Below, piece after piece: positions 1-64,000 of a DNA stretch of 64,000 nucleotides (position 1 is the stretch's first letter; the number at the start of each line of letters is the position of its first letter). Both the position numbers and the translations under genes were made by a program. The stretch comes from Sulfurimonas paralvinellae. GTDB taxonomy: Bacteria; Campylobacterota; Campylobacteria; Campylobacterales; Sulfurimonadaceae. Below the pieces are notes generated by a model. The model saw only the letters and a list, made by a program, of their open reading frames with translations. It searched no databases and had not been told where the DNA came from. The stretch spans positions 1 to 64,000 of the forward strand of contig NZ_CP041406.1 of the NCBI RefSeq assembly GCF_014905135.1, read 5' to 3'.

Positions 1-10
1 ACTTTTATAG

Positions 11-62
11 TTATTCACATAAATTTAACCCTGTTTTATGCAAAACATTAGTATTATTCACA
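11..62. other. Two DnaA boxes upstream of dnaA (probable oriC part 1)
   Basis: Two perfect copies of TTATTCACA lie at 11-19 and 54-62, in the same orientation and 43 bp apart, about four helical turns. They match the DnaA-box consensus TTATNCACA. They sit immediately before dnaA, where campylobacterotal chromosomes often carry one half of a bipartite origin and where DnaA represses its own gene. The window begins at base 1, so further boxes upstream cannot be seen. Confidence 0.7.
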
Positions 63-87
63 TATAAAAGAAAAAATAAGGTTTTAT

Positions 88-1395
88 GTGAATATAGGTC
101 AAGAAGTTTTAGAAGCGCTCAAAGATGAGATTACTGAGATAGAATATAAACGTTATATCAGACATCTACAGTATGACAGTAAAAAATCTACAGGTGATTT
201 GGCTCTTTTTTATGCCCCAAATGCACTGGTACTTAACTGGATCAAAAATAAATATACAGAAAAGATCGCCCATCTCTTTGAGATAAAGACAGGTTCAAAG
301 GTCACTGTTCGTATCACACTGAAAAATACGACTGAAAGAAGAAAGAGTAAAAAAGTTGTAGAAGCAAAACAAAACTCTTCGCTTCTCAATCCTTCACACT
401 CTTTTGATAACTTCATGGTAGGCGGCTCGAACCAGTTTGCCTATGCCGCTGTGAAAAGTGCCAGTGAAAACCCTGGGAAAGTATATAATCCTCTCTTTAT
501 CTATGGTGGCGTCGGTCTTGGAAAGACTCACCTCATGCAAGCAGCTGGAAACGTACTGCAAAACGAAGGGAAAGTCGTTATCTATACTACAGTCGAGCAG
601 TTCTTAAATGACTTCATTCGTCATGTTCGTAACAAAACAATGGAACGTTTTCAAGAAAAATATAGAAAATGCGATGTCCTGCTTATCGATGATATTCAGT
701 TTCTCTCAAATAAAGAGGGTATACAAGAGGAGTTCTTTCACACTTTTGAAGCACTCAAAGGCGCCGGCAAGCAGATCATACTCACAGCAGACAAACATCC
801 TAAAAAGATAGGCGGTCTTGAAGCACGGCTCCAAAGCCGTTTTGAGTGGGGACTTGTTGCTGATATCCAACCGCCGGAACTTGAGACGAAAATAGCCATC
901 ATCAAGAAAAAATGTGAGATTAACAAAGTGAAACTTTCTGAAGATATCGTCAATTATATTGCAACGGTCATTGAGAGCAATGTCCGTGAGATAGAGGGGA
1001 TACTTTCAAAACTTCATGCCTATTCACAACTGATGCATGTCGATATCGATCTCAAATTCACAAAGAATGTCCTCAAAGATCAAATGAATGAAAATCGTGA
1101 AAATCTCACAATGGATAAGATCACTCAGGTCGTTGCAAAGGATCTTAACATCAAACCAAGTGAAATTCGTTCAAAAGGAAGAAGTAAAAATATCGTTTAT
1201 GCCCGTCGTATATCCATCTATATCTGCCGAGAGCTCACACAAAATACTATGCCCCAACTTGCTCAGTACTTTGGTATGAAAGACCATACAGCTATCAGTC
1301 ATACTATTAAAAAAATCAATGATCTTATCAAAGATGATGAAGATTTTAGAGTAAAAATTGAAGAATTGAGCAATAAAATAACAGCATCTTCTTAG
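88..1395 (+). CDS. dnaA: Chromosomal replication initiator protein DnaA
   Basis: DnaA binds DnaA boxes at oriC and melts the origin as an ATP-bound filament. The 435-residue protein has the usual four parts: an N-terminal helicase-interaction domain, a short linker, an AAA+ domain with Walker A GGVGLGKTH at about 140-148 and Walker B LLIDDIQF, and a C-terminal DNA-binding domain with the signature MKDHTAISHTIKKI. The start is GTG at 88, preceded by AAGG at 78-81; the ATG at 86 is out of frame and runs straight into TGA. Two perfect DnaA boxes upstream suggest autoregulation. It heads the classic dnaA-dnaN-gyrB order. Identification is certain. Confidence 0.98.
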   Translation: MNIGQEVLEALKDEITEIEYKRYIRHLQYDSKKSTGDLALFYAPNALVLNWIKNKYTEKIAHLFEIKTGSKVTVRITLKNTTERRKSKKVVEAKQNSSLLNPSHSFDNFMVGGSNQFAYAAVKSASENPGKVYNPLFIYGGVGLGKTHLMQAAGNVLQNEGKVVIYTTVEQFLNDFIRHVRNKTMERFQEKYRKCDVLLIDDIQFLSNKEGIQEEFFHTFEALKGAGKQIILTADKHPKKIGGLEARLQSRFEWGLVADIQPPELETKIAIIKKKCEINKVKLSEDIVNYIATVIESNVREIEGILSKLHAYSQLMHVDIDLKFTKNVLKDQMNENRENLTMDKITQVVAKDLNIKPSEIRSKGRSKNIVYARRISIYICRELTQNTMPQLAQYFGMKDHTAISHTIKKINDLIKDDEDFRVKIEELSNKITASS

Positions 1396-1434
1396 TTTTT
1401 TGTTAAAAAGTTTAAAAAAAAGATATAATTGTAT

Positions 1435-1562
1435 AAGTGAATAGATGTGAAGTAAACCTTCATGCTTCATCACATCACAAAGTATGAGTTTCAAGAGGTT
1501 TATAGAGTGTTTTCACATATTCACTTACACCTACTACTACATACTGAAATTATTAAATAATA
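1435..1562. other. Probable oriC unwinding region between dnaA and dnaN
   Basis: The 180-bp gap between dnaA and dnaN holds DnaA-box-like sites: AAGTGAATA at 1435-1443 (inverted), TGTGAAGTA at 1446-1454 (inverted, weaker), TTTTCACA at 1510-1517 and TATTCACTT at 1518-1526. The last pair is followed by CTACTACTAC at 1531-1540, which on the other strand read 3' to 5' is GAT-GAT-GAT, the form and polarity of DnaA-trios. A+T-rich DNA at 1545-1562 comes next and could be the melting site. Boxes, trios and AT-rich tract therefore occur in the order described for bacterial basal unwinding elements. Function is inferred. Confidence 0.6.
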
Positions 1563-1575
1563 TAGGGATTTTAAA

Positions 1576-2643
1576 ATGAAGATTAATATATCTAAATCTG
1601 TCATAGAAAACATATTAGTCCATGCTGGACCTTTTCTAGAAAAAAAAGATACTTCACAAATCACATCACATGTCTATCTCAATGCTTCTCATTCAAAATT
1701 GACTGTTAAAGCCACAGATTATGAAATAGGTTTTTGTGTTACAACAGACAATGTCAATATTACCAAAGAAGGAAGTATCACTGCAAACGGTAAAAAATTT
1801 CTCGATATAGTCAGAATATTAAAAGAGGGAGATATAACTCTTGAAGTAATCAGAGATACACTTCATATATCTCAAGGAAGTTCCAACTTCAAACTGCCTA
1901 CATTTTCATATAACGAATTTCCTGAATTTCCAAACTATGAAAATAAAGCACGAATATCTATAGATTCGCATACGCTCATAGAATCACTTAAAAAAATTAC
2001 ACCTGCCATTGATACAAATAACCCTAAATTTGAACTTAACGGTGCATTGATAGACATTAAAACCGATGTTATCAATTTTGCTGCTACAGATACAAGACGC
2101 TTAGCTGTAGTAACTGTGCAAAATCAAAGTGACAAAGAACTTTCCATCATCATTCCTAAAAAAGCGATCATTGAAATACAAAAACTTTTCTTTGACAATA
2201 TCGAACTTTACTATGATGAAACAAATCTTATTATCCACTCTGAGCAATATACATTCTTTACAAAACTCATCAATGGTAAATTTCCTGAATATTCACGAAT
2301 CATTCCAAAAGAGACAGCGCATAATCTGCTTCTTCCAAAAGCAGTAATGATAGATGCAATTAAACAGATAACGACAATATCTACAGATGTAAAAATCTCA
2401 TTTTTAAATGACACTATTACTTTTGAAAGTTTAAGTGACGATAATATTGAAGCAAAAACAGAGATAACATTTACAACAAATTTCACAGAAAAATTTTCAA
2501 TCGCCATCAATTCAAGATATCTCCTAGACTTTTTAAATTCTATTAACACTTCAGAGTTTACAATAGGACTCAATGAAGGGAATCTTCCATTTATTCTTCG
2601 TGATGAAAACTTCATTACAGTTGTCATGCCAATAGTCATTTAA
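1576..2643 (+). CDS. dnaN: DNA polymerase III beta subunit (sliding clamp)
   Basis: DnaN forms the ring-shaped homodimer that holds DNA polymerase III on its template and recruits other replication and repair factors. The 355-residue product has the three-fold repeated clamp fold over its whole length; recognisable stretches include DTRRLAVV at about 175-182, NGKFPEYSRIIP near 233-244 and the C-terminal VVMPIVI, close to the usual VMPMR ending. It is slightly shorter than the 366-residue E. coli clamp. The probable origin precedes it, and gyrB follows after 112 bases in the same direction. Identification is secure from sequence and position. Confidence 0.96.
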   Translation: MKINISKSVIENILVHAGPFLEKKDTSQITSHVYLNASHSKLTVKATDYEIGFCVTTDNVNITKEGSITANGKKFLDIVRILKEGDITLEVIRDTLHISQGSSNFKLPTFSYNEFPEFPNYENKARISIDSHTLIESLKKITPAIDTNNPKFELNGALIDIKTDVINFAATDTRRLAVVTVQNQSDKELSIIIPKKAIIEIQKLFFDNIELYYDETNLIIHSEQYTFFTKLINGKFPEYSRIIPKETAHNLLLPKAVMIDAIKQITTISTDVKISFLNDTITFESLSDDNIEAKTEITFTTNFTEKFSIAINSRYLLDFLNSINTSEFTIGLNEGNLPFILRDENFITVVMPIVI

Positions 2644-2722
2644 GACTGTTGGACCCTCTTTTTTAAACCAATTTTATAAATCAAAACTTATTTTTATATT
2701 TATTTAGATAGAATATCTCTAA

Positions 2723-5077
<2,355 letters not shown>

Positions 5078-6469
5078 ATGTTATTACCTGAAACAAAAGA
5101 GAGGGAGTACCGATTTCGATTGGCACTTCGTATCGGCCTTCCTATCTTTGCTCTTATTATCGCTTTTATATCTCATACACTGATAACAAATTATCAAAAT
5201 TTACACAGCTCTTTTTTTATTGAAGCAACTCTTATTATTTTAGTCAGTATCTATTTTATTTTTTATCTTATTTATAACGGTTTCAGCGTTAAAATTACTG
5301 ATGATGTGACAAAAACTTTTACACGTGAATATCTTTATGAATATCTTCAAAAGGAGATAAAAGATAAAAAAGAGTACACGCTGATTCTCATCAGTATAGA
5401 TAATCTCAATGATATCAATAAACTCTATGGAATTAAAAACGGTGACAAGATACTGCGTGAGGTAGCCTTATGGATAGCTGAGTACCTTAAAAAAGAGGGG
5501 ATAGATAATTTTCCGATGGGTCATATAAAAGGTGGAGATTTTATTTTGGCCCTAGAGGGTCCAAAAGCTAAATATTCCACTATTTTGGAGTTGATGTGTC
5601 TTAAATCGAGTGAATTAAAGATAGGAGATATCGAGGTTAAAATATCGGGTGCCATTACTGATACAAGCTACTCACGCGAACTTGATTACCTTATTGAGAA
5701 TCTTTTTGAACTCGTAGAGAAGAGAAAAAACTCTAAACAAAAAGATAGTGATGATGAAATGAATCCAAATGAATTGGAATCCATTATTATCAATGCACTT
5801 CATAACAGAGACCTTATTGTTATGTCACAGGATATTTTTGAAAATGAAGAAGTGGTTTTTCATGAATGTTTTGTCAAACTTAAAGCAAACAACACAAAAG
5901 TCATCTATCCCAAAACATATCTCAAAGTGATAAACAAACTGGGACTCGGGAGTGAGTTTGATCTTGCTGTTTTAGAAACAGTTTTACAAAAATGTAAAGA
6001 TGAAGATAGGTTTTTCGCGCTTAATATTCTGCCGACATCGCTCAGAAACGAAAAGTTCTTATCACGTGCGAAAGAACTTCTTCGTGAGCATAAAACAAAA
6101 CTCATGTTTGTTTTATATGAAGCGGAGTACTACTCATATACAAGCAGATACAACTCTATTATAAACAGTTTAAAAGATCTTGGTGTCTCTTTTGCGATTG
6201 ACAGGGTTGCATCGATACATACAAGCTTCTTGTATCTGCGTGAGCTTGACATTGATGTTATCCGTTTTGATACCTACTACTCCAATGCAGAAAAGTTAGA
6301 GAAAAATCGTAGTATAATTGAAGGTTTTAATCTTATGGCACATGAAAAAGGAGTAAAATCCTGGATCAAGAACATAGAAGATGAAAAGACTTATGAGTTA
6401 TGTAAAGAAATAGGCATAGATTATATGCAGGGAAAACAACTTGCCCTGTTGCAAGAGATAAAAAACTAG
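5078..6469 (+). CDS. Membrane-anchored degenerate GGDEF-EAL protein
   Basis: The 463-residue protein starts with two predicted membrane helices (about 18-35 and 46-68), then a GGDEF-like domain (about 78-220) and an EAL-like domain (about 228-460). Both signatures are damaged: GGDEF reads KGGDF; the EAL glutamate region reads HECFVKL; the DDFG loop reads IDRV; the AEGVE loop reads IKNIED. The fold-defining ends (IRFD, YMQGKQL) survive. I infer that it neither makes nor breaks down c-di-GMP but could bind the nucleotide or a protein partner at the membrane. Its ATG directly abuts the gyrB stop, suggesting translational coupling. No gene name is assigned. Confidence 0.75.
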   Translation: MLLPETKEREYRFRLALRIGLPIFALIIAFISHTLITNYQNLHSSFFIEATLIILVSIYFIFYLIYNGFSVKITDDVTKTFTREYLYEYLQKEIKDKKEYTLILISIDNLNDINKLYGIKNGDKILREVALWIAEYLKKEGIDNFPMGHIKGGDFILALEGPKAKYSTILELMCLKSSELKIGDIEVKISGAITDTSYSRELDYLIENLFELVEKRKNSKQKDSDDEMNPNELESIIINALHNRDLIVMSQDIFENEEVVFHECFVKLKANNTKVIYPKTYLKVINKLGLGSEFDLAVLETVLQKCKDEDRFFALNILPTSLRNEKFLSRAKELLREHKTKLMFVLYEAEYYSYTSRYNSIINSLKDLGVSFAIDRVASIHTSFLYLRELDIDVIRFDTYYSNAEKLEKNRSIIEGFNLMAHEKGVKSWIKNIEDEKTYELCKEIGIDYMQGKQLALLQEIKN

Positions 6470-6479
6470 GAGAGTGAAA

Positions 6480-6863
6480 ATGAAATATGGTGAGAAAATT
6501 GTGAGTGAATTTGATGTTGAAAAAGATTTGGAGATATGGCCGAATGAACATGAGAGAGAGTATCTCATAAAGATGACTCTGCCGGAGTTTTCCTGCCTCT
6601 GTCCAAGAAGCGGATATCCCGATTATGCGACAATATACCTTGAATATACACCGGATAAATGGGTGGTAGAGTTAAAAGCCATAAAACTTTACATTAATTC
6701 ATTTCGTGAGAGACATATTTCACATGAGAACTCTGCCAATGAAATTTACGGAGTTTTAGAAAGAAAACTCAAACCAAAATATATGAAAGTAACGGCTGAT
6801 TTTAATCCACGTGGGAACGTGCATACGGTTATAGAAATAGACAGCTCTAAAATGACAAAATAA
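6480..6863 (+). CDS. queF: NADPH-dependent 7-cyano-7-deazaguanine reductase QueF
   Basis: QueF reduces preQ0 to preQ1 with NADPH in queuosine biosynthesis. The 127-residue protein is the short, single-domain type. FSCLCPRSGYPDYA supplies the nucleophilic Cys41 and acid Asp48; the substrate-binding ELKAIKLYI and ISHEN (Glu83) segments follow. I place the start at ATG 6480 rather than GTG 6474, because the ribosome-binding site AGGAG at 6468-6472 is seven bases from the ATG and only one from the GTG. The site overlaps the stop codon of the gene before, so the genes are probably in one operon. Highly secure by motif. Confidence 0.95.
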   Translation: MKYGEKIVSEFDVEKDLEIWPNEHEREYLIKMTLPEFSCLCPRSGYPDYATIYLEYTPDKWVVELKAIKLYINSFRERHISHENSANEIYGVLERKLKPKYMKVTADFNPRGNVHTVIEIDSSKMTK

Positions 6864-6875
6864 AAAGGTATTGTG

Positions 6876-7364
6876 ATGTTTAAGAGTATTTTGGGAAGAA
6901 AAAAAGATGATCAAAATGATATAACTGCAGAAGATGCAGCTTTGATTGAAAAAATATCTACAATGAACCTGACTGAAATGCGCTCTTACATCAAGAATAA
7001 CATCAAAGATTTTGAAGTGAGTGAAGAGGGGCTTAACGCTGTGCTTCATCGTCTGACAACGCAGGATAAAAAGAGTCAATCCTATTATCTAAAACCAGAT
7101 GATATGGATTCAAAAAAGAAGAAGGCTTTTGATCTTGTTTTAACAATTGCAGAGAATAAAAAAATAACATTTGAAACAGTTGATCTGATGCAAAAGTTTG
7201 TGGAGACATATAAAGATATTATTGAAGCCTATGACAAAGAACATAAACAAATATATGATTCACGTTTTGTCGATGCTGTTAATCTTGCACTTGAAAATAT
7301 TAATAAAAAAGTAGCTTTGAAAAATAAAATGGATATTTTAGGAGAGAACAACTCTTCTGTGTAG
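6876..7364 (+). CDS. Uncharacterised cytoplasmic protein
   Basis: A 162-residue charged protein, rich in Lys, Asp and Glu and predicted largely helical, without signal peptide or membrane helix. I do not recognise a family. The start ATG 6876 is preferred over GTG 6873 because AAGG at 6865-6868 is correctly spaced from it. It follows queF by 12 bases in the same direction and is probably co-transcribed. Its last 27 bases overlap the 3' end of the convergent CCA-adding enzyme gene. Reading-frame integrity and the ribosome-binding site support a real gene; function is unknown. Confidence 0.75.
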   Translation: MFKSILGRKKDDQNDITAEDAALIEKISTMNLTEMRSYIKNNIKDFEVSEEGLNAVLHRLTTQDKKSQSYYLKPDDMDSKKKKAFDLVLTIAENKKITFETVDLMQKFVETYKDIIEAYDKEHKQIYDSRFVDAVNLALENINKKVALKNKMDILGENNSSV

Positions 7365-8591
7365 CCACTCCAGTGCCTCTTCTTTTGTTTTAAGCTCTTC
7401 TTTCATCTGTAGTTCATAGGCTGTTGAGAGTATATTTGAGAACTCTTTAGATGGAGTGAGCCCTGCAGCGATAAGATCTCTTCCTTGTAAAAAAGGTTCG
7501 AGTTTTTTTTCTAATATTCCCAATTTTTGAGCCTTTTTTCTTAATCTTACTATCTGTTGCTCTTTTTGCGGATACAGAGCATGAAGATAGTGAAAATAAA
7601 GGTTGAGCTTTACTTTGTTTGCCACTTTGTAGAGAGTATAATTTGTCACCTCTTCAAAATCAAACAACGTCTCTGTTAATAAGCCGACAGTGTGAATAAG
7701 TTTTTTATCCTGCGTCAATTTTTCTAAAAATGTTTGCCTCTGTTTATGAGTAAACTGTGAACAGAGTACGGCTAATAGAAGTGTGAGTTTATCCGGACAC
7801 TTCAAGGAGTTAGAAATTTCTTTTGCGTTGTCGAGTGCCGTAAGCATTTGAAGGAACTTCTCTTCATCAAGTGTTGTAAACTCTGAAAAAAAAGTAAAAG
7901 CAGAGAGATTTTTAAGAAGTTTGAATGCATGCGATGGATGAGGTGAAAGCAGTAAAATCTTTTCTATCTCTTTAAATATGCGTTCACGAGGCAGTTGCCC
8001 AAGAACGCCTTGTTGTATCATCTCTTTTGAAAGAGTAAAGAGGTTTTTCTCTATTGTAAGCTCAAATCTCGAAGCAAAAGTCACACCTCGAAGTACACGA
8101 AGTGGATCTTCGCCGAATTTTTCTAGATCGACCGCCTGCAGTACTCTGTTTTGTAGATCACGGATTCCATGATATGGATTGAGTATCTCACGGATGGACA
8201 CATCATACCCAATGGCATTTATAGTGAAATCTCTTCGTCTTGCAGCACTCTTAAAGTCCATATGTGAATCCACACTGACACTGAAGCCTTTGTGTCCCTG
8301 TGCAATTTTTGAATCTTTTCTAGGAAGTGAAAAGTCCAGATCAAGATCATCATAAAGAAGTTTGACAACACCAAAACTTTTGCCGACACTATTGACAGAG
8401 CCAAACTCCTGTAAAATTTTTTCTACCTTTTCTAAAGAATCAATATTGTAAAGCTCAATGTCAATATCTTTTGATTTGATGTTTAAAAAGAAATCTCTTA
8501 CAAATCCACCGACAAGAACAGGCTTAATGCTAAAATTATTTAGTTTATCAAATATAATATTTAATTTATTTGGATATTCAAATTTTTTCAT
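7338..8591 (-). CDS. cca: CCA tRNA nucleotidyltransferase (poly(A) polymerase family)
   Basis: The class II nucleotidyltransferase adds or repairs the 3' CCA end of tRNAs. The 417-residue protein carries GGFVRD at 28-33, the catalytic carboxylates in KDIDIE at 41-46, the RRDFTINAI motif near 122-130 and the neck-domain residues DPLRVLRGVTFASRF. The C-terminal body and tail are helical and divergent, as is normal for the family. From sequence alone a CCA-adding enzyme cannot be separated cleanly from an A-adding or CC-adding one, or from poly(A) polymerase. It converges on and slightly overlaps the preceding unknown gene. The upstream ribosome-binding site is weak (GGAAAAC, distant). Confidence 0.88.
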   Translation of the reverse strand: MKKFEYPNKLNIIFDKLNNFSIKPVLVGGFVRDFFLNIKSKDIDIELYNIDSLEKVEKILQEFGSVNSVGKSFGVVKLLYDDLDLDFSLPRKDSKIAQGHKGFSVSVDSHMDFKSAARRRDFTINAIGYDVSIREILNPYHGIRDLQNRVLQAVDLEKFGEDPLRVLRGVTFASRFELTIEKNLFTLSKEMIQQGVLGQLPRERIFKEIEKILLLSPHPSHAFKLLKNLSAFTFFSEFTTLDEEKFLQMLTALDNAKEISNSLKCPDKLTLLLAVLCSQFTHKQRQTFLEKLTQDKKLIHTVGLLTETLFDFEEVTNYTLYKVANKVKLNLYFHYLHALYPQKEQQIVRLRKKAQKLGILEKKLEPFLQGRDLIAAGLTPSKEFSNILSTAYELQMKEELKTKEEALEWLHRRVVLS

Positions 8592-8708
8592 TATTATTAT
8601 TTTGTTTTCCTATTTAAAACTTTATCAAAAAGAGAGATTTTCCACACATTTTATAAATGTATTGGTCATTATAACACTAATTTAACGGGTATGTAATAGA
8701 AATTTAGG

Positions 8709-8714
8709 TATAAT
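8709..8714 (+). promoter_or_regulatory. -10 element of the typA promoter
   Basis: TATAAT at 8709-8714 lies 36 bases before the typA start, with ribosome-binding site GAAGGA before the ATG. No convincing -35 hexamer is present, which is usual for Campylobacterota sigma-70 promoters. Confidence 0.6.
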
Positions 8715-8749
8715 CGCGAAAATTTTTCCCACATAGAAGGAAACTGCAA

Positions 8750-10558
8750 ATGCAAAAAATTAGAAATATTGCCGTTATCGCTCACGTTGACCACGGTAAA
8801 ACTACACTGGTTGATGGTTTACTGGAGCAATCCGGTACATTCGGTTCACATGAACAACATGATGAAAGAGCTATGGATAGCAATGATTTAGAAAAAGAAC
8901 GTGGTATTACGATTCTTTCTAAAAATACGGCTATTCGTTACAAAGATTATAAAATTAACATTATTGACACTCCGGGCCACGCCGATTTTGGTGGAGAAGT
9001 TGAACGTGTCCTAAAAATGGTTGATGGTGTTTTAGTGCTTGTCGATGCTTATGAAGGTGTTATGCCACAAACTAAGTTTGTTGTTAAGAAAATGCTTGCA
9101 CTTGGTAAAATGCCGATTGTAGTCATTAATAAAATTGACAAACCTTCAGCAGACCCAGAACGTGTTGTTGATGAAATGTTCGACCTTTTTGCAGCTATGG
9201 GTGCAACAGATGAGCAGCAGGATTTCCCTGTTATTTATGCTGCTGCTCGTGATGGTATGGCAAAATTAGATATGAATGATCCTGATGGTAACTTTGAGTG
9301 TATCTTTGAAACGATTTTAGAACATGTTCCAGAGCCGGAAGGTGATGCAGCCAATCCGCTTCAAGCACAGGTATTTACACTTGACTATGACAACTACGTT
9401 GGAAAAATCGGTATCAGCCGTATCTTTAACGGTACTGTTAGAAAAGGTGACAATGTTATGCTTGCGAAGTCTGACGGTGAACTGGTTAAAGGTAAAATCT
9501 CGAAACTTATCGGTTTTCACGGATTGAACCGTATGGAGATCGACGAAGCAGAAGCTGGTGATATCGTTGCATTTGCAGGGATGGAAACAGTAGACGTAGG
9601 TGATACGATTGCTGATCCTGAAAACCCTGTGGCCCTAGATCCTATGCACGTTGAAGAGCCTACTCTGACCGTTGTATTTGCAGTTAATGATTCTCCACTT
9701 GCCGGTCAAGAAGGAAAACACGTAACATCGAACAAACTTAAAGACAGACTTGAGTTTGAGATGCGTACAAATGTTGCAATGCGTCTTGAAACTATCGGTG
9801 AGGGTAAATTCAAAGTCAGCGGACGTGGTGAACTTCAGATCACTGTTCTTGCTGAGAATATGCGTCGTGAGGGTTATGAATTCTCAATCAGCCGTCCGGA
9901 AGTTATCGTTAAAGAGATCGAAGGTGTGAAATGTGAACCGTTCGAACATTTGGTTATTGATGTTCCTGAAGATTTAAGCGGTACAGTTATCGAGCGTCTT
10001 GGAAAACGTAAAGCAGAGATGAAATCTATGCTTCCAATGGGGCAAGGCTTCCAACGTATTGAGTTTGAAATTCCTGCACGTGCACTTATCGGATTCCGAG
10101 GACAGTTCTTGACAGATACAAAAGGTGAAGGTGTAATGAACCACTCTTTCCTTGAGTTCCGTCCGTTTACAGGTGCTGTTGAGTCAAGAAGTTATGGTGC
10201 GCTTATCTCTATGGTAGATGGTGAGACATTGGCATTCTCACTTTTTGGTATTCAGGACCGTGGTGTTCTTTTTGTCGGTGTTCAGACAAAAGTATACGAA
10301 GGTATGATTATCGGAGAGCATTCACGTTCAAATGACCTCGTAGTCAATCCTATTAAAGGAAAAGCACAGTCAAATGTACGTTCAAGCGGTGCCGATGAAG
10401 CGATCAAGCTTGTTCCGCCGCGTGATATGTCACTAGAGCGTGCGTTAGAGTGGATCGAAGATGATGAACTTCTTGAAGTCACACCTGAAAATATCCGTAT
10501 CCGTAAAAAATACCTTACAGAAAACGAAAGAAAACGCCACTCACGTAAAAACAAATAA
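8750..10558 (+). CDS. typA: Ribosome-associated GTPase TypA/BipA
   Basis: TypA is a translational GTPase related to EF-G that assists 50S subunit assembly and translation under stress or cold. The 602-residue protein opens with the G1 loop AHVDHGKTT at 11-19, then the switch I region with ERGITI, G3 DTPGHADF and G4 NKID; domains 2, 3 and the C-terminal BipA-specific domain follow ([38 protein letters not shown]). Length is typical. It stands alone between a divergent cca gene and a small membrane-protein gene. Identification is certain. Confidence 0.97.
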
Positions 10559-10571
10559 GTTTTTACTTCTA

Positions 10572-10606
10572 TGCTATACTTGTAATAATTTTTTACAAGG
10601 ATAGCA
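10572..10606 (+). promoter_or_regulatory. Palindromic promoter/leader of the small membrane protein gene
   Basis: TGCTATACTTGTAA (10572-10585) and TTACAAGGATAGCA (10593-10606) are inverted repeats matching at 13 of 14 positions around a 7-base spacer. The left arm contains the -10 hexamer TATACT; the right arm contains the ribosome-binding site AAGG, ten bases from the ATG. The same layout is seen before purT at 43246-43281. Regulation through a DNA-binding protein or through mRNA structure is possible but unproven. Confidence 0.5.
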
Positions 10607-10610
10607 CAGT

Positions 10611-10868
10611 ATGTACCTTTTATCACTTCTTATCATTGTAGTTTTAGTCTACTTCTTTTTTCAACACAACAACACACTTCTTTTACTCATTACTCTAGCA
10701 ATCGGCGGCTATATTGTCTATTCACATGAGACAGGGCATACAGCAACTGAATTTAAAAATGATATGGTTAACTCTATCAATGATGAAGCGCAGGGATTTG
10801 AGGGCAGAAAAGGGATTAAGCGTTTTGATCCGCAGAAGATGAAAGAAGAGGTTGAAGGAAATCAATAA
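10611..10868 (+). CDS. Small membrane protein of unknown function
   Basis: An 85-residue protein with one or two membrane helices in residues 1-40 and a hydrophilic, charged C-terminal half. I do not recognise a family. A -10 element at 10575-10580 and a ribosome-binding site at 10597-10600 support expression. Its last 53 bases overlap the 3' end of the convergent hydrolase gene, a long overlap for this compact genome, so either stop region could be poorly conserved. The preceding palindromic leader is discussed separately. Function is unknown. Confidence 0.7.
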   Translation: MYLLSLLIIVVLVYFFFQHNNTLLLLITLAIGGYIVYSHETGHTATEFKNDMVNSINDEAQGFEGRKGIKRFDPQKMKEEVEGNQ

Positions 10869-11808
10869 TCTCCTCTTCAAGCCAGTACTTTGGCCGCAGC
10901 AGTGTTCCTGAAATAAAGCCCACATGACCACCATGATCGAGTATTTTCAGTTGTACTGAGGGTGAAACCTCTTGTTTTGTCGGAATGACCTCAGGTGTCA
11001 TAAAAGGATCATCTTTGGCATGAATAATAAGCGTCGGCGTCTCTATTTTGTTTAAAAACTGTTTTGCACTGCTTTTTTTATAATAATCCTCTGCCGATTC
11101 AAAACCGTTAATCTTTGCTGTATAGGCTTCATCGAAAAGCTTGAAATTTTTGAGTTTTTTGATATCTTTTTTTTGGAGGCCTATGAGTTTTTGCATATCA
11201 TATTTTTCATATTTTTCTTCCAGTGCACTACGGAGATCTTTGAGGAGCAGTTTCTGATAAAATCGTGAAAATCCTCTGTTCATCTGTGCAGAGGATAGTG
11301 CAAGCTGCATAGGTGCCGATACACCTACAGCAGCATTGAGTAAAGAGTCTTTTTGCGTCTCTCCAAGATATTTCAGCAGCATATTGGCTCCGAGTGAATA
11401 ACCAATAGCACCAAGTTTTGCGTGAGGATAGCGATTTTTTACGCTTTGTATAAACTCTGCGGCATCGTGTGTGTCACCACTGTGATAGGAGCGTGCTTTG
11501 CGATTGTCCATGCCGGAACATCCTCGAAAATGCATGACAACACAAGATATTTTGGCAGCATGAAGCGCCTGTATCATTCCCTGAATATAGATAGATTTAT
11601 GCGATCCTGCCAGACCGTGAAAGAGGATAACGACAGGTGTTGTGTTAGTATGATTTGTTAGCGTGTACCAGCAAGCCTCTACAAAATCGCCGTCACTGAG
11701 TTCAAATATTTCACTCTTACAGTCAAGCGATGGCAGCTTCCTGAAAAATGAAGCGTATATGGTTTGCAGATGTCTGTTTTTTAACAGGAACGAGGGTTGA
11801 AAATTCAT
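10816..11808 (-). CDS. Alpha/beta hydrolase, YheT family
   Basis: A 330-residue protein of the YheT/UPF0017 branch of alpha/beta hydrolases. The N-terminal [14 protein letters not shown] is typical of this branch. The oxyanion-side motif is LFHGLAGS near 62-69, the nucleophile Ser138 sits in GYSLGAN, the acid is in HAKDDPFM, and the catalytic His is in DHGGHVGF near the C-terminus. Substrates of bacterial YheT proteins are not well established; esterase or lipase-like activity is expected. It is divergent from nrdB, and its upstream sequence contains TAAGAT six bases before the ATG, so a very short leader is possible. Confidence 0.85.
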
Positions 11809-11843
11809 ACTGCTATCTTATCAAAATTTTATCTACAGATGGC

Positions 11844-11849
11844 TATAAT
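11844..11849 (+). promoter_or_regulatory. -10 element of the nrdB promoter
   Basis: TATAAT at 11844-11849 lies 31 bases before the nrdB ATG, with GAGGAA as ribosome-binding site at 11870-11875. It occupies the short divergent region shared with the YheT-family gene. Confidence 0.6.
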
Positions 11850-11880
11850 CATATACTTACTAATAAATCGAGGAAACCAC

Positions 11881-12903
11881 ATGAACAGAAAACAGATATA
11901 CAATCCGGATTCAACAGAAAATGTAAATGACAGAAAAGTTTTCGGTGGTAATCCGACAGGGATCTTTGAACTCAACAACATCAAGTATCAGTGGGCATAT
12001 AATCTTTGGGAGATGATGTTAAACAACACATGGTTTCCAAAAGAGGTCGATATGACACGTGATGTCAATGACTATAAAAACCTGACAGATGCGGAGAAAA
12101 CAGCATATGATAAAGCACTCTCACAGCTTATCTTTATGGATTCACTGCAAACGAACAATCTTATAGACAATGTCAATCCTTATGTGACGGCACCGGAAAT
12201 TAATCTTATTTTAGTGCGTCAATCTTTTGAAGAGGCACTGCATTCACAGAGTTATGCTGTTATGGTTGATTCTATTTCGACAAACTCTGAAGAGATCTAC
12301 GATCTGTGGCGCAGAGATATGATGCTCAAGCATAAAAATGACGCTATTGCAGCCGTTTACGAAGAACTTTCAGAAAATCCGACAGATACGAACTTCTTAA
12401 AAGCCTGTTTTGCAAACCAGATCTTAGAGGGCATCTACTTCTACAGCGGATTTACCTATATCTATACACTTGCACGTGCAGGGAAGATGTTGGGAAGTGC
12501 ACAGATGATTCGTTTTATTCAGCGTGATGAAGTGACGCACCTCGTTCTCTTTCAAAATCTTATCAATACTCTTAGAAAAGAGCGACCGGATCTTTTTACA
12601 GAACAGCTTAAAGCTGATGTCTATGATATGTTCAAAAAAGCGGTAGTGCTTGAGAGTGACTGGGGTAAATATATTACACAGGGACAGATTCTTGGACTTA
12701 CCAACGAAATAGTTGAGCAGTATATTCAGTATCTTGCAGATGATAGACTTGCTTCTGTTGGTTTTGAAAAACTCTACAATGTCAGCAATCCTATCAAATG
12801 GGTTGATGATTTCGCAAAATTCAATGATCAAAAAACAAACTTCTTTGAGGGTAATGTAGCCAACTATTCAAAAGGAAGCCTCTCTTTTGATGACGACTTC
12901 TAA
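11881..12903 (+). CDS. nrdB: Class Ia ribonucleotide reductase beta subunit NrdB
   Basis: NrdB houses the di-iron centre and tyrosyl radical that start catalysis in the alpha subunit NrdA, converting ribonucleotides to deoxyribonucleotides. The 340-residue protein has all expected ligands: Asp in FMDSLQ, Glu and His in EEALHSQSY, Glu in [11 protein letters not shown], and Glu and His in RDEVTHL. Tyr125 of EEALHSQSY is the radical-site tyrosine. I chose ATG 11881 because of the ribosome-binding site just before it; an upstream in-frame start at 11797 would run into the divergent gene. nrdA is not in this window. The next gene overlaps its end. Confidence 0.95.
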
Positions 12904-13633
12904 AACTTCCGGTGAGTACGCTCTGTGCTCACTTCTTTTTGAGACAACTCCCGATTATGAAAAAAATCTTCAAACATTGCTTGGTCTTATCAGCGAGACA
13001 AATGATAAAAGTCTCATTGTTGCACCGGAGGTCTGTTTAACAAGTTATGATTATGAAAATATGGAGGTGATGCTCCGTTTTGCTCCTCACGCAACAGCAG
13101 CATTGAAAAAGGCTTCACGCAAGAAGATCATTATACTCACAATGTTGGAAGAGCGTGAGGGTGAAGTTTATAATTTTGCAAAAGTGTTTTATAACGGCGG
13201 AGTCGTTTATGAACGTGCCAAGGCAAAGCTCTTTCGTTTTGGAGATGAACATAAGTATATGAAAGAGGGGAGTGTCGATGATTTTGAGATCATTGAAGTT
13301 GATGGCATCAAGATAGCGGTTTTTATCTGTTTTGAGCTGCGTTTTAAAGAGCTGTGGTGTCAAAGTGAAGGTGCGGATGTTATCGCTGTGTCATCTTGGT
13401 GGGGAGAGCTTAGAAGTGAGCATTTTAAGATTCTCACGCAGGCACTTGCTTTGATGAACCAGTGTTATGTGGTTGCGAGTGATTCAAAGAACAGTGAATG
13501 TACGAGGCTCAGCGGTATCATTGACCCGCAGGGAAAAGAACAGAGAAATGGGAATACGCCTTGCTTAACGCAGGCATACAGTAAAAAAGAGATAAGCCTT
13601 ATGAGGCGATATATGGATGTAGGTATTGGATAG
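12890..13633 (+). CDS. Carbon-nitrogen hydrolase (nitrilase superfamily)
   Basis: The 247-residue protein has the nitrilase-superfamily triad: Glu in VAPEVCLT, Lys in [10 protein letters not shown] and Cys in VFICFELRF. It is a single-domain amidase-type enzyme; the substrate cannot be told from sequence. The start overlaps the end of nrdB by 14 bases. ATG 12890 is chosen, with AAAGGAAG at 12871-12878 as ribosome-binding site; TTG 12887 is possible. Its end overlaps the start of pcm by 8 bases, so nrdB, this gene and pcm form one tight operon. Confidence 0.85.
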
Positions 13634-14264
13634 AATAACAGCGACAAAAACAGCACGTATGGCCGATGAGATAGAGAAAAATTTTCCTCTCTCACCTGAA
13701 GTAAAAGCGGCAATAGCCAAAACAAACAGAGAAGCCTTTGTTCCTATGGGTTTTAGAAATCAGGCTTACAAGCTCGATGCACTTCCAATCAGTGCCAATC
13801 AGTACATTTCATCACCTCTGACGGTTGCCAAGATGACGGAGTATCTTTTTCCGCGCGGCGCAGACAGAGTGCTGGAAGTTGGCTGTGGCAGCGGCTATCA
13901 GGCAGCGGTACTCTCTCAGCTCTTTCGTGGTGTTTTTACCATAGAACGCATAGAGCCTTTGATACTTGAAGCAAAAAAACGCTTTCGTGAGCTGGGTATC
14001 AATAATGTCCATACACGTACGGATGACGGTCAAAAAGGGTGGATACAGTACGCTCCCTATGATAGAATTCTTTTCTCGGCAACGGCGAAAGAGATACCGC
14101 AAAAACTATTTGAACAGCTCGCTGACGGCGGCATTTTAGTCGCACCGATGGAGCGTGACGGCAAACAGGTCATCACCCGTTTTTTAAAAGATGGTGAGCG
14201 AATCATCGAAGAGGAACTTGAAGATTGTGATTTTGTTCCTGTTTTGGACGGTGTTGTTAAATAG
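13626..14264 (+). CDS. pcm: Protein-L-isoaspartate O-methyltransferase
   Basis: Pcm transfers a methyl group from S-adenosylmethionine to isoaspartyl residues, starting repair of age-damaged proteins. The 212-residue protein has the family motif ISSPLTVAKM, followed by the SAM-binding VLEVGCGSGYQAAVLSQL and the later DRILFSATAKEIP segment. A TTG start at 13626 is inferred, since residues from there on match the family's N-terminal helix; ATG 13659 would remove part of it. The start lies inside the preceding gene's last codons, consistent with coupling. Confidence 0.88.
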   Translation: MDRITATKTARMADEIEKNFPLSPEVKAAIAKTNREAFVPMGFRNQAYKLDALPISANQYISSPLTVAKMTEYLFPRGADRVLEVGCGSGYQAAVLSQLFRGVFTIERIEPLILEAKKRFRELGINNVHTRTDDGQKGWIQYAPYDRILFSATAKEIPQKLFEQLADGGILVAPMERDGKQVITRFLKDGERIIEEELEDCDFVPVLDGVVK

Positions 14265-14319
14265 TTACTATAAGCTTTTTATTGTAAAATAAGAAGAATT
14301 ATTCACAATAGGGCTGATT

Positions 14320-15153
14320 ATGGAAGAGATGTACGGTATACAATATACAAGACCACAGGTTGTTCTGCTTCAAGAGACGGGCATTGGTGTTGCTGAAACA
14401 GCAGCACGAACTTGTTATGACAGTTTTACTAACAGTGAGAATGATGTTATTAAAAACATAGAGCATAAACTCCCTGATGCCGATATGTGCGATACACTCA
14501 ATGAAATAGAAGATTCCGCACTACTCGAAGATCTTGCTTGGACCTATTTTCACCACTCTATTTTAGAACATGCAAACCTCTCTTATCTTGTACGCGGCAC
14601 CTCACGCGGCGTATTGCAAGAACATGCCCGTCATCGTATTCAAGCTATCTCGGTTCGTTCTACCCGTTATACAATGAGCGGTATTATCAATGCCTTTGTA
14701 GCATCGAAGCATGGAGGGGACAGAGACTTCTTTATTGATAAAGCAGCGGAATTTGATATGTTTGTGACTGCTGATGCTGCATATAACCGTTTAGAGATCG
14801 GTGCGATGTATGACAAACTTGATTTTCAATCTCAAAAGATAGAAAATTTTTATGCCACTGCTGTTGCAAAGAGTTCCCTGCCTTATTTAAAAGAGCTCAA
14901 CGGTAAACCGCAAGAGATGTATGAAGTGCTGCAAAACGGCAAGAAAAAGCGTAATGTCGGGGATGCTTTCAAGCATATTGTCACCGATAACTGGAAAGTG
15001 GATATGGTTGTGACTTTCAACCTTCGAAGTCTGAAAAATTACTTCACATTGCGTGAAAGCGGTGCTGCATACTTTCAGATACGCTGGCTCGCTCAGGAGA
15101 TGATGAAAGTCACTCCAAAAAAATATCTTGATTTGATTATCAAAAAGAAATAG
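14320..15153 (+). CDS. thyX: Flavin-dependent thymidylate synthase ThyX
   Basis: ThyX makes dTMP from dUMP using FAD and methylenetetrahydrofolate, leaving tetrahydrofolate rather than dihydrofolate. The 277-residue protein carries the ThyX signature as RHRIQAISVRSTRYT near 106-120, and the C-terminal FNLRSLKNYFTLRESGAAYFQIRWLAQ contains the dUMP-contacting Arg residues (shown here in parts: FNLRSLKNYF and QIRWLAQ). ThyX instead of ThyA is characteristic of Campylobacterota. Start ATG 14320 follows a weak AGGG; ATG 14329 is a possible alternative. It precedes a small lipoprotein gene by eight bases. Confidence 0.95.
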   Translation: MEEMYGIQYTRPQVVLLQETGIGVAETAARTCYDSFTNSENDVIKNIEHKLPDADMCDTLNEIEDSALLEDLAWTYFHHSILEHANLSYLVRGTSRGVLQEHARHRIQAISVRSTRYTMSGIINAFVASKHGGDRDFFIDKAAEFDMFVTADAAYNRLEIGAMYDKLDFQSQKIENFYATAVAKSSLPYLKELNGKPQEMYEVLQNGKKKRNVGDAFKHIVTDNWKVDMVVTFNLRSLKNYFTLRESGAAYFQIRWLAQEMMKVTPKKYLDLIIKKK

Positions 15154-15161
15154 GAAACAAA

Positions 15162-15389
15162 ATGATGAAATATATATTTGCTCTTTTTGTGGTACTTGGT
15201 TTAAGTGCCTGCTCACAAGTAAAAATAACCGCTTCTATGTGTGATGAGATAGCCTCAGACCCAAGTCGTCCTCCAATGCCTCAAGAGTGTAGAGACTACA
15301 GTAAAAAAGAGGCGGATAAAGCTTTTGACAAAGTGAGTGATGAGAAAAAAGTCTCTGATAAAGACCTAGAGTTTAACAGAGAAAAGTAG
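15162..15389 (+). CDS. Small lipoprotein of unknown function
   Basis: A 75-residue protein with a short hydrophobic signal and lipobox LSAC at about 14-17, so the mature lipoprotein begins at a cysteine. The rest is short, charged and Lys/Asp-rich, with two further cysteines. Ribosome-binding site AGGA at 15152-15155 supports ATG 15162. No family recognised. It follows thyX closely and precedes the PhnA-type gene. Confidence 0.75.
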   Translation: MMKYIFALFVVLGLSACSQVKITASMCDEIASDPSRPPMPQECRDYSKKEADKAFDKVSDEKKVSDKDLEFNREK

Positions 15390-15424
15390 TATAATTCGAA
15401 AAAATTTTAAAGTAAGGAAAAAAT

Positions 15425-15955
15425 ATGGCAAGAAGTGAAGTATGTGAGTTATGCGGCAGCAATGAAGGTGTGGAGCTTATCGAGCTTCCTGTAAGCGATG
15501 GGAGTGAAGACCAAAGCATCTATCTCTGTGCAAACTGTAAAGGACAGATAGAGAGCGGTGAACTTGATGAGACACATTTTAACTGCCTCAACGATGCAAT
15601 GTGGAGCGAAACACCTGCTGTAAAAGTGATGAGCTATATCCTATGGAATAAGCTTGGACGTTCAGATATGACTGATATGATGTATCTTGAAGAAGATGAA
15701 CAAAAACTTGCAGATGCGGCAATCAATGCAGAAGCGAACAAGGTAGTTTTCCGTGATGCAAACGGTGTTGAGCTTCACGCAGGAGACAGTATTGTCATCT
15801 TAAAAGACCTTGATGTAAAAGGTGCCGGCTTTACTGCAAAACGTGGAACGACAGTAACAAAGATAGCACTGCCGAATGATATGGACGATCATGTTGAAGG
15901 TCGTGTGAACGGTACGAAGATATATCTTAAAACAGAGTTTATCAAAAAAGCCTAA
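15425..15955 (+). CDS. PhnA/YjdM-type zinc-ribbon protein
   Basis: The 176-residue protein has an N-terminal zinc ribbon (CELCGS at 7-12 and CANCKG near 38-43) and a C-terminal PhnA domain beginning VFRDANGVELHAGDS and containing ILKDLDVKGAG. Despite the old PhnA name, this family is not the phosphonoacetate hydrolase; its role is not established. Ribosome-binding site AAGGAAA precedes the ATG. Its stop codon overlaps the dgt start by one base (TAATG), so the two genes are translationally coupled. Confidence 0.88.
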   Translation: MARSEVCELCGSNEGVELIELPVSDGSEDQSIYLCANCKGQIESGELDETHFNCLNDAMWSETPAVKVMSYILWNKLGRSDMTDMMYLEEDEQKLADAAINAEANKVVFRDANGVELHAGDSIVILKDLDVKGAGFTAKRGTTVTKIALPNDMDDHVEGRVNGTKIYLKTEFIKKA

Positions 15956-17022
15956 TGCAGCCACAGGAGCGTTTTTATAAGATAGATAAGGATTTTCGTA
16001 ACCCTTTCGCCCGTGACAGAGACAGAATCATCCATTCAGGCAGCTTTCGAAAGCTTGAGTATAAAACGCAGGTCTTTTTAAACCATGAGGGTGATTTCTT
16101 TCGTACACGCCTCACGCACTCTATAGAGGTCTCTCAGATAGCACGCTCCATTACTAATCAGCTTGGGCTTAACGAGTCCCTTGCCGAAGCAATTGCCTTG
16201 GCTCATGATCTTGGGCATACCCCGTTTGGACATGTCGGCGGTGATACTTTGGATGAGTGCCTTAAAGCAGATGGCTTTGCAAATGGCTTTGAGCATAATT
16301 TTCAAAGCTTCCGTGTTGTGACAAAACTTGAGAAACGTTATAAAGATTTTGACGGACTCAATCTTACTTTTGCAACGTTAGAGGGCATACTCAAGCACTC
16401 TTATCCGTACAAGAAACCTTTTTTGCCAAAGATCATAGATAAGCAGTTTGATCTGGACAAACATCCTTCTTTCGAGGCTATGGTCGTTGATCGTGCTGAT
16501 GAGATAGCCTATATGAGTCATGATATAGACGATGGTGTCAACTCCGGACTTATCTGTTTTGATGATCTCAAATCAAGTGAACTGGCACAGGAAATTTTGG
16601 ATAAAGTGGCGCAAGAGGGTGTAACGGATGAGAATGACGAGATGTTTCGTTATCGTTTCAGCTCGCATCTGATTAACCATCTTGTCTATTCACTGCTCGC
16701 ATACTCCAAAGAGCGTGTAGAAGATAAAGAAGCCATGCCAATAGGTTTTGAAAAAGAGCTGGAAACAAAGATAAAAAAGCTGAAAAAACTTCTCTTTAAC
16801 AAGATGTATCAACACAAAAATATCGTACGGCGCATGTATGCTGGAAAACAGGCTGTTCGAAGTCTCTATAAAGGATTGATGGAAGATGAAAAAATGCTTC
16901 CTAGGTTCTATTATGATCAACTGCAAAACCGTGCAAAACATCGTGTCATATCTGATTATATAGCGAGTATGAGTGATAGATATGCCTTGAATTTTCATAA
17001 TGAAATGAATGGCAAATTCTAG
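15955..17022 (+). CDS. dgt: Deoxyguanosinetriphosphate triphosphohydrolase-like HD protein
   Basis: The HD-domain dNTPase family hydrolyses dNTPs, often dGTP, to the nucleoside and triphosphate. The 355-residue protein has FRKLEYKTQVF, RTRLTHSIEV (first metal His), AHDLGHTPFGHVGG (the HD pair) and the later DRADEIAYMSHDIDDG (Asp ligand). It is closer to the shorter dGTPase-like branch than to E. coli Dgt, so exact substrate preference is open. The start overlaps the stop of the PhnA-type gene. Grouping near nrdB and thyX fits control of dNTP pools. Confidence 0.9.
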   Translation: MQPQERFYKIDKDFRNPFARDRDRIIHSGSFRKLEYKTQVFLNHEGDFFRTRLTHSIEVSQIARSITNQLGLNESLAEAIALAHDLGHTPFGHVGGDTLDECLKADGFANGFEHNFQSFRVVTKLEKRYKDFDGLNLTFATLEGILKHSYPYKKPFLPKIIDKQFDLDKHPSFEAMVVDRADEIAYMSHDIDDGVNSGLICFDDLKSSELAQEILDKVAQEGVTDENDEMFRYRFSSHLINHLVYSLLAYSKERVEDKEAMPIGFEKELETKIKKLKKLLFNKMYQHKNIVRRMYAGKQAVRSLYKGLMEDEKMLPRFYYDQLQNRAKHRVISDYIASMSDRYALNFHNEMNGKF

Positions 17023-17026
17023 TTGT

Positions 17027-18247
17027 ATGAAATTCATATTTCTCTGTTTATTACTTTATTCTTCTTTGGCGGCACTGCAGAATAGTGATACAAACAGCAC
17101 TAATAAATTGTCTGTAGATGAAACAAAGCTTATAAAGATCGAAGACACCTCAGGGCTTTCTGAAGATGAGGTGCGACAGGTTGCCAAAAAGATAGATAAA
17201 AAAGAGGCGAAAAAGAATAAAGAGATAAAAAAGAGAGTACGCTGGGAAGATCTCTCTCCAACACCAGTGCAGAGTGATTGGGTTGAGACAAAATCGGGAG
17301 AGTGGTTTCGCGGAAAGATCAAAGGTTTGTACAATGATAAACTTGAGTTTGACAGTGATGAAGTAGGTGTGTATACCTTTGATCTTGATGATATAAAGGC
17401 TATCAAAAGTTATCAGATTCTGAGTGTAAATATAGAAAACTTAGCTTCCATCAGTGGGATACTTCGTCTTGATGGTGATAAACTGACAATCATTCAAGGT
17501 GATGAAAAATATCTGTTTCCGAAATCACAAATAGTCTCTTTCGCACCAGATGCAGAGCTTGAGAGAAATCTTTGGTCAGGCAAGATCACTTTCAATCTTG
17601 ATATCAGAAGTGGTAATACAAAGCAGGCGGATTATGCATCACAGATTGCTTTGAAGCGAAGAACCGCCAGATCAATTCTTGCCTTTGATTATCTTGGTCG
17701 TATCTCCTTCAAAGATAATGAAGAGATAGCCAACGATCATCGCATCAATGAAAAATATGATAGATATATAACACGTCATTTTTTCTGGACACCGCTTTTT
17801 AGTGAATATTATACAGATAAATATAAAAACATCAAGCATCAGGCAACAGCAGGTTTTGGTCTAGGTTACACACTTATAGATACAAAAAAAACACTCTGGA
17901 ATCTATCGGGTGGACCGGCGGTAATTTATACACAGTTCTATACAGTTGAAACAGGCCATAATGGCAGCAATTATTCACCGGCAATGGAGCTGAGTACGAA
18001 GTTTGAACGGGAACTCTCTGCTATAACAGATTTTACCTATGATTATAAATTGACATTCTCAGACAGAGATGCCGGTGTTTATAAACACCATATGATTATT
18101 AAATTTGAAAATGATTTGACAAGCTGGTTTGATCTTGATTTCACTGCAATTTGGGATTATGTTGACAAACCGACTGAAGATGCACAGGGCATCAAACCAA
18201 AATCGAGCGATTACCAGTTTTTAGTCGGTCTTGGGATAGAGTTTTAG
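17027..18247 (+). CDS. DUF481-type outer-membrane beta-barrel protein
   Basis: A 406-residue exported protein. Starting at ATG 17027 gives a clear signal peptide (residues 1-17); an upstream in-frame ATG at 17009 inside dgt would spoil it. A charged linker (about 30-75) precedes a small domain near 80-185 rich in beta strands (SGEWFRGKIKGLYNDKLEF, FDLDDIKAI). The rest, from about 190, is strand-rich with alternating hydrophobic residues and resembles the DUF481/YdiY salt-induced outer-membrane family, ending GLGIEF with a terminal Phe as barrels do. Function unknown. It follows dgt by four bases. Confidence 0.78.
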   Translation: MKFIFLCLLLYSSLAALQNSDTNSTNKLSVDETKLIKIEDTSGLSEDEVRQVAKKIDKKEAKKNKEIKKRVRWEDLSPTPVQSDWVETKSGEWFRGKIKGLYNDKLEFDSDEVGVYTFDLDDIKAIKSYQILSVNIENLASISGILRLDGDKLTIIQGDEKYLFPKSQIVSFAPDAELERNLWSGKITFNLDIRSGNTKQADYASQIALKRRTARSILAFDYLGRISFKDNEEIANDHRINEKYDRYITRHFFWTPLFSEYYTDKYKNIKHQATAGFGLGYTLIDTKKTLWNLSGGPAVIYTQFYTVETGHNGSNYSPAMELSTKFERELSAITDFTYDYKLTFSDRDAGVYKHHMIIKFENDLTSWFDLDFTAIWDYVDKPTEDAQGIKPKSSDYQFLVGLGIEF

Positions 18248-18252
18248 TCCCC

Positions 18253-19386
18253 CTAGATTTGAGAGACTTTCGTCACTAGCTCTACTGTAGAGTTTTCAAT
18301 CTGTTTGACCTTCATTTTAATGGTATCTATGGATTCTTTTGTTGTATTCATCGTTTCAAGTTGTGAAACCGTCAGATTTTTGGAATCGTAAGCTTCTGTT
18401 TTAATGATTTCGGAGTTTTCTGTATCGGCAATACTTTTTTGATAGGTGATCTCCACTTCCTGATTGGCTTCGCTCAAACTTGATTGAAGCTCTTTGGATA
18501 TTGCAACAAGTTCAAGCGCAGATTGGGCATTGGCTTCGACACTGCCGCTGGCATCGGCAATACTTTGGACGATCACATTGACACTTGCATTGATCTCTGA
18601 GAGGGATCTTTGCGTATTTTCGGCAAGCTTCCTGACTTCATCGGCAACAACGGCAAATCCACGTCCATGTTCACCTGCCCGTGCAGCTTCGATGGCAGCA
18701 TTGAGTGCCAGGAGATTGGTTTTGTCCGAGATGTCGGATATGATAGTTAAAATACCTTTGATGTCTTCTGCATTGGCTGTCAGTGATTTGAGATTATCGC
18801 TAACGGCAATCTCTCCGTCATGTGTTTGGATAATCTGATCTTCAAGTGTTGACATCTGTGCTACAGAGCCGTTTATCTTGTCTGCAACAAGTTTTAGACT
18901 CTCAAGAACCTCTGCAGAAAATTCAAGATTGCTATCGGATTCAGTAGCTATAATGGTGAGTTTATCGAGTAGTTTTTGACTGAATTCTTCTGAAATATTA
19001 AAGTTATTTTGCAGTGTTGTCAAAGAGTTGTCAAGTTCATGCAGTTCTTTGTCTAAAACAGTTGAAGCAGCACTGAGGTTTTTAGCTTCATTCACTTTAC
19101 TTGTAAAATCATTAATAAGTTGAACCATTGTTGCATACTCTTTTGAGAAAGTAAGTTTCATATCGATTTTATCCCCGGCTTTAAAGTCCGAAAGTGTAGA
19201 GATGATCTTTTTGGCGGCATCGACACCGTTGATTTTTTCATCGAGATCATGTACAAGTATAACAGCTGCAATAACAACCTGTATAATTTGAGAGATGATA
19301 TTGTCGGTGAAAACAAAAGCATTTATAAGTAGTAAAACTATACCGACCCAGTGAACAAGACGCATGCGAAGAAAGAGTGAAGTCAT
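18253..19386 (-). CDS. Methyl-accepting chemotaxis protein lacking a periplasmic sensor
   Basis: A 377-residue chemoreceptor. The N-terminus has two membrane helices within residues 10-45 separated by only a few residues, so there is no periplasmic ligand domain. A coiled-coil region follows, then the signalling hairpin around [16 protein letters not shown] and [16 protein letters not shown], which contacts CheA and CheW. The helices carry likely methylation-site Glu/Gln residues. Because it lacks an external domain, it may sense membrane or cytoplasmic state, or act with partner receptors. It is convergent with the barrel gene, with five bases between. Confidence 0.9.
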
Positions 19387-19477
19387 GATTGTATCCCCAA
19401 TATAAACATAGTTAGAGATATTATAACACGTAGTTTTGATTTTTTATTGAAAGTTTGGAAGTTTTTTAAAGAGAGAA

Positions 19478-19498
19478 CGAAAGCCCGAAGGCTTTTCG
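19478..19498 (-). terminator. Possible rpsU terminator
   Basis: AAGCC-CGAA-GGCTT forms a short stem-loop at 19481-19494, just after the rpsU stop on the minus strand. The following T-tract is interrupted, so it may be a weak terminator. Confidence 0.45.
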
Positions 19499-19499
19499 C

Positions 19500-19712
19500 T
19501 TAGAGTCGTGATTCGTAACGTCTCATCATATAAAGACGTTTAAGCATTTTCTTACGAGATGCAATTTTGAATTTCTTACGTTTTTCAGTCTCTGTTTCGT
19601 GGAAACGGCGAGCACGAGCTTCTGTAACGATTAAGTTACGGTCAACTTGTTTTTTGAAACGTCTGTAAGCAGCATCAAAGTTGTCATCTGGGCGTAGAAC
19701 TATACCTGGCAT
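19500..19712 (-). CDS. rpsU: 30S ribosomal protein S21
   Basis: S21 is a small basic protein of the 30S subunit involved in initiation. The 70-residue product is Arg/Lys-rich and aligns across its length with the family ([20 protein letters not shown], then [20 protein letters not shown], shown in parts). A minus-strand -10 TATACT at 19750-19755 lies upstream, and GGGTG precedes the start. A hairpin follows the gene. Secure identification. Confidence 0.95.
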
Positions 19713-19756
19713 ATCACATCACCCACTTTCTGTTAAAATTTGAAATGGAAGTATAC

Positions 19757-19945
19757 CTAAATATCTTTTTTATTGCAATCTTTTGCGTCGCCAAAGATAC
19801 ATCTTCGGTTTTTAATGAGCCTGTAGATAAAAAAGCCAAAGGGAATAACAGCAATTCCAAAACTCATATAGGCCTGCGTGAGCAGGTTATGCAAATAGAA
19901 GTTGTAGCCAGCTGCTAAAATGGCAATAGTTATCAATAGACACAT
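19757..19945 (-). CDS. Small two-helix membrane protein, unknown
   Basis: A 62-residue protein with two membrane helices (about 1-17 and 25-44) and a basic, two-Cys tail (RRCIFGDAKDCNKKDI). A good ribosome-binding site (AAGGAGT) precedes the start. The 3' end lies over the rpsU promoter. No family recognised. Confidence 0.65.
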   Translation of the reverse strand: MCLLITIAILAAGYNFYLHNLLTQAYMSFGIAVIPFGFFIYRLIKNRRCIFGDAKDCNKKDI

Positions 19946-20091
19946 AAAATGACTCCTTAATCTTTTTGTATTGTAGCATAAACAGGCGGTGGCTAAAGCT
20001 TTAAGATATTTATTAACAATAAATATGTGCCAATAACTAAGTACAAAAGTAATAGACTTTTTTATAACATAATATCCAAAAGGAGTTTGTT

Positions 20092-20307
20092 ATGAGAAAA
20101 ACAATAAAGAAATATCTCAACATCTATGTTGTTACAGCTTTGATAGGCGGTTTTTCTGTTTTATATCTTTTCTCATTCGCTTTTGTGCTCAATGATGTTA
20201 CAGGTGGCTCAAGCAGGGAGATGAAGAAAAAATATTGTAAAAAGAATCCTGATGAATGTAATGTTACTTTGAAAAGGCAAAAACTTAGATCTTCTGACAG
20301 GAAATAA
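20092..20307 (+). CDS. Small single-helix membrane protein, unknown
   Basis: A 71-residue protein with one membrane helix (about 12-33) followed by a basic tail with two cysteines (YCKKNPDEC). Ribosome-binding site AAAAGGAG precedes the ATG. Its last 23 bases overlap the 3' end of the convergent arsR-type gene. Not recognised; membership in the metal island is possible only by position. Confidence 0.65.
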   Translation: MRKTIKKYLNIYVVTALIGGFSVLYLFSFAFVLNDVTGGSSREMKKKYCKKNPDECNVTLKRQKLRSSDRK

Positions 20308-20587
20308 TTTGCGGAAGCTCTTGAATACTTTTTTGTAGCTCTTTTAAAAAACAGTCGATGGTATTGTTAGGTTTTAGTTTATAGATTACCCACTTTCCAC
20401 TCTGTGAAGTCTCTACAAGGTCTGCCTCACGCATCTGTTTGAGATGGCGTGAAACAAGTGGCTGCGATAGTTTGAGCGTGTCACAGATCTCACAGACGCA
20501 GAGTTCCTTTTCACGCTGCATCAGTCCAAGTATCTTAACACGATTAATGTCTGACAATATTTTGGCTGTTTGAACTAATTTTTCCAT
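20285..20587 (-). CDS. ArsR/SmtB-family metalloregulator
   Basis: A 100-residue winged-helix repressor. The sequence ELCVCEIC at 28-35 matches the ArsR-type thiolate site in helix alpha-3 (ELCVCDL in E. coli ArsR), pointing to As(III), Sb(III) or another soft metal ion. The recognition helix follows in LSQPLVSRHLKQMREADLV. It is divergently transcribed from the cytochrome-permease genes, with a perfect palindrome between them that is a likely operator. Metal binding would release it and switch on the island. The actual inducer cannot be read from sequence; Cu or Zn are possible given the neighbouring permease. Confidence 0.9.
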   Translation of the reverse strand: MEKLVQTAKILSDINRVKILGLMQREKELCVCEICDTLKLSQPLVSRHLKQMREADLVETSQSGKWVIYKLKPNNTIDCFLKELQKSIQELPQIISCQKI

Positions 20588-20610
20588 CTAATCTCTTTCG
20601 AAGCTTTATT

Positions 20611-20630
20611 ATATAACAATTCTGTTATAT
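20611..20630. promoter_or_regulatory. Palindromic operator for the ArsR-type repressor
   Basis: ATATAACA-ATTC-TGTTATAT is a perfect inverted repeat with 8-bp arms. It lies in the 69-bp gap between the divergent arsR-type gene and the cytochrome gene, the standard place for an ArsR-family operator, and would repress both directions. Confidence 0.7.
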
Positions 20631-20656
20631 GAATTATATCATAAAAGGATTGAATT

Positions 20657-21235
20657 ATGAAAAAATTACTACTTGTACTTATTTTAGGCTTTGCATCACT
20701 GCAGGCAAACTCTGGGGAGGAAGTCTATAAAGCAAAATGCGTATCGTGTCATGTTATGAAAGGGATGATGGATGAAACTCAGATGAAAGCAATGCGTCAA
20801 AAAATGCAAAACGCTTCAAAAGAAGAAAAAATGGCGATGCGCCAGATGATGATGCAAAAAATGCAGAAAAGTGGTATGAAAGCACCTCCGATGCCTATGG
20901 TCTCAAAACGTTTAAAAATGATGTTGAAGAGTCGTGCAGAGTTCATTACATTTGTTGAAGATTATATTCAAAATCCTTCAAAAGAGAAAGGTTTTTGTAT
21001 GCCGATGGCATATAAACGATTTGGAACAATGCCACCAATCGGTAAAAGTTTAAGTAAAGAAGAAAGAACTGCTGTTGCTTCATGGTTATATGATAACTTT
21101 AAGGGTTCTTGGGGCGGTTCGATGGACGGTAAAATGTGCGAGATAAAAAATAAAAATATGAAATGCGGTGCAGGAAAATGCGGCGCTAAAAAGGGCAGCA
21201 TGAAGTGTGGGGCCGTAAAGATACAAACACACTAG
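20657..21235 (+). CDS. Exported Met-rich c-type cytochrome with Cys-rich tail
   Basis: A 192-residue protein with a signal peptide (about 1-17) and a single haem-binding CVSCH at 28-32. Between about 35 and 85 it is strikingly Met- and Lys-rich, the kind of composition that binds Cu(I) or Ag(I). A second cytochrome-like part follows, with MPPIGKSLSKEERTAVASWL near 135-154. The C-terminus carries repeated Cys motifs (MKCGAGKCGAKKGSMKCG), a further probable metal site. It is the first gene right of the ArsR operator, and the permease gene follows by four bases. Periplasmic metal sensing, binding or oxidation is inferred, not shown. Confidence 0.8.
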   Translation: MKKLLLVLILGFASLQANSGEEVYKAKCVSCHVMKGMMDETQMKAMRQKMQNASKEEKMAMRQMMMQKMQKSGMKAPPMPMVSKRLKMMLKSRAEFITFVEDYIQNPSKEKGFCMPMAYKRFGTMPPIGKSLSKEERTAVASWLYDNFKGSWGGSMDGKMCEIKNKNMKCGAGKCGAKKGSMKCGAVKIQTH

Positions 21236-21239
21236 GTTT

Positions 21240-22388
21240 ATGATGGAATATATAACACTTTTTTTAGATGCCCTCCTTGATCTTAGCAATGCGATGGCTC
21301 CATATATACTCTTTGGTCTGATCTTTGCAGGTTTTTTACATGAACTTGTTCCCGATACCATTGTAAAAAATCATCTTGGCAAGGACTCTATTGTCTCTGT
21401 CATCAAAGCGACGATTTTTGGTATTCCTTTGCCTGTTTGTTCCTGTGGAGTTATTCCTCTTGCGACAAGCATCAAAAAAAGTGGTGCAAGTAATGGCTCT
21501 ACACTTTCATTTTTAATCTCTACCCCGATTACAGGGGTTGATTCTATTTTAGCGACCTATGGAATGTTTGGCTGGGCTTTTACCATTTACAGAGTAGTGA
21601 CTTCCATGATTATTTCCATAATTGCAGGGATTTTATCTAACATCTATGTTACAAAAGAAGAAGAGAAGCCAAAACCTGCATTTAGTATGGCAGCTCCATC
21701 GCAACAAAATTCTGTAATGAACTTCTCAGCTGTGCAAAAAACAAATACCGATGCAGAAGAAGAAACATGCAGTGATGACAGTTGTTGCAGCAGCGGTGAG
21801 AGCTGCGATGATAAAAAAAGCTGTATGGTAAAAAGTGCATTTTCATATGCCTTTGGTACACTTTTAAAAGATATAGCATCACCGCTTCTCGTCGGTCTGC
21901 TTGTTGGTGCTTTAATAACAGTTGCCGTCCCTGATAACTTGAGTGAGATACTCATCAAGTATAACTGGCTTTCATATATCATCGTTATAGCTATTGCCGT
22001 ACCAATGTATGTCTGTGCTACAGCATCGTTGCCGATTGCAGCAGGACTGATGCTCGCAGGTGTAAGTCCGGGTGCTGCGTTTGTCTTTTTAAGTGCAGGA
22101 CCTGCTACAAATACTGTGACAATAGGCGTCGTAAAAAAAATGTTAGGTACACGAACACTTTATATTTATTTGGGAACTATCATTATTGGTTCACTTATCT
22201 TTGGACTTGGACTTGATTATCTCTTCCGTGATGTGAATGTAAAAGAGCTGGTACATATGGATGAGCATGCAAGTTTGATTGCCTGGGCTTCGACATTTGT
22301 GCTTTGGGGATTTGTGCTTTACTATGTAATAAAATCGTATTTTTTGAAAGAAAAAGAGTGCAGCGACGGCAGTTGCTGCTCGGCTTAG
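21240..22388 (+). CDS. SO_0444-family Cu/Zn efflux permease (ArsP/DUF318-like)
   Basis: A 382-residue polytopic membrane protein. The first half has PLPVCSCGVIPLA near 62-74, typical of this permease family, and the second half has YVCATASLPIAAGLMLAGVS and SAGPATNTV. A hydrophilic loop around 165-200 is Cys/acid-rich (CSDDSCCSSGESCDD), and the C-terminus repeats the theme (CSDGSCC). The SO_0444 branch is associated with copper and zinc efflux; related ArsP proteins export organoarsenicals. It is co-directional with the cytochrome gene behind the ArsR operator. Substrate assignment remains family-based. Confidence 0.82.
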   Translation: MMEYITLFLDALLDLSNAMAPYILFGLIFAGFLHELVPDTIVKNHLGKDSIVSVIKATIFGIPLPVCSCGVIPLATSIKKSGASNGSTLSFLISTPITGVDSILATYGMFGWAFTIYRVVTSMIISIIAGILSNIYVTKEEEKPKPAFSMAAPSQQNSVMNFSAVQKTNTDAEEETCSDDSCCSSGESCDDKKSCMVKSAFSYAFGTLLKDIASPLLVGLLVGALITVAVPDNLSEILIKYNWLSYIIVIAIAVPMYVCATASLPIAAGLMLAGVSPGAAFVFLSAGPATNTVTIGVVKKMLGTRTLYIYLGTIIIGSLIFGLGLDYLFRDVNVKELVHMDEHASLIAWASTFVLWGFVLYYVIKSYFLKEKECSDGSCCSA

Positions 22389-22390
22389 GG

Positions 22391-22396
22391 TATAAT
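22391..22396 (+). promoter_or_regulatory. -10 element placed for a near-leaderless transcript
   Basis: TATAAT ends six bases before the ATG at 22403, so transcription would begin at or next to the start codon. No normal ribosome-binding site is correctly spaced. Confidence 0.45.
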
Positions 22397-22402
22397 AAAA
22401 TT

Positions 22403-22714
22403 ATGAAAAATAGACTACTCACACTTTTTTTACTTTTGTCCATGAGCTTCAATATAGCGCATGCCTATGTAATAGAAGTACTTGACACGCACTCGTGTCA
22501 TGTCAGTGAGTATGTTCATGACTTGAATGATAATAGTGAGACATCAGATAATGATATTTGTCATATGCATCACTTTTTTCATATTGCCATTATTCTTCCC
22601 GAAATAATCAATGAACTTTCAGATAAAGGTTTTACTCAAAAACCTTCTTCAAACACAAAAACATATGAATACAATTCATATGACAACTTTCTAAAACCTC
22701 CTATTAACGCATAA
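22403..22714 (+). CDS. Small exported His/Cys-containing protein
   Basis: A 103-residue protein with a signal peptide (about 1-21) and a mature part containing THSCHVSEYVH and CHMHHFFH, both candidate metal-binding clusters. ATG 22403 is chosen because it gives a clean signal peptide; the longer in-frame start lies within the permease gene. Small His-rich periplasmic proteins are frequent beside RND metal pumps, where they may bind or deliver the metal. I cannot assign a named family. Confidence 0.7.
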   Translation: MKNRLLTLFLLLSMSFNIAHAYVIEVLDTHSCHVSEYVHDLNDNSETSDNDICHMHHFFHIAIILPEIINELSDKGFTQKPSSNTKTYEYNSYDNFLKPPINA

Positions 22715-22750
22715 TACTTTTCAACCTATACCTCTGTAAAAAAATAACCT

Positions 22751-22768
22751 TATAAGCAGATGCTTATA
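22751..22768. promoter_or_regulatory. Palindrome upstream of the DUF302-RND operon
   Basis: TATAAGCA-GA-TGCTTATA is a perfect 18-bp palindrome located 17 bases before the DUF302 gene, near its ribosome-binding site. It could be a repressor operator or an mRNA hairpin. Its sequence differs from the ArsR palindrome at 20611. Confidence 0.5.
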
Positions 22769-22784
22769 TAAAAAGGAAAAAATT

Positions 22785-23165
22785 ATGATTTATAAAATAA
22801 TAACAGATAAATCTGTTCAAACTATCAAAAAAGAAATGGCAACAAAGGCAAAAGAGAGTGGCTTTGGAGTTCTGGGCTCATATGAATTTAAAAAGATTCT
22901 GCAAAGTAAAGGTTTTCCAATCCAAAAGGATATAACAGTTTATGAACTTTGTAATCCTAGTGCGGCGCAAGAAGCGCTTAATGATATGCCTGAAATATCT
23001 GTTTTTTTACCATGTAGATTATCAATCTATGAGGAAAATGGAGAGACAGTTTTAGCAACTATCAATATCAAAGATATGGTAAACAGTTTGGATGTAAATG
23101 AAGATTTCAAAGCACATATGATAATTGTTTTTGAGTATTTAGAAAAACTTATGAAATCTTGGTAA
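22785..23165 (+). CDS. DUF302-domain protein
   Basis: A 126-residue cytoplasmic protein matching the DUF302 fold: a ferredoxin-like domain with conserved ITVYELCNPSAAQEALNDMP near 45-64 and LPCRLSIYEENGETVLATI near 75-93 (shown in parts of the protein). No biochemical activity is established for DUF302; these genes often accompany redox or metal genes. Ribosome-binding site AAAGGAAA precedes the start. It begins the operon whose next genes encode the metal RND pump. Confidence 0.8.
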   Translation: MIYKIITDKSVQTIKKEMATKAKESGFGVLGSYEFKKILQSKGFPIQKDITVYELCNPSAAQEALNDMPEISVFLPCRLSIYEENGETVLATINIKDMVNSLDVNEDFKAHMIIVFEYLEKLMKSW

Positions 23166-23174
23166 AGGAAAAAA

Positions 23175-24350
23175 ATGAAAAGATTATTATTGGTTCCGTT
23201 TATTGTTTGGAACTTACAGGCGCAGGATTATAAAGGCTTATTAGAAGATGCTCTCCGTACATCACCTTATCTCAAAGCGAATGCCTTAGAAGTGAAACGT
23301 GCAGATGAGCAATCAAGCTTGATACAACGATATAAAAATCCGACACTCTCACTTGAAGCGTCACAGTTTAATCCAGATGTCGGAAAAAGTGAAGCAGGGT
23401 ACAGAGCAGTACTTACACAGCCAATTCGACTATGGGGAGTTGGTGATGACAGAGCAGCTTTAGCCACTGCAACAAAAGAAGAAGCGCAAGGTTTAGTAAC
23501 ATTGAAGCGTGCTGAGTTTGTAAAAGTTTTTTCTCTGCTTTACAATGATTATATAACTCAATCTGCACTGTTTCATCTGGCAGAGAATGAGTTTGCAATC
23601 TCAAAAAATATTGCTGCCATAACCAAAGAGAGATATGAAGCAGGGACAATTGCGAAAGTGAAATATCTTCGTGCCAAGGTAGACTTGACAGGTAGTAAAA
23701 ATGCACTCAATGAAAAAAAGATAATGCAGATACAGAGCTACTATAAACTTTTGGCATTTTCGGGTTTGAGAGATGAAAGAACTTTAGAAGATAACTACGA
23801 TTTTAAACTCTCAAACAAAGCAGCTAATGCACAGACATATACTTCTGCCAAGCTGCAGTACCTTCAATCACAGCAAAAAAGTACAAATGCCAAAGCGCAA
23901 CTCAATACAAACAAAATAGAGTGGATGAATCTCTATGCAGAGTATGAGGCTGAGCCAGATCAAGATATTGCCAGAGTCGGTGTAGATATTCCACTTGCTC
24001 TTTTTAATACGAAAAAAGAAGAGAAGCGCATCGCAGCACTACAAGCAAAACAGAGTGAGCTTTTAATTCAAAACCAAAAAACAGCACTTGGTTTTACTTT
24101 AGAGCGTTTGCAAAAACAATTACACATCTTAGGAGATGTCATCAGCTCTACAAAAGAGCTTTACAATGCTCAAAAAGAGCTCTTAAAAATGTATGAAGAG
24201 GGTTATAAAATAGCAACAGTCAACCTTTTGGAGCTGCAAAACATCAAAAATCAAATGATAGAGACAAAAGAAAAAGAGATAAGACTGCAAAGTCTCAAAA
24301 ATAAAAATATAGTTATGTATAACTATGAAGTAGGAGAATATAATGAATAA
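23175..24350 (+). CDS. TolC-family outer-membrane factor of metal RND pump (CzcC/CusC-like)
   Basis: A 391-residue outer-membrane efflux protein with signal peptide (about 1-16) and two long helical repeats (about 25-200 and 210-385) typical of the TolC trimer. It is the exit duct for the adaptor and pump encoded directly downstream; its last eight bases overlap the adaptor gene. Sequence around ALRTSPYLKANALEVKRA is typical of the family's first repeat. Metal specificity does not reside here. Confidence 0.9.
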   Translation: MKRLLLVPFIVWNLQAQDYKGLLEDALRTSPYLKANALEVKRADEQSSLIQRYKNPTLSLEASQFNPDVGKSEAGYRAVLTQPIRLWGVGDDRAALATATKEEAQGLVTLKRAEFVKVFSLLYNDYITQSALFHLAENEFAISKNIAAITKERYEAGTIAKVKYLRAKVDLTGSKNALNEKKIMQIQSYYKLLAFSGLRDERTLEDNYDFKLSNKAANAQTYTSAKLQYLQSQQKSTNAKAQLNTNKIEWMNLYAEYEAEPDQDIARVGVDIPLALFNTKKEEKRIAALQAKQSELLIQNQKTALGFTLERLQKQLHILGDVISSTKELYNAQKELLKMYEEGYKIATVNLLELQNIKNQMIETKEKEIRLQSLKNKNIVMYNYEVGEYNE

Positions 24351-25437
24351 AATATTAATAACATTGTTAGGACTCGGATACGCTTTACTCGCAGCAGAAG
24401 TTCCAATAGCAAAAACACAGATGCACAGTTTTAAAAAATCGGTAGCGTTAAACGCTAAGGTGATACAACTCTCAAACGCACAGCAGTCTATCACCTCATT
24501 AGTAAGCGGGCATTTGGAAAAATATTTTGTAAAGCCTGCCCAAGATGTAAAAAAAGGGGATAGAATCGCTCTTATTGAGTCAATTGAAGTTTCAAAAATG
24601 AGTGCAGATTATATTGCACTCAAAAAACAGTATGAAGCGGCACAAAAAAATTATGAAGCAATTAAAAAGCTTTATAAAAAGGGGCTTGCATCAATGCAGG
24701 ATCTTAATGCAGAGGCAATTAAAATGAGTGAAATTGCAGCAAATTTGACTGCATTAGAGTCACAGTTAGAGACTTTAAATATAAATGTAAAAAAATTAAC
24801 AAAAGCAACAGCAAATTTTATTTTGTATGCACACAGCAGTGGGCGTGTTTCTGCACTTTTAAAGCCTCTGCACTCTTCTGTATCATCTAATGAGCCGATT
24901 GTTTCAATCGTGAAGAATCAAGCCTATTATGTAAAATCATATCTGCCGCTTGAGTATGCTGCAAAAGCACGAATTGGAGACGCAATTGTAGTAGAGTATG
25001 CAGGTAAAGAGATAGTTACACATGCGACCCAGATCATGCCAAAAGTGGATGAGACAACACAAAGAGTAGTTGTACTATCAAGTGTTGATCAAAAGGTAGA
25101 TGATCTTTTTATTGATGTATATGTCAAAGCAACGATCTATTTTGCAGAGGCAAAAAGTTATATTGCAGTGAAAAAATCAGCACTCTCATTTTTTAATAAT
25201 GAATGGGTTGTGTTTGTTCCAAGTGAAGAAGAAAAAAATGAGGAAAAAGAAGAAAAAGGTGAAGAAAACGAGGAAGAAGCTTCAGTTCCATACGCACCGC
25301 AGGTTGTTGAAATAGTTGCACAAGATGATAAATATGTCGGTGTAAAAGGTTTAGAATTAGGACAAGAGTATGTGAGTGGTGAGAGTTATTATGTAAAATC
25401 AGCACTGCTAAAATCATCTCTTGGTGATGGGGATTAG
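24343..25437 (+). CDS. RND periplasmic adaptor (membrane-fusion protein) of metal pump
   Basis: A 364-residue adaptor with an N-terminal signal sequence, split lipoyl-like halves (SGHLEKYFVKPAQDVKKGD and the later FILYAHSSGRVSALLKPLHS, in parts), a helical hairpin at about 85-155, and a beta-barrel domain. A very acidic stretch, about residues 286-306 (mostly Glu and Lys), interrupts the membrane-proximal domain; that is unusual and could bind cations. It joins the outer-membrane factor to the RND pump. Start overlaps the preceding gene, implying coupling. Confidence 0.88.
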   Translation: MNKILITLLGLGYALLAAEVPIAKTQMHSFKKSVALNAKVIQLSNAQQSITSLVSGHLEKYFVKPAQDVKKGDRIALIESIEVSKMSADYIALKKQYEAAQKNYEAIKKLYKKGLASMQDLNAEAIKMSEIAANLTALESQLETLNINVKKLTKATANFILYAHSSGRVSALLKPLHSSVSSNEPIVSIVKNQAYYVKSYLPLEYAAKARIGDAIVVEYAGKEIVTHATQIMPKVDETTQRVVVLSSVDQKVDDLFIDVYVKATIYFAEAKSYIAVKKSALSFFNNEWVVFVPSEEEKNEEKEEKGEENEEEASVPYAPQVVEIVAQDDKYVGVKGLELGQEYVSGESYYVKSALLKSSLGDGD

Positions 25438-25446
25438 GAGTCTTTT

Positions 25447-28400
25447 ATGTTGGATAAACTCATAGAGCTTTCGCTCAAATATAAACTCTTAGTGCTTGTT
25501 GCCTTTATTGCTATTGCGGTAACCGGTTACAGGGCATATACACAGATTCCTATAGATGCATTCCCGGACATTACGCCTAAGCAGGTTGTAATTTATACGG
25601 AGAGTCCGGGTAATTCCGCTGAAGATATAGAAAAGCTCATCACCTATCCCATAGAGTCGGCAGTATCTGGTATGGCAGGGGTAAAACTCATTATGTCAAA
25701 CTCTATTTTTGGACTCTCTTATGTTTCAGTCTTCTTTGAAGACGACATGGATATATATTTTTTGAGACAGCTTGTTGCTGAACGTCTCTCAAACGTGGAT
25801 ATTCCAAAAGGATGGGGAAAGCCGGTTTTAGGACCAAACACAACAGGTCTTGGGCAGGTTTTTTGGTATGAAGTTAAAGATAGCACAGGAAAATATTCCC
25901 TTCAAAAGCTTAAAGAGATGCAGGAGTATATCGTTAAACCGCTATTTAAAAGTGTCAGCGGTGTTGAAGAGGTCATAGGCTGGGGTGGTGATGAGAAACA
26001 GTACAATGTTTTGATTGACACAAAAAAACTCCAGGATTTTGGCATTACTTATGATGATATAGTCAAAGCATTACAAAAGTCAAATCAGGCAGCCGGTGGA
26101 CAGTACTTAGAATTTAACCGTGAGCAGTACCTCATCCGTGGTGCAGGTCTGTATAAAACACTCGATGATATTAGAAATACGGTAGTAAAACCAACACAGG
26201 GACAGGCTATTACTATTGGCGATGTCGCAAATGTTGTTCCAGGCGTTGCTCCAAGATTTGGTGCGGTAAGTATAGATAATAAAGAAGCCGTAATGGGTAT
26301 GGTGCTCCAGCGTACAGCTACCAATGCTGCAAAAGTTGTTGAGAGAATAAAGGCAAAGATTGCAACGGTCAATACGGCACTCCCAGAAGGTGTAAAAATT
26401 TCTACTATATATGATAGAACAGAGATAACACATAAAGCGGTCAATACTATGACATCAGCACTTTTAAGCGGTGTGATTTTGGTTGCCATTGTACTCTTTT
26501 TGTTTTTATTTGAACTGCGTAGTGCTTTTATTGTTATTCTATCACTTCCGCTCTCGTTGCTCATCGCATTTTTATTGATGGATTATTACAACCTTTCAGC
26601 AAACCTTATGAGTTTAAGTGGTTTGGCTATTGCTGTGGGAATGATAGTTGATGGGACGATTGTTATCGTAGAGAACAGTTTTAGACTACTGCATGATGAA
26701 CCAGATAAAGATAAATTAACAGTTGTAAGTGAAGCTGCAAAAGGTGTTGCTAAACCGGTAACATTCGCAGTACTCATCATTGCTGCAGTATTTATTCCGC
26801 TGCTTTCACTTGACGGACTTGCAGGAAAACTCTATACACCTATGGCGCTTAACATCGTTTTTGTTATGCTTGGCTCTCTTGTAGTTGCTCTTGTTTTAGT
26901 GCCTGTTTTGATTTTACTACTTTTAAAGCCGACAAAATCGGCTGAAAATGTTGTAATGAAATCCATTAAAAAATTCTATACCCCTGCTTTGGTGTTTGCT
27001 CTTGATAATGCCAAGAAGATATTAGCCGTTGTGAGTGTTGTTTTTATAGTGCTAGCTTATATTCTCACTCAACAAGGACGTGAGTTTTTACCTACACTCA
27101 ATGAAGAATCCATCATGTATAGAGTCATTGCTATCCCTGGAACAGCACTTACTCAATCGATTGATGTTTCAAAAGAGGTAGAGAGTTATATACTTAAAAA
27201 ATATCCTGATGATGTTTCATCAGTTTTGGCGATGATAGGACGAAGTGAAAAAGGAGAAACAGCACAGCCAAACTATATGGAAATTCTTCTCACTTTAAAA
27301 CCAAACATTAAAGATCTGCCATCACTTACAAAAGAGATGAGTGAAGACTTGGAACATAGATTCCCTTTTGTACAGTTTGTACCGACACAGCCCATTGCTA
27401 TGAGAATAGAAGAGTTGCTTGAGGGTGTAAAAGCTGAACTCGCTATAAAAATTTACGGAGATGATCAAAAAGTACTTGATAAAATTTCCAAAGATATTCA
27501 AAGTGCCATTAAGCATGTAGACGGTTTAGAGCGAATGGAAGTGGAAACACAGCTTGGTCAGGCGCAAATCCAAATCATTCCAAATTATCTCTCGCTTGCG
27601 CGTTATGGTATCAGTGTTGATGAGGTTATGCAGATTATCCGAAACGGTATCGGAGAAGAGGGCATTACACAAAAGCTAGAGGGTATTAAAAGATTCCCTA
27701 TTGTTGCTAAAGTTCAAGGAGCGAAGAAAGATATTGATTCTATAAAAAATGTAACGTTACGTTCTCAAAACGGAAATATTGTCAGACTCAAAGATGTGTG
27801 TGATATAAAAATCGTTCAGGGAGCCTCTTTTATAAAAAGAGAAAATCTGAGCCGTTATATGGTTGTTTCAATGGATGTAGAAGGCCGTGATATGGCTTCA
27901 TTTGTCACCGAAGCAGACAAAATCATCAAAGAAAAAGTAAAAATGTCTGCTGGTTATTACATAGGCTGGGCAGGTGACTTTAAAAATATGCAAGAGGCAA
28001 CACAAAAGCTGATGATTATCATCCCAATTACAATCCTTTTAGTGATTTTACTGCTTTATACGGCATTTAATTCACTTGCAAAATCGATGATTATTCTTTT
28101 AAATGTGCCATTTGGTTTTATAGGAGGAATCATCGCTCTGCTTATCAGTGGAATATACCTCTCTGTATCTGCGATAGTAGGATTTTTGGCTATCTTTGCC
28201 ATCGCTATACTCAACGGTATAGTCCTTGTGAGTTTCATAGATGAACTGCGAGAGAAATTTCCGGATGTTGATTTAAAAACAGTACTGAAAGATGCGACAC
28301 TACTACGTTTAAGACCTGTTTTAATGACGGCATTTACTACACTTTTTGGAATATTGCCACTACTCTATGCAACGGGTGTAGGTAGTGAAATACAGTATCC

Positions 28401-28503
28401 TTTGGCAGTTGTCATTACGGGAGGCATTATCAGTTCAACACTCTTGACGCTCTTAATACTTCCGGCGACATATCTGCTTTTTTATAAGAAAGAGGAAAAT
28501 TAG
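25447..28503 (+). CDS. Heavy-metal efflux RND pump (CzcA/CusA family)
   Basis: A 1018-residue proton-driven trimeric pump of the HME-RND family, with twelve expected membrane helices and large periplasmic loops. N-terminal IDAFPDITPKQV and ESPGNSAEDIEKLITYPIE are family hallmarks. In helix 4 the motif is AVGMIVDGTIVIVEN: it keeps the Asp (402) and Glu (409) equivalent to CzcA D408 and E415, but has Ala at the position of CzcA D402, as CusA does. At the CusA Met623 region it reads RIEELLEG, closer to CzcA. I infer a divalent-metal pump more likely than Cu/Ag, without certainty. Last gene of the operon. Confidence 0.92.
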   Translation: MLDKLIELSLKYKLLVLVAFIAIAVTGYRAYTQIPIDAFPDITPKQVVIYTESPGNSAEDIEKLITYPIESAVSGMAGVKLIMSNSIFGLSYVSVFFEDDMDIYFLRQLVAERLSNVDIPKGWGKPVLGPNTTGLGQVFWYEVKDSTGKYSLQKLKEMQEYIVKPLFKSVSGVEEVIGWGGDEKQYNVLIDTKKLQDFGITYDDIVKALQKSNQAAGGQYLEFNREQYLIRGAGLYKTLDDIRNTVVKPTQGQAITIGDVANVVPGVAPRFGAVSIDNKEAVMGMVLQRTATNAAKVVERIKAKIATVNTALPEGVKISTIYDRTEITHKAVNTMTSALLSGVILVAIVLFLFLFELRSAFIVILSLPLSLLIAFLLMDYYNLSANLMSLSGLAIAVGMIVDGTIVIVENSFRLLHDEPDKDKLTVVSEAAKGVAKPVTFAVLIIAAVFIPLLSLDGLAGKLYTPMALNIVFVMLGSLVVALVLVPVLILLLLKPTKSAENVVMKSIKKFYTPALVFALDNAKKILAVVSVVFIVLAYILTQQGREFLPTLNEESIMYRVIAIPGTALTQSIDVSKEVESYILKKYPDDVSSVLAMIGRSEKGETAQPNYMEILLTLKPNIKDLPSLTKEMSEDLEHRFPFVQFVPTQPIAMRIEELLEGVKAELAIKIYGDDQKVLDKISKDIQSAIKHVDGLERMEVETQLGQAQIQIIPNYLSLARYGISVDEVMQIIRNGIGEEGITQKLEGIKRFPIVAKVQGAKKDIDSIKNVTLRSQNGNIVRLKDVCDIKIVQGASFIKRENLSRYMVVSMDVEGRDMASFVTEADKIIKEKVKMSAGYYIGWAGDFKNMQEATQKLMIIIPITILLVILLLYTAFNSLAKSMIILLNVPFGFIGGIIALLISGIYLSVSAIVGFLAIFAIAILNGIVLVSFIDELREKFPDVDLKTVLKDATLLRLRPVLMTAFTTLFGILPLLYATGVGSEIQYPLAVVITGGIISSTLLTLLILPATYLLFYKKEEN

Positions 28504-28509
28504 TGAAGT

Positions 28510-28544
28510 GCTAACACTTCGCTAACTCTTTTATGTGACAATAC
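28510..28544 (+). promoter_or_regulatory. Promoter/operator with phased GCTAA repeats (copy 1)
   Basis: GCTAA occurs at 28510-28514 and 28521-28525, 11 bp apart, followed by TGTGACAAT (28534-28542), which reads as an extended -10. The 35-bp block matches 31791-31825 at 31 positions. Direct repeats one helical turn apart over the -35 region are how OmpR-type response regulators activate promoters. GAAGTG-CTAA-CACTTC at 28505-28520 overlaps it and could also form a weak hairpin at the end of the pump operon. Confidence 0.65.
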
Positions 28545-28612
28545 CAACATCAAAACAAGGAAACGAACTTTCCGGGTTTGAAAAATTTAATTCACAACAT
28601 AAAGGATTCAAA

Positions 28613-29173
28613 ATGAAATTTGCAAAAATTACATTATCAGTAGCTCTTCTTGGAGCATTAACATTAGGTATGGCAGACGATGCTGCAACAACAGATACAA
28701 CAAGTAACAGCAGCACTACAACTACTACTACGAGTACAAGCACATCAACAAGTGTTGATTCACAAATTGCAGCTATTCAAGCAGCCCCGGCTGGGGAGCG
28801 TGTTCAAATGATGAATGAGTTTAAACAAAGACTTGCTAACATGAATCAAGAAGATCGCATGGCAGCAATCGCAGCGATGCAAGAAAAAATGCAAGGAAAA
28901 GCTTCAGCATTTGGTTCAACTACACGTGAGCAAGCTCAGGGTGCAAAAGATCAAGGTGCAGCTATGGGTCAAGAGACAAGCGCAAGAGCACAGGAAATGG
29001 CACAAGAGAAACAAATGCAGGCTAATGAGCAAATGTCACAAATGCAGAATATGAATCAGATGAGAACAGGTAATCAGTTTATGAATATGCCGGCAAATGC
29101 ACCTGCATCTTCTATGCCGATGAGCGGCGGTGCAACCGGTGGTTCAAACTTTAACATGAATATGGGACAATAA
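28613..29173 (+). CDS. Exported low-complexity Met/Gln-rich protein
   Basis: A 187-residue protein with a signal peptide (about 1-21), then a Ser/Thr tract at about 25-48, a helical Gln/Met/Ala-rich middle with an AIAAMQEKM-type pattern, and a Met/Asn/Gly-rich end. I do not recognise a family. ATG 28613 has ribosome-binding site AAAGGA and gives a proper signal peptide; the longer frame from 28535 runs through the promoter. Its promoter block is shared with the exported protein at 31852, so both probably answer to the two-component system between them. A role at the envelope under metal or stress is inference. Confidence 0.72.
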   Translation: MKFAKITLSVALLGALTLGMADDAATTDTTSNSSTTTTTTSTSTSTSVDSQIAAIQAAPAGERVQMMNEFKQRLANMNQEDRMAAIAAMQEKMQGKASAFGSTTREQAQGAKDQGAAMGQETSARAQEMAQEKQMQANEQMSQMQNMNQMRTGNQFMNMPANAPASSMPMSGGATGGSNFNMNMGQ

Positions 29174-29193
29174 GTCTGTTTACAAAAAAATTC

Positions 29194-29231
29194 TATAATC
29201 TCTTGGACAAGCTCTCGAGTCTTGTCAAGAG
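29194..29231 (+). promoter_or_regulatory. -10 element and adjoining inverted repeat before the barrel gene
   Basis: TATAAT at 29194-29199 is followed by CTCTTGGACAAG and, after a 9-base loop, CTTGTCAAGAG (29200-29231): an 11-bp stem with one bulged G. No T-tract follows, so a terminator is unlikely. It may shape the mRNA leader or be a protein-binding site, since each arm is itself nearly palindromic. Confidence 0.4.
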
Positions 29232-29250
29232 ATGAAACTAAGGAATATAG

Positions 29251-30111
29251 ATGAAAAAAATTATAACTTTTATGCTTTTAGGCTCGCTATCGACAGCACT
29301 TCTTGCTTATTCAGATATGGATATGGACGGAGTAGATGACAGTGTTGACAAATGTCCAAATACACCGTTAACAGACTTAGTAGACATCAATGGATGTACA
29401 AAAAAGGTCATTAAAGTCTCAAAAACAACAGCTGCAACTGCTCACTTTGACATTGTCGTCGGTGCCAACTATGCCGGTTCAAATTTTGTGACAACTCCTG
29501 CAACAGATACCTACTCAACTTCGCTTCAGCTTGATTATTATTATAAAGACTTTTCACTGCAGGCTTCTACATCTTACTATACGACAGATAGTGACGGCTA
29601 TAATGAAAATGGAATGAATGACTCTTTTGTCGGCGGAGCGTATAACTTTCATCCTCTTAAAGCACTTACTTTACGTGTTGGTATGGGAGCACTATTGCCA
29701 ACCTATGACACTTCACTCAATAACAACAATACAGATTATGTAGGATCACTCAATGCAAGCTATATGTTTGGAAAAGCAAATATTTTTGGAGGCTATGTCT
29801 TTACAAAAGTCAACGATGATGATGTTGTTTTAAGCCTTCACGGCGGAGCACAAACACAAAATATACTCTATAAGGATACAAACGCATACAGTGCCGGTCT
29901 CGGATACTATCTGACAAACAAACTCTACGTGAGTGGTGCATATAACCAGACAGAAAGTATTTATAAAAGTGTAGAGGATGCAAAAACAGTATCTGGGTAT
30001 GCTTATTACAGTATTGATAAAAACTGGTTTATGAATCTATCGTATGCGTATGGTCTGAGTGATTCTGCCAGTGATCATGCCGCTTCTATAAAATTAGGGT
30101 ACTATTTTTAA
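29251..30111 (+). CDS. Outer-membrane beta-barrel protein with TSP3-like calcium repeat
   Basis: A 286-residue exported protein. After the signal peptide (about 1-19) comes DMDMDGVDDSVDKCPNTP, a thrombospondin type 3-like calcium-binding repeat often seen at the base of OmpA-like proteins, with a second Cys in DINGCTKK. The rest, from about 65, alternates hydrophobic and polar residues in strands and ends in Phe (KLGYYF), as expected for a barrel of about 10-12 strands. There is no OmpA peptidoglycan-binding domain. It precedes the response regulator by six bases and is likely in the same operon. Confidence 0.8.
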   Translation: MKKIITFMLLGSLSTALLAYSDMDMDGVDDSVDKCPNTPLTDLVDINGCTKKVIKVSKTTAATAHFDIVVGANYAGSNFVTTPATDTYSTSLQLDYYYKDFSLQASTSYYTTDSDGYNENGMNDSFVGGAYNFHPLKALTLRVGMGALLPTYDTSLNNNNTDYVGSLNASYMFGKANIFGGYVFTKVNDDDVVLSLHGGAQTQNILYKDTNAYSAGLGYYLTNKLYVSGAYNQTESIYKSVEDAKTVSGYAYYSIDKNWFMNLSYAYGLSDSASDHAASIKLGYYF

Positions 30112-30117
30112 GAGTAG

Positions 30118-30759
30118 ATGATGCAAAAAAAGATCCTGCTTCTCGAAGATGACTATGAACTTGCCGAAACATTGCAGGAACTACTAGAAGCAAGCGATTA
30201 TGGTGTCGATATGGTGCATACCGGTAATGATGCTATTGATGCATCGTATGAGAACAGTTATGATCTGTATGTTTTTGACATCAATGTCCCTGATATCTCC
30301 GGCATTGAACTGCTAGAGAGTCTGCGTGAGGCAGATGACAAAACACCTACGATATTTATCTCTGCTTTAGTAGATCTCAATACCATTGCAAAAGGTTTTG
30401 AAGTCGGTGCTGATGATTATATTAAAAAACCGTTCTTTCCTGAAGAGTTGCTCATTCGCGTAAAAGCAAAACTTACTCACGTCAGCAGAGACATCGAATA
30501 TAAAAATCTTCGCTACTCTCCTCGAAACAAAGAGCTTTTTATTGATGGGCACATAGTTTCTTTGGGTGAAGTACAAGAGTGTCTGTGTGATATCTTTATG
30601 CAAAACATCGGCAATGTCATTGATAAGTCAATACTTATGGATTGCCTCACGCAGCCCTCTGACAGTGCATTGCGTGTGGCACTCAATAAGTTTAAACACA
30701 TAACAGATCTGCCCATAAAAAATGTACGTGGTGTGGGATATATACTTGAAAAAAGTTGA
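30118..30759 (+). CDS. OmpR-family response regulator
   Basis: A 213-residue regulator. The receiver domain has the acidic pair in LLEDDYE, the phosphoacceptor Asp near 54 in YVFDINVPD, Thr/Ser in FISALV and the Lys in IKKPFFPEE. The C-terminal winged-helix domain includes LRVALNKFK and ends VRGVGYILEKS, the usual OmpR-type wing. The kinase gene overlaps its 3' end. The direct GCTAA repeats before the two flanking exported-protein genes are the probable binding sites; such repeats fit an OmpR-type dimer. Confidence 0.92.
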   Translation: MMQKKILLLEDDYELAETLQELLEASDYGVDMVHTGNDAIDASYENSYDLYVFDINVPDISGIELLESLREADDKTPTIFISALVDLNTIAKGFEVGADDYIKKPFFPEELLIRVKAKLTHVSRDIEYKNLRYSPRNKELFIDGHIVSLGEVQECLCDIFMQNIGNVIDKSILMDCLTQPSDSALRVALNKFKHITDLPIKNVRGVGYILEKS

Positions 30760-31795
30760 AAAAGAGTCGCTGATCAAGAGTTTTTTACTCTTTTTTATCT
30801 CCCAGTCTTTGCTCATTGGTGCTCTCTTCATTATAAACTATGAAAAAGAGGTGCAGACACTTGATGAGCAGATATTCTCACAGATGCGCATCTGCTCTTT
30901 TAACCTGCAGTGCAGTGAATATGACATTGACTTTGTTCCAAAAGATAAACACGAACTCTACAAACTTTACAAAAACAGTGAAGATCTCAGTTCTTACTTT
31001 ACCATTCCAGGCTCTCAGAAGAACTATCTTAAAATTTATTTGCCAAAAAAGCAGTATGATAAAAAAATAGCTAAGCTCCGTGAAAAATCGGCACTGATAT
31101 TTTTGTCGGTTTTGCTTGTTATTGCTCTGTTATCCGCTCTTTTTGCACTGTATGCGCTTTCACCTTTGAGAAACGCACTGCATCTTACAGAGGAGTTCAT
31201 CAAAGATATTTTGCATGATTTCAACACGCCGCTCTCAACATTACGACTCAACATCTCCATACTCGCCAATGAGCTCGGAGAGAACAAAAATATAAAAAGA
31301 GCACAAAACGCCGTGCAGAATATTTTAAATCTACAGGCTAATCTACGTGCTTATCTGCATTCGCATGCAAGTCAAAAAGAGGAGTTTGCACTTGATGAAT
31401 TTGTACGTGAGCGTGTAGAGTTGATTGCGATTCCTTTTAGAGACATTACAGTGGAAGTGGATGTGCCTGCGCTTACACTCTTTACCAACAAAGATGCCTT
31501 TACCCGTATCTTTGATAATCTTCTCTCCAATGCACTGAAATATAACAAACAAAAGGGCAAGGTCTTTGTTCGTTATGAAAAGGGGCAGCTAATTATTGAA
31601 GATACGGGCAAAGGTATAAAAAACCCTTCAAAAGTATTTGAACGTTTTTATAAAGAACAAGCACGTGGCATAGGCATTGGACTGCACATTGTAAAAAAAC
31701 TGTGTGAAGAGTTGGGCATAGAGATTTCACTTACTAGTAAAATTGACAAAGGAAGCAGTTTTTACTTGAACTTGCAAAAGCTTGAACATCGCTAA
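30722..31795 (+). CDS. Membrane sensor histidine kinase
   Basis: A 357-residue kinase with membrane helices at about 20-40 and 122-145 flanking a short periplasmic domain of roughly 80 residues that contains two Cys (ICSFNLQC). The dimerisation/phosphoacceptor helix reads ILHDFNTPLSTLRLNI, with His followed by Asp rather than the common Glu. The ATPase domain has NLLSNALKYN (N box), EDTGKGI (G1) and GIGIGLHIVKKL (G2). The start is unsure: ATG 30722 lies inside the regulator gene, and TTG 30746 would lose eight residues; neither has a good ribosome-binding site. It pairs with the upstream regulator; the stimulus is unknown. Confidence 0.9.
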   Translation: MYVVWDIYLKKVEKESLIKSFLLFFISQSLLIGALFIINYEKEVQTLDEQIFSQMRICSFNLQCSEYDIDFVPKDKHELYKLYKNSEDLSSYFTIPGSQKNYLKIYLPKKQYDKKIAKLREKSALIFLSVLLVIALLSALFALYALSPLRNALHLTEEFIKDILHDFNTPLSTLRLNISILANELGENKNIKRAQNAVQNILNLQANLRAYLHSHASQKEEFALDEFVRERVELIAIPFRDITVEVDVPALTLFTNKDAFTRIFDNLLSNALKYNKQKGKVFVRYEKGQLIIEDTGKGIKNPSKVFERFYKEQARGIGIGLHIVKKLCEELGIEISLTSKIDKGSSFYLNLQKLEHR

Positions 31796-31825
31796 TACTT
31801 CGCTAATGTTTTTATGTGACAATAC
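31791..31825 (+). promoter_or_regulatory. Promoter/operator with phased GCTAA repeats (copy 2)
   Basis: GCTAA at 31791-31795 and 31802-31806 (11 bp apart), then TGTGACAAT at 31815-31823. The first repeat overlaps the kinase stop codon. This block and 28510-28544 differ at only four of 35 positions although the surrounding sequence does not match, which points to conserved binding. Confidence 0.65.
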
Positions 31826-31851
31826 TTTCACTTAATAAGAAGGACAGAAGA

Positions 31852-32523
31852 ATGAAAAAAACAATTTTGAGCCTATCACTCTTAGCTACACTTATGTTCG
31901 GATCTGAATATACAGACTCTTTACAACTCTTAAATGATGATGCGAAAGCTTTAAATAGTTATGCAATGAGCTCGTTAGATACATTGTCAACGAGTCAAAC
32001 AGCATTGCAGGAGTATAAAAATAAGGTGGATGCCTACGCAGATGCCGTAGCAAATTTTTCACAAAAAAAAGCGGAAGATTTTTCAAGTAAAGAAGATGCA
32101 CAAAAAGCACTTGATACGCTTGAAGAACTGAGCGCTCAGTCTGTTGTTCTTGCGAAAGATCTGGCTTATCTCTCTTCACATCAGGCGGATAATGCCAGCA
32201 AAGATTATGAAGATACTTTGGCTTCTCTTTCGCAAACAACACTGCGTCTCTCGGATGACATCGGAAAAATGTCCGATAGAATTTTAGTGATGGCCGACAA
32301 GATCGGCGTGATGGCAGACAGAATAGTTGAAACGCAAAAAATCCAATCCAAAAATCTTAATGCGACAACAATGCTGATTCACAGCAGTGTAAACAATGGC
32401 ATGAGTATAGCCACTTCAAATACGAAACTGGATATGTCGGCTACAATGCAATCTTCATCAGCACAACAGAACTCAATGGAGCAAAATGGACAAACGCAAA
32501 ATATGTCAGGTCCATCTCATTAA
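31852..32523 (+). CDS. Exported helical coiled-coil protein
   Basis: A 223-residue protein with signal peptide (about 1-17) and a mostly alpha-helical mature part with heptad-like spacing. Near 145-170 it repeats the phrase MSDRILVMADKIGVMADRI, suggesting a regular helical bundle. The end is Gln/Asn/Ser-rich. ATG 31852 follows AAGGA and gives the signal peptide. It lies directly after the kinase gene, under the second copy of the shared promoter block, and is followed by a strong terminator. Family not recognised; an envelope role controlled by the two-component system is inferred. Confidence 0.72.
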   Translation: MKKTILSLSLLATLMFGSEYTDSLQLLNDDAKALNSYAMSSLDTLSTSQTALQEYKNKVDAYADAVANFSQKKAEDFSSKEDAQKALDTLEELSAQSVVLAKDLAYLSSHQADNASKDYEDTLASLSQTTLRLSDDIGKMSDRILVMADKIGVMADRIVETQKIQSKNLNATTMLIHSSVNNGMSIATSNTKLDMSATMQSSSAQQNSMEQNGQTQNMSGPSH

Positions 32524-32528
32524 TTGTA

Positions 32529-32579
32529 TATATTAAGTTGAAAAAGGCGGGCGGCAATTTTAAATAGCCGTGCCTTTTT
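32529..32579 (+). pseudogene. Decayed fragment of dnaG (zinc-ribbon coding segment)
   Basis: This 51-base stretch matches dnaG 33567-33617 at 43 positions. Read in the dnaG frame it gives YIKLKKAGGNFK, a stop, then PCLF, against YVELKKAGGNFKAPCPF in dnaG. Several differences are synonymous (both Gly codons and Asn), so the copy may come from another dnaG allele or have diverged while coding. It lies between two convergent genes and overlaps the terminator below. No other part of dnaG is visible here. Confidence 0.6.
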
Positions 32580-32580
32580 T
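32541..32580. terminator. Bidirectional rho-independent terminator
   Basis: AAAAAGGC and GCCTTTTT pair, with an inner CGGC/GCCG stem and an A+T-rich loop, ending in a run of six T. It lies between convergent genes ending at 32523 and 32588 and would work in both directions. The sequence arose from, or coincides with, the dnaG fragment at 32529-32579. Confidence 0.8.
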
Positions 32581-32587
32581 CCTCTAT

Positions 32588-33385
32588 TTAAAACAGTTTT
32601 TGCCAAATGCTTGGCTTTTTTAGTTCTCTGAAATTATCATCTACAATTTTTTTATTTTTTATAGCTTTACAATTCTTTTCATCCACCAAGATATCTATCT
32701 TCATATCCGTATCAACTATCTTATCTACTCCAAACTCCGGATGGGTAAATGTATAGATACGAGGATCTCTTTGAAAGTAGCCGCTTCGGTTCACATCATC
32801 ATCTATCTGCATGGTGCAGTGAAATTGGCTATGACCCTCTCTAACCTTTTCAAGAAGTCTACTATACTTTTTTGGGAACCAAAATGTCTTACACAAAAAA
32901 GTACTTTGAGGCGCTATGCGGAAGTATTGTTTGGTGGTTTCGAGGTAAGGTGGGGTGTCAGGAGCACCATGATATGCACTCCCTCCATCAGTTTTATAAT
33001 AAGTGGGCATTACCTTCTTTTTACTGCTCAGTATAGGATGAATAGAGGCGAGTTTCTCATCATACTTCCTTCGCATAACAAGCTCCAAGCCTGCAAACTC
33101 ACTGTCACACTCTTCATCTTTACGCTTTTTAACGAGTATCGGGAACTTGATGGTGTAGTTGCCATCGGGTACATCTATGGTTTTTCCAAAGAGTCCGAAG
33201 TGTCTTCCTCCTGTTTGAGAGTCTTTAGTAATGCAGTTGACACTTCTGTATGAGGCGATGTAAGTTGCTTCAAGCCGTTTGTCTTTTACTCCGTGTATGG
33301 TATAAGTAGCAACTTCATCAGCAGCTAAAATGCTACTTATGAGTAATAAACTCAACAATATCCCTGTTCTTATAATTTTTTTCAT
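32588..33385 (-). CDS. Exported protein of unknown function
   Basis: A 265-residue protein with a signal peptide (about 1-21) and six or so cysteines in the mature part, suggesting disulphide bonds. It is mixed alpha/beta in composition and has no membrane helix after the signal. I recognise no family. Of two adjacent ATG codons, 33385 is seven bases from the GAGG ribosome-binding site and 33388 only four, so the inner is preferred. It is flanked by the dnaG fragment on one side and intact dnaG on the other, so this segment may have been inserted by the event that created the fragment. Confidence 0.7.
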   Translation of the reverse strand: MKKIIRTGILLSLLLISSILAADEVATYTIHGVKDKRLEATYIASYRSVNCITKDSQTGGRHFGLFGKTIDVPDGNYTIKFPILVKKRKDEECDSEFAGLELVMRRKYDEKLASIHPILSSKKKVMPTYYKTDGGSAYHGAPDTPPYLETTKQYFRIAPQSTFLCKTFWFPKKYSRLLEKVREGHSQFHCTMQIDDDVNRSGYFQRDPRIYTFTHPEFGVDKIVDTDMKIDILVDEKNCKAIKNKKIVDDNFRELKKPSIWQKLF

Positions 33386-33488
33386 CATGCAGCCTCTTTA
33401 AAAATTGAAACAATTATATCTTGTTTTTATAATACTAAAATTTGATCTGAACTTGCGCAATATCATTCTATCTTAACTATCTTTTGCG

Positions 33489-33494
33489 TATAAT
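33489..33494 (+). promoter_or_regulatory. -10 element for a near-leaderless dnaG transcript
   Basis: TATAAT ends six bases before the dnaG ATG, and no ribosome-binding site is present in between. Transcription from it would start at or beside the start codon. Confidence 0.5.
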
Positions 33495-33500
33495 CCTTTT

Positions 33501-36302
33501 ATGATTTCCCAAGACTCCATAGAGGCCTTAAAGGCGCGACTTGATATTGTTGATGTTGTAGGCTCGTATGTTGAGTTGAAAAAGGCGGGTGGTAACTTTA
33601 AAGCGCCGTGCCCTTTTCATGATGAAAAATCACCTTCATTTGTCGTGAGTCCGCAAAAACAGATATATCACTGTTTCGGCTGTTTACCTCCTTATCAAAA
33701 GATTATTACTCCAAACGGATACAAAGAGATTAAAGATATAAATGTAGGAGATAAAGTTTTTTCTGCTAATGGAGCACAAACAGAAGTGATTAAAACAGTG
33801 CATCATACAAGTGAGTTTGATATACTCTCTTTTATAACTTCACTGAGTGCAAAGCCGTCTTTTTTTACACAAAACCATGATATGTTAGTTGTAAAAAAAG
33901 AAACGGCTATTGCTAAACTACCTTATTTGCGGGTTGAAAAAGAGAGACCGTTAAAGTTCTATGGTCGTATTAAAAAAACTCGTCGAAAATATGATTTGGC
34001 TATTGAGAGAGAATTTGCAAATAATATAAAAACCGGAGATTATTTTTTATACCCAGTTCATAGAGAATTGCGTCATGATAAATATATAGATGTCTCAAGT
34101 TTGTGGAATAAAAATAGTTTTGGGCCAAATGTAGAAAAGATAGAGAGTATTAAAATATCTAAAGACTTTATGTGGTTAGCAGGCTTTTATGTGGCAGAAG
34201 GAAGTACCTATCGCGGTGGAATTAGGTTTTCTCTCTCAGCTACAGAAGAGGAATATGCCCAAAAGATCATAAGAGTTATTAAAAAGATTTTTAATAAAGA
34301 TGCTAAAATTTTCAGAAGAGAAAGTCGAAACACCACTTTAGAAGTGACAATTTCAAGTACAAATTTAGAACATATATTTAAGACTCTTTTCGGACAGGGA
34401 GCAGCTAATAAACATTATCCACATTGGTTTAATTATCTTGAAAAGCCTTTGAGAGAAGAACTTTTTAAAGGTTTGATGGATGATGATGGCTGCTATAGCA
34501 GACGGACATATGACACTGTAAGCGAAACGTTGGTTGACCAAGTTTTAGACTTGGCATTAAGTCTCAAGCGTATTCCAACCTGTCGTACTGCACAAGCCAT
34601 GAAAGACAAAAATGGCGTAAATCATAAAAGAAGTTATACGCTTTATTTTAAGCAAAGAGAATCAATAGAAGGTTTTTTTGAGTTTATTGACGGAATAGAG
34701 TACTTTTTTACAAAAGTAAAATCAATCACAAACGTTGGATATGAAGAGATAGTTTATGATATAACAGTTCAGGATAAAACACATACTTTTCTAGCTAATA
34801 ATTTTGCAGTAGGCAACTGTGGAGCCGGCGGTGATGCTGTAAAGTTTGTGATGGAATATGAAAAGCTCAACTACCCTGAAGCGCTTGAAAAACTCGCCCA
34901 AAGCTATAACTTCACACTGACATATACCGATAACAAACATAACAAACCGCGCACGCAGGTTATAGAAAAACTTAATGAATGGTATCAGTCACTGCTGACG
35001 CATAACCAAACGGCTATGAGCTATTTGCGTGAGCGCGGTATCTATGAGAGCAGTATTGAAAAATTCGGCATTGGTTATGCTCCGGCTTCGCATGAGACAC
35101 TGAACTTCATTAAGCGTGAACAGTTTCCTATGAAAGAGGCGATCGATGTCGGTGTTGTCGGCTATGAACCATCACGCAATCAGACCTATGCCCGCTTTAT
35201 TGAGCGCATAACCTTTCCTATCTACTCTGCCAACGGTACGGTTGTCGGTTTTGGAGGTAGAACGATTACCGGTCATCAGGCCAAATATGTCAACTCTCCG
35301 GAGACACCGCTTTTTAATAAGTCGCGGCTTTTATATGCTTACAACCTAGCGAAACAGGCACTTTATAAAAAGCAGGAAATCATCATTACCGAGGGTTATC
35401 TTGATGTTATTATGCTGCATCAGGCAGGGTTTGACAATGCCGTGGCGACACTCGGGACAGCGCTCACGCAGGAGCATCTGCCCTTGCTTCGAAAAGGAAC
35501 TCCACGCATTGTGATGGCCTATGACGGTGACAAAGCAGGACGTGCAGCGGCACTCAAAGCCTCAAAACTGCTCAGTGCAAGTGGGTTTAACGGGGGTGTG
35601 GTTGTTTTTGAGGGTGGGCTAGATCCGGCAGATATGGTAAAAGAGGGGAGAGTCGAAGAGCTTGGCAATATGTTTCGAGGAGCAAAGCCTTTTATAGAAT
35701 TTGTACTCGATGAGATACTCTCTCTTTATAATCTGCGTGATCCAAAAGAGAAAGAGTCCTGTATGGCAGAGGGTGTAGCCTATCTCAAAACACTCTCACC
35801 GATACTGCAAGAGGAGTACAGAACCTATCTTGCTTCAAGGCTCGGTGGACTGGGTGTTTCTCCTTCGCTTATAAAGCTTAACACCTCACAGCAGAACGTC
35901 GGGAAAAATGTACCTCTTGTCCAAAAGAATTCACATCGTGATATGTGGGAACTCTCTTTGGTAAAAACCGTTTTGGAGCATCCAAACTTCATAGACCATA
36001 TCTTGGATGTCATCGACCCTTCACTGCTGCAGTTTCATGCACGTGAGTTTTCGTTGGCATTGGCAGGAAAAAAAGATACACCGGAGTTGATGGAGATACT
36101 GGTGGATGAAGGCATAAAACCGCTAAAAGATATTGAAGCGCTCAATGCAGAGCTCATAACCTTTTTAACGAAATATTATGAGCGTGAACTCAAAAAAGTG
36201 AACTTTGCGACCAATATATCATTTGAAGAGAAGGCTTTTTATATTCGTAAATACCGTGACAAGATAAACAAACTCAAACGCGGTGAATTGGTAGGATTAT
36301 GA
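33501..36302 (+). CDS. dnaG: DNA primase DnaG, interrupted by an intein
   Basis: DnaG makes RNA primers at the fork. The 933-residue precursor contains a 379-residue intein (61-439); removal gives a normal 554-residue primase. The zinc ribbon has Cys37-His40 (CPFH) and Cys58; the fourth ligand is the Cys right after the intein (440), so splicing is required to build YHCFGCGAGGD. Next come the catalytic core with FGIGYAP and FGGRTI, the TOPRIM motifs ITEGYLDVI and AYDGDKAGRAA, and the C-terminal helicase-binding domain. Its stop overlaps the next start (ATGA). Expression of an essential gene depends on active splicing. Confidence 0.96.
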   Translation: MISQDSIEALKARLDIVDVVGSYVELKKAGGNFKAPCPFHDEKSPSFVVSPQKQIYHCFGCLPPYQKIITPNGYKEIKDINVGDKVFSANGAQTEVIKTVHHTSEFDILSFITSLSAKPSFFTQNHDMLVVKKETAIAKLPYLRVEKERPLKFYGRIKKTRRKYDLAIEREFANNIKTGDYFLYPVHRELRHDKYIDVSSLWNKNSFGPNVEKIESIKISKDFMWLAGFYVAEGSTYRGGIRFSLSATEEEYAQKIIRVIKKIFNKDAKIFRRESRNTTLEVTISSTNLEHIFKTLFGQGAANKHYPHWFNYLEKPLREELFKGLMDDDGCYSRRTYDTVSETLVDQVLDLALSLKRIPTCRTAQAMKDKNGVNHKRSYTLYFKQRESIEGFFEFIDGIEYFFTKVKSITNVGYEEIVYDITVQDKTHTFLANNFAVGNCGAGGDAVKFVMEYEKLNYPEALEKLAQSYNFTLTYTDNKHNKPRTQVIEKLNEWYQSLLTHNQTAMSYLRERGIYESSIEKFGIGYAPASHETLNFIKREQFPMKEAIDVGVVGYEPSRNQTYARFIERITFPIYSANGTVVGFGGRTITGHQAKYVNSPETPLFNKSRLLYAYNLAKQALYKKQEIIITEGYLDVIMLHQAGFDNAVATLGTALTQEHLPLLRKGTPRIVMAYDGDKAGRAAALKASKLLSASGFNGGVVVFEGGLDPADMVKEGRVEELGNMFRGAKPFIEFVLDEILSLYNLRDPKEKESCMAEGVAYLKTLSPILQEEYRTYLASRLGGLGVSPSLIKLNTSQQNVGKNVPLVQKNSHRDMWELSLVKTVLEHPNFIDHILDVIDPSLLQFHAREFSLALAGKKDTPELMEILVDEGIKPLKDIEALNAELITFLTKYYERELKKVNFATNISFEEKAFYIRKYRDKINKLKRGELVGL
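33681..34817 (+). mobile_element. Intein with LAGLIDADG homing endonuclease in DnaG
   Basis: In-frame 1137-base insertion encoding 379 residues, precursor 61-439. Block A starts at Cys61 (CLPPYQKIITPNGYKEI); block B has TQNH at 123-126; the endonuclease motifs are WLAGFYVAEGS at 225-235 and FKGLMDDDG at 322-330, both with their acidic residue; block F reads YDITVQDKTHTF and block G NFAVGN, followed by extein Cys440. Cys1, Asn at the end and Cys+1 mark a class 1 intein. The penultimate residue is Gly, not the usual His. The DNA is visibly more A+T-rich than the extein parts, a sign of transfer. Both activities look intact. Confidence 0.95.
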
Positions 36303-36748
36303 GTTATTTGATACATTTTCATCTTTTGGCGGCTATTGCGTGGATCGGTGGATCCATTTTTATGTTTGTTTTGGGTATTACGCTGACTGATAAAGAGAAG
36401 CAGCGTGAGGTCTATCCACATGTCGGTCCTATCTTTGGTTATTTTGAACTTGTTTCATTGTCCATTTTACTTGTAAGCGGCATCATTATGATAGATACGG
36501 ATGGTTTGCTTGATCTGCTGCTGAGTGATGAGACGAATAAAGTCGCAGAACTTTTAAAAATGAAACTTTGGCTTGTCCTTTCTTTGGTTGTTGCAACAGT
36601 GATTCATTTCTTTATAGCCTACAGAACAAACAACAAAGAGCGAACAAATCTGCAAAACTTCATCTCACGCGGCTCTTCTTTGTTTATCTTCTTTGTCAAT
36701 CTTTTTGTGTTACATTATGCAATTATGATTCGGAGTATTTTGGCGTAA
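36299..36748 (+). CDS. Four-helix membrane protein, CopD-like
   Basis: A 149-residue protein with four membrane helices (about 4-26, 45-66, 86-108, 124-146). The first helix contains HFHLLAAIAWIGGSIFM, the pattern of CopD-like and related membrane proteins in which His residues can bind haem or copper; a further His lies in VATVIHFFIA and one in FVLHYAIM. Substrate or function is not established. The start overlaps the dnaG stop by four bases, so it is translated with dnaG. Confidence 0.72.
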   Translation: MSYLIHFHLLAAIAWIGGSIFMFVLGITLTDKEKQREVYPHVGPIFGYFELVSLSILLVSGIIMIDTDGLLDLLLSDETNKVAELLKMKLWLVLSLVVATVIHFFIAYRTNNKERTNLQNFISRGSSLFIFFVNLFVLHYAIMIRSILA

Positions 36749-36813
36749 AGTATAGTCAATTGCATTGATTTTTGTTATACTATTTGAAATATACTGAACA
36801 AAAAGGTTGATCT

Positions 36814-37233
36814 ATGGCAGGAATTCACTTCTCTTTTGATAATTTTGAACAGTTGCTCGCACTTAATATCGGCATCTCTGACAGACTGGATGAGAACAGA
36901 GCGGAGAGTTTTACTCTTTTGTATTGTGACTTTTCCGATGTGCCTCAGGATGTTGTAGATGCTGCACTCTTAGAGATTTTGCGCTCATCAGATGCTATTG
37001 TCAACCATGAGAACGACTACTTCTTCGTTCTGCCTTACACTGACAAATATGGTGCTGAGATCGTCAAAAAAATGTTTGATGAGTTCTTTGCCAGATTTTT
37101 ACAATCTTTTTTGCTCTCTTACCCGGCGGACGGTGAAACCCCGAAAGTTCTACTCGAGGGAATGCAGGACAGTGTCGGTACTTTTTTCAAGAACGATTTG
37201 CACTGTCTTGATAGATTTACAAGGGATTACTAG
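36814..37233 (+). CDS. Small degenerate GGDEF-like protein
   Basis: A 139-residue cytoplasmic protein. FTLLYCDFSDVP followed by ILRSSDAIVNHENDYFFVLPYTDKYGAE (given here as its key parts: RSSD, HENDYFFVLPYT) has the spacing of a GGDEF domain, RxxDxxx..GGDEFxxLLPxT, but with ENDYF in place of GGDEF. I infer a catalytically dead diguanylate-cyclase fold. Ribosome-binding site AAAAGG precedes the start. The role is unknown; it lies next to the flagellar hook operon, whose assembly is often c-di-GMP-linked. Its last four bases overlap the convergent gene. Confidence 0.6.
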   Translation: MAGIHFSFDNFEQLLALNIGISDRLDENRAESFTLLYCDFSDVPQDVVDAALLEILRSSDAIVNHENDYFFVLPYTDKYGAEIVKKMFDEFFARFLQSFLLSYPADGETPKVLLEGMQDSVGTFFKNDLHCLDRFTRDY

Positions 37234-37457
37234 AACCCTTTTTTATCGAATCTGTAGTATTTTGAATTTTTGTAAAATGAGACAGCTTCGCTGATTTTTT
37301 GCTCTGTGTAAATCTTCTTGTCACATACCCATCGACACTTTATCTTTTTGTTTTCCATCGCGGCACGGTTCTCTTTGGTGAGCTGTGCATCATAGATTCT
37401 TTCACAAAACAATAAGGACGGCAGGAGCAAAAAAAGCACTTTTTTCATAAACAACAT
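37230..37457 (-). CDS. Small exported two-cysteine protein
   Basis: A 75-residue protein with an N-terminal signal sequence (about 4-20) and a basic mature part containing CRWVC, a likely disulphide pair. ATG 37457 lies six bases after a minus-strand TATAAT without a ribosome-binding site, as in other near-leaderless genes here; ATG 37448 is the alternative start. Family not recognised. Confidence 0.6.
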   Translation of the reverse strand: MLFMKKVLFLLLPSLLFCERIYDAQLTKENRAAMENKKIKCRWVCDKKIYTEQKISEAVSFYKNSKYYRFDKKGF

Positions 37458-37486
37458 ATCGGCATTATAGATAATTTTTAGAGAAA

Positions 37487-37503
37487 ATGGAACAATAAAT
37501 GCT
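37487..37503 (+). promoter_or_regulatory. Sigma-54 promoter of the fliK operon
   Basis: ATGGAACAATAAATGCT has the invariant GG (37489-37490) and GC (37501-37502) ten bases apart, matching the -24/-12 elements. It lies 52 bases before fliK. Hook genes in Campylobacterota are controlled by sigma-54 with FlgR. Confidence 0.7.
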
Positions 37504-37554
37504 ATTTCTTATAAAAAATTCTGTGTTTTACACAAAGAATAGAAGGAGCAGAGC

Positions 37555-39057
37555 ATGATCGCATTAGATTTGAAACAAGAGACCGCCTCTCCTGCTGCAG
37601 CATCTCTTTTAGGCTCCAAAGATGAGGCAAAAAAAGGCGAGGGGACTCTTTCGTTTTCAGAATTGCTCAAGGGAGTCAAAGAAGAGGGTGAAGGTGTTCA
37701 AAACGGAGCCCTTGTTCTCTCTCTGTTAGATGCGAAAGAAGATGCAGTATCGCTAAAAGATTCCAAAAATGCTTCTTTGCTCACTGTTTTAACGGCACAG
37801 GAAAAAAACGCAGACAAAAAAGGGCCTTTGGATATAAATCCGGAAATCACATCCACGCTCTCTTCGGCTGATCTAAAGCAGCTTATCAAAGATGCAAAGG
37901 CTTTTCTTAAGAATAAAATTATCTCATCTGAAGGTTTTAAACGAGCCGAAATAGAGAAACTGCCAAAAACCCTCAAAGGTTTGGTACAGGTAGCTAAAAA
38001 AACTGGTATAGATATAAGCAAGATTACACTTGAAGAGGTTCGCTCACAAGGGAATATTTTATCAAATTCAGCAGTAGACGAAGCAGATATGGCAGAAAAA
38101 GTGCCAGGCGGAATAAAAAAAGAGTCGAATTCTACAAAAGAGACAAGCAGCTCTTTTGAGAGCGACACGGCAGAGATAGATACGAAGCACAAAACGAAAA
38201 AAACGCTACACACAACAAAAACAGATATAGATGATGCTCCTGTTGATGAACAGATAAAAGCGGATCAAAAAACGCTGCAGAAGATAAAAGAGACACCGCT
38301 TTTTAGAGTGCAAAAAAGAGCAGATATCTCAACAGAACAGATTGTAGCCGCAAAAGCTGCGCATGCTAACGACATTGAAGTATTGACACCGAAAAAACGT
38401 GCAGATGATACACTAAAACTTTTGCTTCAAGGTGAAAAAACCGCTAAAAAAGAGGGTTCTGTTTTGACACGTGACTTTTCTGTTGCAACAGCGAAAGTAA
38501 TTGCTCCAAGTGCAAAAAGTGAAGTAACAAAATCGTTAGAATCACTGTTACAATCAGATACAGGTGATGACCAGAGCAGTTCCTCAAAAATAGATGGTCT
38601 GCAGGTGGCGAAAGCGGATAGTTTTGAGGTGAAGCTAAATGAAGCAAAACAGATGATCAGATATCTTTCACAAGATGTAAAACAGGCGATAGATAATTAT
38701 AAAGCACCTTTTACACGAGTGAAAGTTCAGCTCAATCCACAGCAGCTTGGCGATGTAGAGTTGACAGTCGTGCAGCGTGGAAAAAATCTGCATGTCAATC
38801 TCAGCTCGAACAATGCGGCTATCAATACACTTTCAATGAACGCCAATGATCTTAAAGTCCAACTGCAAAACAGTGGAATACAAAATGCTACTTTGAACTT
38901 TAATAACAACGGCAGTGAGTTTGCCAATGGTGGGCAGGCACAGCAGCACCAGCAGCAAAGACAAAATGCCGAGCAAGAGTATAACTATTTTGAAAATGAA
39001 GAGACAAACGAAGAGGTGCTCAACTCTTTGGAGATCATAGTTCCGAACTATGCATAA
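37555..39057 (+). CDS. fliK: Flagellar hook-length control protein FliK
   Basis: FliK measures hook length and switches the export gate from hook to filament substrates. The 500-residue protein has a long, charged, low-complexity N-terminal ruler and a conserved C-terminal domain, about 375-460, with KVQLNPQQLGDVELTVVQRG (in part) and LRVQL-like NDLKVQLQNSGI. The tail is Gln-rich. Position, directly before flgD and flgE under a sigma-54 promoter, supports the call. Confidence 0.88.
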   Translation: MIALDLKQETASPAAASLLGSKDEAKKGEGTLSFSELLKGVKEEGEGVQNGALVLSLLDAKEDAVSLKDSKNASLLTVLTAQEKNADKKGPLDINPEITSTLSSADLKQLIKDAKAFLKNKIISSEGFKRAEIEKLPKTLKGLVQVAKKTGIDISKITLEEVRSQGNILSNSAVDEADMAEKVPGGIKKESNSTKETSSSFESDTAEIDTKHKTKKTLHTTKTDIDDAPVDEQIKADQKTLQKIKETPLFRVQKRADISTEQIVAAKAAHANDIEVLTPKKRADDTLKLLLQGEKTAKKEGSVLTRDFSVATAKVIAPSAKSEVTKSLESLLQSDTGDDQSSSSKIDGLQVAKADSFEVKLNEAKQMIRYLSQDVKQAIDNYKAPFTRVKVQLNPQQLGDVELTVVQRGKNLHVNLSSNNAAINTLSMNANDLKVQLQNSGIQNATLNFNNNGSEFANGGQAQQHQQQRQNAEQEYNYFENEETNEEVLNSLEIIVPNYA

Positions 39058-39067
39058 AGGATAAATA

Positions 39068-39733
39068 ATGGCAATAACTTCAACAGGTTTAAATGCAGCG
39101 ACAAACCAAGATATACAGACATCATCAGATGTTAAGGACAAAACGAAACTAGGCAAAGATGATTTTATGAAGCTTCTTTTGGTGCAGCTTCAGTATCAAG
39201 ATCCGACAGAGCCTATGGATACGGAAAAAATTCTCACCCAAACATCACAGCTGGCAACACTTGAAGCATCGGATAACACAAAAAGTGCCCTTGAAAAACT
39301 GGCAGCATCTCTTGGAACGGCACAGCAGTTCTCGACGATTGCAGCGATCGGAAAAACTGCTGATCTTGGCAGTGATTCCATCGCACATGACAAAGGAAGC
39401 AGTTCTACTTTTGAGGTCTATTTTCCAAATGACGTTCAAAACGGAAGTGTTGAGATAAAAGACAATAACGGAAATCTTGTTAAAACACTGGATGTTGGAA
39501 CAAATCCAAAGGGTGTCTATCAATTTACCTGGGATGGCTCAGATAATGCCAATGGTAGTGTTGAAAGCGGTATCTACCATGTTAGTGCAACGTATGAAGA
39601 TAGTAACAACAATGTGCAAAATACGCGCCTTGGTGCTTATCCGATCGAGTCGGTACGCTTTGACAGCGGAAAGACACTTGTCAAACTTGGCTCGAACTAT
39701 GTTCCTCTTGACAGCGTAAAAGAAGTCTACTAA
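39068..39733 (+). CDS. flgD: Flagellar hook capping protein FlgD
   Basis: FlgD caps the growing hook and guides FlgE subunits into place. The 221-residue protein has the conserved N-terminus LGKDDFMKLLLVQLQYQDP and the following EPMDTEKILTQTSQLATLE, then the Ig-like/Tudor domain with TFEVYFPNDVQNG and the FTWDGSDNANG turn typical of FlgD. It follows fliK by ten bases, and the hook-like gene follows by eleven. Confidence 0.95.
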   Translation: MAITSTGLNAATNQDIQTSSDVKDKTKLGKDDFMKLLLVQLQYQDPTEPMDTEKILTQTSQLATLEASDNTKSALEKLAASLGTAQQFSTIAAIGKTADLGSDSIAHDKGSSSTFEVYFPNDVQNGSVEIKDNNGNLVKTLDVGTNPKGVYQFTWDGSDNANGSVESGIYHVSATYEDSNNNVQNTRLGAYPIESVRFDSGKTLVKLGSNYVPLDSVKEVY

Positions 39734-39744
39734 GGAATGAAGCT

Positions 39745-41007
39745 ATGATGACACAGGCTTTTTATACGGGAATCTCCGGGCTTAAAACAAATTCTGCCGG
39801 TATTGACATTATGGCAAATAACCTCGCTAACATCAGCACGGTCGGTTTTAAAGGCAACGGCTATGAATTTGCTTCACTTTTTGAAAATATGATTACCACT
39901 CCAAGCTCTGGCAGCTCTGTTAACAGCAGTGTCGGTGTTGGTTCTAAACTGCAGGCTTCACCTTTAATGTTTCAAAAAGGTTCTCCTATACTCTCAGACA
40001 AGAGTACCGATCTGGCTCTTTTTGATGACGGTTGGTTTGGTATACAGGGTGACGGACAAACACTCTATACACGCGACGGTAATTTCACGTTTGATCAAAA
40101 TGATGATCTTGTCACGCAGGATGGTTTTTATGTTTTAGGAAGTATGGGTGGTAATATTAGTGCCGACAATGTGCTCACATCACAGCTTCCGGAAGTAAAG
40201 CTAAAAGATGTCGGTGCGCAAGAAAAACTGCGTTTTCCAAAGTTTTTGACCTTTCCTGCAGAGCCGACGAGCAATGCCAAATTCTATGGTAATCTCGGGA
40301 CAGATCCAGGCATCAAAACGATGAGTGCCGGTGTGGTCGATCCGCAAAGCAACAAAAATGATCTGCGGCTTGAGTTTTCACTTGCTGCCGTACAGACACC
40401 ACCGGGAACACAGTGGGATGTAACGGCAACGACAAAAAGTCTTGACGGGACAACGATCTATGATACTAAAACTGGGCAGGTAACTTTTGATGCAGCCGGT
40501 GCACTTGTATCTTCGACACTTACTTCCATAGACAACAACGGCGCAACGGTTGCCATCGATCTTGGTAGTGCTTTTGGTGGGGTAACGGCCATTTCAAATA
40601 TTCCGGTAACGGCTTCAAGTTTGGCGGATGGGACAATCGGTGGCGATCTTCGAGGGTATGATATCAATAAAAACGGTGAAGTGGTAGCAACCTTTACAAA
40701 TGGAATGCAAAGTAGTGTCGGAAAAATCGCAGTGTATCACTTTCAGAATGATCAGGGATTAAACAGAATAAGCGGCAGCCGCTTTGCAGAGAGTAACAAC
40801 AGTGGTAAACCTATCTTCTTTAAAGATGCCAATGGTGAAAATATCATAGGTACCAATATCGCAAATTTTAAATTAGAGGGCTCGAATATTGAGATGAGTT
40901 ACGGACTTACAGAGCTCATCACACTGCAACGCGCATATGATGCCAACTCAAAATCTGTCACAACAGCGGATCAGATGATACAAAAAGCTCTCAATATGGA
41001 TGCATAA
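39745..41007 (+). CDS. Flagellar hook-basal body protein, FlgE-like
   Basis: A 420-residue member of the rod/hook family. The N-terminal AFYTGISGLKTNSAGIDIMANNLANISTVGFK (key part NNLANISTVGFK) and C-terminal LTELITLQRAYDANSKSVTTADQM (key part QRAYDANSKSV) are the helices that pack in the flagellar core. At 420 residues it is much shorter than the hook protein encoded next, so this may be a hook variant, a hook-rod adaptor or the main FlgE of a different length class. It is probably transcribed with fliK and flgD. Confidence 0.85.
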   Translation: MMTQAFYTGISGLKTNSAGIDIMANNLANISTVGFKGNGYEFASLFENMITTPSSGSSVNSSVGVGSKLQASPLMFQKGSPILSDKSTDLALFDDGWFGIQGDGQTLYTRDGNFTFDQNDDLVTQDGFYVLGSMGGNISADNVLTSQLPEVKLKDVGAQEKLRFPKFLTFPAEPTSNAKFYGNLGTDPGIKTMSAGVVDPQSNKNDLRLEFSLAAVQTPPGTQWDVTATTKSLDGTTIYDTKTGQVTFDAAGALVSSTLTSIDNNGATVAIDLGSAFGGVTAISNIPVTASSLADGTIGGDLRGYDINKNGEVVATFTNGMQSSVGKIAVYHFQNDQGLNRISGSRFAESNNSGKPIFFKDANGENIIGTNIANFKLEGSNIEMSYGLTELITLQRAYDANSKSVTTADQMIQKALNMDA

Positions 41008-41022
41008 AAAGTTTTATTAAAA

Positions 41023-41039
41023 TTGGAACGCTTTATGCT
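41023..41039 (+). promoter_or_regulatory. Sigma-54 promoter of flgE
   Basis: TTGGAACGCTTTATGCT has GG at 41025-41026 and GC at 41037-41038 with ten bases between, an excellent match to the campylobacterotal flagellar sigma-54 promoter. It precedes flgE by about 50 bases and gives it separate transcription from the upstream operon. Confidence 0.8.
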
Positions 41040-41089
41040 ATAAAATCTTTACTAATTCTATCAGATAAGATAGAAGTAAAGGATTTCAT

Positions 41090-43231
41090 ATGTTAAAATC
41101 ACTTTTTTCCGGAGTCTCCGGACTACAATCGCACCAAGTTGCGATGGATGTAGAATCAAATAATATTGCCAATGTAAATACAACCGGCTTTAAATACTCT
41201 CGTGCAAATTTTTCAGATCTTTTGGCGCAGACAAAAGCTATCGCAACAGCTCCACAGGGACAGCTTGGCGGTAAAAATCCCGTTCAGGTAGGGCTTGGTT
41301 CTTCAGCAAGCTCTATGACACGTATCTTTTCTCAAGGCTCTGTACAAAATTCAGATAAAAATACGGATGTTGCTATTCAGGGAGACGGCTTTTTCATCAT
41401 CTCTCCAGATGGTGGTAATACCTATAAATATACACGTGCAGGGGATTTTAAGTTCGATGCAGGCGGAAACTTTGTTGATAATAACGGTTTTATTGCACAA
41501 GGTTGGCTGCGTGATCCGGTAAGCGGCAAGGTTGACTCTACTGCACCGATTACAGACATCAATATCCCGCCTGGATTGACAACTCCGGCAAGCCCGACTC
41601 AAGAAGTTGTTTTAAAAGCAAATCTTAATTCAGGAAGCCAAATTGAGAGCTTTTCACCGGCATATCAAGTGCCTGCTGGACCACCACCGGCAGCACCTAC
41701 TCCTCCGGCAATAGATGAAAATGGAAACCCAATAGCATCTGGTGACGTTGGTGTTATGTTCAATGAAACCGGTGAAGCATTTTCGTTGCAAAAAGATCAG
41801 GGGATATGGGCGTCATTTCAAAATACGGCACTCAATGGTACAACGGCTGTAAGTGGTGGTGCAGGTGAACTTGATGTTACATTTACTTTGGATGATGGCA
41901 GTACTAAAAATATTACGACAACAGGTGGTGCCGCTGGGAACACTGCCGCAGATAATGCTAACAGATATGTCTCTGCGATCAATGCACAGAGTGCTGTTAC
42001 AGGTGTTTCTGCAAGTGTCAGAGTAACAGCCGGGCCAAACTACTATATTGATTTGTTAAATACCAATTCAAATGCATCGGCTTCACATAATATTAACTTT
42101 ACTGATAATAACGGAAATAGTGGTGTGCCAAGTGCAACAGTAACTACAGCATATAGATATCAATATGATCCAAACTCTTCGGCTACAGCTGCAGGATCTG
42201 ACAAAAAGTTTACAACACTTGCTGATCTCCGTTATGCCTTGGAGCAGGAAGCACAGGCTGTAGATACGGATGGTGATGGTGTTACGCCGGAAAGTAATAT
42301 TACTGTTAGTATCAATGATCAAGGAAAATTTGTTATAACCAATCCGGGTGGGGCAGATGATGATTATGATATTTCTTTGAATATTACGGGATTATCGGCT
42401 GCAGGAATTTCGGAAAATGAACGTTTTACAAGAAATATGCAAGCACTTAACTCTGTGCTGCCTGCAGGAACGACAGGAAAAGCATTTTCTCAGAGTTTCA
42501 ATGCTGCGACGCACTCAAGTTCGATAGATATCTTTGACTCACTCGGTTCAAAACATACACTTAGAATGGAGTTTAGAAAAGTTGCAGTCGATACTTCAAC
42601 AGGAAGTACATGGGCGATGAAAGTCTCTGTACCTTCTCCGGCGACGATTGACACGGTAGCTCCTTTTAATGAAAAAACAGGTTCTATCCGTTTTAATAAT
42701 GACGGTTCATTGGCAACGTACAATCCACCGAATGTCTCTTTTTCAGGAAATAATGGTTCGGCACCGGATCAGCAGGTAAGCCTATCATTCGGTACAGCGA
42801 ATAAGTTTGACGGTATGACGTCGTTTGACAGCCGCTCATCTACTTCGGGAATATCTCAAGACGGATATACCGGAGGGGATCTTGTGGGGATAAGAATCGA
42901 TCAGTCGGGAACACTAGTCGGTTCATTCTCAAATGGCCGCTCTTTTGGTCTTGCACAGATCGCTATGGCAAAATTCACCAACAATGAAGGGCTCTCAACA
43001 GAAGGGGGTAATGTTTACATTCAAACTGCCAACTCTGGAGATCCTATCATCGGTACGGCTGCAACTTCGGGACGTGGTTTTATCCAGTCTGCGGCACTTG
43101 AAGCATCAAATGTCGACCTTTCCCGTGCGCTTACACAGCTCATCATCATTCAGCGTGGTTTTCAGGCAAACGGAAAAACAATCACGACATCCGATCAACT
43201 TCTTCAGACGCTCATAGGATTAAAACAGTAA
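41090..43231 (+). CDS. flgE: Flagellar hook protein FlgE
   Basis: The 713-residue protein is the long hook subunit typical of Campylobacterota. N-terminal MDVESNNIANVNTTGFKYSR and C-terminal QLIIIQRGFQANGKTI are the conserved core helices. The long middle, about 190-560, is variable, Ser/Thr/Asn-rich and surface exposed, containing a calcium-like DTDGDGVTPES. A dedicated sigma-54 promoter lies upstream. Two hook-family genes side by side occur in some members of this group. Confidence 0.92.
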   Translation: MLKSLFSGVSGLQSHQVAMDVESNNIANVNTTGFKYSRANFSDLLAQTKAIATAPQGQLGGKNPVQVGLGSSASSMTRIFSQGSVQNSDKNTDVAIQGDGFFIISPDGGNTYKYTRAGDFKFDAGGNFVDNNGFIAQGWLRDPVSGKVDSTAPITDINIPPGLTTPASPTQEVVLKANLNSGSQIESFSPAYQVPAGPPPAAPTPPAIDENGNPIASGDVGVMFNETGEAFSLQKDQGIWASFQNTALNGTTAVSGGAGELDVTFTLDDGSTKNITTTGGAAGNTAADNANRYVSAINAQSAVTGVSASVRVTAGPNYYIDLLNTNSNASASHNINFTDNNGNSGVPSATVTTAYRYQYDPNSSATAAGSDKKFTTLADLRYALEQEAQAVDTDGDGVTPESNITVSINDQGKFVITNPGGADDDYDISLNITGLSAAGISENERFTRNMQALNSVLPAGTTGKAFSQSFNAATHSSSIDIFDSLGSKHTLRMEFRKVAVDTSTGSTWAMKVSVPSPATIDTVAPFNEKTGSIRFNNDGSLATYNPPNVSFSGNNGSAPDQQVSLSFGTANKFDGMTSFDSRSSTSGISQDGYTGGDLVGIRIDQSGTLVGSFSNGRSFGLAQIAMAKFTNNEGLSTEGGNVYIQTANSGDPIIGTAATSGRGFIQSAALEASNVDLSRALTQLIIIQRGFQANGKTITTSDQLLQTLIGLKQ

Positions 43232-43245
43232 TTTAATCCTAATTT

Positions 43246-43281
43246 GCTATAATCCTAGTAATAAATTGCAAGGATTATAGC
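43246..43281 (+). promoter_or_regulatory. Palindromic promoter/leader of purT
   Basis: GCTATAATCCT (43246-43256) and AGGATTATAGC (43271-43281) form a perfect 11-bp inverted repeat around a 14-base spacer. The left arm contains the -10 TATAAT, the right arm the AGGA ribosome-binding site, ten bases before the ATG. The same arrangement precedes the gene at 10611. Confidence 0.55.
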
Positions 43282-43284
43282 ACT

Positions 43285-44448
43285 ATGAGATTTTCAGCCC
43301 CTCTTAAATCAAACTCAAAAAAAATCATGTTACTCGGCTCCGGTGAGCTTGGCAAAGAAGTTATCATTGAAGCACAGCGCTTAGGTCTTGAGACTATTGC
43401 CGTTGACAGATATGCAGATGCACCGGCACATCAGGTAGCGCATAGAAGTCATGTTGTCAATATGCAGGACAAAGACGCACTTTTAGAGATCATCTACCGT
43501 GAAAAACCCGACTATATTCTGCCGGAGATAGAAGCACTCAGCATTGACGCTCTTTTTGAAGCTGAAGACAAAGGCTACAATGTCATTCCTAATGCCAATG
43601 CCGTAAGTAAAACAATGAACAGAAAGAACATCCGTACTTTCGCTGCGGAAACACTGGGATTAAAAACAGGTCCGTATGAATTTGTTACAACCGAAGAGGG
43701 TTTGCGTGAGACTAGCAAGCGTATGGGGTATCCGTGTGTTATCAAGCCTGTTATGAGTTCATCCGGTCACGGGCAGAGCATTTGTAGAAGTGAAGATGAA
43801 GTTGCTCACTCTTGGGAGATTGCTAAAGAGGCCCGTGGAGATGCAAGTGAGCTCATTGTTGAAGCCTTTGTCGATTTTGATTATGAGATTACGATGCTTA
43901 CAGCTAGAAACGGTAAAGAGACCGTTTTTTGTGAGCCTATCGGGCATGAACAGCGTGACGGTGATTATGTCTTCTCTTGGCAGCCGATGCAGATGAGCGA
44001 AGCGGCGAAGAAAAATGCACAGGATATCGCAAAAGCCATCACGGACGGTCTTGGCGGTCAGGGTATCTTTGGAGTTGAGCTTTTTGTAAAAGGTGATGAG
44101 GTCTATTTCTCAGAGGTCTCTCCTCGTCCGCACGATACTGGAATGGTGACGCTCATTACACAGAGTCAGAGTGAGTTTGCACTGCATCTAAGAGCCGTTC
44201 TTGGTCTGCCGCTTGGGTTTACTTTTTACGGTGATGGTGCATCTGCCGCGTTTAAATCAGAGGTGCATAATTATGCGCCGGTCGTTGATGTAGATGATTC
44301 ACTCTTTAGTGAGAACTCCTTTGTTCGTGTCTTTGGAAAACCGGAAGCCCATAAGGGACGCCGCTTAGCTGTCGCACTTGTTTTTGACAAGGTTGAAGCG
44401 GCACTTGAAAAAGCGCGTGAGCTTATAACGAAAGTAAAAGACGCATAA
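43285..44448 (+). CDS. purT: Formate-dependent phosphoribosylglycinamide formyltransferase PurT
   Basis: PurT makes formyl-GAR from GAR, formate and ATP in purine synthesis, replacing folate-dependent PurN. The 387-residue ATP-grasp enzyme starts with [15 protein letters not shown] and LPEIEALS, then the grasp motifs [14 protein letters not shown] near 152-165 and [11 protein letters not shown], and the metal site [14 protein letters not shown]. The palindromic leader may regulate it. The next gene begins immediately after its stop codon. Confidence 0.96.
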
Positions 44449-45372
44449 GTGAAGATCGTCCTTTTAGACAGTATAACATTTGGTAACACTGACCTGAGTT
44501 GTTTTGACGCTTTGGGTGAGGTTGAGAATTTTGCGGCAACAGAGCCTTCACTCACGCAGGCAAGAGTTCAAGATGCAGAGGTCATTGTCACAAACAAGGT
44601 CGTTATAACGCGTGAGCATATGCAAAAGAGTAAAAATCTCAAGCTTATCTGTGTAGCAGCGACAGGAACGAACAATGTCGATCTCGAATCCGCACGTGAG
44701 TTTGGCATAGAGGTGAAAAATGTTGCAGGATATTCAACAGACTCGGTTGTGCAGCATACCTTTTCTATGCTTTTTTACCTCATAGGACATTCACGTTACT
44801 ACGATGAAGCAGTAAAATCAAAAAAATACTCACGCAGCAGCATCTTTACAGATGTCAGTCATCCGTTTTTTGAGATTAAGGGTAAAAAATGGGGTATCAT
44901 CGGGCTTGGTGAGATAGGACGGGGTGTAGCAAATGTAGCACAGGCATTTGGCGCGGAAGTCTCTTACTACTCGACAAGCGGTGTTAACAGAAATGAAGCC
45001 TTTGCTAGAACGACGCTTGAAGATCTTCTGCGTGAGAGCGATATTGTAACGATCCATGCTCCACTAAATGATAAAACAATGAATATGTTGGACTATGAAA
45101 AGCTAGCAAGTTGTAAAGATGGGGCAGTTGTGCTGAATCTGGGTCGTGGCGGTATCATCAATGAAGCAGCCGTTGCCAAACTTGTCGATGAGAAAGATAT
45201 TCGTTTTGGGCTGGATGTCTTTGCCAAAGAACCGTTGCCTGAAGATAGTCCGCTTTTACAGGTAAAAAACTCTGAACGACTCTACCTCACGCCACATATT
45301 GCTTGGACAAGTGTTGAAGCACGTGAGAAGCTTATCGCTTCAGTATGTCAAAATATAAAAGAGAGTCTTTAG
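44449..45372 (+). CDS. D-2-hydroxyacid dehydrogenase (HprA-like)
   Basis: A 307-residue NAD-dependent dehydrogenase. The Rossmann motif reads WGIIGLGEIGRGVA near 148-161; catalytic Arg is in NLGRGGI, Glu in DVFAKEPLP and His in LTPHIAW. It most resembles glycerate/hydroxypyruvate-type enzymes, but the substrate is not fixed by sequence. The GTG start at 44449 directly follows the purT stop. A three-gene operon purT, this gene and the YqaA-type gene is likely. Confidence 0.88.
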   Translation: MKIVLLDSITFGNTDLSCFDALGEVENFAATEPSLTQARVQDAEVIVTNKVVITREHMQKSKNLKLICVAATGTNNVDLESAREFGIEVKNVAGYSTDSVVQHTFSMLFYLIGHSRYYDEAVKSKKYSRSSIFTDVSHPFFEIKGKKWGIIGLGEIGRGVANVAQAFGAEVSYYSTSGVNRNEAFARTTLEDLLRESDIVTIHAPLNDKTMNMLDYEKLASCKDGAVVLNLGRGGIINEAAVAKLVDEKDIRFGLDVFAKEPLPEDSPLLQVKNSERLYLTPHIAWTSVEAREKLIASVCQNIKESL

Positions 45373-45378
45373 TCCGCA

Positions 45379-45780
45379 ATGGCGGAGTTTGCCCTTTTTA
45401 TCTCTGCCTTTTTGGCGGCGACTATTTTGCCTTTTTCTTCAGAGGTAGCTTTTGTGGCGGCACTCAAAAGTGGTATGCCTTTTTCTCACGCAATGCTTGC
45501 TGCTTCAAGCGGAAATATCCTGGCAGTTATCTTGAACTATTATCTTGGATATTTTCTTTATGAAGCGACAAAACGAAAGTTATTTCACTCCCGAGTAGGA
45601 AAAAAGGCTTTTTTGCTTGGGCACAGGTATGGTTACTATGCGCTGCTGCTTTCGTGGCTGCCGATTATTGGCGATCCGCTGACGATAGTTGCCGGACTTG
45701 TTAGGCTGAAATTTGTCTGGTTTGTTATAATAGCGGGGAGTTTGCGGGTATTGCGATATTTTGCTTTAGGGTATGTATAA
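45379..45780 (+). CDS. YqaA-type small VTT-domain membrane protein
   Basis: A 133-residue membrane protein related to the DedA/VTT (SNARE-associated) family: ATILPFSSEVAFVAAL near 14-29, ASSGNILAVILNYYLGYF near 42-59, and the later WLPIIGDPLTIVAGLVR with the conserved Gly-Asp-Pro. DedA proteins act in membrane lipid homeostasis and proton gradients; YqaA's function is open. It starts six bases after the dehydrogenase stop. Confidence 0.82.
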   Translation: MAEFALFISAFLAATILPFSSEVAFVAALKSGMPFSHAMLAASSGNILAVILNYYLGYFLYEATKRKLFHSRVGKKAFLLGHRYGYYALLLSWLPIIGDPLTIVAGLVRLKFVWFVIIAGSLRVLRYFALGYV

Positions 45781-45823
45781 TATTTTTACTTTTTACAAAG
45801 AGTAGCTCTAAAGCGTGTTAGCC

Positions 45824-45898
45824 AGTTTTATTGAAAAACTTTTGAGAGGACAAATCCTCCCTTTGGTCTGAGCCTCTAAAAAGCTTTCCAATAAAACT
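45824..45898. repeat. Long imperfect inverted repeat before the frdA/sdhA-like gene
   Basis: Left arm 45824-45849 and right arm 45873-45898 pair at 23 of 26 positions around a 23-base loop; the outer ten bases (AGTTTTATTG/CAATAAAACT) match perfectly. The right arm ends two bases before the TATAAT at 45901. It might terminate the purT operon, though no T-tract follows, or act as a regulatory structure or an unannotated RNA. Occupies half of the 167-bp gap. Confidence 0.6.
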
Positions 45899-45900
45899 TA

Positions 45901-45906
45901 TATAAT
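45901..45906 (+). promoter_or_regulatory. -10 element of the frdA/sdhA-like operon
   Basis: TATAAT at 45901-45906, 42 bases before the start codon; ribosome-binding site AGGAG at 45933-45937. Confidence 0.55.
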
Positions 45907-45947
45907 CCCAATAGTATAAAATAAAATCTTGTAGGAGATGTGTAGAG

Positions 45948-47456
45948 ATGAAAACAGATGTACTCATTATCGGTGCTGGCGGAGCAGGACTTACGGCAGC
46001 GATCGCGGCGAAAAAAGCAGGTGTAGATGTAGTGGTGCTTACAAAAGAGTACCCTACTAGAAGTCAAACCTGCATGGCGCAGGGCGGGATCAATGCGGCA
46101 CTTGGCAATGTTGCAGCTGACAGCATTGAAGATCATATTCAAAATACCTTGAAATCAGCTCACGGTCTGGCCTCTGAGGAAGCAGTGCGCTATATGTGTT
46201 CTGAAGCACCGGCGACGATTGCATGGCTCGATAGTATCGGGGTCTGTTTCTCACGCACGGCAGATGCAAAGATAACGCAGAGAAAGCTTGGCGGGGCAAG
46301 TGCTCCTCGTGCCTGTTATGCACAGGACTATACCGGATTGAAGATTCTGCACACACTCTACGAAGAGGCTTTGAAACATGATGTAGAGATGAAAAACGAA
46401 AAGCTTCTTTTGGAGATTTTAACGGATGAAAATGGTGTTGCTTGCGGTGCTGTGGTGATGGACATTCGCAGCGGATCCAAAGAGAGTTATTTTGCGAAGT
46501 CTGTTATTTTGGCAACCGGAGGCTATTCCCGCATCTATGATAAGAACTCGACAAATTCTGTAAAATCCACAGGTGACGGCATTGCCGTGGCTGCACGTGC
46601 CGGAGCGAAGCTTTTAGACATGGAGTTTGTGCAGTTTCATCCGACAGGACTTAAAAATTCCTCCATTCTCATCAGCGAATCAGCCCGTGGTGAGGGCGGT
46701 TATCTGCTCAACTCCAAAGGGGAGCGTTTCACTAACGAGTTAGCACCGCGTGATGAAGTGAGTCGTGCTATTTATGCCGAGATGAACAAAGGTGAAGATA
46801 TCTTTTTGGATATTCGCCATTTGGGAGAGGCTTTTATAGATGAAGGCCTACCTCAGGAGAGAAAACTGGCAAAACTGTATGAAAATGTCGATCCCGTTTA
46901 TGATCTCATACCTATTAAGCCCGTAGCACACTATACAATGGGTGGCATTGAGGTTGACAATAACTCGCAGAGTTCTATTGAAGGGCTGTATGCCTGTGGG
47001 GAGTGTTCGAACCACAGGGTTCACGGAGCAAATAGACTCGGTGGCAATTCCCTGCTTGAGATCGTTGTGTTTGGACGTGAAGCAGGAGAGAATGCAGCGA
47101 AGCGGGCACAGGAGATAGCATCTCACGCAACGGCTTCAGCAAAAGATGACTTTTTAGCACAGGAGTTTACACAAGAGCTTGATTTTTACACTCTGCGTGA
47201 GGAACTTGGTAATCTTTTGTATGCAAAGGTCGGGATTGTCCGGCGTGAAAGTGAATTGCAAGAGGCACTCGGCTTTGTAAAAGAGTGTCAGCAAAACCTG
47301 ACAAAAATGGGCACACAAGAGAGCTCACTGCGTTATAACACCAATCTCATAGAGTTTTTAGAGTTTCGCAATATGCTCGATGCGAGTGAGGCTGTTATAA
47401 CAGGTGCACTTGCCAGAAAAGAGAGTGTCGGTGCGCACTTTATGGCTAAGGAGTAG
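45948..47456 (+). CDS. Fumarate reductase/succinate dehydrogenase-like flavoprotein
   Basis: A 502-residue FAD enzyme of the FrdA/SdhA family. FAD fold: IIGAGGAGLTAA at 7-18. Substrate residues are present: His in VQFHPTG, Arg in LAPRDEVSRA, His in VAHYTMGGI and Arg in HGANRLGGNSL. The position of the His that covalently binds FAD in SdhA/FrdA is Gln40 (TRSQTCMAQGG), so FAD should be non-covalent; E. coli FrdA mutants at this His keep fumarate reduction but lose succinate oxidation. The enzyme is short for SdhA (about 590). A cytoplasmic fumarate reductase is inferred. L-aspartate oxidase is a less likely alternative. Confidence 0.82.
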   Translation: MKTDVLIIGAGGAGLTAAIAAKKAGVDVVVLTKEYPTRSQTCMAQGGINAALGNVAADSIEDHIQNTLKSAHGLASEEAVRYMCSEAPATIAWLDSIGVCFSRTADAKITQRKLGGASAPRACYAQDYTGLKILHTLYEEALKHDVEMKNEKLLLEILTDENGVACGAVVMDIRSGSKESYFAKSVILATGGYSRIYDKNSTNSVKSTGDGIAVAARAGAKLLDMEFVQFHPTGLKNSSILISESARGEGGYLLNSKGERFTNELAPRDEVSRAIYAEMNKGEDIFLDIRHLGEAFIDEGLPQERKLAKLYENVDPVYDLIPIKPVAHYTMGGIEVDNNSQSSIEGLYACGECSNHRVHGANRLGGNSLLEIVVFGREAGENAAKRAQEIASHATASAKDDFLAQEFTQELDFYTLREELGNLLYAKVGIVRRESELQEALGFVKECQQNLTKMGTQESSLRYNTNLIEFLEFRNMLDASEAVITGALARKESVGAHFMAKE

Positions 47457-47459
47457 AGC

Positions 47460-48176
47460 ATGAAAGTAACGATCCAAAGAGAATATGATTTCATAGAGTA
47501 TGATGTCGATATGCAGGATGCCACGCTGCTTGAGCTGCTTGATAAGATAAAAACGCAGCAGGATAACACCCTTGCTTACAGCAGCGGATGCCGCAGTAGT
47601 GTTTGTGGAAGCTGTGCGGTTCGCGTCAATGACAAAGAGGTACTTGCTTGCTCATATAAAGTGCAAGAGGGTGACAAGATAGAGCCGCTTAAAAATATGC
47701 CGCTGCTTCGTGATCTTGTCGTCGATATGCAAAAATCACTTGAGGCTAACAAACGTGCAAAAACATGGCTTTCGAGTTACAACAGTGAAGCAAAACTCAC
47801 ACATGAAGATGAGAAGATAAACGAGTTACAAAGTGACTGTATCTTATGCGGTTCATGTTACTCGGCCTGTCCTGTTTATGCTGTAAATGAAGAGTTCTTA
47901 GGGCCTTTTGCACTGACAGGTGTTTGGAAATATGTTAGTGACAAGCGTGAGGGTGAACCAAAAGAGAAGATAGACACTATTCAGACAAACGGAGTATGGG
48001 ACTGTACTTTGTGTAATGAGTGTACAGTCGTCTGTCCGCAGGGGATATCGAGCAAAGCAGACATAGAAAAACTCCGTGCAAAATCTTCACAGTTTGGTTA
48101 TATGGATCCAAATTTTGGAAACTTCGGCGGAGGCTTTGACAGCGGCTTCGGGTTTGATGGAAGCCCTAGCTTTTAA
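47460..48176 (+). CDS. Iron-sulfur subunit partnering the FrdA/SdhA-like protein
   Basis: A 238-residue FrdB/SdhB-like protein. The [2Fe-2S] site is SGCRSSVCGSCAVRV plus LAC; the C-terminal ferredoxin-like domain has CILCGSCYSACP and CTLCNECTVVCPQG, both CxxCxxxCP, so two cubane clusters are likely instead of the usual 3Fe-4S centre. A Gly/Phe-rich tail ends the protein. It lies three bases after the flavoprotein gene. No SdhC/D, FrdC or CCG-domain subunit follows, so the electron donor or acceptor of the pair is unclear. Confidence 0.85.
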   Translation: MKVTIQREYDFIEYDVDMQDATLLELLDKIKTQQDNTLAYSSGCRSSVCGSCAVRVNDKEVLACSYKVQEGDKIEPLKNMPLLRDLVVDMQKSLEANKRAKTWLSSYNSEAKLTHEDEKINELQSDCILCGSCYSACPVYAVNEEFLGPFALTGVWKYVSDKREGEPKEKIDTIQTNGVWDCTLCNECTVVCPQGISSKADIEKLRAKSSQFGYMDPNFGNFGGGFDSGFGFDGSPSF

Positions 48177-48204
48177 ATAGACTTCTTGTAGAAGTCTATT
48201 TTAT
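48176..48204. terminator. Bidirectional terminator
   Basis: AATAGACTTC-TTGTA-GAAGTCTATT is a perfect 10-bp stem with a five-base loop, followed by TTAT. It fills the gap between the convergent iron-sulfur and sirohaem reductase genes and can serve both. Confidence 0.75.
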
Positions 48205-49916
48205 CTAAAGTTTGTTCTCTCGATGGGTGGTTTATAGTGCGGATCTTCTCCGGCTACCGTCCATAACTCTTTCACCATTGTGCTGACGCTTTTTTTCATA
48301 TCATCTTCTACAAGTGCAAGATCTTCAAAGTGTTCATGTAGCAATGTTGTCTCCTCTTCTTGCGTGAGAGCAGTGCTTTGTTTTGGGAGCGGATGGGATG
48401 TTTTGTTTTTTAGATTGTAGAGATGCCAGAGGGCTAAGAAATCTTCTGAATATCTGTTGAGAATATTATGGGCGTAGAGTTGAAAGTTTTGATAGCCGCT
48501 TTTTTCAAACAGTTCTATAACAAGTGTAACGGTTGCTTTGAGATGGACAAAGGGCACCATAGAAAAAAGCTGTCTAGCAACACTCTGTCCATTATCATGT
48601 TCTGCACCTATGAAAATTCTTGCTCCTCCATCTGTCGCTCCAAAATTGTTTGTTTTAAGACCGATGAGTCCGATGTCGGTATGGCGGTGGCGGCCACATC
48701 CTTTAGCACAGCCTGAAAAACCGACCTTGATACGGTTGTTGTAAATTTTCTCAAGCGGAAGATACTCATGTGCTTCATCTTTGATGCTCCAAACGGCATA
48801 GGGGCAAAGGTTTCCCGCACAGGCAACGATGGTGGAACTGAGTGCCGGAGAGCTAAAAGGAACAGATCTGTCTTTGAGTCCTAGTATGTAGATATTTTGA
48901 TCGGTTCCTATGCGTATTTGGGCACTGTTTTGTGTGACGAAATCGCTTAACTCACGCAGTTCATCCGCTTTAATCCTTCCAAAATCACTCTGATAACAAA
49001 AACCCCATGAACCGTCACGCAGCTCTTCGAACTCCTTAAAGTCAACATGTTCAAGCTGTAGTTTGCCTGCACTAACAAACTTTTTGTTATAAACACTCTC
49101 AATGAGTTCTTTAAGTTTTTCAAGCCCCATGGACTCTATCATATAAAAAAGGCGGGTTTTGGAACGTGAAAAACGTGAGCCGTGTGTATAAAAGGTTTCT
49201 ACAAAGGCTTTGAAAAAATCAAAGACTTCTTCCTCACGCAAGAAGATGTCCGCATCTTTGGATATTTCAGTGTTTTTACCTCCCATGTAGACATTGAAGC
49301 CGTAAACATTGTCTTTTTCAGCTAACGCGAAGTAAAGATCGTTTGCAAAGAAGGAGTTTACATTTGCACTGTTTCCTGAGATACCGATGCTAACGCGACG
49401 GGGGAGCATACCGACATATTTTGGATTTTTGATGATGTAATCATTCATCTGTTTGATGATTGGATGTGCCTCGATATGCCCGTATTTGCTGACCCCGTCA
49501 TAAACATCTGTAACGATATTTCTGATGTTGTCTCCAAAACTCTGCCAGGTTGTGAGATTATTATCATTGAGTTTGTGCCATATTTTGGCTACATCGTCAG
49601 AGTAGACATCATGAAGCTGAAAACTTGCACGAGCTGTAATGACAAGTGTAAGGTCGTACTCTTCTACAAGCTCTGCCAAAAATTGAAAATCTTTTGCACT
49701 AAAGTGTCCGCCATCACCGTTACGCAGGCGGATAGTGAACTCATCTTCCAGGAAGTCGGTATTGAATATTCCAAAATCCTGTAGATAGTATCGGTCGCCC
49801 TCTCCAAGAGAATCGAAATCAATAGTGTCAAATTCCTTAGTGTAGTAATCATAAGGTTTCATACGCGCTTTGTACTGTTCACGCTTGTTTAATTTCTTCT
49901 CTAATTCTTCAGACAT
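48201..49916 (-). CDS. Sirohaem/4Fe-4S nitrite or sulfite reductase
   Basis: A 571-residue haemoprotein with two ferredoxin-like halves and substrate-binding Arg/Lys region MLPRRVSIGISGNSAN. The cluster/sirohaem ligands are VACAGNLCPYAV and GFSGCAKGCGRHRHTD. This family includes ferredoxin-type nitrite and sulfite reductases; substrate cannot be fixed here. ATG 49916 is chosen because GGAG lies five bases before it; the frame remains open for another 11 codons upstream. Assimilation of sulfite or nitrite is expected. Confidence 0.88.
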   Translation of the reverse strand: MSEELEKKLNKREQYKARMKPYDYYTKEFDTIDFDSLGEGDRYYLQDFGIFNTDFLEDEFTIRLRNGDGGHFSAKDFQFLAELVEEYDLTLVITARASFQLHDVYSDDVAKIWHKLNDNNLTTWQSFGDNIRNIVTDVYDGVSKYGHIEAHPIIKQMNDYIIKNPKYVGMLPRRVSIGISGNSANVNSFFANDLYFALAEKDNVYGFNVYMGGKNTEISKDADIFLREEEVFDFFKAFVETFYTHGSRFSRSKTRLFYMIESMGLEKLKELIESVYNKKFVSAGKLQLEHVDFKEFEELRDGSWGFCYQSDFGRIKADELRELSDFVTQNSAQIRIGTDQNIYILGLKDRSVPFSSPALSSTIVACAGNLCPYAVWSIKDEAHEYLPLEKIYNNRIKVGFSGCAKGCGRHRHTDIGLIGLKTNNFGATDGGARIFIGAEHDNGQSVARQLFSMVPFVHLKATVTLVIELFEKSGYQNFQLYAHNILNRYSEDFLALWHLYNLKNKTSHPLPKQSTALTQEEETTLLHEHFEDLALVEDDMKKSVSTMVKELWTVAGEDPHYKPPIERTNFR

Positions 49917-50073
49917 GACAACTCCATTCTTTGTAGAGAATATTAACAAAAAAAGCTACTAAAATCTTGATATATATCAAGGATATCTATATAAGCCTTA
50001 TCTCTTAGAGAGAAGAAAAAGACGAGATTGTAAATTTTTTCTTATTTTTACTTACTTTTTAAGTTTCTAGGAT

Positions 50074-50079
50074 TATAAT
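50074..50079 (+). promoter_or_regulatory. -10 element of the TonB receptor/GGDEF-EAL operon
   Basis: TATAAT within the palindrome GATTATAATC (50071-50080); ribosome-binding site AAAGGA at 50103-50108. No obvious Fur box was seen. Confidence 0.5.
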
Positions 50080-50115
50080 CGGTGAAAATTAATATATAGG
50101 ATAAAGGATATTTAA

Positions 50116-52011
50116 ATGCCTTTTTTATACTTTTTATTATTTATTTTGTCTTCTATATTACAAGCTGAAGATCTTAGTTCTCTACTCAAAAACTACAAGA
50201 CTGATTCAGATCTATCAAAGTTTACAAAACATGATTCAGCAGGAATAGTGGAAGTATATACAAGACAGGATCTGGAAAAGATGCAGGTACATAATTTGCA
50301 AGATATTTTGCAGACTATACCTGGAATCCATCTACTGCGTGCCACAAATAATTTGACTTTGCTGGCACCATCAAGTACTTCAAAAATGCCACTTACCTAT
50401 ACGCGTCTTTATATCAATGATCACGAGATGAGCTCAAGCTCTTTTGGAAGTGCTTTACTGATTTGGGGTAATATGCCTGTTGAATATATAGACCATATAG
50501 AGGTGTATAAAGCTACTTCGTCTTTGGAATTTGGCAATGAAAATGCAGCTTTTATTATACGACTATATACAAAAAATGCCAAGCGTGACAGTGGATCAAA
50601 AGTTCGTCTAATGGCAGATAACAAAGGCAGTTATGATACAAACTTCTATACTGCCAGCGAAATTGACAATGATATATCTTATTTTGCTTATGCCAATGTT
50701 GCAGATACAAAAAGAAAAAAATATTACAATATTTATAATGGGCAGAGATATACCTATGATAGTGACACTAATAATTATAACCTTTACGGAAGCTTGGAGT
50801 ATAAAAAATCCCACCTTGAAGTCGGTGCTAATCAAAAAGAGGATAATGATTTCCTCGGTAGAGGGATTCACAGAACTCCTGATGGCGGAGAACTTGATGC
50901 CTATCATTACTATATTCATTTCACACAAGAGTTTGAAAATGAGTTAAAATTACAACTTTCATATGATCGACTCTCTTATACCCGTAATTATGAAGATCCA
51001 AATGGCATACATATTGCCAATGCACCGCTTATCAATAGCTATACTCTCCGTTTTAATGATGATATTTTTAATATTTGTGTTGAAAAGCATTTAGATTATA
51101 AACATAATAAAGTAATGCTGGGGGCATTTTACAAATACAAAGAGTTTGCCGCTAAGGGAGACTTTCATGATACTACTTATAGTTATGCACATAAAAATAA
51201 TTTTTCAAATGGGTTGAATCTTTATTCTATATATGGCGAAGATGACTATGATATTTCCAATACATTAAGAGTGTTGGCTTCTCTAAAAGGAGACTTTTTT
51301 CGCTATAACAAAGATATAAAAACACAAAATGAGTTTGTTGCTCGTGCCGGTATTATTAAAAAGCTTGAAGATCTTCAGTTGAAAGCATTTTACACAAGGG
51401 GGTATGTTCCTCTTGGTTTTTATCAGATTTACAATCCTGAAAATCTTCCATATCGTGCTAATCCGCAAATTGATACACCAAAAACAGATATATATACATT
51501 AAGTATGAAATATAAGAAGCAAAATTATGAAACATCCTTTGAAGTTGCACAGATGGAAACTTCTAATAATTTAGTTTATGACTATACAACGACAAATGGA
51601 TGGAAGAATGTATCACAGACAGCTAGACAGACACTATACCAGTTGAACTATACATATTTTTTCAATCTACAGAATAAACTATTGATAAATTTAACATATG
51701 GAGAGAATAATACAGACATAAAGCAATCTTCTCCATTTGGTTGTTTGATTCGCAGCTACAATGCATATAAAAAATTTGACTTTTACAATGAGTTCAATTA
51801 TAAAAACGGTTATAGCTACAGTTCCTACAGCGTAGATGCAAGCTTAGACTGGACTGCTGCTGTTAAATATCATCATACAAAAGACCTCTCCTTTGGACTT
51901 CGTGGAGAAAATATACTTGATCAAGGATATGAGCAGGTGTATTCTGGTGTGTCTCAGAAATTTCCTGTACGAGATCAAAAAGTATGGTTAAATATGGAAT
52001 ATTTGTTCTAA
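50116..52011 (+). CDS. TonB-dependent outer-membrane receptor
   Basis: A 631-residue protein with signal peptide (about 1-17), an N-terminal plug domain (about 45-160: VEVYTRQDLEKMQVHNLQDI in part, then TIPGIHLL and RLYINDHEM) and a 22-strand-type barrel with alternating strands ending in Phe (LNMEYLF). The ligand is unknown. No N-terminal secretin/STN signalling extension is visible. It is the first gene of a three-gene operon with TAATG overlap to the next gene; coupling to a GGDEF-EAL protein suggests a sensory role in place of or besides uptake. Confidence 0.88.
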   Translation: MPFLYFLLFILSSILQAEDLSSLLKNYKTDSDLSKFTKHDSAGIVEVYTRQDLEKMQVHNLQDILQTIPGIHLLRATNNLTLLAPSSTSKMPLTYTRLYINDHEMSSSSFGSALLIWGNMPVEYIDHIEVYKATSSLEFGNENAAFIIRLYTKNAKRDSGSKVRLMADNKGSYDTNFYTASEIDNDISYFAYANVADTKRKKYYNIYNGQRYTYDSDTNNYNLYGSLEYKKSHLEVGANQKEDNDFLGRGIHRTPDGGELDAYHYYIHFTQEFENELKLQLSYDRLSYTRNYEDPNGIHIANAPLINSYTLRFNDDIFNICVEKHLDYKHNKVMLGAFYKYKEFAAKGDFHDTTYSYAHKNNFSNGLNLYSIYGEDDYDISNTLRVLASLKGDFFRYNKDIKTQNEFVARAGIIKKLEDLQLKAFYTRGYVPLGFYQIYNPENLPYRANPQIDTPKTDIYTLSMKYKKQNYETSFEVAQMETSNNLVYDYTTTNGWKNVSQTARQTLYQLNYTYFFNLQNKLLINLTYGENNTDIKQSSPFGCLIRSYNAYKKFDFYNEFNYKNGYSYSSYSVDASLDWTAAVKYHHTKDLSFGLRGENILDQGYEQVYSGVSQKFPVRDQKVWLNMEYLF

Positions 52012-52427
52012 TGAAACAGTTTTTAATATTCTTTATCCTGTTTTCAGAGCTACTCTTAGCAAACAATCTAAATTATGAGATGAAGATATATGATACTATA
52101 TTTCATGCCCTTTTTCCAACTAAAAAAAGAGTGAAAGTGTGGAGTGACAATACAGAGAAGTTACAGCAACTTGCAAAGTTAGCAATCATTTCTCCTGTTA
52201 AACAGCAAAAAAATGCAGATATACTCCTGTTGACAAACTTATCTGATATACAGAATGAAACTCCTAAATTTGTTTGTGATTATAAACTTCTAAAAAATTA
52301 TAGAACAAGTGCAATTGGTGGTTTTTATTGGCAAAAAGGACGGCCAAATATTATATTTTTAGAAAAAAATCTTAAAAAGTTTCATATAAAACTTCCAGCA
52401 TCTATGCAAGAGTATATAGAAGAATGA
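52011..52427 (+). CDS. Small periplasmic protein between receptor and GGDEF-EAL genes
   Basis: A 138-residue protein with signal peptide (about 1-17) and a compact alpha/beta mature domain. NADILLLTNLSDI and FYWQKGRPNIIFLEKNLKKF (the latter in part) resemble the YfiR/DUF4154 style of periplasmic regulators that end in a strand and helix, but the match is only a visual one. Start ATG 52011 overlaps the receptor stop codon. Its end overlaps the GGDEF-EAL start by four bases. It may carry a signal between receptor and enzyme. Confidence 0.7.
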   Translation: MKQFLIFFILFSELLLANNLNYEMKIYDTIFHALFPTKKRVKVWSDNTEKLQQLAKLAIISPVKQQKNADILLLTNLSDIQNETPKFVCDYKLLKNYRTSAIGGFYWQKGRPNIIFLEKNLKKFHIKLPASMQEYIEE

Positions 52428-54319
52428 AGCATTTAGTCAAATTATATATATTGATTTTTATAACTATCGTATTTTCTATTGTTTATCTTTATGTAAAACT
52501 TGGAGAGACACAGGATCAATTGACTATAAATATTGATAATATTTTTTTGACACAAACAAAAGAGATAGCACGAAATATTGATGAACATATTCACAATGAA
52601 ATAGATGCAAACTTGTATGCACAACTAAAAAATAATTTGAAGTTAAGAGAGCGTTTAGAAGAGGAAATGTCACTGTTGCATACCGAAATTTATCAATATA
52701 TTTATATTTTATATAGAGATAAACATCATAATTTCCGTTATCTACTGGATGGCAGTAAAGAGGACAAAGGTGCATTTGATGAAAAACTTAATGTCAATAA
52801 AAAAATTTGGGAAAAGGTTTATAAAAGTAAAACCTCACAATTATACTCACAACAAAATATAGACGCTCTTTCACAAACATATCTTGCTCCAATTATTTAT
52901 AATGATACTGTAGAAGCTGTTCTGGCAATAGATTTTTCTACCGCACTGCCACGTAACATTACGCAAGCCACTATACCTTTAAAGCATGTTTTTTTCTATA
53001 TTTTTGCTGCAATATTACTCATGTTGCTCATTCTCTTATACCAGACATTTTTAAATTTGAAAACAAAAAAAGAGAGTATTACGGATCCTCTCACACAGGC
53101 ATACAATCGTACCTATCTTAGAGAACTGCTTAAAAGAATAGATATTTCAGCCTATCAGATTGCTATGCTTGATATTGACTATTTTAAACAGGTCAATGAT
53201 ACTTATGGACATAAAACAGGTGATAAAATTCTAAGAGATGTTGCTGATATCATAAAACAGGAGATTCGTTCGAATGATATATTTGTCCGTTTTGGAGGAG
53301 AAGAGTTTTTGTTGTTTATTTCAAAACAACAAGAAAATAACTATACGGCAAAAAAAGTAGCAGAACGTATTCGAAAACATATAGAAATGACCTCTTTTGT
53401 TTATGACAATATCACAATTAAACTTACTCTTTCTATAGGAATAACTTGTGATACCACCCATTTTAAGTCAATCAGTGATGCTATAAAACATGCAGACAAA
53501 ATGCTTTATATAGCAAAAAGAGAGGGGAGAAATCTTGTTATTACAGATAATAAGCAACAGCAGAAGGAACAAGATAAAAAAGAAACATCTATACACCAAC
53601 TCTCTATAAATGCTATTAAAGAAGCGATAGAGGACAATAGAGTTTTTGTCTTTTTTCAACCAATTTTTGACGCACATACTTCCAATATAACTAAATATGA
53701 AGCACTTATACGTATAAAAGATAAAAATGGCACTATAGTTTTACCAGGTCAATTCTTGCCAACAGTTGCTCATACTAATGTTTACAATGACCTTACAAAA
53801 ATTGTATTGGAAAATGTCTTTAAGACTATAGAAAAATCAAAGATGTCAATCAGTGTGAATCTTAATTTTTCAGATATTGTCGACAGCAATATCTTTGGAA
53901 TCATTATTGAAGAGTTAAAGGCGAATAAAGTACTGGCTTCATGGCTTATAATAGAGTTACTTGAAAATGAAATTTTAGAAGCAGATGCTACACTTGTACA
54001 GCATATACAAGAGATAAAATCATTTGGTGTCAAAATAGCTATCGATGACTTTGGTACGGGATATGCCAACTATGCTGTTTTTCAAAAATTACCAATAGAT
54101 ATTATTAAAATTGATGGCTCTTTGATAAAAGAGATAGATACTTCTCCTGTTTCGCAACGTATTGTAAAATCAATTATCTATTTAACAGAAGAGTTTAATA
54201 TTGAAACTATTGCAGAATTTGTACACTCAGAAGAAGTATATACAAAAGTGAAAGAACTTGGTATAACACATCTTCAAGGTTTCTACCTTGCAAAACCACA
54301 AGAAGATTTGGCATTATAA
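52424..54319 (+). CDS. Membrane GGDEF-EAL c-di-GMP enzyme with periplasmic sensor
   Basis: A 631-residue protein: membrane helix at about 5-25, periplasmic domain of about 155 residues, second helix near 187-208, GGDEF domain and EAL domain. The active site reads GGEEF at 291-295, with an inhibitory-site motif RSND at 282-285. EAL residues appear intact: YEALIRI (426-428), ELLENE, IDDFGTGYAN, IKIDGSLI, AEFVHSEE and LQGFYLAKP. Both making and breaking of c-di-GMP look possible. Position downstream of a receptor and a periplasmic protein suggests external control; YajQ follows 97 bases later. Confidence 0.92.
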   Translation: MKHLVKLYILIFITIVFSIVYLYVKLGETQDQLTINIDNIFLTQTKEIARNIDEHIHNEIDANLYAQLKNNLKLRERLEEEMSLLHTEIYQYIYILYRDKHHNFRYLLDGSKEDKGAFDEKLNVNKKIWEKVYKSKTSQLYSQQNIDALSQTYLAPIIYNDTVEAVLAIDFSTALPRNITQATIPLKHVFFYIFAAILLMLLILLYQTFLNLKTKKESITDPLTQAYNRTYLRELLKRIDISAYQIAMLDIDYFKQVNDTYGHKTGDKILRDVADIIKQEIRSNDIFVRFGGEEFLLFISKQQENNYTAKKVAERIRKHIEMTSFVYDNITIKLTLSIGITCDTTHFKSISDAIKHADKMLYIAKREGRNLVITDNKQQQKEQDKKETSIHQLSINAIKEAIEDNRVFVFFQPIFDAHTSNITKYEALIRIKDKNGTIVLPGQFLPTVAHTNVYNDLTKIVLENVFKTIEKSKMSISVNLNFSDIVDSNIFGIIIEELKANKVLASWLIIELLENEILEADATLVQHIQEIKSFGVKIAIDDFGTGYANYAVFQKLPIDIIKIDGSLIKEIDTSPVSQRIVKSIIYLTEEFNIETIAEFVHSEEVYTKVKELGITHLQGFYLAKPQEDLAL

Positions 54320-54416
54320 TGAATATTTTACTAACCAATATTATTACACATGAGATTGTTAGCCTATAACAAACTATGCTATAATTTGGCACACAACAAA
54401 CAAAAAAAGGTTAGTT

Positions 54417-54914
54417 ATGGCTAAAGAACACTCATTTGACATCTCTGCAAAAATAGATATGCAGTTATTTAAAAATGCGATAAATCTTGTAGAGCGGGAA
54501 ATTGCAAACCGTTATGATTTCAAAGGAACGACTTTTGAGATAAACTATAAAGAAAAAGAGAATGTTTTGGTGCTTGTTGCATCCTCCGACAACAAACTCG
54601 ACACACTCAAAGATATTGTCATTGCAAAACTACTCAAGCAGGGACTCTCTTCAAAAGTTCTTGATGAACTGCGTGTAGAAGATGCGAGCGGCGGAACTAG
54701 AAAAGCAACGTTTAAAGTGGTTGATTATATTGAATCTAAAGAGGCTAAAAAGATCGTTGCCGACATTAAAAAGATGAAGCTGAAGGTTAATGCCCAGATA
54801 GAGTGCGATCATATCCGCGTTAAAGGGGCAAAGCTTGATGACCTGCAAAAGGTGATGAAGATGGTACGTGAAGGCGACTGGGAAGCACCTATTGTCTTTG
54901 AAAATATGAGATAA
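54417..54914 (+). CDS. YajQ-family nucleotide-binding protein
   Basis: A 165-residue protein of the YajQ family; members in Xanthomonas and Pseudomonas bind c-di-GMP and act in regulation, others bind tRNA or other nucleotides. The N-terminal KEHSFDISAKIDMQ and NAINLVEREIANRYDFKGT are the diagnostic stretches, and VNAQIECDHIRVKGAKLDDLQ (in part) the second domain. It is downstream of the GGDEF-EAL operon but has its own TATAAT near 54382 and AAGG, so it may be separate. Confidence 0.9.
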   Translation: MAKEHSFDISAKIDMQLFKNAINLVEREIANRYDFKGTTFEINYKEKENVLVLVASSDNKLDTLKDIVIAKLLKQGLSSKVLDELRVEDASGGTRKATFKVVDYIESKEAKKIVADIKKMKLKVNAQIECDHIRVKGAKLDDLQKVMKMVREGDWEAPIVFENMR

Positions 54915-54926
54915 AAGGGAAAATCT

Positions 54927-55565
54927 ATGAAAAAGATGAGCGTAGCAGAGGCAGCAGAGTTTTTTGGAGTATCCAAAGAGGCAATTCATAACAGAATACG
55001 CAGAGGTTCTTTGAAAAGTTCTCTGGGCAGTGACGGTGTGAAGATGGTTATGGTCGATGAGACGAGGAGTGTGAAAAAAGCAGTCTCAAAAAGAGCTGTC
55101 AAAAACAGTGCAAATGATGATCGTTACTATAAACTGCTCGAAGCACAAAATGCAAAACTTCAAGAGCGCGTGGAAGTGCTTGAAAATGAAACAAGAAGTC
55201 TGCGTGACCAAAAAGAGCAGATGCTTATTGAAGAGCGGCAAAAGATAGAGGCAATCTATAAAGAAAAAGATGAGCAGCTTAAAAATATTCTTCAAACACT
55301 TTCATCAAAATTTATGCTTGGCGCTCCGCTTGAGACAGAAGAAACTCTTGAAGCAGAAATGGTCGAGCTTGAAGAGGAAGAATTAAAAAGTAATGTGATT
55401 TCTCTAAAGAAATATCTAAAATCATCTGGTTTTTCAGAGAAAAAGATGAAAAAAATCAAAAAAAGATTTAAAGAAAAAGCTAAAAATGATGAGAGAATTG
55501 TCATTATAGGAACAAAATATTATCTTGATACAGGGAAATATGATTATAGTGATCTCATAAAATAA
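54927..55565 (+). CDS. HTH and coiled-coil DNA-binding protein
   Basis: A 212-residue protein. The N-terminus has an excisionase/MerR-type helix-turn-helix, MSVAEAAEFFGVSKEAIHNRI, and a basic stretch, followed by a long coiled coil (about 65-125) and a helical, Lys-rich C-terminal domain. It resembles small DNA-binding proteins of Campylobacterota that lack a known target. Ribosome-binding site AAAGGG precedes it. It is in line with yajQ and trkA and may regulate its own region. Confidence 0.7.
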   Translation: MKKMSVAEAAEFFGVSKEAIHNRIRRGSLKSSLGSDGVKMVMVDETRSVKKAVSKRAVKNSANDDRYYKLLEAQNAKLQERVEVLENETRSLRDQKEQMLIEERQKIEAIYKEKDEQLKNILQTLSSKFMLGAPLETEETLEAEMVELEEEELKSNVISLKKYLKSSGFSEKKMKKIKKRFKEKAKNDERIVIIGTKYYLDTGKYDYSDLIK

Positions 55566-55581
55566 TTTTACAGGAAATATA

Positions 55582-56898
55582 ATGAATATCATAATTGCAG
55601 GTGCCGGAAAAGTCGGCTTCAATCTTGCAAAAACTTTGAGTATAGGACATAATGTCACCATTATCGATAAAAACTCAGAAGCACTTCATCGAATTCAGGA
55701 GAGTCTTGACATTATGCCTCTGCGCGGAGATGTTGAAGACTCACAGACATACGCAAATTTTACAGATAAAGATATTGACCTCTTTATTGCCGTCACTAAC
55801 ATTGACAACGTCAATCTCATTTCTATTGTAATGGCAGAAGCTGTTTTAAACATTGACAGAAAGTTTGTGCGCCTGCAAAAACAATTCTTTCATAACAGCG
55901 ACATTAAGAGCAGACTGGGGATAGATACCCTTATTTTTCCTATTCAACTGGCTTCTAAAACAATCTCTTCGCTGCTTGCCTATCCAAAAGCCAACAATGT
56001 GAAATTTTTTAAATATACAGACCATAAACTGATATCGGTAATGGTTTCAAGCCGTTTTGTTCCTCAAAGTTTTCAATCACAGCATTTTAGTATTGTGGGT
56101 ATTGAGCGGAAAAAAGATTTTTTCATTCCTGCTGATGACAGTGTTGAAATTCTTCCAAACGATCTTGTCTATTTTTTCGGACGTGAAGAAGAGATACGGA
56201 ATATTTGTCAAAAACTTGAACTCGATACGAAAAAAGAGATACAGAAATGTGTTGTTTTTGGAGGCGAAGAGCTTGGCGTGTCGATTGCGGGCGAACTTGT
56301 AAAAATTGGACGGGATGTTAAACTGGTAGAGGAAAATTTAGAGCTGTGTGAGCTGGCAGATGAAGCGCTTGGTGGAAAGGTGCCCATTATCAATTCAAAA
56401 TATCGTACGCACGATGTTTTTGAGGATGAAGACCTTGACAGTGCAGATATCTTTATTGCTGCGACAAACAATGATGAATTCAACATTATCAAATGTCTTG
56501 AAGCAAAAGAAAGCGGCATCAAAAAAGTAGTGGCTATCAACAATGAGATGGAGTATTACAACTTGATGCATACACTCGGTATCATTGTCGTGCGCGGTCC
56601 AAAGATAAGTGCCTATAACACCATTATAGAAGAGGTCAGCTCTACGGGCATCGTTATCCAAAAAAGTTATTGCGGGGCTAGAGCAGTTGTCTTTATGCGA
56701 AAGGTCTTTCGAAGTTCCGGACTTGTCAATAAAAAGGTAAAATCTCTTTCAGTAGCAAAATCAAAACTCTTTTATATGCGTAATGAGCAGCTTTATCTGT
56801 TCAATGAAAATATAGTCCTGCAAGAAGATGATCTTGTTGTGGCATTTTGTACCGTGAGAGAGAGTGCAAAAGTGAAGCAGTGGATCTATGAACTATAA
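55582..56898 (+). CDS. trkA: Trk potassium uptake regulator TrkA
   Basis: TrkA is the peripheral NAD(H)-binding regulator of the TrkH potassium channel. The 438-residue protein has two RCK halves, each with a Rossmann motif: IIAGAGKVGFNLAK at 4-17 and VVFGGEELGVSIAGEL near 215-230. The second has GGEELG where GxGxxG is common, so its nucleotide binding may be weak. C-terminal TrkA-C regions follow each half. The end overlaps trkH by eleven bases. Confidence 0.92.
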   Translation: MNIIIAGAGKVGFNLAKTLSIGHNVTIIDKNSEALHRIQESLDIMPLRGDVEDSQTYANFTDKDIDLFIAVTNIDNVNLISIVMAEAVLNIDRKFVRLQKQFFHNSDIKSRLGIDTLIFPIQLASKTISSLLAYPKANNVKFFKYTDHKLISVMVSSRFVPQSFQSQHFSIVGIERKKDFFIPADDSVEILPNDLVYFFGREEEIRNICQKLELDTKKEIQKCVVFGGEELGVSIAGELVKIGRDVKLVEENLELCELADEALGGKVPIINSKYRTHDVFEDEDLDSADIFIAATNNDEFNIIKCLEAKESGIKKVVAINNEMEYYNLMHTLGIIVVRGPKISAYNTIIEEVSSTGIVIQKSYCGARAVVFMRKVFRSSGLVNKKVKSLSVAKSKLFYMRNEQLYLFNENIVLQEDDLVVAFCTVRESAKVKQWIYEL

Positions 56899-58330
56899 AA
56901 ATATTACCAAGATACTCTCTATTATCGGGGTGACTATCTCTGCTATATTTTTGCTCGATATAGTTGTCGGATTGATCTATAAAGAGGATTATATGAAGTT
57001 TTTACTCTATGATGCTCTTTTTTTCTTTGTCAACCTAACGATCTGGCTTTTTTTGCGACAACATGAGCTCAATTTAAAGATAAAAGAGAGTATCTTAGTT
57101 GTTAACCTGTTATGGCTGCTTTTAGGTGTTGCCGGTGCGATGCCGATTATTCTCTATACGGATGTCTCCTATGCTTCTGCATTTTTTGAAGCTATCAGCG
57201 GATTTACAACAACGGGAGCCACTGTTTATACAGATATAGAATCACTGCCGCATATGATACTTTTTCACAGGAGTCTGATGCACTGGCTTGGAGGGCTTGG
57301 GGTCATTGTTTTAGGTGTCGGGCTGCTCTCTATGATAAATCCGACGGGTTCCTTGTCGCTTTTTAAAGCGGAATCGACAGGCGTACAGCTTGAAAAGCTT
57401 ACGCCAAAGATAAAAGATACAGCGCTGAGCCTGTGGCTTGTCTACTTCGTTCTTACCTTTGTAGATATGCTCTTTTTGAAGTTTTTCGGTATGAGCTGGT
57501 TCGATGCGCTCAATCACGCTTTTTCAACGATATCGACAGGCGGTTTTTCAACAAAAAACAGCTCTATGGGTTACTTCACGCAAGATGGCATCATCTGGAC
57601 GACAACGATTTTTATGCTGCTTGCCGGTATAAATTTTCTGGCACATCTCAAGCTCTATCATAAAGATGTTTCAGGTTATAAAAGTGAAGAGGTGCGATGG
57701 TATCTGTTCATCTTTTTAGCTTTGAGTCTTGCTTTGAGTCTTGTACATATGGATATTAGCGGAGATGGCTTCTATGATGCGCTGAAACACTCAAGCTTTA
57801 CCATCGCTTCTGTAATGACGACAACTGGTTTTGCGACTATAGATTACGGTTCATGGTCTCATCTTGCTATTGCTATCATCTTTGTAGGTCTTTTAATGGG
57901 CGGTAATGCAGGCTCGACGGCTGGGGGCATTAAGATCATTCGCCATGTTATTATCTTTAAAACGCTCGCTTCGGAACTCAGACGTATCTTGCATCCAAAT
58001 ACCATTATATCGGTCTTTGTCGATGGTCTGAAACAAAAAGAGAGAATCCTCTCCTCGACCTTTGGTTTTTTTACGCTCTTTATGATTACCGTAGCTGTTG
58101 TAACCATCTACATTTATGCACGTGGTTATGATGCCATGAGTGCCATTTCAGGAGCTTTTGCTCTTGTTGGTAATGTCGGTCCGGGGTTTTCTCTTGTAGG
58201 TCCTTCGGATAACTTTGGATTCTTTAGTGATTTTGACAAACTTTTCTTTTCGTTGGCTATGATTATTGGAAGATTGGAGTGCTATACGGTCTTTGTGTTG
58301 CTTAGTAGCTCTTTTTGGAAGAAATTTTAG
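56888..58330 (+). CDS. trkH: Trk potassium uptake channel TrkH
   Basis: The 480-residue polytopic protein has four pore-loop repeats with selectivity-filter-like segments: SGFTTTGATV, FSTISTGGFST, MTTTGFATI and GNVGPGF. Conserved LMHWLGGLGVIVLGVGLL and GGNAGSTAGGIKI loops confirm TrkH. It forms the membrane pore for K+ uptake, gated by TrkA encoded upstream with overlapping start. Identification is secure. Confidence 0.94.
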   Translation: MNYKNITKILSIIGVTISAIFLLDIVVGLIYKEDYMKFLLYDALFFFVNLTIWLFLRQHELNLKIKESILVVNLLWLLLGVAGAMPIILYTDVSYASAFFEAISGFTTTGATVYTDIESLPHMILFHRSLMHWLGGLGVIVLGVGLLSMINPTGSLSLFKAESTGVQLEKLTPKIKDTALSLWLVYFVLTFVDMLFLKFFGMSWFDALNHAFSTISTGGFSTKNSSMGYFTQDGIIWTTTIFMLLAGINFLAHLKLYHKDVSGYKSEEVRWYLFIFLALSLALSLVHMDISGDGFYDALKHSSFTIASVMTTTGFATIDYGSWSHLAIAIIFVGLLMGGNAGSTAGGIKIIRHVIIFKTLASELRRILHPNTIISVFVDGLKQKERILSSTFGFFTLFMITVAVVTIYIYARGYDAMSAISGAFALVGNVGPGFSLVGPSDNFGFFSDFDKLFFSLAMIIGRLECYTVFVLLSSSFWKKF

Positions 58331-58428
58331 GATTTTTTGATAAAAACACTCCATTTGATTCGATTTGTGCAATAATTATAAAAAGGTTTGAACAGATACC
58401 CGTAAATAACTAGAAAGTATAAAAAAAG

Positions 58429-59802
58429 ATGATACGAAAACATGCAACAGAGCAGACAGCCATTTTCTTTAGTGTTGCCAAGTGGGTAGTTTTGTCTTCC
58501 ATCATCGGTGTCGCAATTGGAGCGACCGTTACGCTTTTTTTAAATATTTTAGCCTATAGCGAATCTTCACGCTCGCTACTTCCTTTTGATTTTTACTATC
58601 TTCTTCCTCTTGCATTGATTTTGAGTGTCTGGTTGACAAAAACCTTTGCACCAAGTGCCGAAGGGCATGGAACGGAGAAGGTTATCTCAGCCGTGCATAA
58701 ACAAGATGGGCAAATAGATGTTTCTGTCATTCCAGTAAAAACTTTGACAACGGTTTTGACGATCTTTGCCGGTGGTTCTGTGGGGAAAGAGGGACCGGGT
58801 GCACAGATAGGTGCAGGTGTGGCTTCTGTTATCTCAAAACTGCTGAAATTTAATAAACAAGACAGAAAAAAACTTGTCATCTGTGGTATCAGTGCAGGTT
58901 TCGCTACTGTTTTTGGAACACCGATCGCCGGAGCGATATTTGGTGTGGAAGTGCTTATCATCGGTGTTATTATGTATGATGTACTTTTACCTTCTTTTAT
59001 CGCCGGTTTTGCGGCTTTTACAACAGCGCAGTTTTTGGGAATTGAGTATACCTACTATGACCTGCACTTTTTCCAAGATGTCTCTTTGGATCTGGTACTT
59101 ATTCTAAAAGTTGTTCTTGCAGGACTCTTTTTTGGTTTTGTCTCTGATCTGACGATAACAGCAATCTCCCATACTCACAGCTATATTAAAAAAATTAAGG
59201 TCAGCTCTTATATTAAAGCATTTGTTGGTGGTCTTGTTATTGTCGGATTGACACTCGTTTTTGGAGAGCAGTACATTGGATTGGGGCTTGGTACTATCAG
59301 TGACGCACTCAATCCAAACCCGATGCTCTCAGAAAATATTCACTGGTATACATTCATTCTAAAAACAATTTTTACCTCACTCTCTTTGGGTGCCGGAGGT
59401 AGCGGCGGTGTCATTACTCCTATCTTTTATATCGGAGCGACAAGCGGGAATTTTCTTGGTTCTGTCATCTCTCCTGAACATATACCTCTTTTTGCAGCAC
59501 TTGGGTTTGTGAGCGTCGTTGCGGCAACGACAAACACGCCTATTGCATCAACGATTATGGCTGTTGAGCTGTTTGGAATAGATATCGCCCATTATGCCGC
59601 TCTTGCAGCAGTTATCAGCTTTTTGATTTCTGGGCATAGAAGTATTTTTTCATCACAGATATTGGCAATGAGAAAGTCAGAGATGCTGAGTGTGAAGATA
59701 GGTGAAGAGGTAGAGCATATCAACATCTCGCTTGAAGAGCATGAGATGGATAAGATCGAGAAGCTCAGAAGAAAGCTTCATAAAAAGAACAAGAAAAAAT
59801 AG
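58429..59802 (+). CDS. ClC-family chloride channel or antiporter
   Basis: A 457-residue ClC protein with about eleven membrane helices. The gating Glu is present in GSVGKEGPGAQIGAG near 118-132, and GGSGGVITPIFYIGA corresponds to GxFxP. The first anion-site motif GSGIP is replaced by EGHGTEK, putting His where the central Ser is usual and removing the Pro; this variation can alter anion preference. A C-terminal cytoplasmic tail of about 60 residues is highly charged. Whether it is a channel or a 2Cl-/H+ exchanger is undecided. Confidence 0.85.
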   Translation: MIRKHATEQTAIFFSVAKWVVLSSIIGVAIGATVTLFLNILAYSESSRSLLPFDFYYLLPLALILSVWLTKTFAPSAEGHGTEKVISAVHKQDGQIDVSVIPVKTLTTVLTIFAGGSVGKEGPGAQIGAGVASVISKLLKFNKQDRKKLVICGISAGFATVFGTPIAGAIFGVEVLIIGVIMYDVLLPSFIAGFAAFTTAQFLGIEYTYYDLHFFQDVSLDLVLILKVVLAGLFFGFVSDLTITAISHTHSYIKKIKVSSYIKAFVGGLVIVGLTLVFGEQYIGLGLGTISDALNPNPMLSENIHWYTFILKTIFTSLSLGAGGSGGVITPIFYIGATSGNFLGSVISPEHIPLFAALGFVSVVAATTNTPIASTIMAVELFGIDIAHYAALAAVISFLISGHRSIFSSQILAMRKSEMLSVKIGEEVEHINISLEEHEMDKIEKLRRKLHKKNKKK

Positions 59803-59806
59803 AACT

Positions 59807-60628
59807 CTATTCTTGTAACATTCGTACCTCACGTTGCGGAAAAGGAATGCTTATATTCTCTTTTTGCAGTGCATTGAAAATTCCCAAGTTGACTTCATAC
59901 TGTGTTTTAAAGAAACTTTTTGTCGGTGCCCAGTATCTGTAAGCGATATCTATAGAACTGTCATTGAATTTTTCTATACCTACTATCGCTTCATTCTCTT
60001 TGTTGATATCTTTGTGTTGATTGAGCGTTTGTGTTATTGTTGTTATAGCGTGTGTTACATCACTGTCGTAAGCGATGCCGACACTTCCCTCGACTATACG
60101 AAAGGCAAATGAGTTTACAAGAATATCACCGATCATATACTTGTTAGGGATGGTTATCTGCTCGCCGTCTTCATTAACCAAAACGGTGTAGGCAAGTTTT
60201 ATATCTTCTACTTCTCCATAGACATCATGAATAGTGATCGTATCCCCTATCTTGAAGGGTTTCGTGATGATGAGAACGATGCCTGCTGCAAAGTTGGAAA
60301 CACTTCCTTGGAGTGCGAGACCGGCTGTGAGTGAGATTGCACCGAGTGCGGCAATAAATGGAGCGATTGAGATGCCGAGTTTTCCAAGCGCCAACACAGC
60401 CATCATGGCGATAACTAAAAAACGTACCAGATTTGCAGTGAATTTACTAACTGTTTCATCAAGATTTTTCTTTAGTAACAGACGCAGGGTTATCTTATGG
60501 ACATATTTTGCGGCTATAACACCAATGACCATAATAAGAACAGCACCTATGATTTGCAGTGAATAGTTCGCTAAGAACTCCATCATCACATCATAAAATT
60601 TATTTATTTTCTGTAATTGTTCATTCAT
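59807..60628 (-). CDS. Small-conductance mechanosensitive channel MscS
   Basis: A 273-residue MscS with three membrane helices in the first 115 residues; the pore helix reads LGAISLTAGLALQGSVSNFAAGI (key part LALQGSVSNFAAG). The cytoplasmic beta domain follows with GDTITIHDVYGEVEDI and IPNKYMIGDILVNS. It opens on membrane tension and releases solutes. Ribosome-binding site AAAGGAAA precedes the start. It groups with potassium and anion transporters, consistent with osmotic adaptation. Confidence 0.92.
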   Translation of the reverse strand: MNEQLQKINKFYDVMMEFLANYSLQIIGAVLIMVIGVIAAKYVHKITLRLLLKKNLDETVSKFTANLVRFLVIAMMAVLALGKLGISIAPFIAALGAISLTAGLALQGSVSNFAAGIVLIITKPFKIGDTITIHDVYGEVEDIKLAYTVLVNEDGEQITIPNKYMIGDILVNSFAFRIVEGSVGIAYDSDVTHAITTITQTLNQHKDINKENEAIVGIEKFNDSSIDIAYRYWAPTKSFFKTQYEVNLGIFNALQKENISIPFPQREVRMLQE

Positions 60629-60640
60629 CTTTTGTTTCCT

Positions 60641-62563
60641 TTAAAGATCATCCATTGTTAGTCGCAATCCCTTGATATGTGAGACGGGATAAGAAAAAGT
60701 GAGTCCATGCCCTTGCCCTGTAATATCGAGTTTTGTCATAACGGATTCTATAATTTTATCGACATTTTTTGTCTTTGTTATAAACATCAGGTTGGAATCG
60801 GTTGCATTTGTGTGCAGACGGTTATAGAAGTTGTCCATCTGCGTTAAACCCATACCATGGGCTTCCATAATAGTTACGCCGCGTGCTCCTGCCTCACGTG
60901 CGGCAAGAAGCGCCTCTTGGGTTTTTTCTTTTGGAACGATAACATGCACGGCAGAAAAGGCCATGTCATAAGAGTGTGATTTGTCTGTCCCTTCGACATT
61001 GATGGTTGAGAGTTTCATATTGTGGACATCTTCGAGTGCATGTCGCAGTTCATTCATGTGCAGCTCTTCTTTTTCATGTTCACCTTTGACACCCATCCTT
61101 TCGGTAATAAGACCATAAAGCATGACCGTTATCATGGGGAACAAAGAAGCAAAAGCAATCAGCCCGAAACCATCTATGAGCGGATCACGATTGGGTATAT
61201 TTGTTGCAAGACCGAGACCGATGGCTGCAACAAGCGGAACAGTGACTGTAGAGGTTGTTACTCCGCCGCTGTCGTAAGCGATAGGAACGATGTACTTTGG
61301 TGCAAGAAAAGTAAGCACGATAACAAAGAGGTATCCTGCCATAATATAGTAGACGATCTCTCCACCCACAACGATTCTGTATGCCCCGAGTGCAATACCG
61401 ATGGCAACACCAAGGGCAACGAAAATGCGTAAAACGAAGTCATTGATCCTGCCGTCACTGATCTCTTTTGCCTTGCGTGCAATGGCGGTAAGAGAGGGTT
61501 CCGCCATAGTTGTGGAAAAACCGATGAGAAAACCAAAAGCGTAGATGATTATGTTGTTGTCATACTGCGTCAGCTCAAAGGCCATAGTCTCACCAACTGA
61601 GAAAAGCCCCATCTCTAAACCGACAATAAAGGCATCGAGACCAATGATAACAAGAGTAAAACCGATGATGACCTGCTTGATATTTTCTATCTTCTTTTTC
61701 AGGATCACGTACTGGAAGAAGAGAATGACACCAAGTATGGGAATAACATCACTGACTACACCTAAAAGACCTTTTAAAAGTGTGAGTGGATCGAACTGCA
61801 TCTCTACTTTTTCAATGCTTTCAATAACAGGAGGCAGGAGTGTTTGTGTTGGGTCGACGAATTCATAGACGACAATGCCGTAAAGCTGTACGAAGATCAT
61901 AGGTGTCAGTGAGGCAAAGGCAATGAGTCCAAATCCGTCAAGAACCGGATTGCGTCCTTTAATGGTTGAGGAGAGGCCAATGCCAAGGGCGGCAACAAGA
62001 GGAACGGTTACTGTTGATGTTGTCACACCGCCAAGATCATAGGCTAGACCGACAATTTCCTGTGGTGCAAAGGCAGTTGCTGCAACGACCAATATATAGC
62101 CGCTGATAATGTAGTAATGGATGGGATGGCCTTTGATGATACGCCAGACACCAAGGATGATAGCAAAGCCGACAGAAAAGGCAACGACAGTTCGTAAGAT
62201 TGTTGCATCAATACGTCCGTCACTGATAGAAGCGGCTTTATCGGCAATGACAATAAGTGCCGGTTCGGCGATTGTCGTACCAAAACCTATCATAAAGCCA
62301 AAGATAAGCATCCAAAAGGTTGAGCCTTTATGTGCAAATTCACTTGCAAGCCCTTCACCAACTGGAAAGATACCAACTTCAAGTCCAAGTAAAAATACTG
62401 CCAGACCGACACCGACTATGGCAAGGCCGATGGCAGTGGAGAGCCAATGTTCAGGTATGCTTTGGATAATGGCGAGCTGAAAGAACATAATAACAAGAAC
62501 AATAGGCAAAAGGTCTCGAAAAGACTCTTTTAGCAGTTGTAAAAAGGTTCGGATGTTTAACAA
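60641..62563 (-). CDS. Tandem DUF1538 membrane protein fused to a PII-like domain
   Basis: A 640-residue protein. Two similar membrane halves (about 10-245 and 262-490) each contain [22 protein letters not shown] or [11 protein letters not shown], and [15 protein letters not shown], so the transporter is an internal duplication. After a hydrophilic linker, residues about 532-640 form a PII-like domain: [33 protein letters not shown] and later [17 protein letters not shown]-like text ([13 protein letters not shown]). DUF1538 transporters have no known substrate; the PII fold suggests regulation by a nucleotide, bicarbonate or metabolite. The start is TTG 62563, with AGGGG upstream. Confidence 0.85.
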
Positions 62564-62619
62564 ACTTTATACCCCTGTTTTTTTAATCTAATAATAACAA
62601 AAATTACTATGATTCTTGC

Positions 62620-62625
62620 TATACT
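62620..62625 (+). promoter_or_regulatory. -10 element for a near-leaderless cobU transcript
   Basis: TATACT ends six bases before the cobU ATG; no ribosome-binding site or cobalamin riboswitch is visible in the short divergent gap. Confidence 0.45.
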
Positions 62626-62631
62626 TATAGA

Positions 62632-63129
62632 ATGAAAGTTTTATTTATAGGCGGAATTAAGAGTGGAAAATCTCTTAATGCGGAAAAGTACATTCAAAAG
62701 ATATCAAAAGCAAAGCCGGTATACCTCGCTACTACCGAGTTTATTGATGATGAAACAAAGCAGAGAATCCAGCAGCATCAAAAACAGCGCAGTGATAACT
62801 TCATAACGGTTGAAGAAGCATTGGTACTATCAGATGAGATAGAAAAACATGAAAAAACCGCTGTTTTGGTGGAATGTTTAAGTGTCTGGGTAAACAATAT
62901 GCTCTATCATGAAAAATCTTTTGAGGATATGCAAGAAGAGATAAACAAGGTGATGATGCAAGAGAGAGATGTTGTTTTTGTTATCAATGATGTTAGCTGC
63001 GGTGTTATACCTGAAAATGCACTTGCGAGAAAGTTTGTCGATGTAAATGGCAAGATAGCACAGTTGGTTGCTGCTGAGTGTGATGAGGTCTATCATGTCG
63101 TTGCAGGTATCGCAACAAAAATAAAATGA
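62632..63129 (+). CDS. cobU: Adenosylcobinamide kinase/guanylyltransferase CobU
   Basis: CobU phosphorylates adenosylcobinamide and attaches GMP in the nucleotide-loop stage of cobalamin synthesis. The 165-residue protein has the P-loop GGIKSGKS at 7-14 and RIQQHQKQR near 44-52, whose His is the likely guanylylation site; LVECLSVWVNN matches the family. It overlaps cobS by four bases. Confidence 0.9.
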   Translation: MKVLFIGGIKSGKSLNAEKYIQKISKAKPVYLATTEFIDDETKQRIQQHQKQRSDNFITVEEALVLSDEIEKHEKTAVLVECLSVWVNNMLYHEKSFEDMQEEINKVMMQERDVVFVINDVSCGVIPENALARKFVDVNGKIAQLVAAECDEVYHVVAGIATKIK

Positions 63130-63854
63130 GCAAGGTTTTAAAAGGGTTTGCATTGTCGCTCTCAATGTTGACGACACTGCCGTTTTTTAGAGTGCATGAC
63201 TTTTACAAAGGCATCAACGGCTATGCCGTGATGTTCTATCCTCTTGTAGGTTTCATTCTGGGATCTGTTTTGTATGGAGTTTATGCTCTATTAATGTCAT
63301 ATTTTCCTCATTTTCATCTTGCTGCGATTATCTTTGCTCTGTGGGTTGTTTTAACAGGGGCACTGCATCTCGATGGTTTTGCCGATACAATCGATGGGCT
63401 ATTTGTGCCAAAAGAGAGAGCTTTGGAAGTGATGAAAGACCCTCATAACGGTGGTATGGGCGTGACGTTCAGCGTTGTGTTTCTTATTTTAAAAGCCTCT
63501 TCGCTTGTCGCTCTGCCAAATTATGCCTATGCGCTCTTGCCTCTTGTCCTGTTGTTACCACGCCTAATGATTGTCTTTTGCATCTATTTTTTCCCTTATG
63601 TATCCGGCGGAATGAGCACAATCGCCAAAGAAGAGCTGCAAAGCACTCAGGTATTCATGGCATCATTATATAGTTTGCTATTTATTTTTTTATATAACGG
63701 ATGGTTTTTGTTGATCGGTGCAGTTGTGCTGCTGTTACTTGTCAAACGATTTTTTATAAAACGTTATGGCGGTTTTACCGGTGATATCTATGGTTTTACC
63801 ATTGAAGTGACGGAGTTATTATTGCTGAACTTAATCATTTTGGGCCTTGCGTGA
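63126..63854 (+). CDS. cobS: Adenosylcobinamide-GDP ribazoletransferase CobS
   Basis: CobS joins alpha-ribazole (phosphate) to adenosylcobinamide-GDP at the membrane. The 242-residue polytopic protein has GALHLDGFADTIDGL near 79-93, a hallmark with metal-binding Asp residues, then MKDPHNGGMGVTFSVV and the C-terminal GGFTGDIYGFTIEVTELL. Overlaps cobU at the start and cobC at the end, showing a compact cobalamin operon. Confidence 0.93.
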   Translation: MSKVLKGFALSLSMLTTLPFFRVHDFYKGINGYAVMFYPLVGFILGSVLYGVYALLMSYFPHFHLAAIIFALWVVLTGALHLDGFADTIDGLFVPKERALEVMKDPHNGGMGVTFSVVFLILKASSLVALPNYAYALLPLVLLLPRLMIVFCIYFFPYVSGGMSTIAKEELQSTQVFMASLYSLLFIFLYNGWFLLIGAVVLLLLVKRFFIKRYGGFTGDIYGFTIEVTELLLLNLIILGLA

Positions 63855-64000
63855 AGATAACACTTGTGCGTCATACAGAAGTCGATGAGAAGTATCATAA
63901 AAAATATAATGGGCATATCGACATAGGACTCTCACGCAGAGGCATTGAGCAGGCAGAGGCTTTGGCAGCACTTTTGAAAGATGAACTGTTCGATCTGGTG
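63851..64000 (+). CDS. cobC: Histidine phosphatase, probable alpha-ribazole phosphatase CobC (truncated by window end)
   Basis: Only the first 50 codons are present. GTG 63851 overlaps the cobS stop (GTGA). KITLVRHTEVD contains the RH active-site motif of the histidine-phosphatase superfamily, and YNGHIDIGLSRRGIEQAEALA matches its N-terminus (in part). In this position it most likely removes phosphate from alpha-ribazole phosphate or adenosylcobalamin phosphate. The gene continues beyond base 64000. Confidence 0.75.
   Translation, partial: MKITLVRHTEVDEKYHKKYNGHIDIGLSRRGIEQAEALAALLKDELFDLV

Follow-up and report, generated by a model that had tools for sequence, protein, structure and literature searches.

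Results

An in-frame insert in the zinc knuckle of DnaG

The window analysed here is the whole 64,000-nucleotide stretch at positions 1 to 64,000 of the forward strand of contig NZ_CP041406.1 (assembly GCF_014905135.1) of Sulfurimonas paralvinellae, and all coordinates below refer to it. Its dnaG gene (33501..36302, forward strand, as are all features below) was delimited from the open reading frame and from Pfam and NCBIfam profiles. It encodes a 933 residue precursor composed of an N-extein, an intein and a C-extein. The N-extein (33501..33680, 60 residues), aligned to the solved DnaG zinc domains 1d0q and 2au3, holds the start of the zinc ribbon, with Cys37 and His40 within the sequence CPFH (33609..33620, placed by alignment to 1d0q) and Cys58 (33672..33674), the third zinc ligand, which is residue −3 relative to the intein junction. 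The intein (33681..34817, 379 residues, precursor residues 61 to 439) was recognised by profiles, alignment and predicted fold. It starts with Cys1 (33681..33683), which in the alignment occupies the fourth zinc-ligand position of the precursor, and contains the block B motif T-Q-N-H (33867..33878), two LAGLIDADG motifs found by Pfam, LAGFYVAEG (34176..34202) and FKGLMDDDG (34464..34490), and blocks F and G (34749..34817, the C-terminal region being matched by NCBIfam). These end in VGN, so that the penultimate residue, Gly378, is not the usual His, and Asn379 is the last. The motifs of blocks B, F and G and of the endonuclease were all placed by comparing key residues between copies. Next comes Cys440 (34818..34820), the +1 extein nucleophile and, after splicing, the fourth zinc ligand, as read from the junction and from intein-free alleles. 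It opens the C-extein (34818..36299, 494 residues), in which Pfam finds the rest of the zinc ribbon, DNAG_N, Toprim and a helicase-binding domain.

An earlier note on this DNA had proposed an in-frame LAGLIDADG intein of 379 residues lying between FG and CGAGGD, and had assigned two roles to Cys440, as the +1 residue and as the fourth zinc ligand of primase. The reading frame, the profiles, the alignment and the fold bear this out, as do the intein-free alleles described below, in which CFG and CG are directly joined. The note had missed the Gly that replaces the usual penultimate His in block G, and the placement of Cys1 at a zinc-ligand position. The reading frame contains no frameshift. With the C-extein as query, one dnaG match was found in the S. 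paralvinellae genome. Priming should therefore depend on splicing, as the note had suggested, and splicing should be essential. The GC content at third codon positions was 0.23 for the intein, versus 0.44 for the extein.

Profiles and predicted fold

Searched by itself, the insert was matched by three Pfam families, Intein_splicing (36.0 bits, cut-off 35.8), LAGLIDADG_3 (29.4 bits, cut-off 22.5) and Hom_end (25.1 bits, cut-off 21.1). The first fell below its cut-off when the whole reading frame (32.0 bits) or the whole genome (31.7 bits) was searched. NCBIfam intein_Cterm exceeded its cut-off, and TIGR01391 (dnaG) scored 430 bits. In the whole reading frame, the Zn_ribbon_DnaG match came in separate pieces, the best of which ended at residue 61; DNAG_N, Toprim and the helicase-binding domain followed. 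With its CHC2 zinc ribbon, DNAG_N and Toprim, the extein is a DnaG primase.

Precursor residues 1 to 539 were modelled with AlphaFold2 from an alignment of 22 sequences (mean pLDDT 82.9, pTM 0.70; 65 to 73 for residues 31 to 60, in the zinc ribbon). The intein part of this model matched the TliVMA intein (7qsu) with a Z score of 30.9 over 315 residues (2.6 Å), and other full-length, endonuclease-bearing inteins as well (2cw7, Z 30.4; PI-SceI, 1vde, Z 22.9); its HINT fold matched several mini-inteins with Z scores of about 16 to 17. TliVMA and PI-SceI, which are class 1 inteins with LAGLIDADG endonucleases, have the same splicing domain and two-motif endonuclease as the DnaG intein. They differ from it in host gene and site and in the penultimate residue, which is Gly in DnaG, and share 18 to 22% identity with it in the structural alignments listed.

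Splice-site residues

Key residues were compared in 27 distinct full-length copies, 25 bacterial and 2 viral. Two further DnaG intein copies from draft genomes (L038 and L040) are broken in frame, which may reflect sequencing errors, and were excluded. All 27 have Cys1, the T and H of the block B motif T-x-x-H, an Asp in block F and Asn as last residue. The window copy has the features of a class 1 intein, with Cys as first residue, FTQNHDM as block B, and N379 followed by C440. A penultimate His, common in such inteins without defining them, was present in both viral copies, whereas all 25 bacterial ones have Gly. Splicing without this His is on record in the titles of Chen 2000 and Sun 2005, as they stand in the reference list of PMC4031507. 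In block F, one bacterial copy (L029, which is also that of G506) has Gln and one viral copy (L043) Asn in place of His. Intein length varied only from 378 to 383 residues among the 25 bacterial copies.

Predicted zinc ligands before and after splicing

Precursor residues 1 to 61, that is the N-extein and Cys1, align without gap to residues 5-64 of 1d0q and 6-61 of 2au3, up to and including the cysteine of their CFGC motif. They contain a complete C-x2-H-x17-C-x2-C set (C37, H40, C58 and C61), whose first three members, together with the CFGC cysteine position, we take to be the zinc ligands established for DnaG. A Foldseek match of the precursor model to 1d0q (1.2 Å rmsd over 58 columns, 59% identity) was assigned to the N-extein on the grounds that no other stretch of the primase is so similar, the range of the match not being printed. 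Cys1 would thus stand in for Cys440 as the fourth ligand, and the precursor, its CHC2 set complete, may bind zinc. With Cys1, placed after C58-F-G, completing the ligand set, the earlier conclusion that no zinc ribbon can form before splicing is not warranted.

Sporadic presence at a single site

Within the genus, 15 of 135 genomes matched the insert. Fourteen of these relatives were full-length and lay at the same site of dnaG (64 to 100% identity), and the last, in G095, was a weak match in another protein. In the family, 22 of 228 genomes matched an alignment query (17 full-length, five weak and partial). Samples of the order and of the phylum gave matches in 10 of 396 genomes (4 full-length) and 4 of 397 (3 full-length), respectively. 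The insertion site was identical in all 18 full-length copies read. A contig collection was scanned with two short patterns drawn from the family intein alignment, a design that hardly covers other phyla, and 23 loci were obtained. All had Campylobacterota-type titles (Sulfurimonas, Arcobacter, Sulfurovum, Helicobacteraceae and others), and CFG preceded the intein at the same place in every one.

Absence of the insert was as clear. Of the 85 genus genomes that are 90% complete or more, 84 gave a dnaG match, and none was found in G021; 10 of the 84 matched the intein and 74 did not. Among 42 dnaG genes compared, 24 lacked the insert and joined CFG directly to CG. Homologues in which the insert belonged to the normal protein had been named beforehand as a possible refutation of the intein, and these genes speak for the intein instead. 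In one genus genome, G067, a second DnaG-like sequence (contig C18, 172746-174161) was matched by query residues 1-488 at 44% identity.

Movement between lineages

A quick extein tree was built with 41 rows, 17 with and 24 without the intein, the short extein of G094 being dropped; the intein-free rows came from the best 30 matches to the window C-extein and are not a random draw. Intein presence changes at least 8 times on this tree, a bare count obtained with several forks open and without a shuffled control, and presence or absence alone does not separate gain from loss. Very close relatives may differ in this respect: the extein proteins of G079 (with) and G081 (without) are 98.6% identical, and those of G018 (with) and G011 (without) 97.8%. 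Moreover, the window and G079 share 93% identity in the extein and only 66% in the intein, while the corresponding values for the window and G018 are 81% and 79%.

Extein and intein trees were then compared for the 15 genomes common to both (G094, G451 and G502 were dropped), with groups chosen after the first trees. The window grouped with G079 in the extein tree (support 100/100) and with G018 in the intein tree (100/98). Both opposite groupings were rejected (window with G018 in the extein tree, p-AU 6.7e-5; window with G079 in the intein tree, p-AU 0.0058), which means that the element moved between lineages. Taken together, the tree conflict, the identities, the close pairs and the third-position GC content show transfer between lineages.

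No co-conversion signal was found in the 30 bases on each side of the insert in the pairs G079/G081 and G018/G011: the value of the first pair was reached by 92 of 532 scanned windows, and that of the second by 502 of 533.

Endonuclease and target site

By profiles and key-residue comparison, both LAGLIDADG motifs of the window copy retain their acidic catalytic residues. The second one reads GLMDDDG, versus GL[ML]DGDG in 22 of the 24 other distinct bacterial copies (GLMDGDG in 21, GLLDGDG in 1), and this difference could mean that the window endonuclease is weakened. The two other bacterial copies have GLMDVDG (L033) and GLMVGNG (L035), and viral L043 has GVMDGNG. In L035 (5001-6143), a DnaG intein whose second motif is damaged and whose splicing ends are intact, the endonuclease looks inactive, and this copy is likely immobile.

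The dN/dS ratios (NG86), which are rough since many dS values exceed 1 and are saturated, ranged from 0.08 to 0.12 across the endonuclease (residues 155-330) for 11 of the 12 pairs, dS not being estimable in one, and from 0.08 to 0.28 for the N-terminal splicing part (residues 1-150) in 12 pairs. In the 24 alleles without the intein, the sequence about the insertion point is CAnTGtTTtGGn/TGnGg, and is probably so conserved because it codes for the zinc knuckle.

Viral relatives and inteins in other genes

Two viral contigs contain full-length relatives of the intein, 31 to 32% identical, each inserted just before the final Cys of a C-F-[GS]-C knuckle, the same cysteine as in bacterial DnaG. 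On the first (L043, 335 kb), Zn_ribbon_DnaG exceeds its cut-off. On the second (L042, 213 kb), the host is a 1536 residue protein with DNAG_N, Toprim and DnaB_C, whose zinc knuckle is recognised by motif and position only. This viral primase-helicase (L042:4785-9392) has two inteins, the first in the zinc knuckle of its primase part and the second at Walker A of its helicase part (GGKPSSGK / TT). The latter is 44 to 47% identical to DnaB inteins found at a like place in two other genus genomes; as it was compared with these two alone, this gives no more than a hint of viruses that carry both DnaG-type and DnaB-type inteins. The DnaB genes of G056 and G117 (L052 and L054, read by eye) have inteins at Walker A (AMGK / TS).

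A wider viral search revealed no additional contig with a full-length relative at the primase Cys. The first scan also gave a partial match, L044 (24%, in another reading frame, on a third viral contig); later ones returned both known contigs again, that of L043 alone, or that of L042 together with a partial match, L088 (25%), and a narrow DNA pattern search for the same site in viruses found nothing. Thirteen annotated phage records matched the window intein, in ribonucleotide reductase, DNA polymerase, portal or hypothetical proteins or with no annotation, and none of the 13 was annotated as a primase. Nor were any of the phage records, 3 and 1 respectively, that matched the two viral inteins with their flanks. 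One plasmid record matched in part. The reading frame of LR756511 reads by eye as a ribonucleotide reductase. Inteins were also seen, by eye, in phage terminase large subunit-like frames of genomes of the same family (L050, L051 and L053), and in ribonucleotide reductase-like frames from two genomes within the order (L018 and L091).

Stand-alone primase-type zinc ribbons occur in jumbo phages (PMC7824862), and mycobacteriophage inteins include one in a TOPRIM primase/topoisomerase (PMC5050341). That two viral primases are interrupted at the cysteine used in bacterial DnaG hints at why this site is chosen: a zinc-ligand codon can hardly drift and also supplies the +1 Cys.

Discussion

The segment 33681-34817 of the window is an intein, a further representative of a known type, mobile between related species. 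DnaG appears among intein hosts in a table of the review PMC5874633; the host there is likewise bacterial DnaG, and the entry names neither a species nor a site or sequence by which the sites could be compared. Our literature search found no description of the DnaG insertion site, a prior report being possible as the main intein surveys (Novikova 2014, 2016) lay outside it. It found none of inteins in Sulfurimonas either, and none joining intein splicing with a zinc-finger cysteine that is a zinc ligand. PMC2814812 mentions neither primase, DnaG, zinc nor DnaB.

We are highly confident that the only dnaG detected in this genome carries a mobile intein, which has a class 1 layout and includes a LAGLIDADG homing endonuclease. 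The intein's anatomy and predicted fold, the one dnaG match, its sporadic presence at one site and its transfer between lineages are the established grounds for this. After translation, Cys1 (residue 61) would attack the carbonyl of Gly60, the acyl chain would pass to Cys440, and the terminal Asn would cyclise without the help of a penultimate His; the exteins would then join into a 554 residue primase with Cys440 as fourth zinc ligand. The endonuclease, if active, would cut intein-free dnaG alleles at or near the CAnTGtTTtGGn/TGn zinc-knuckle codons and so spread the element, which would make homing the cause of the transfer. The target DNA would stay conserved as the coding sequence of the knuckle, whose cysteine also supplies the +1 nucleophile. 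Counting against this explanation are the atypical penultimate Gly, the GLMDDDG motif, the lack of a co-conversion signal and the sub-threshold Intein_splicing score in the whole reading frame.

That the insert might be a normal primase part in this group, as its reading frame and nearly constant length could suggest, is refuted by close relatives without it, and we give the idea practically no weight. It is missing from more than half of the dnaG genes compared and from most genus genomes with a dnaG match, and has the profiles and fold of an intein. A more serious alternative is that the endonuclease of the S. paralvinellae copy is already decaying, so that the element still splices and is no longer mobile. 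The unusual second motif of the window copy and the existence of a relative, L035, with a damaged motif and preserved splicing ends would fit such a state. However, both motifs retain their acidic residues, the endonuclease dN/dS is low (0.09 against G018) and the copy has no frameshift. We consider decay unlikely.

A further proposal, compatible with a mobile intein and adding to it, is that splicing is conditional: zinc loading, or a disulfide between Cys-3 and Cys1, would block the first step, and primase maturation would respond to zinc or redox state. Cys1 would complete the zinc site with C37, H40 and C58, and Cys440 would take its place after splicing. The cysteines of MoaA bind a metal centre. 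In the P. abyssi MoaA intein, PMC3922620 and PMC10663303 describe a Cys-3/Cys1 disulfide that blocks splicing, and Cys58, at −3 in DnaG, repeats this layout with an N-extein Cys beside Cys1 (PMC3922620). The DnaG intein differs from it by a host with a CHC2 zinc ribbon and by its penultimate Gly, and its own disulfide is hypothetical. Zinc bound to the initiating Cys118 inhibits splicing of the M. smegmatis DnaBi1 intein, according to PMC7360933; this too is a replication-protein intein whose splicing Cys can be held by zinc, although of class 3 and in a helicase, whereas the DnaG intein has a class 1 layout inside the zinc site of its host. The mycobacterial SufB intein adjoins conserved metal-chelating extein residues that influence it, as PMC8891592 reports. 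In addition to these precedents, the precursor ligands up to and including Cys1 align with DnaG zinc domains of known structure, and 1d0q is still matched by the precursor model. On the other hand, the zinc ribbon is the weaker region of that model, sporadic presence beside close intein-free relatives is more what one expects of a parasite than of a switch that the host needs, and a 2014 review (PMC4031507) saw no physiological conditional splicing and regarded inteins as likely parasites. As Cys-3 and the other ligands are kept by the primase anyway, their conservation is uninformative on control. This regulatory reading, drawn from the residue layout, is attractive, and we hold it to be rather improbable. 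Its fullest form seems to us slightly less probable still: Cys1 before and Cys440 after splicing would alternate as the fourth zinc ligand, and zinc or oxidation would hold DnaG unspliced and pause priming, as a metal checkpoint within a mobile element settled at one cysteine of bacterial DnaG and viral primases.

If the mobile intein splices as proposed, a group of environmental bacteria would need protein splicing for an essential primase, and a single residue position would serve both intein chemistry and zinc binding. The position of this intein offers a clean test of zinc or oxidation control over splicing, and the disputed idea of inteins as sensors would become directly testable with a native host protein.
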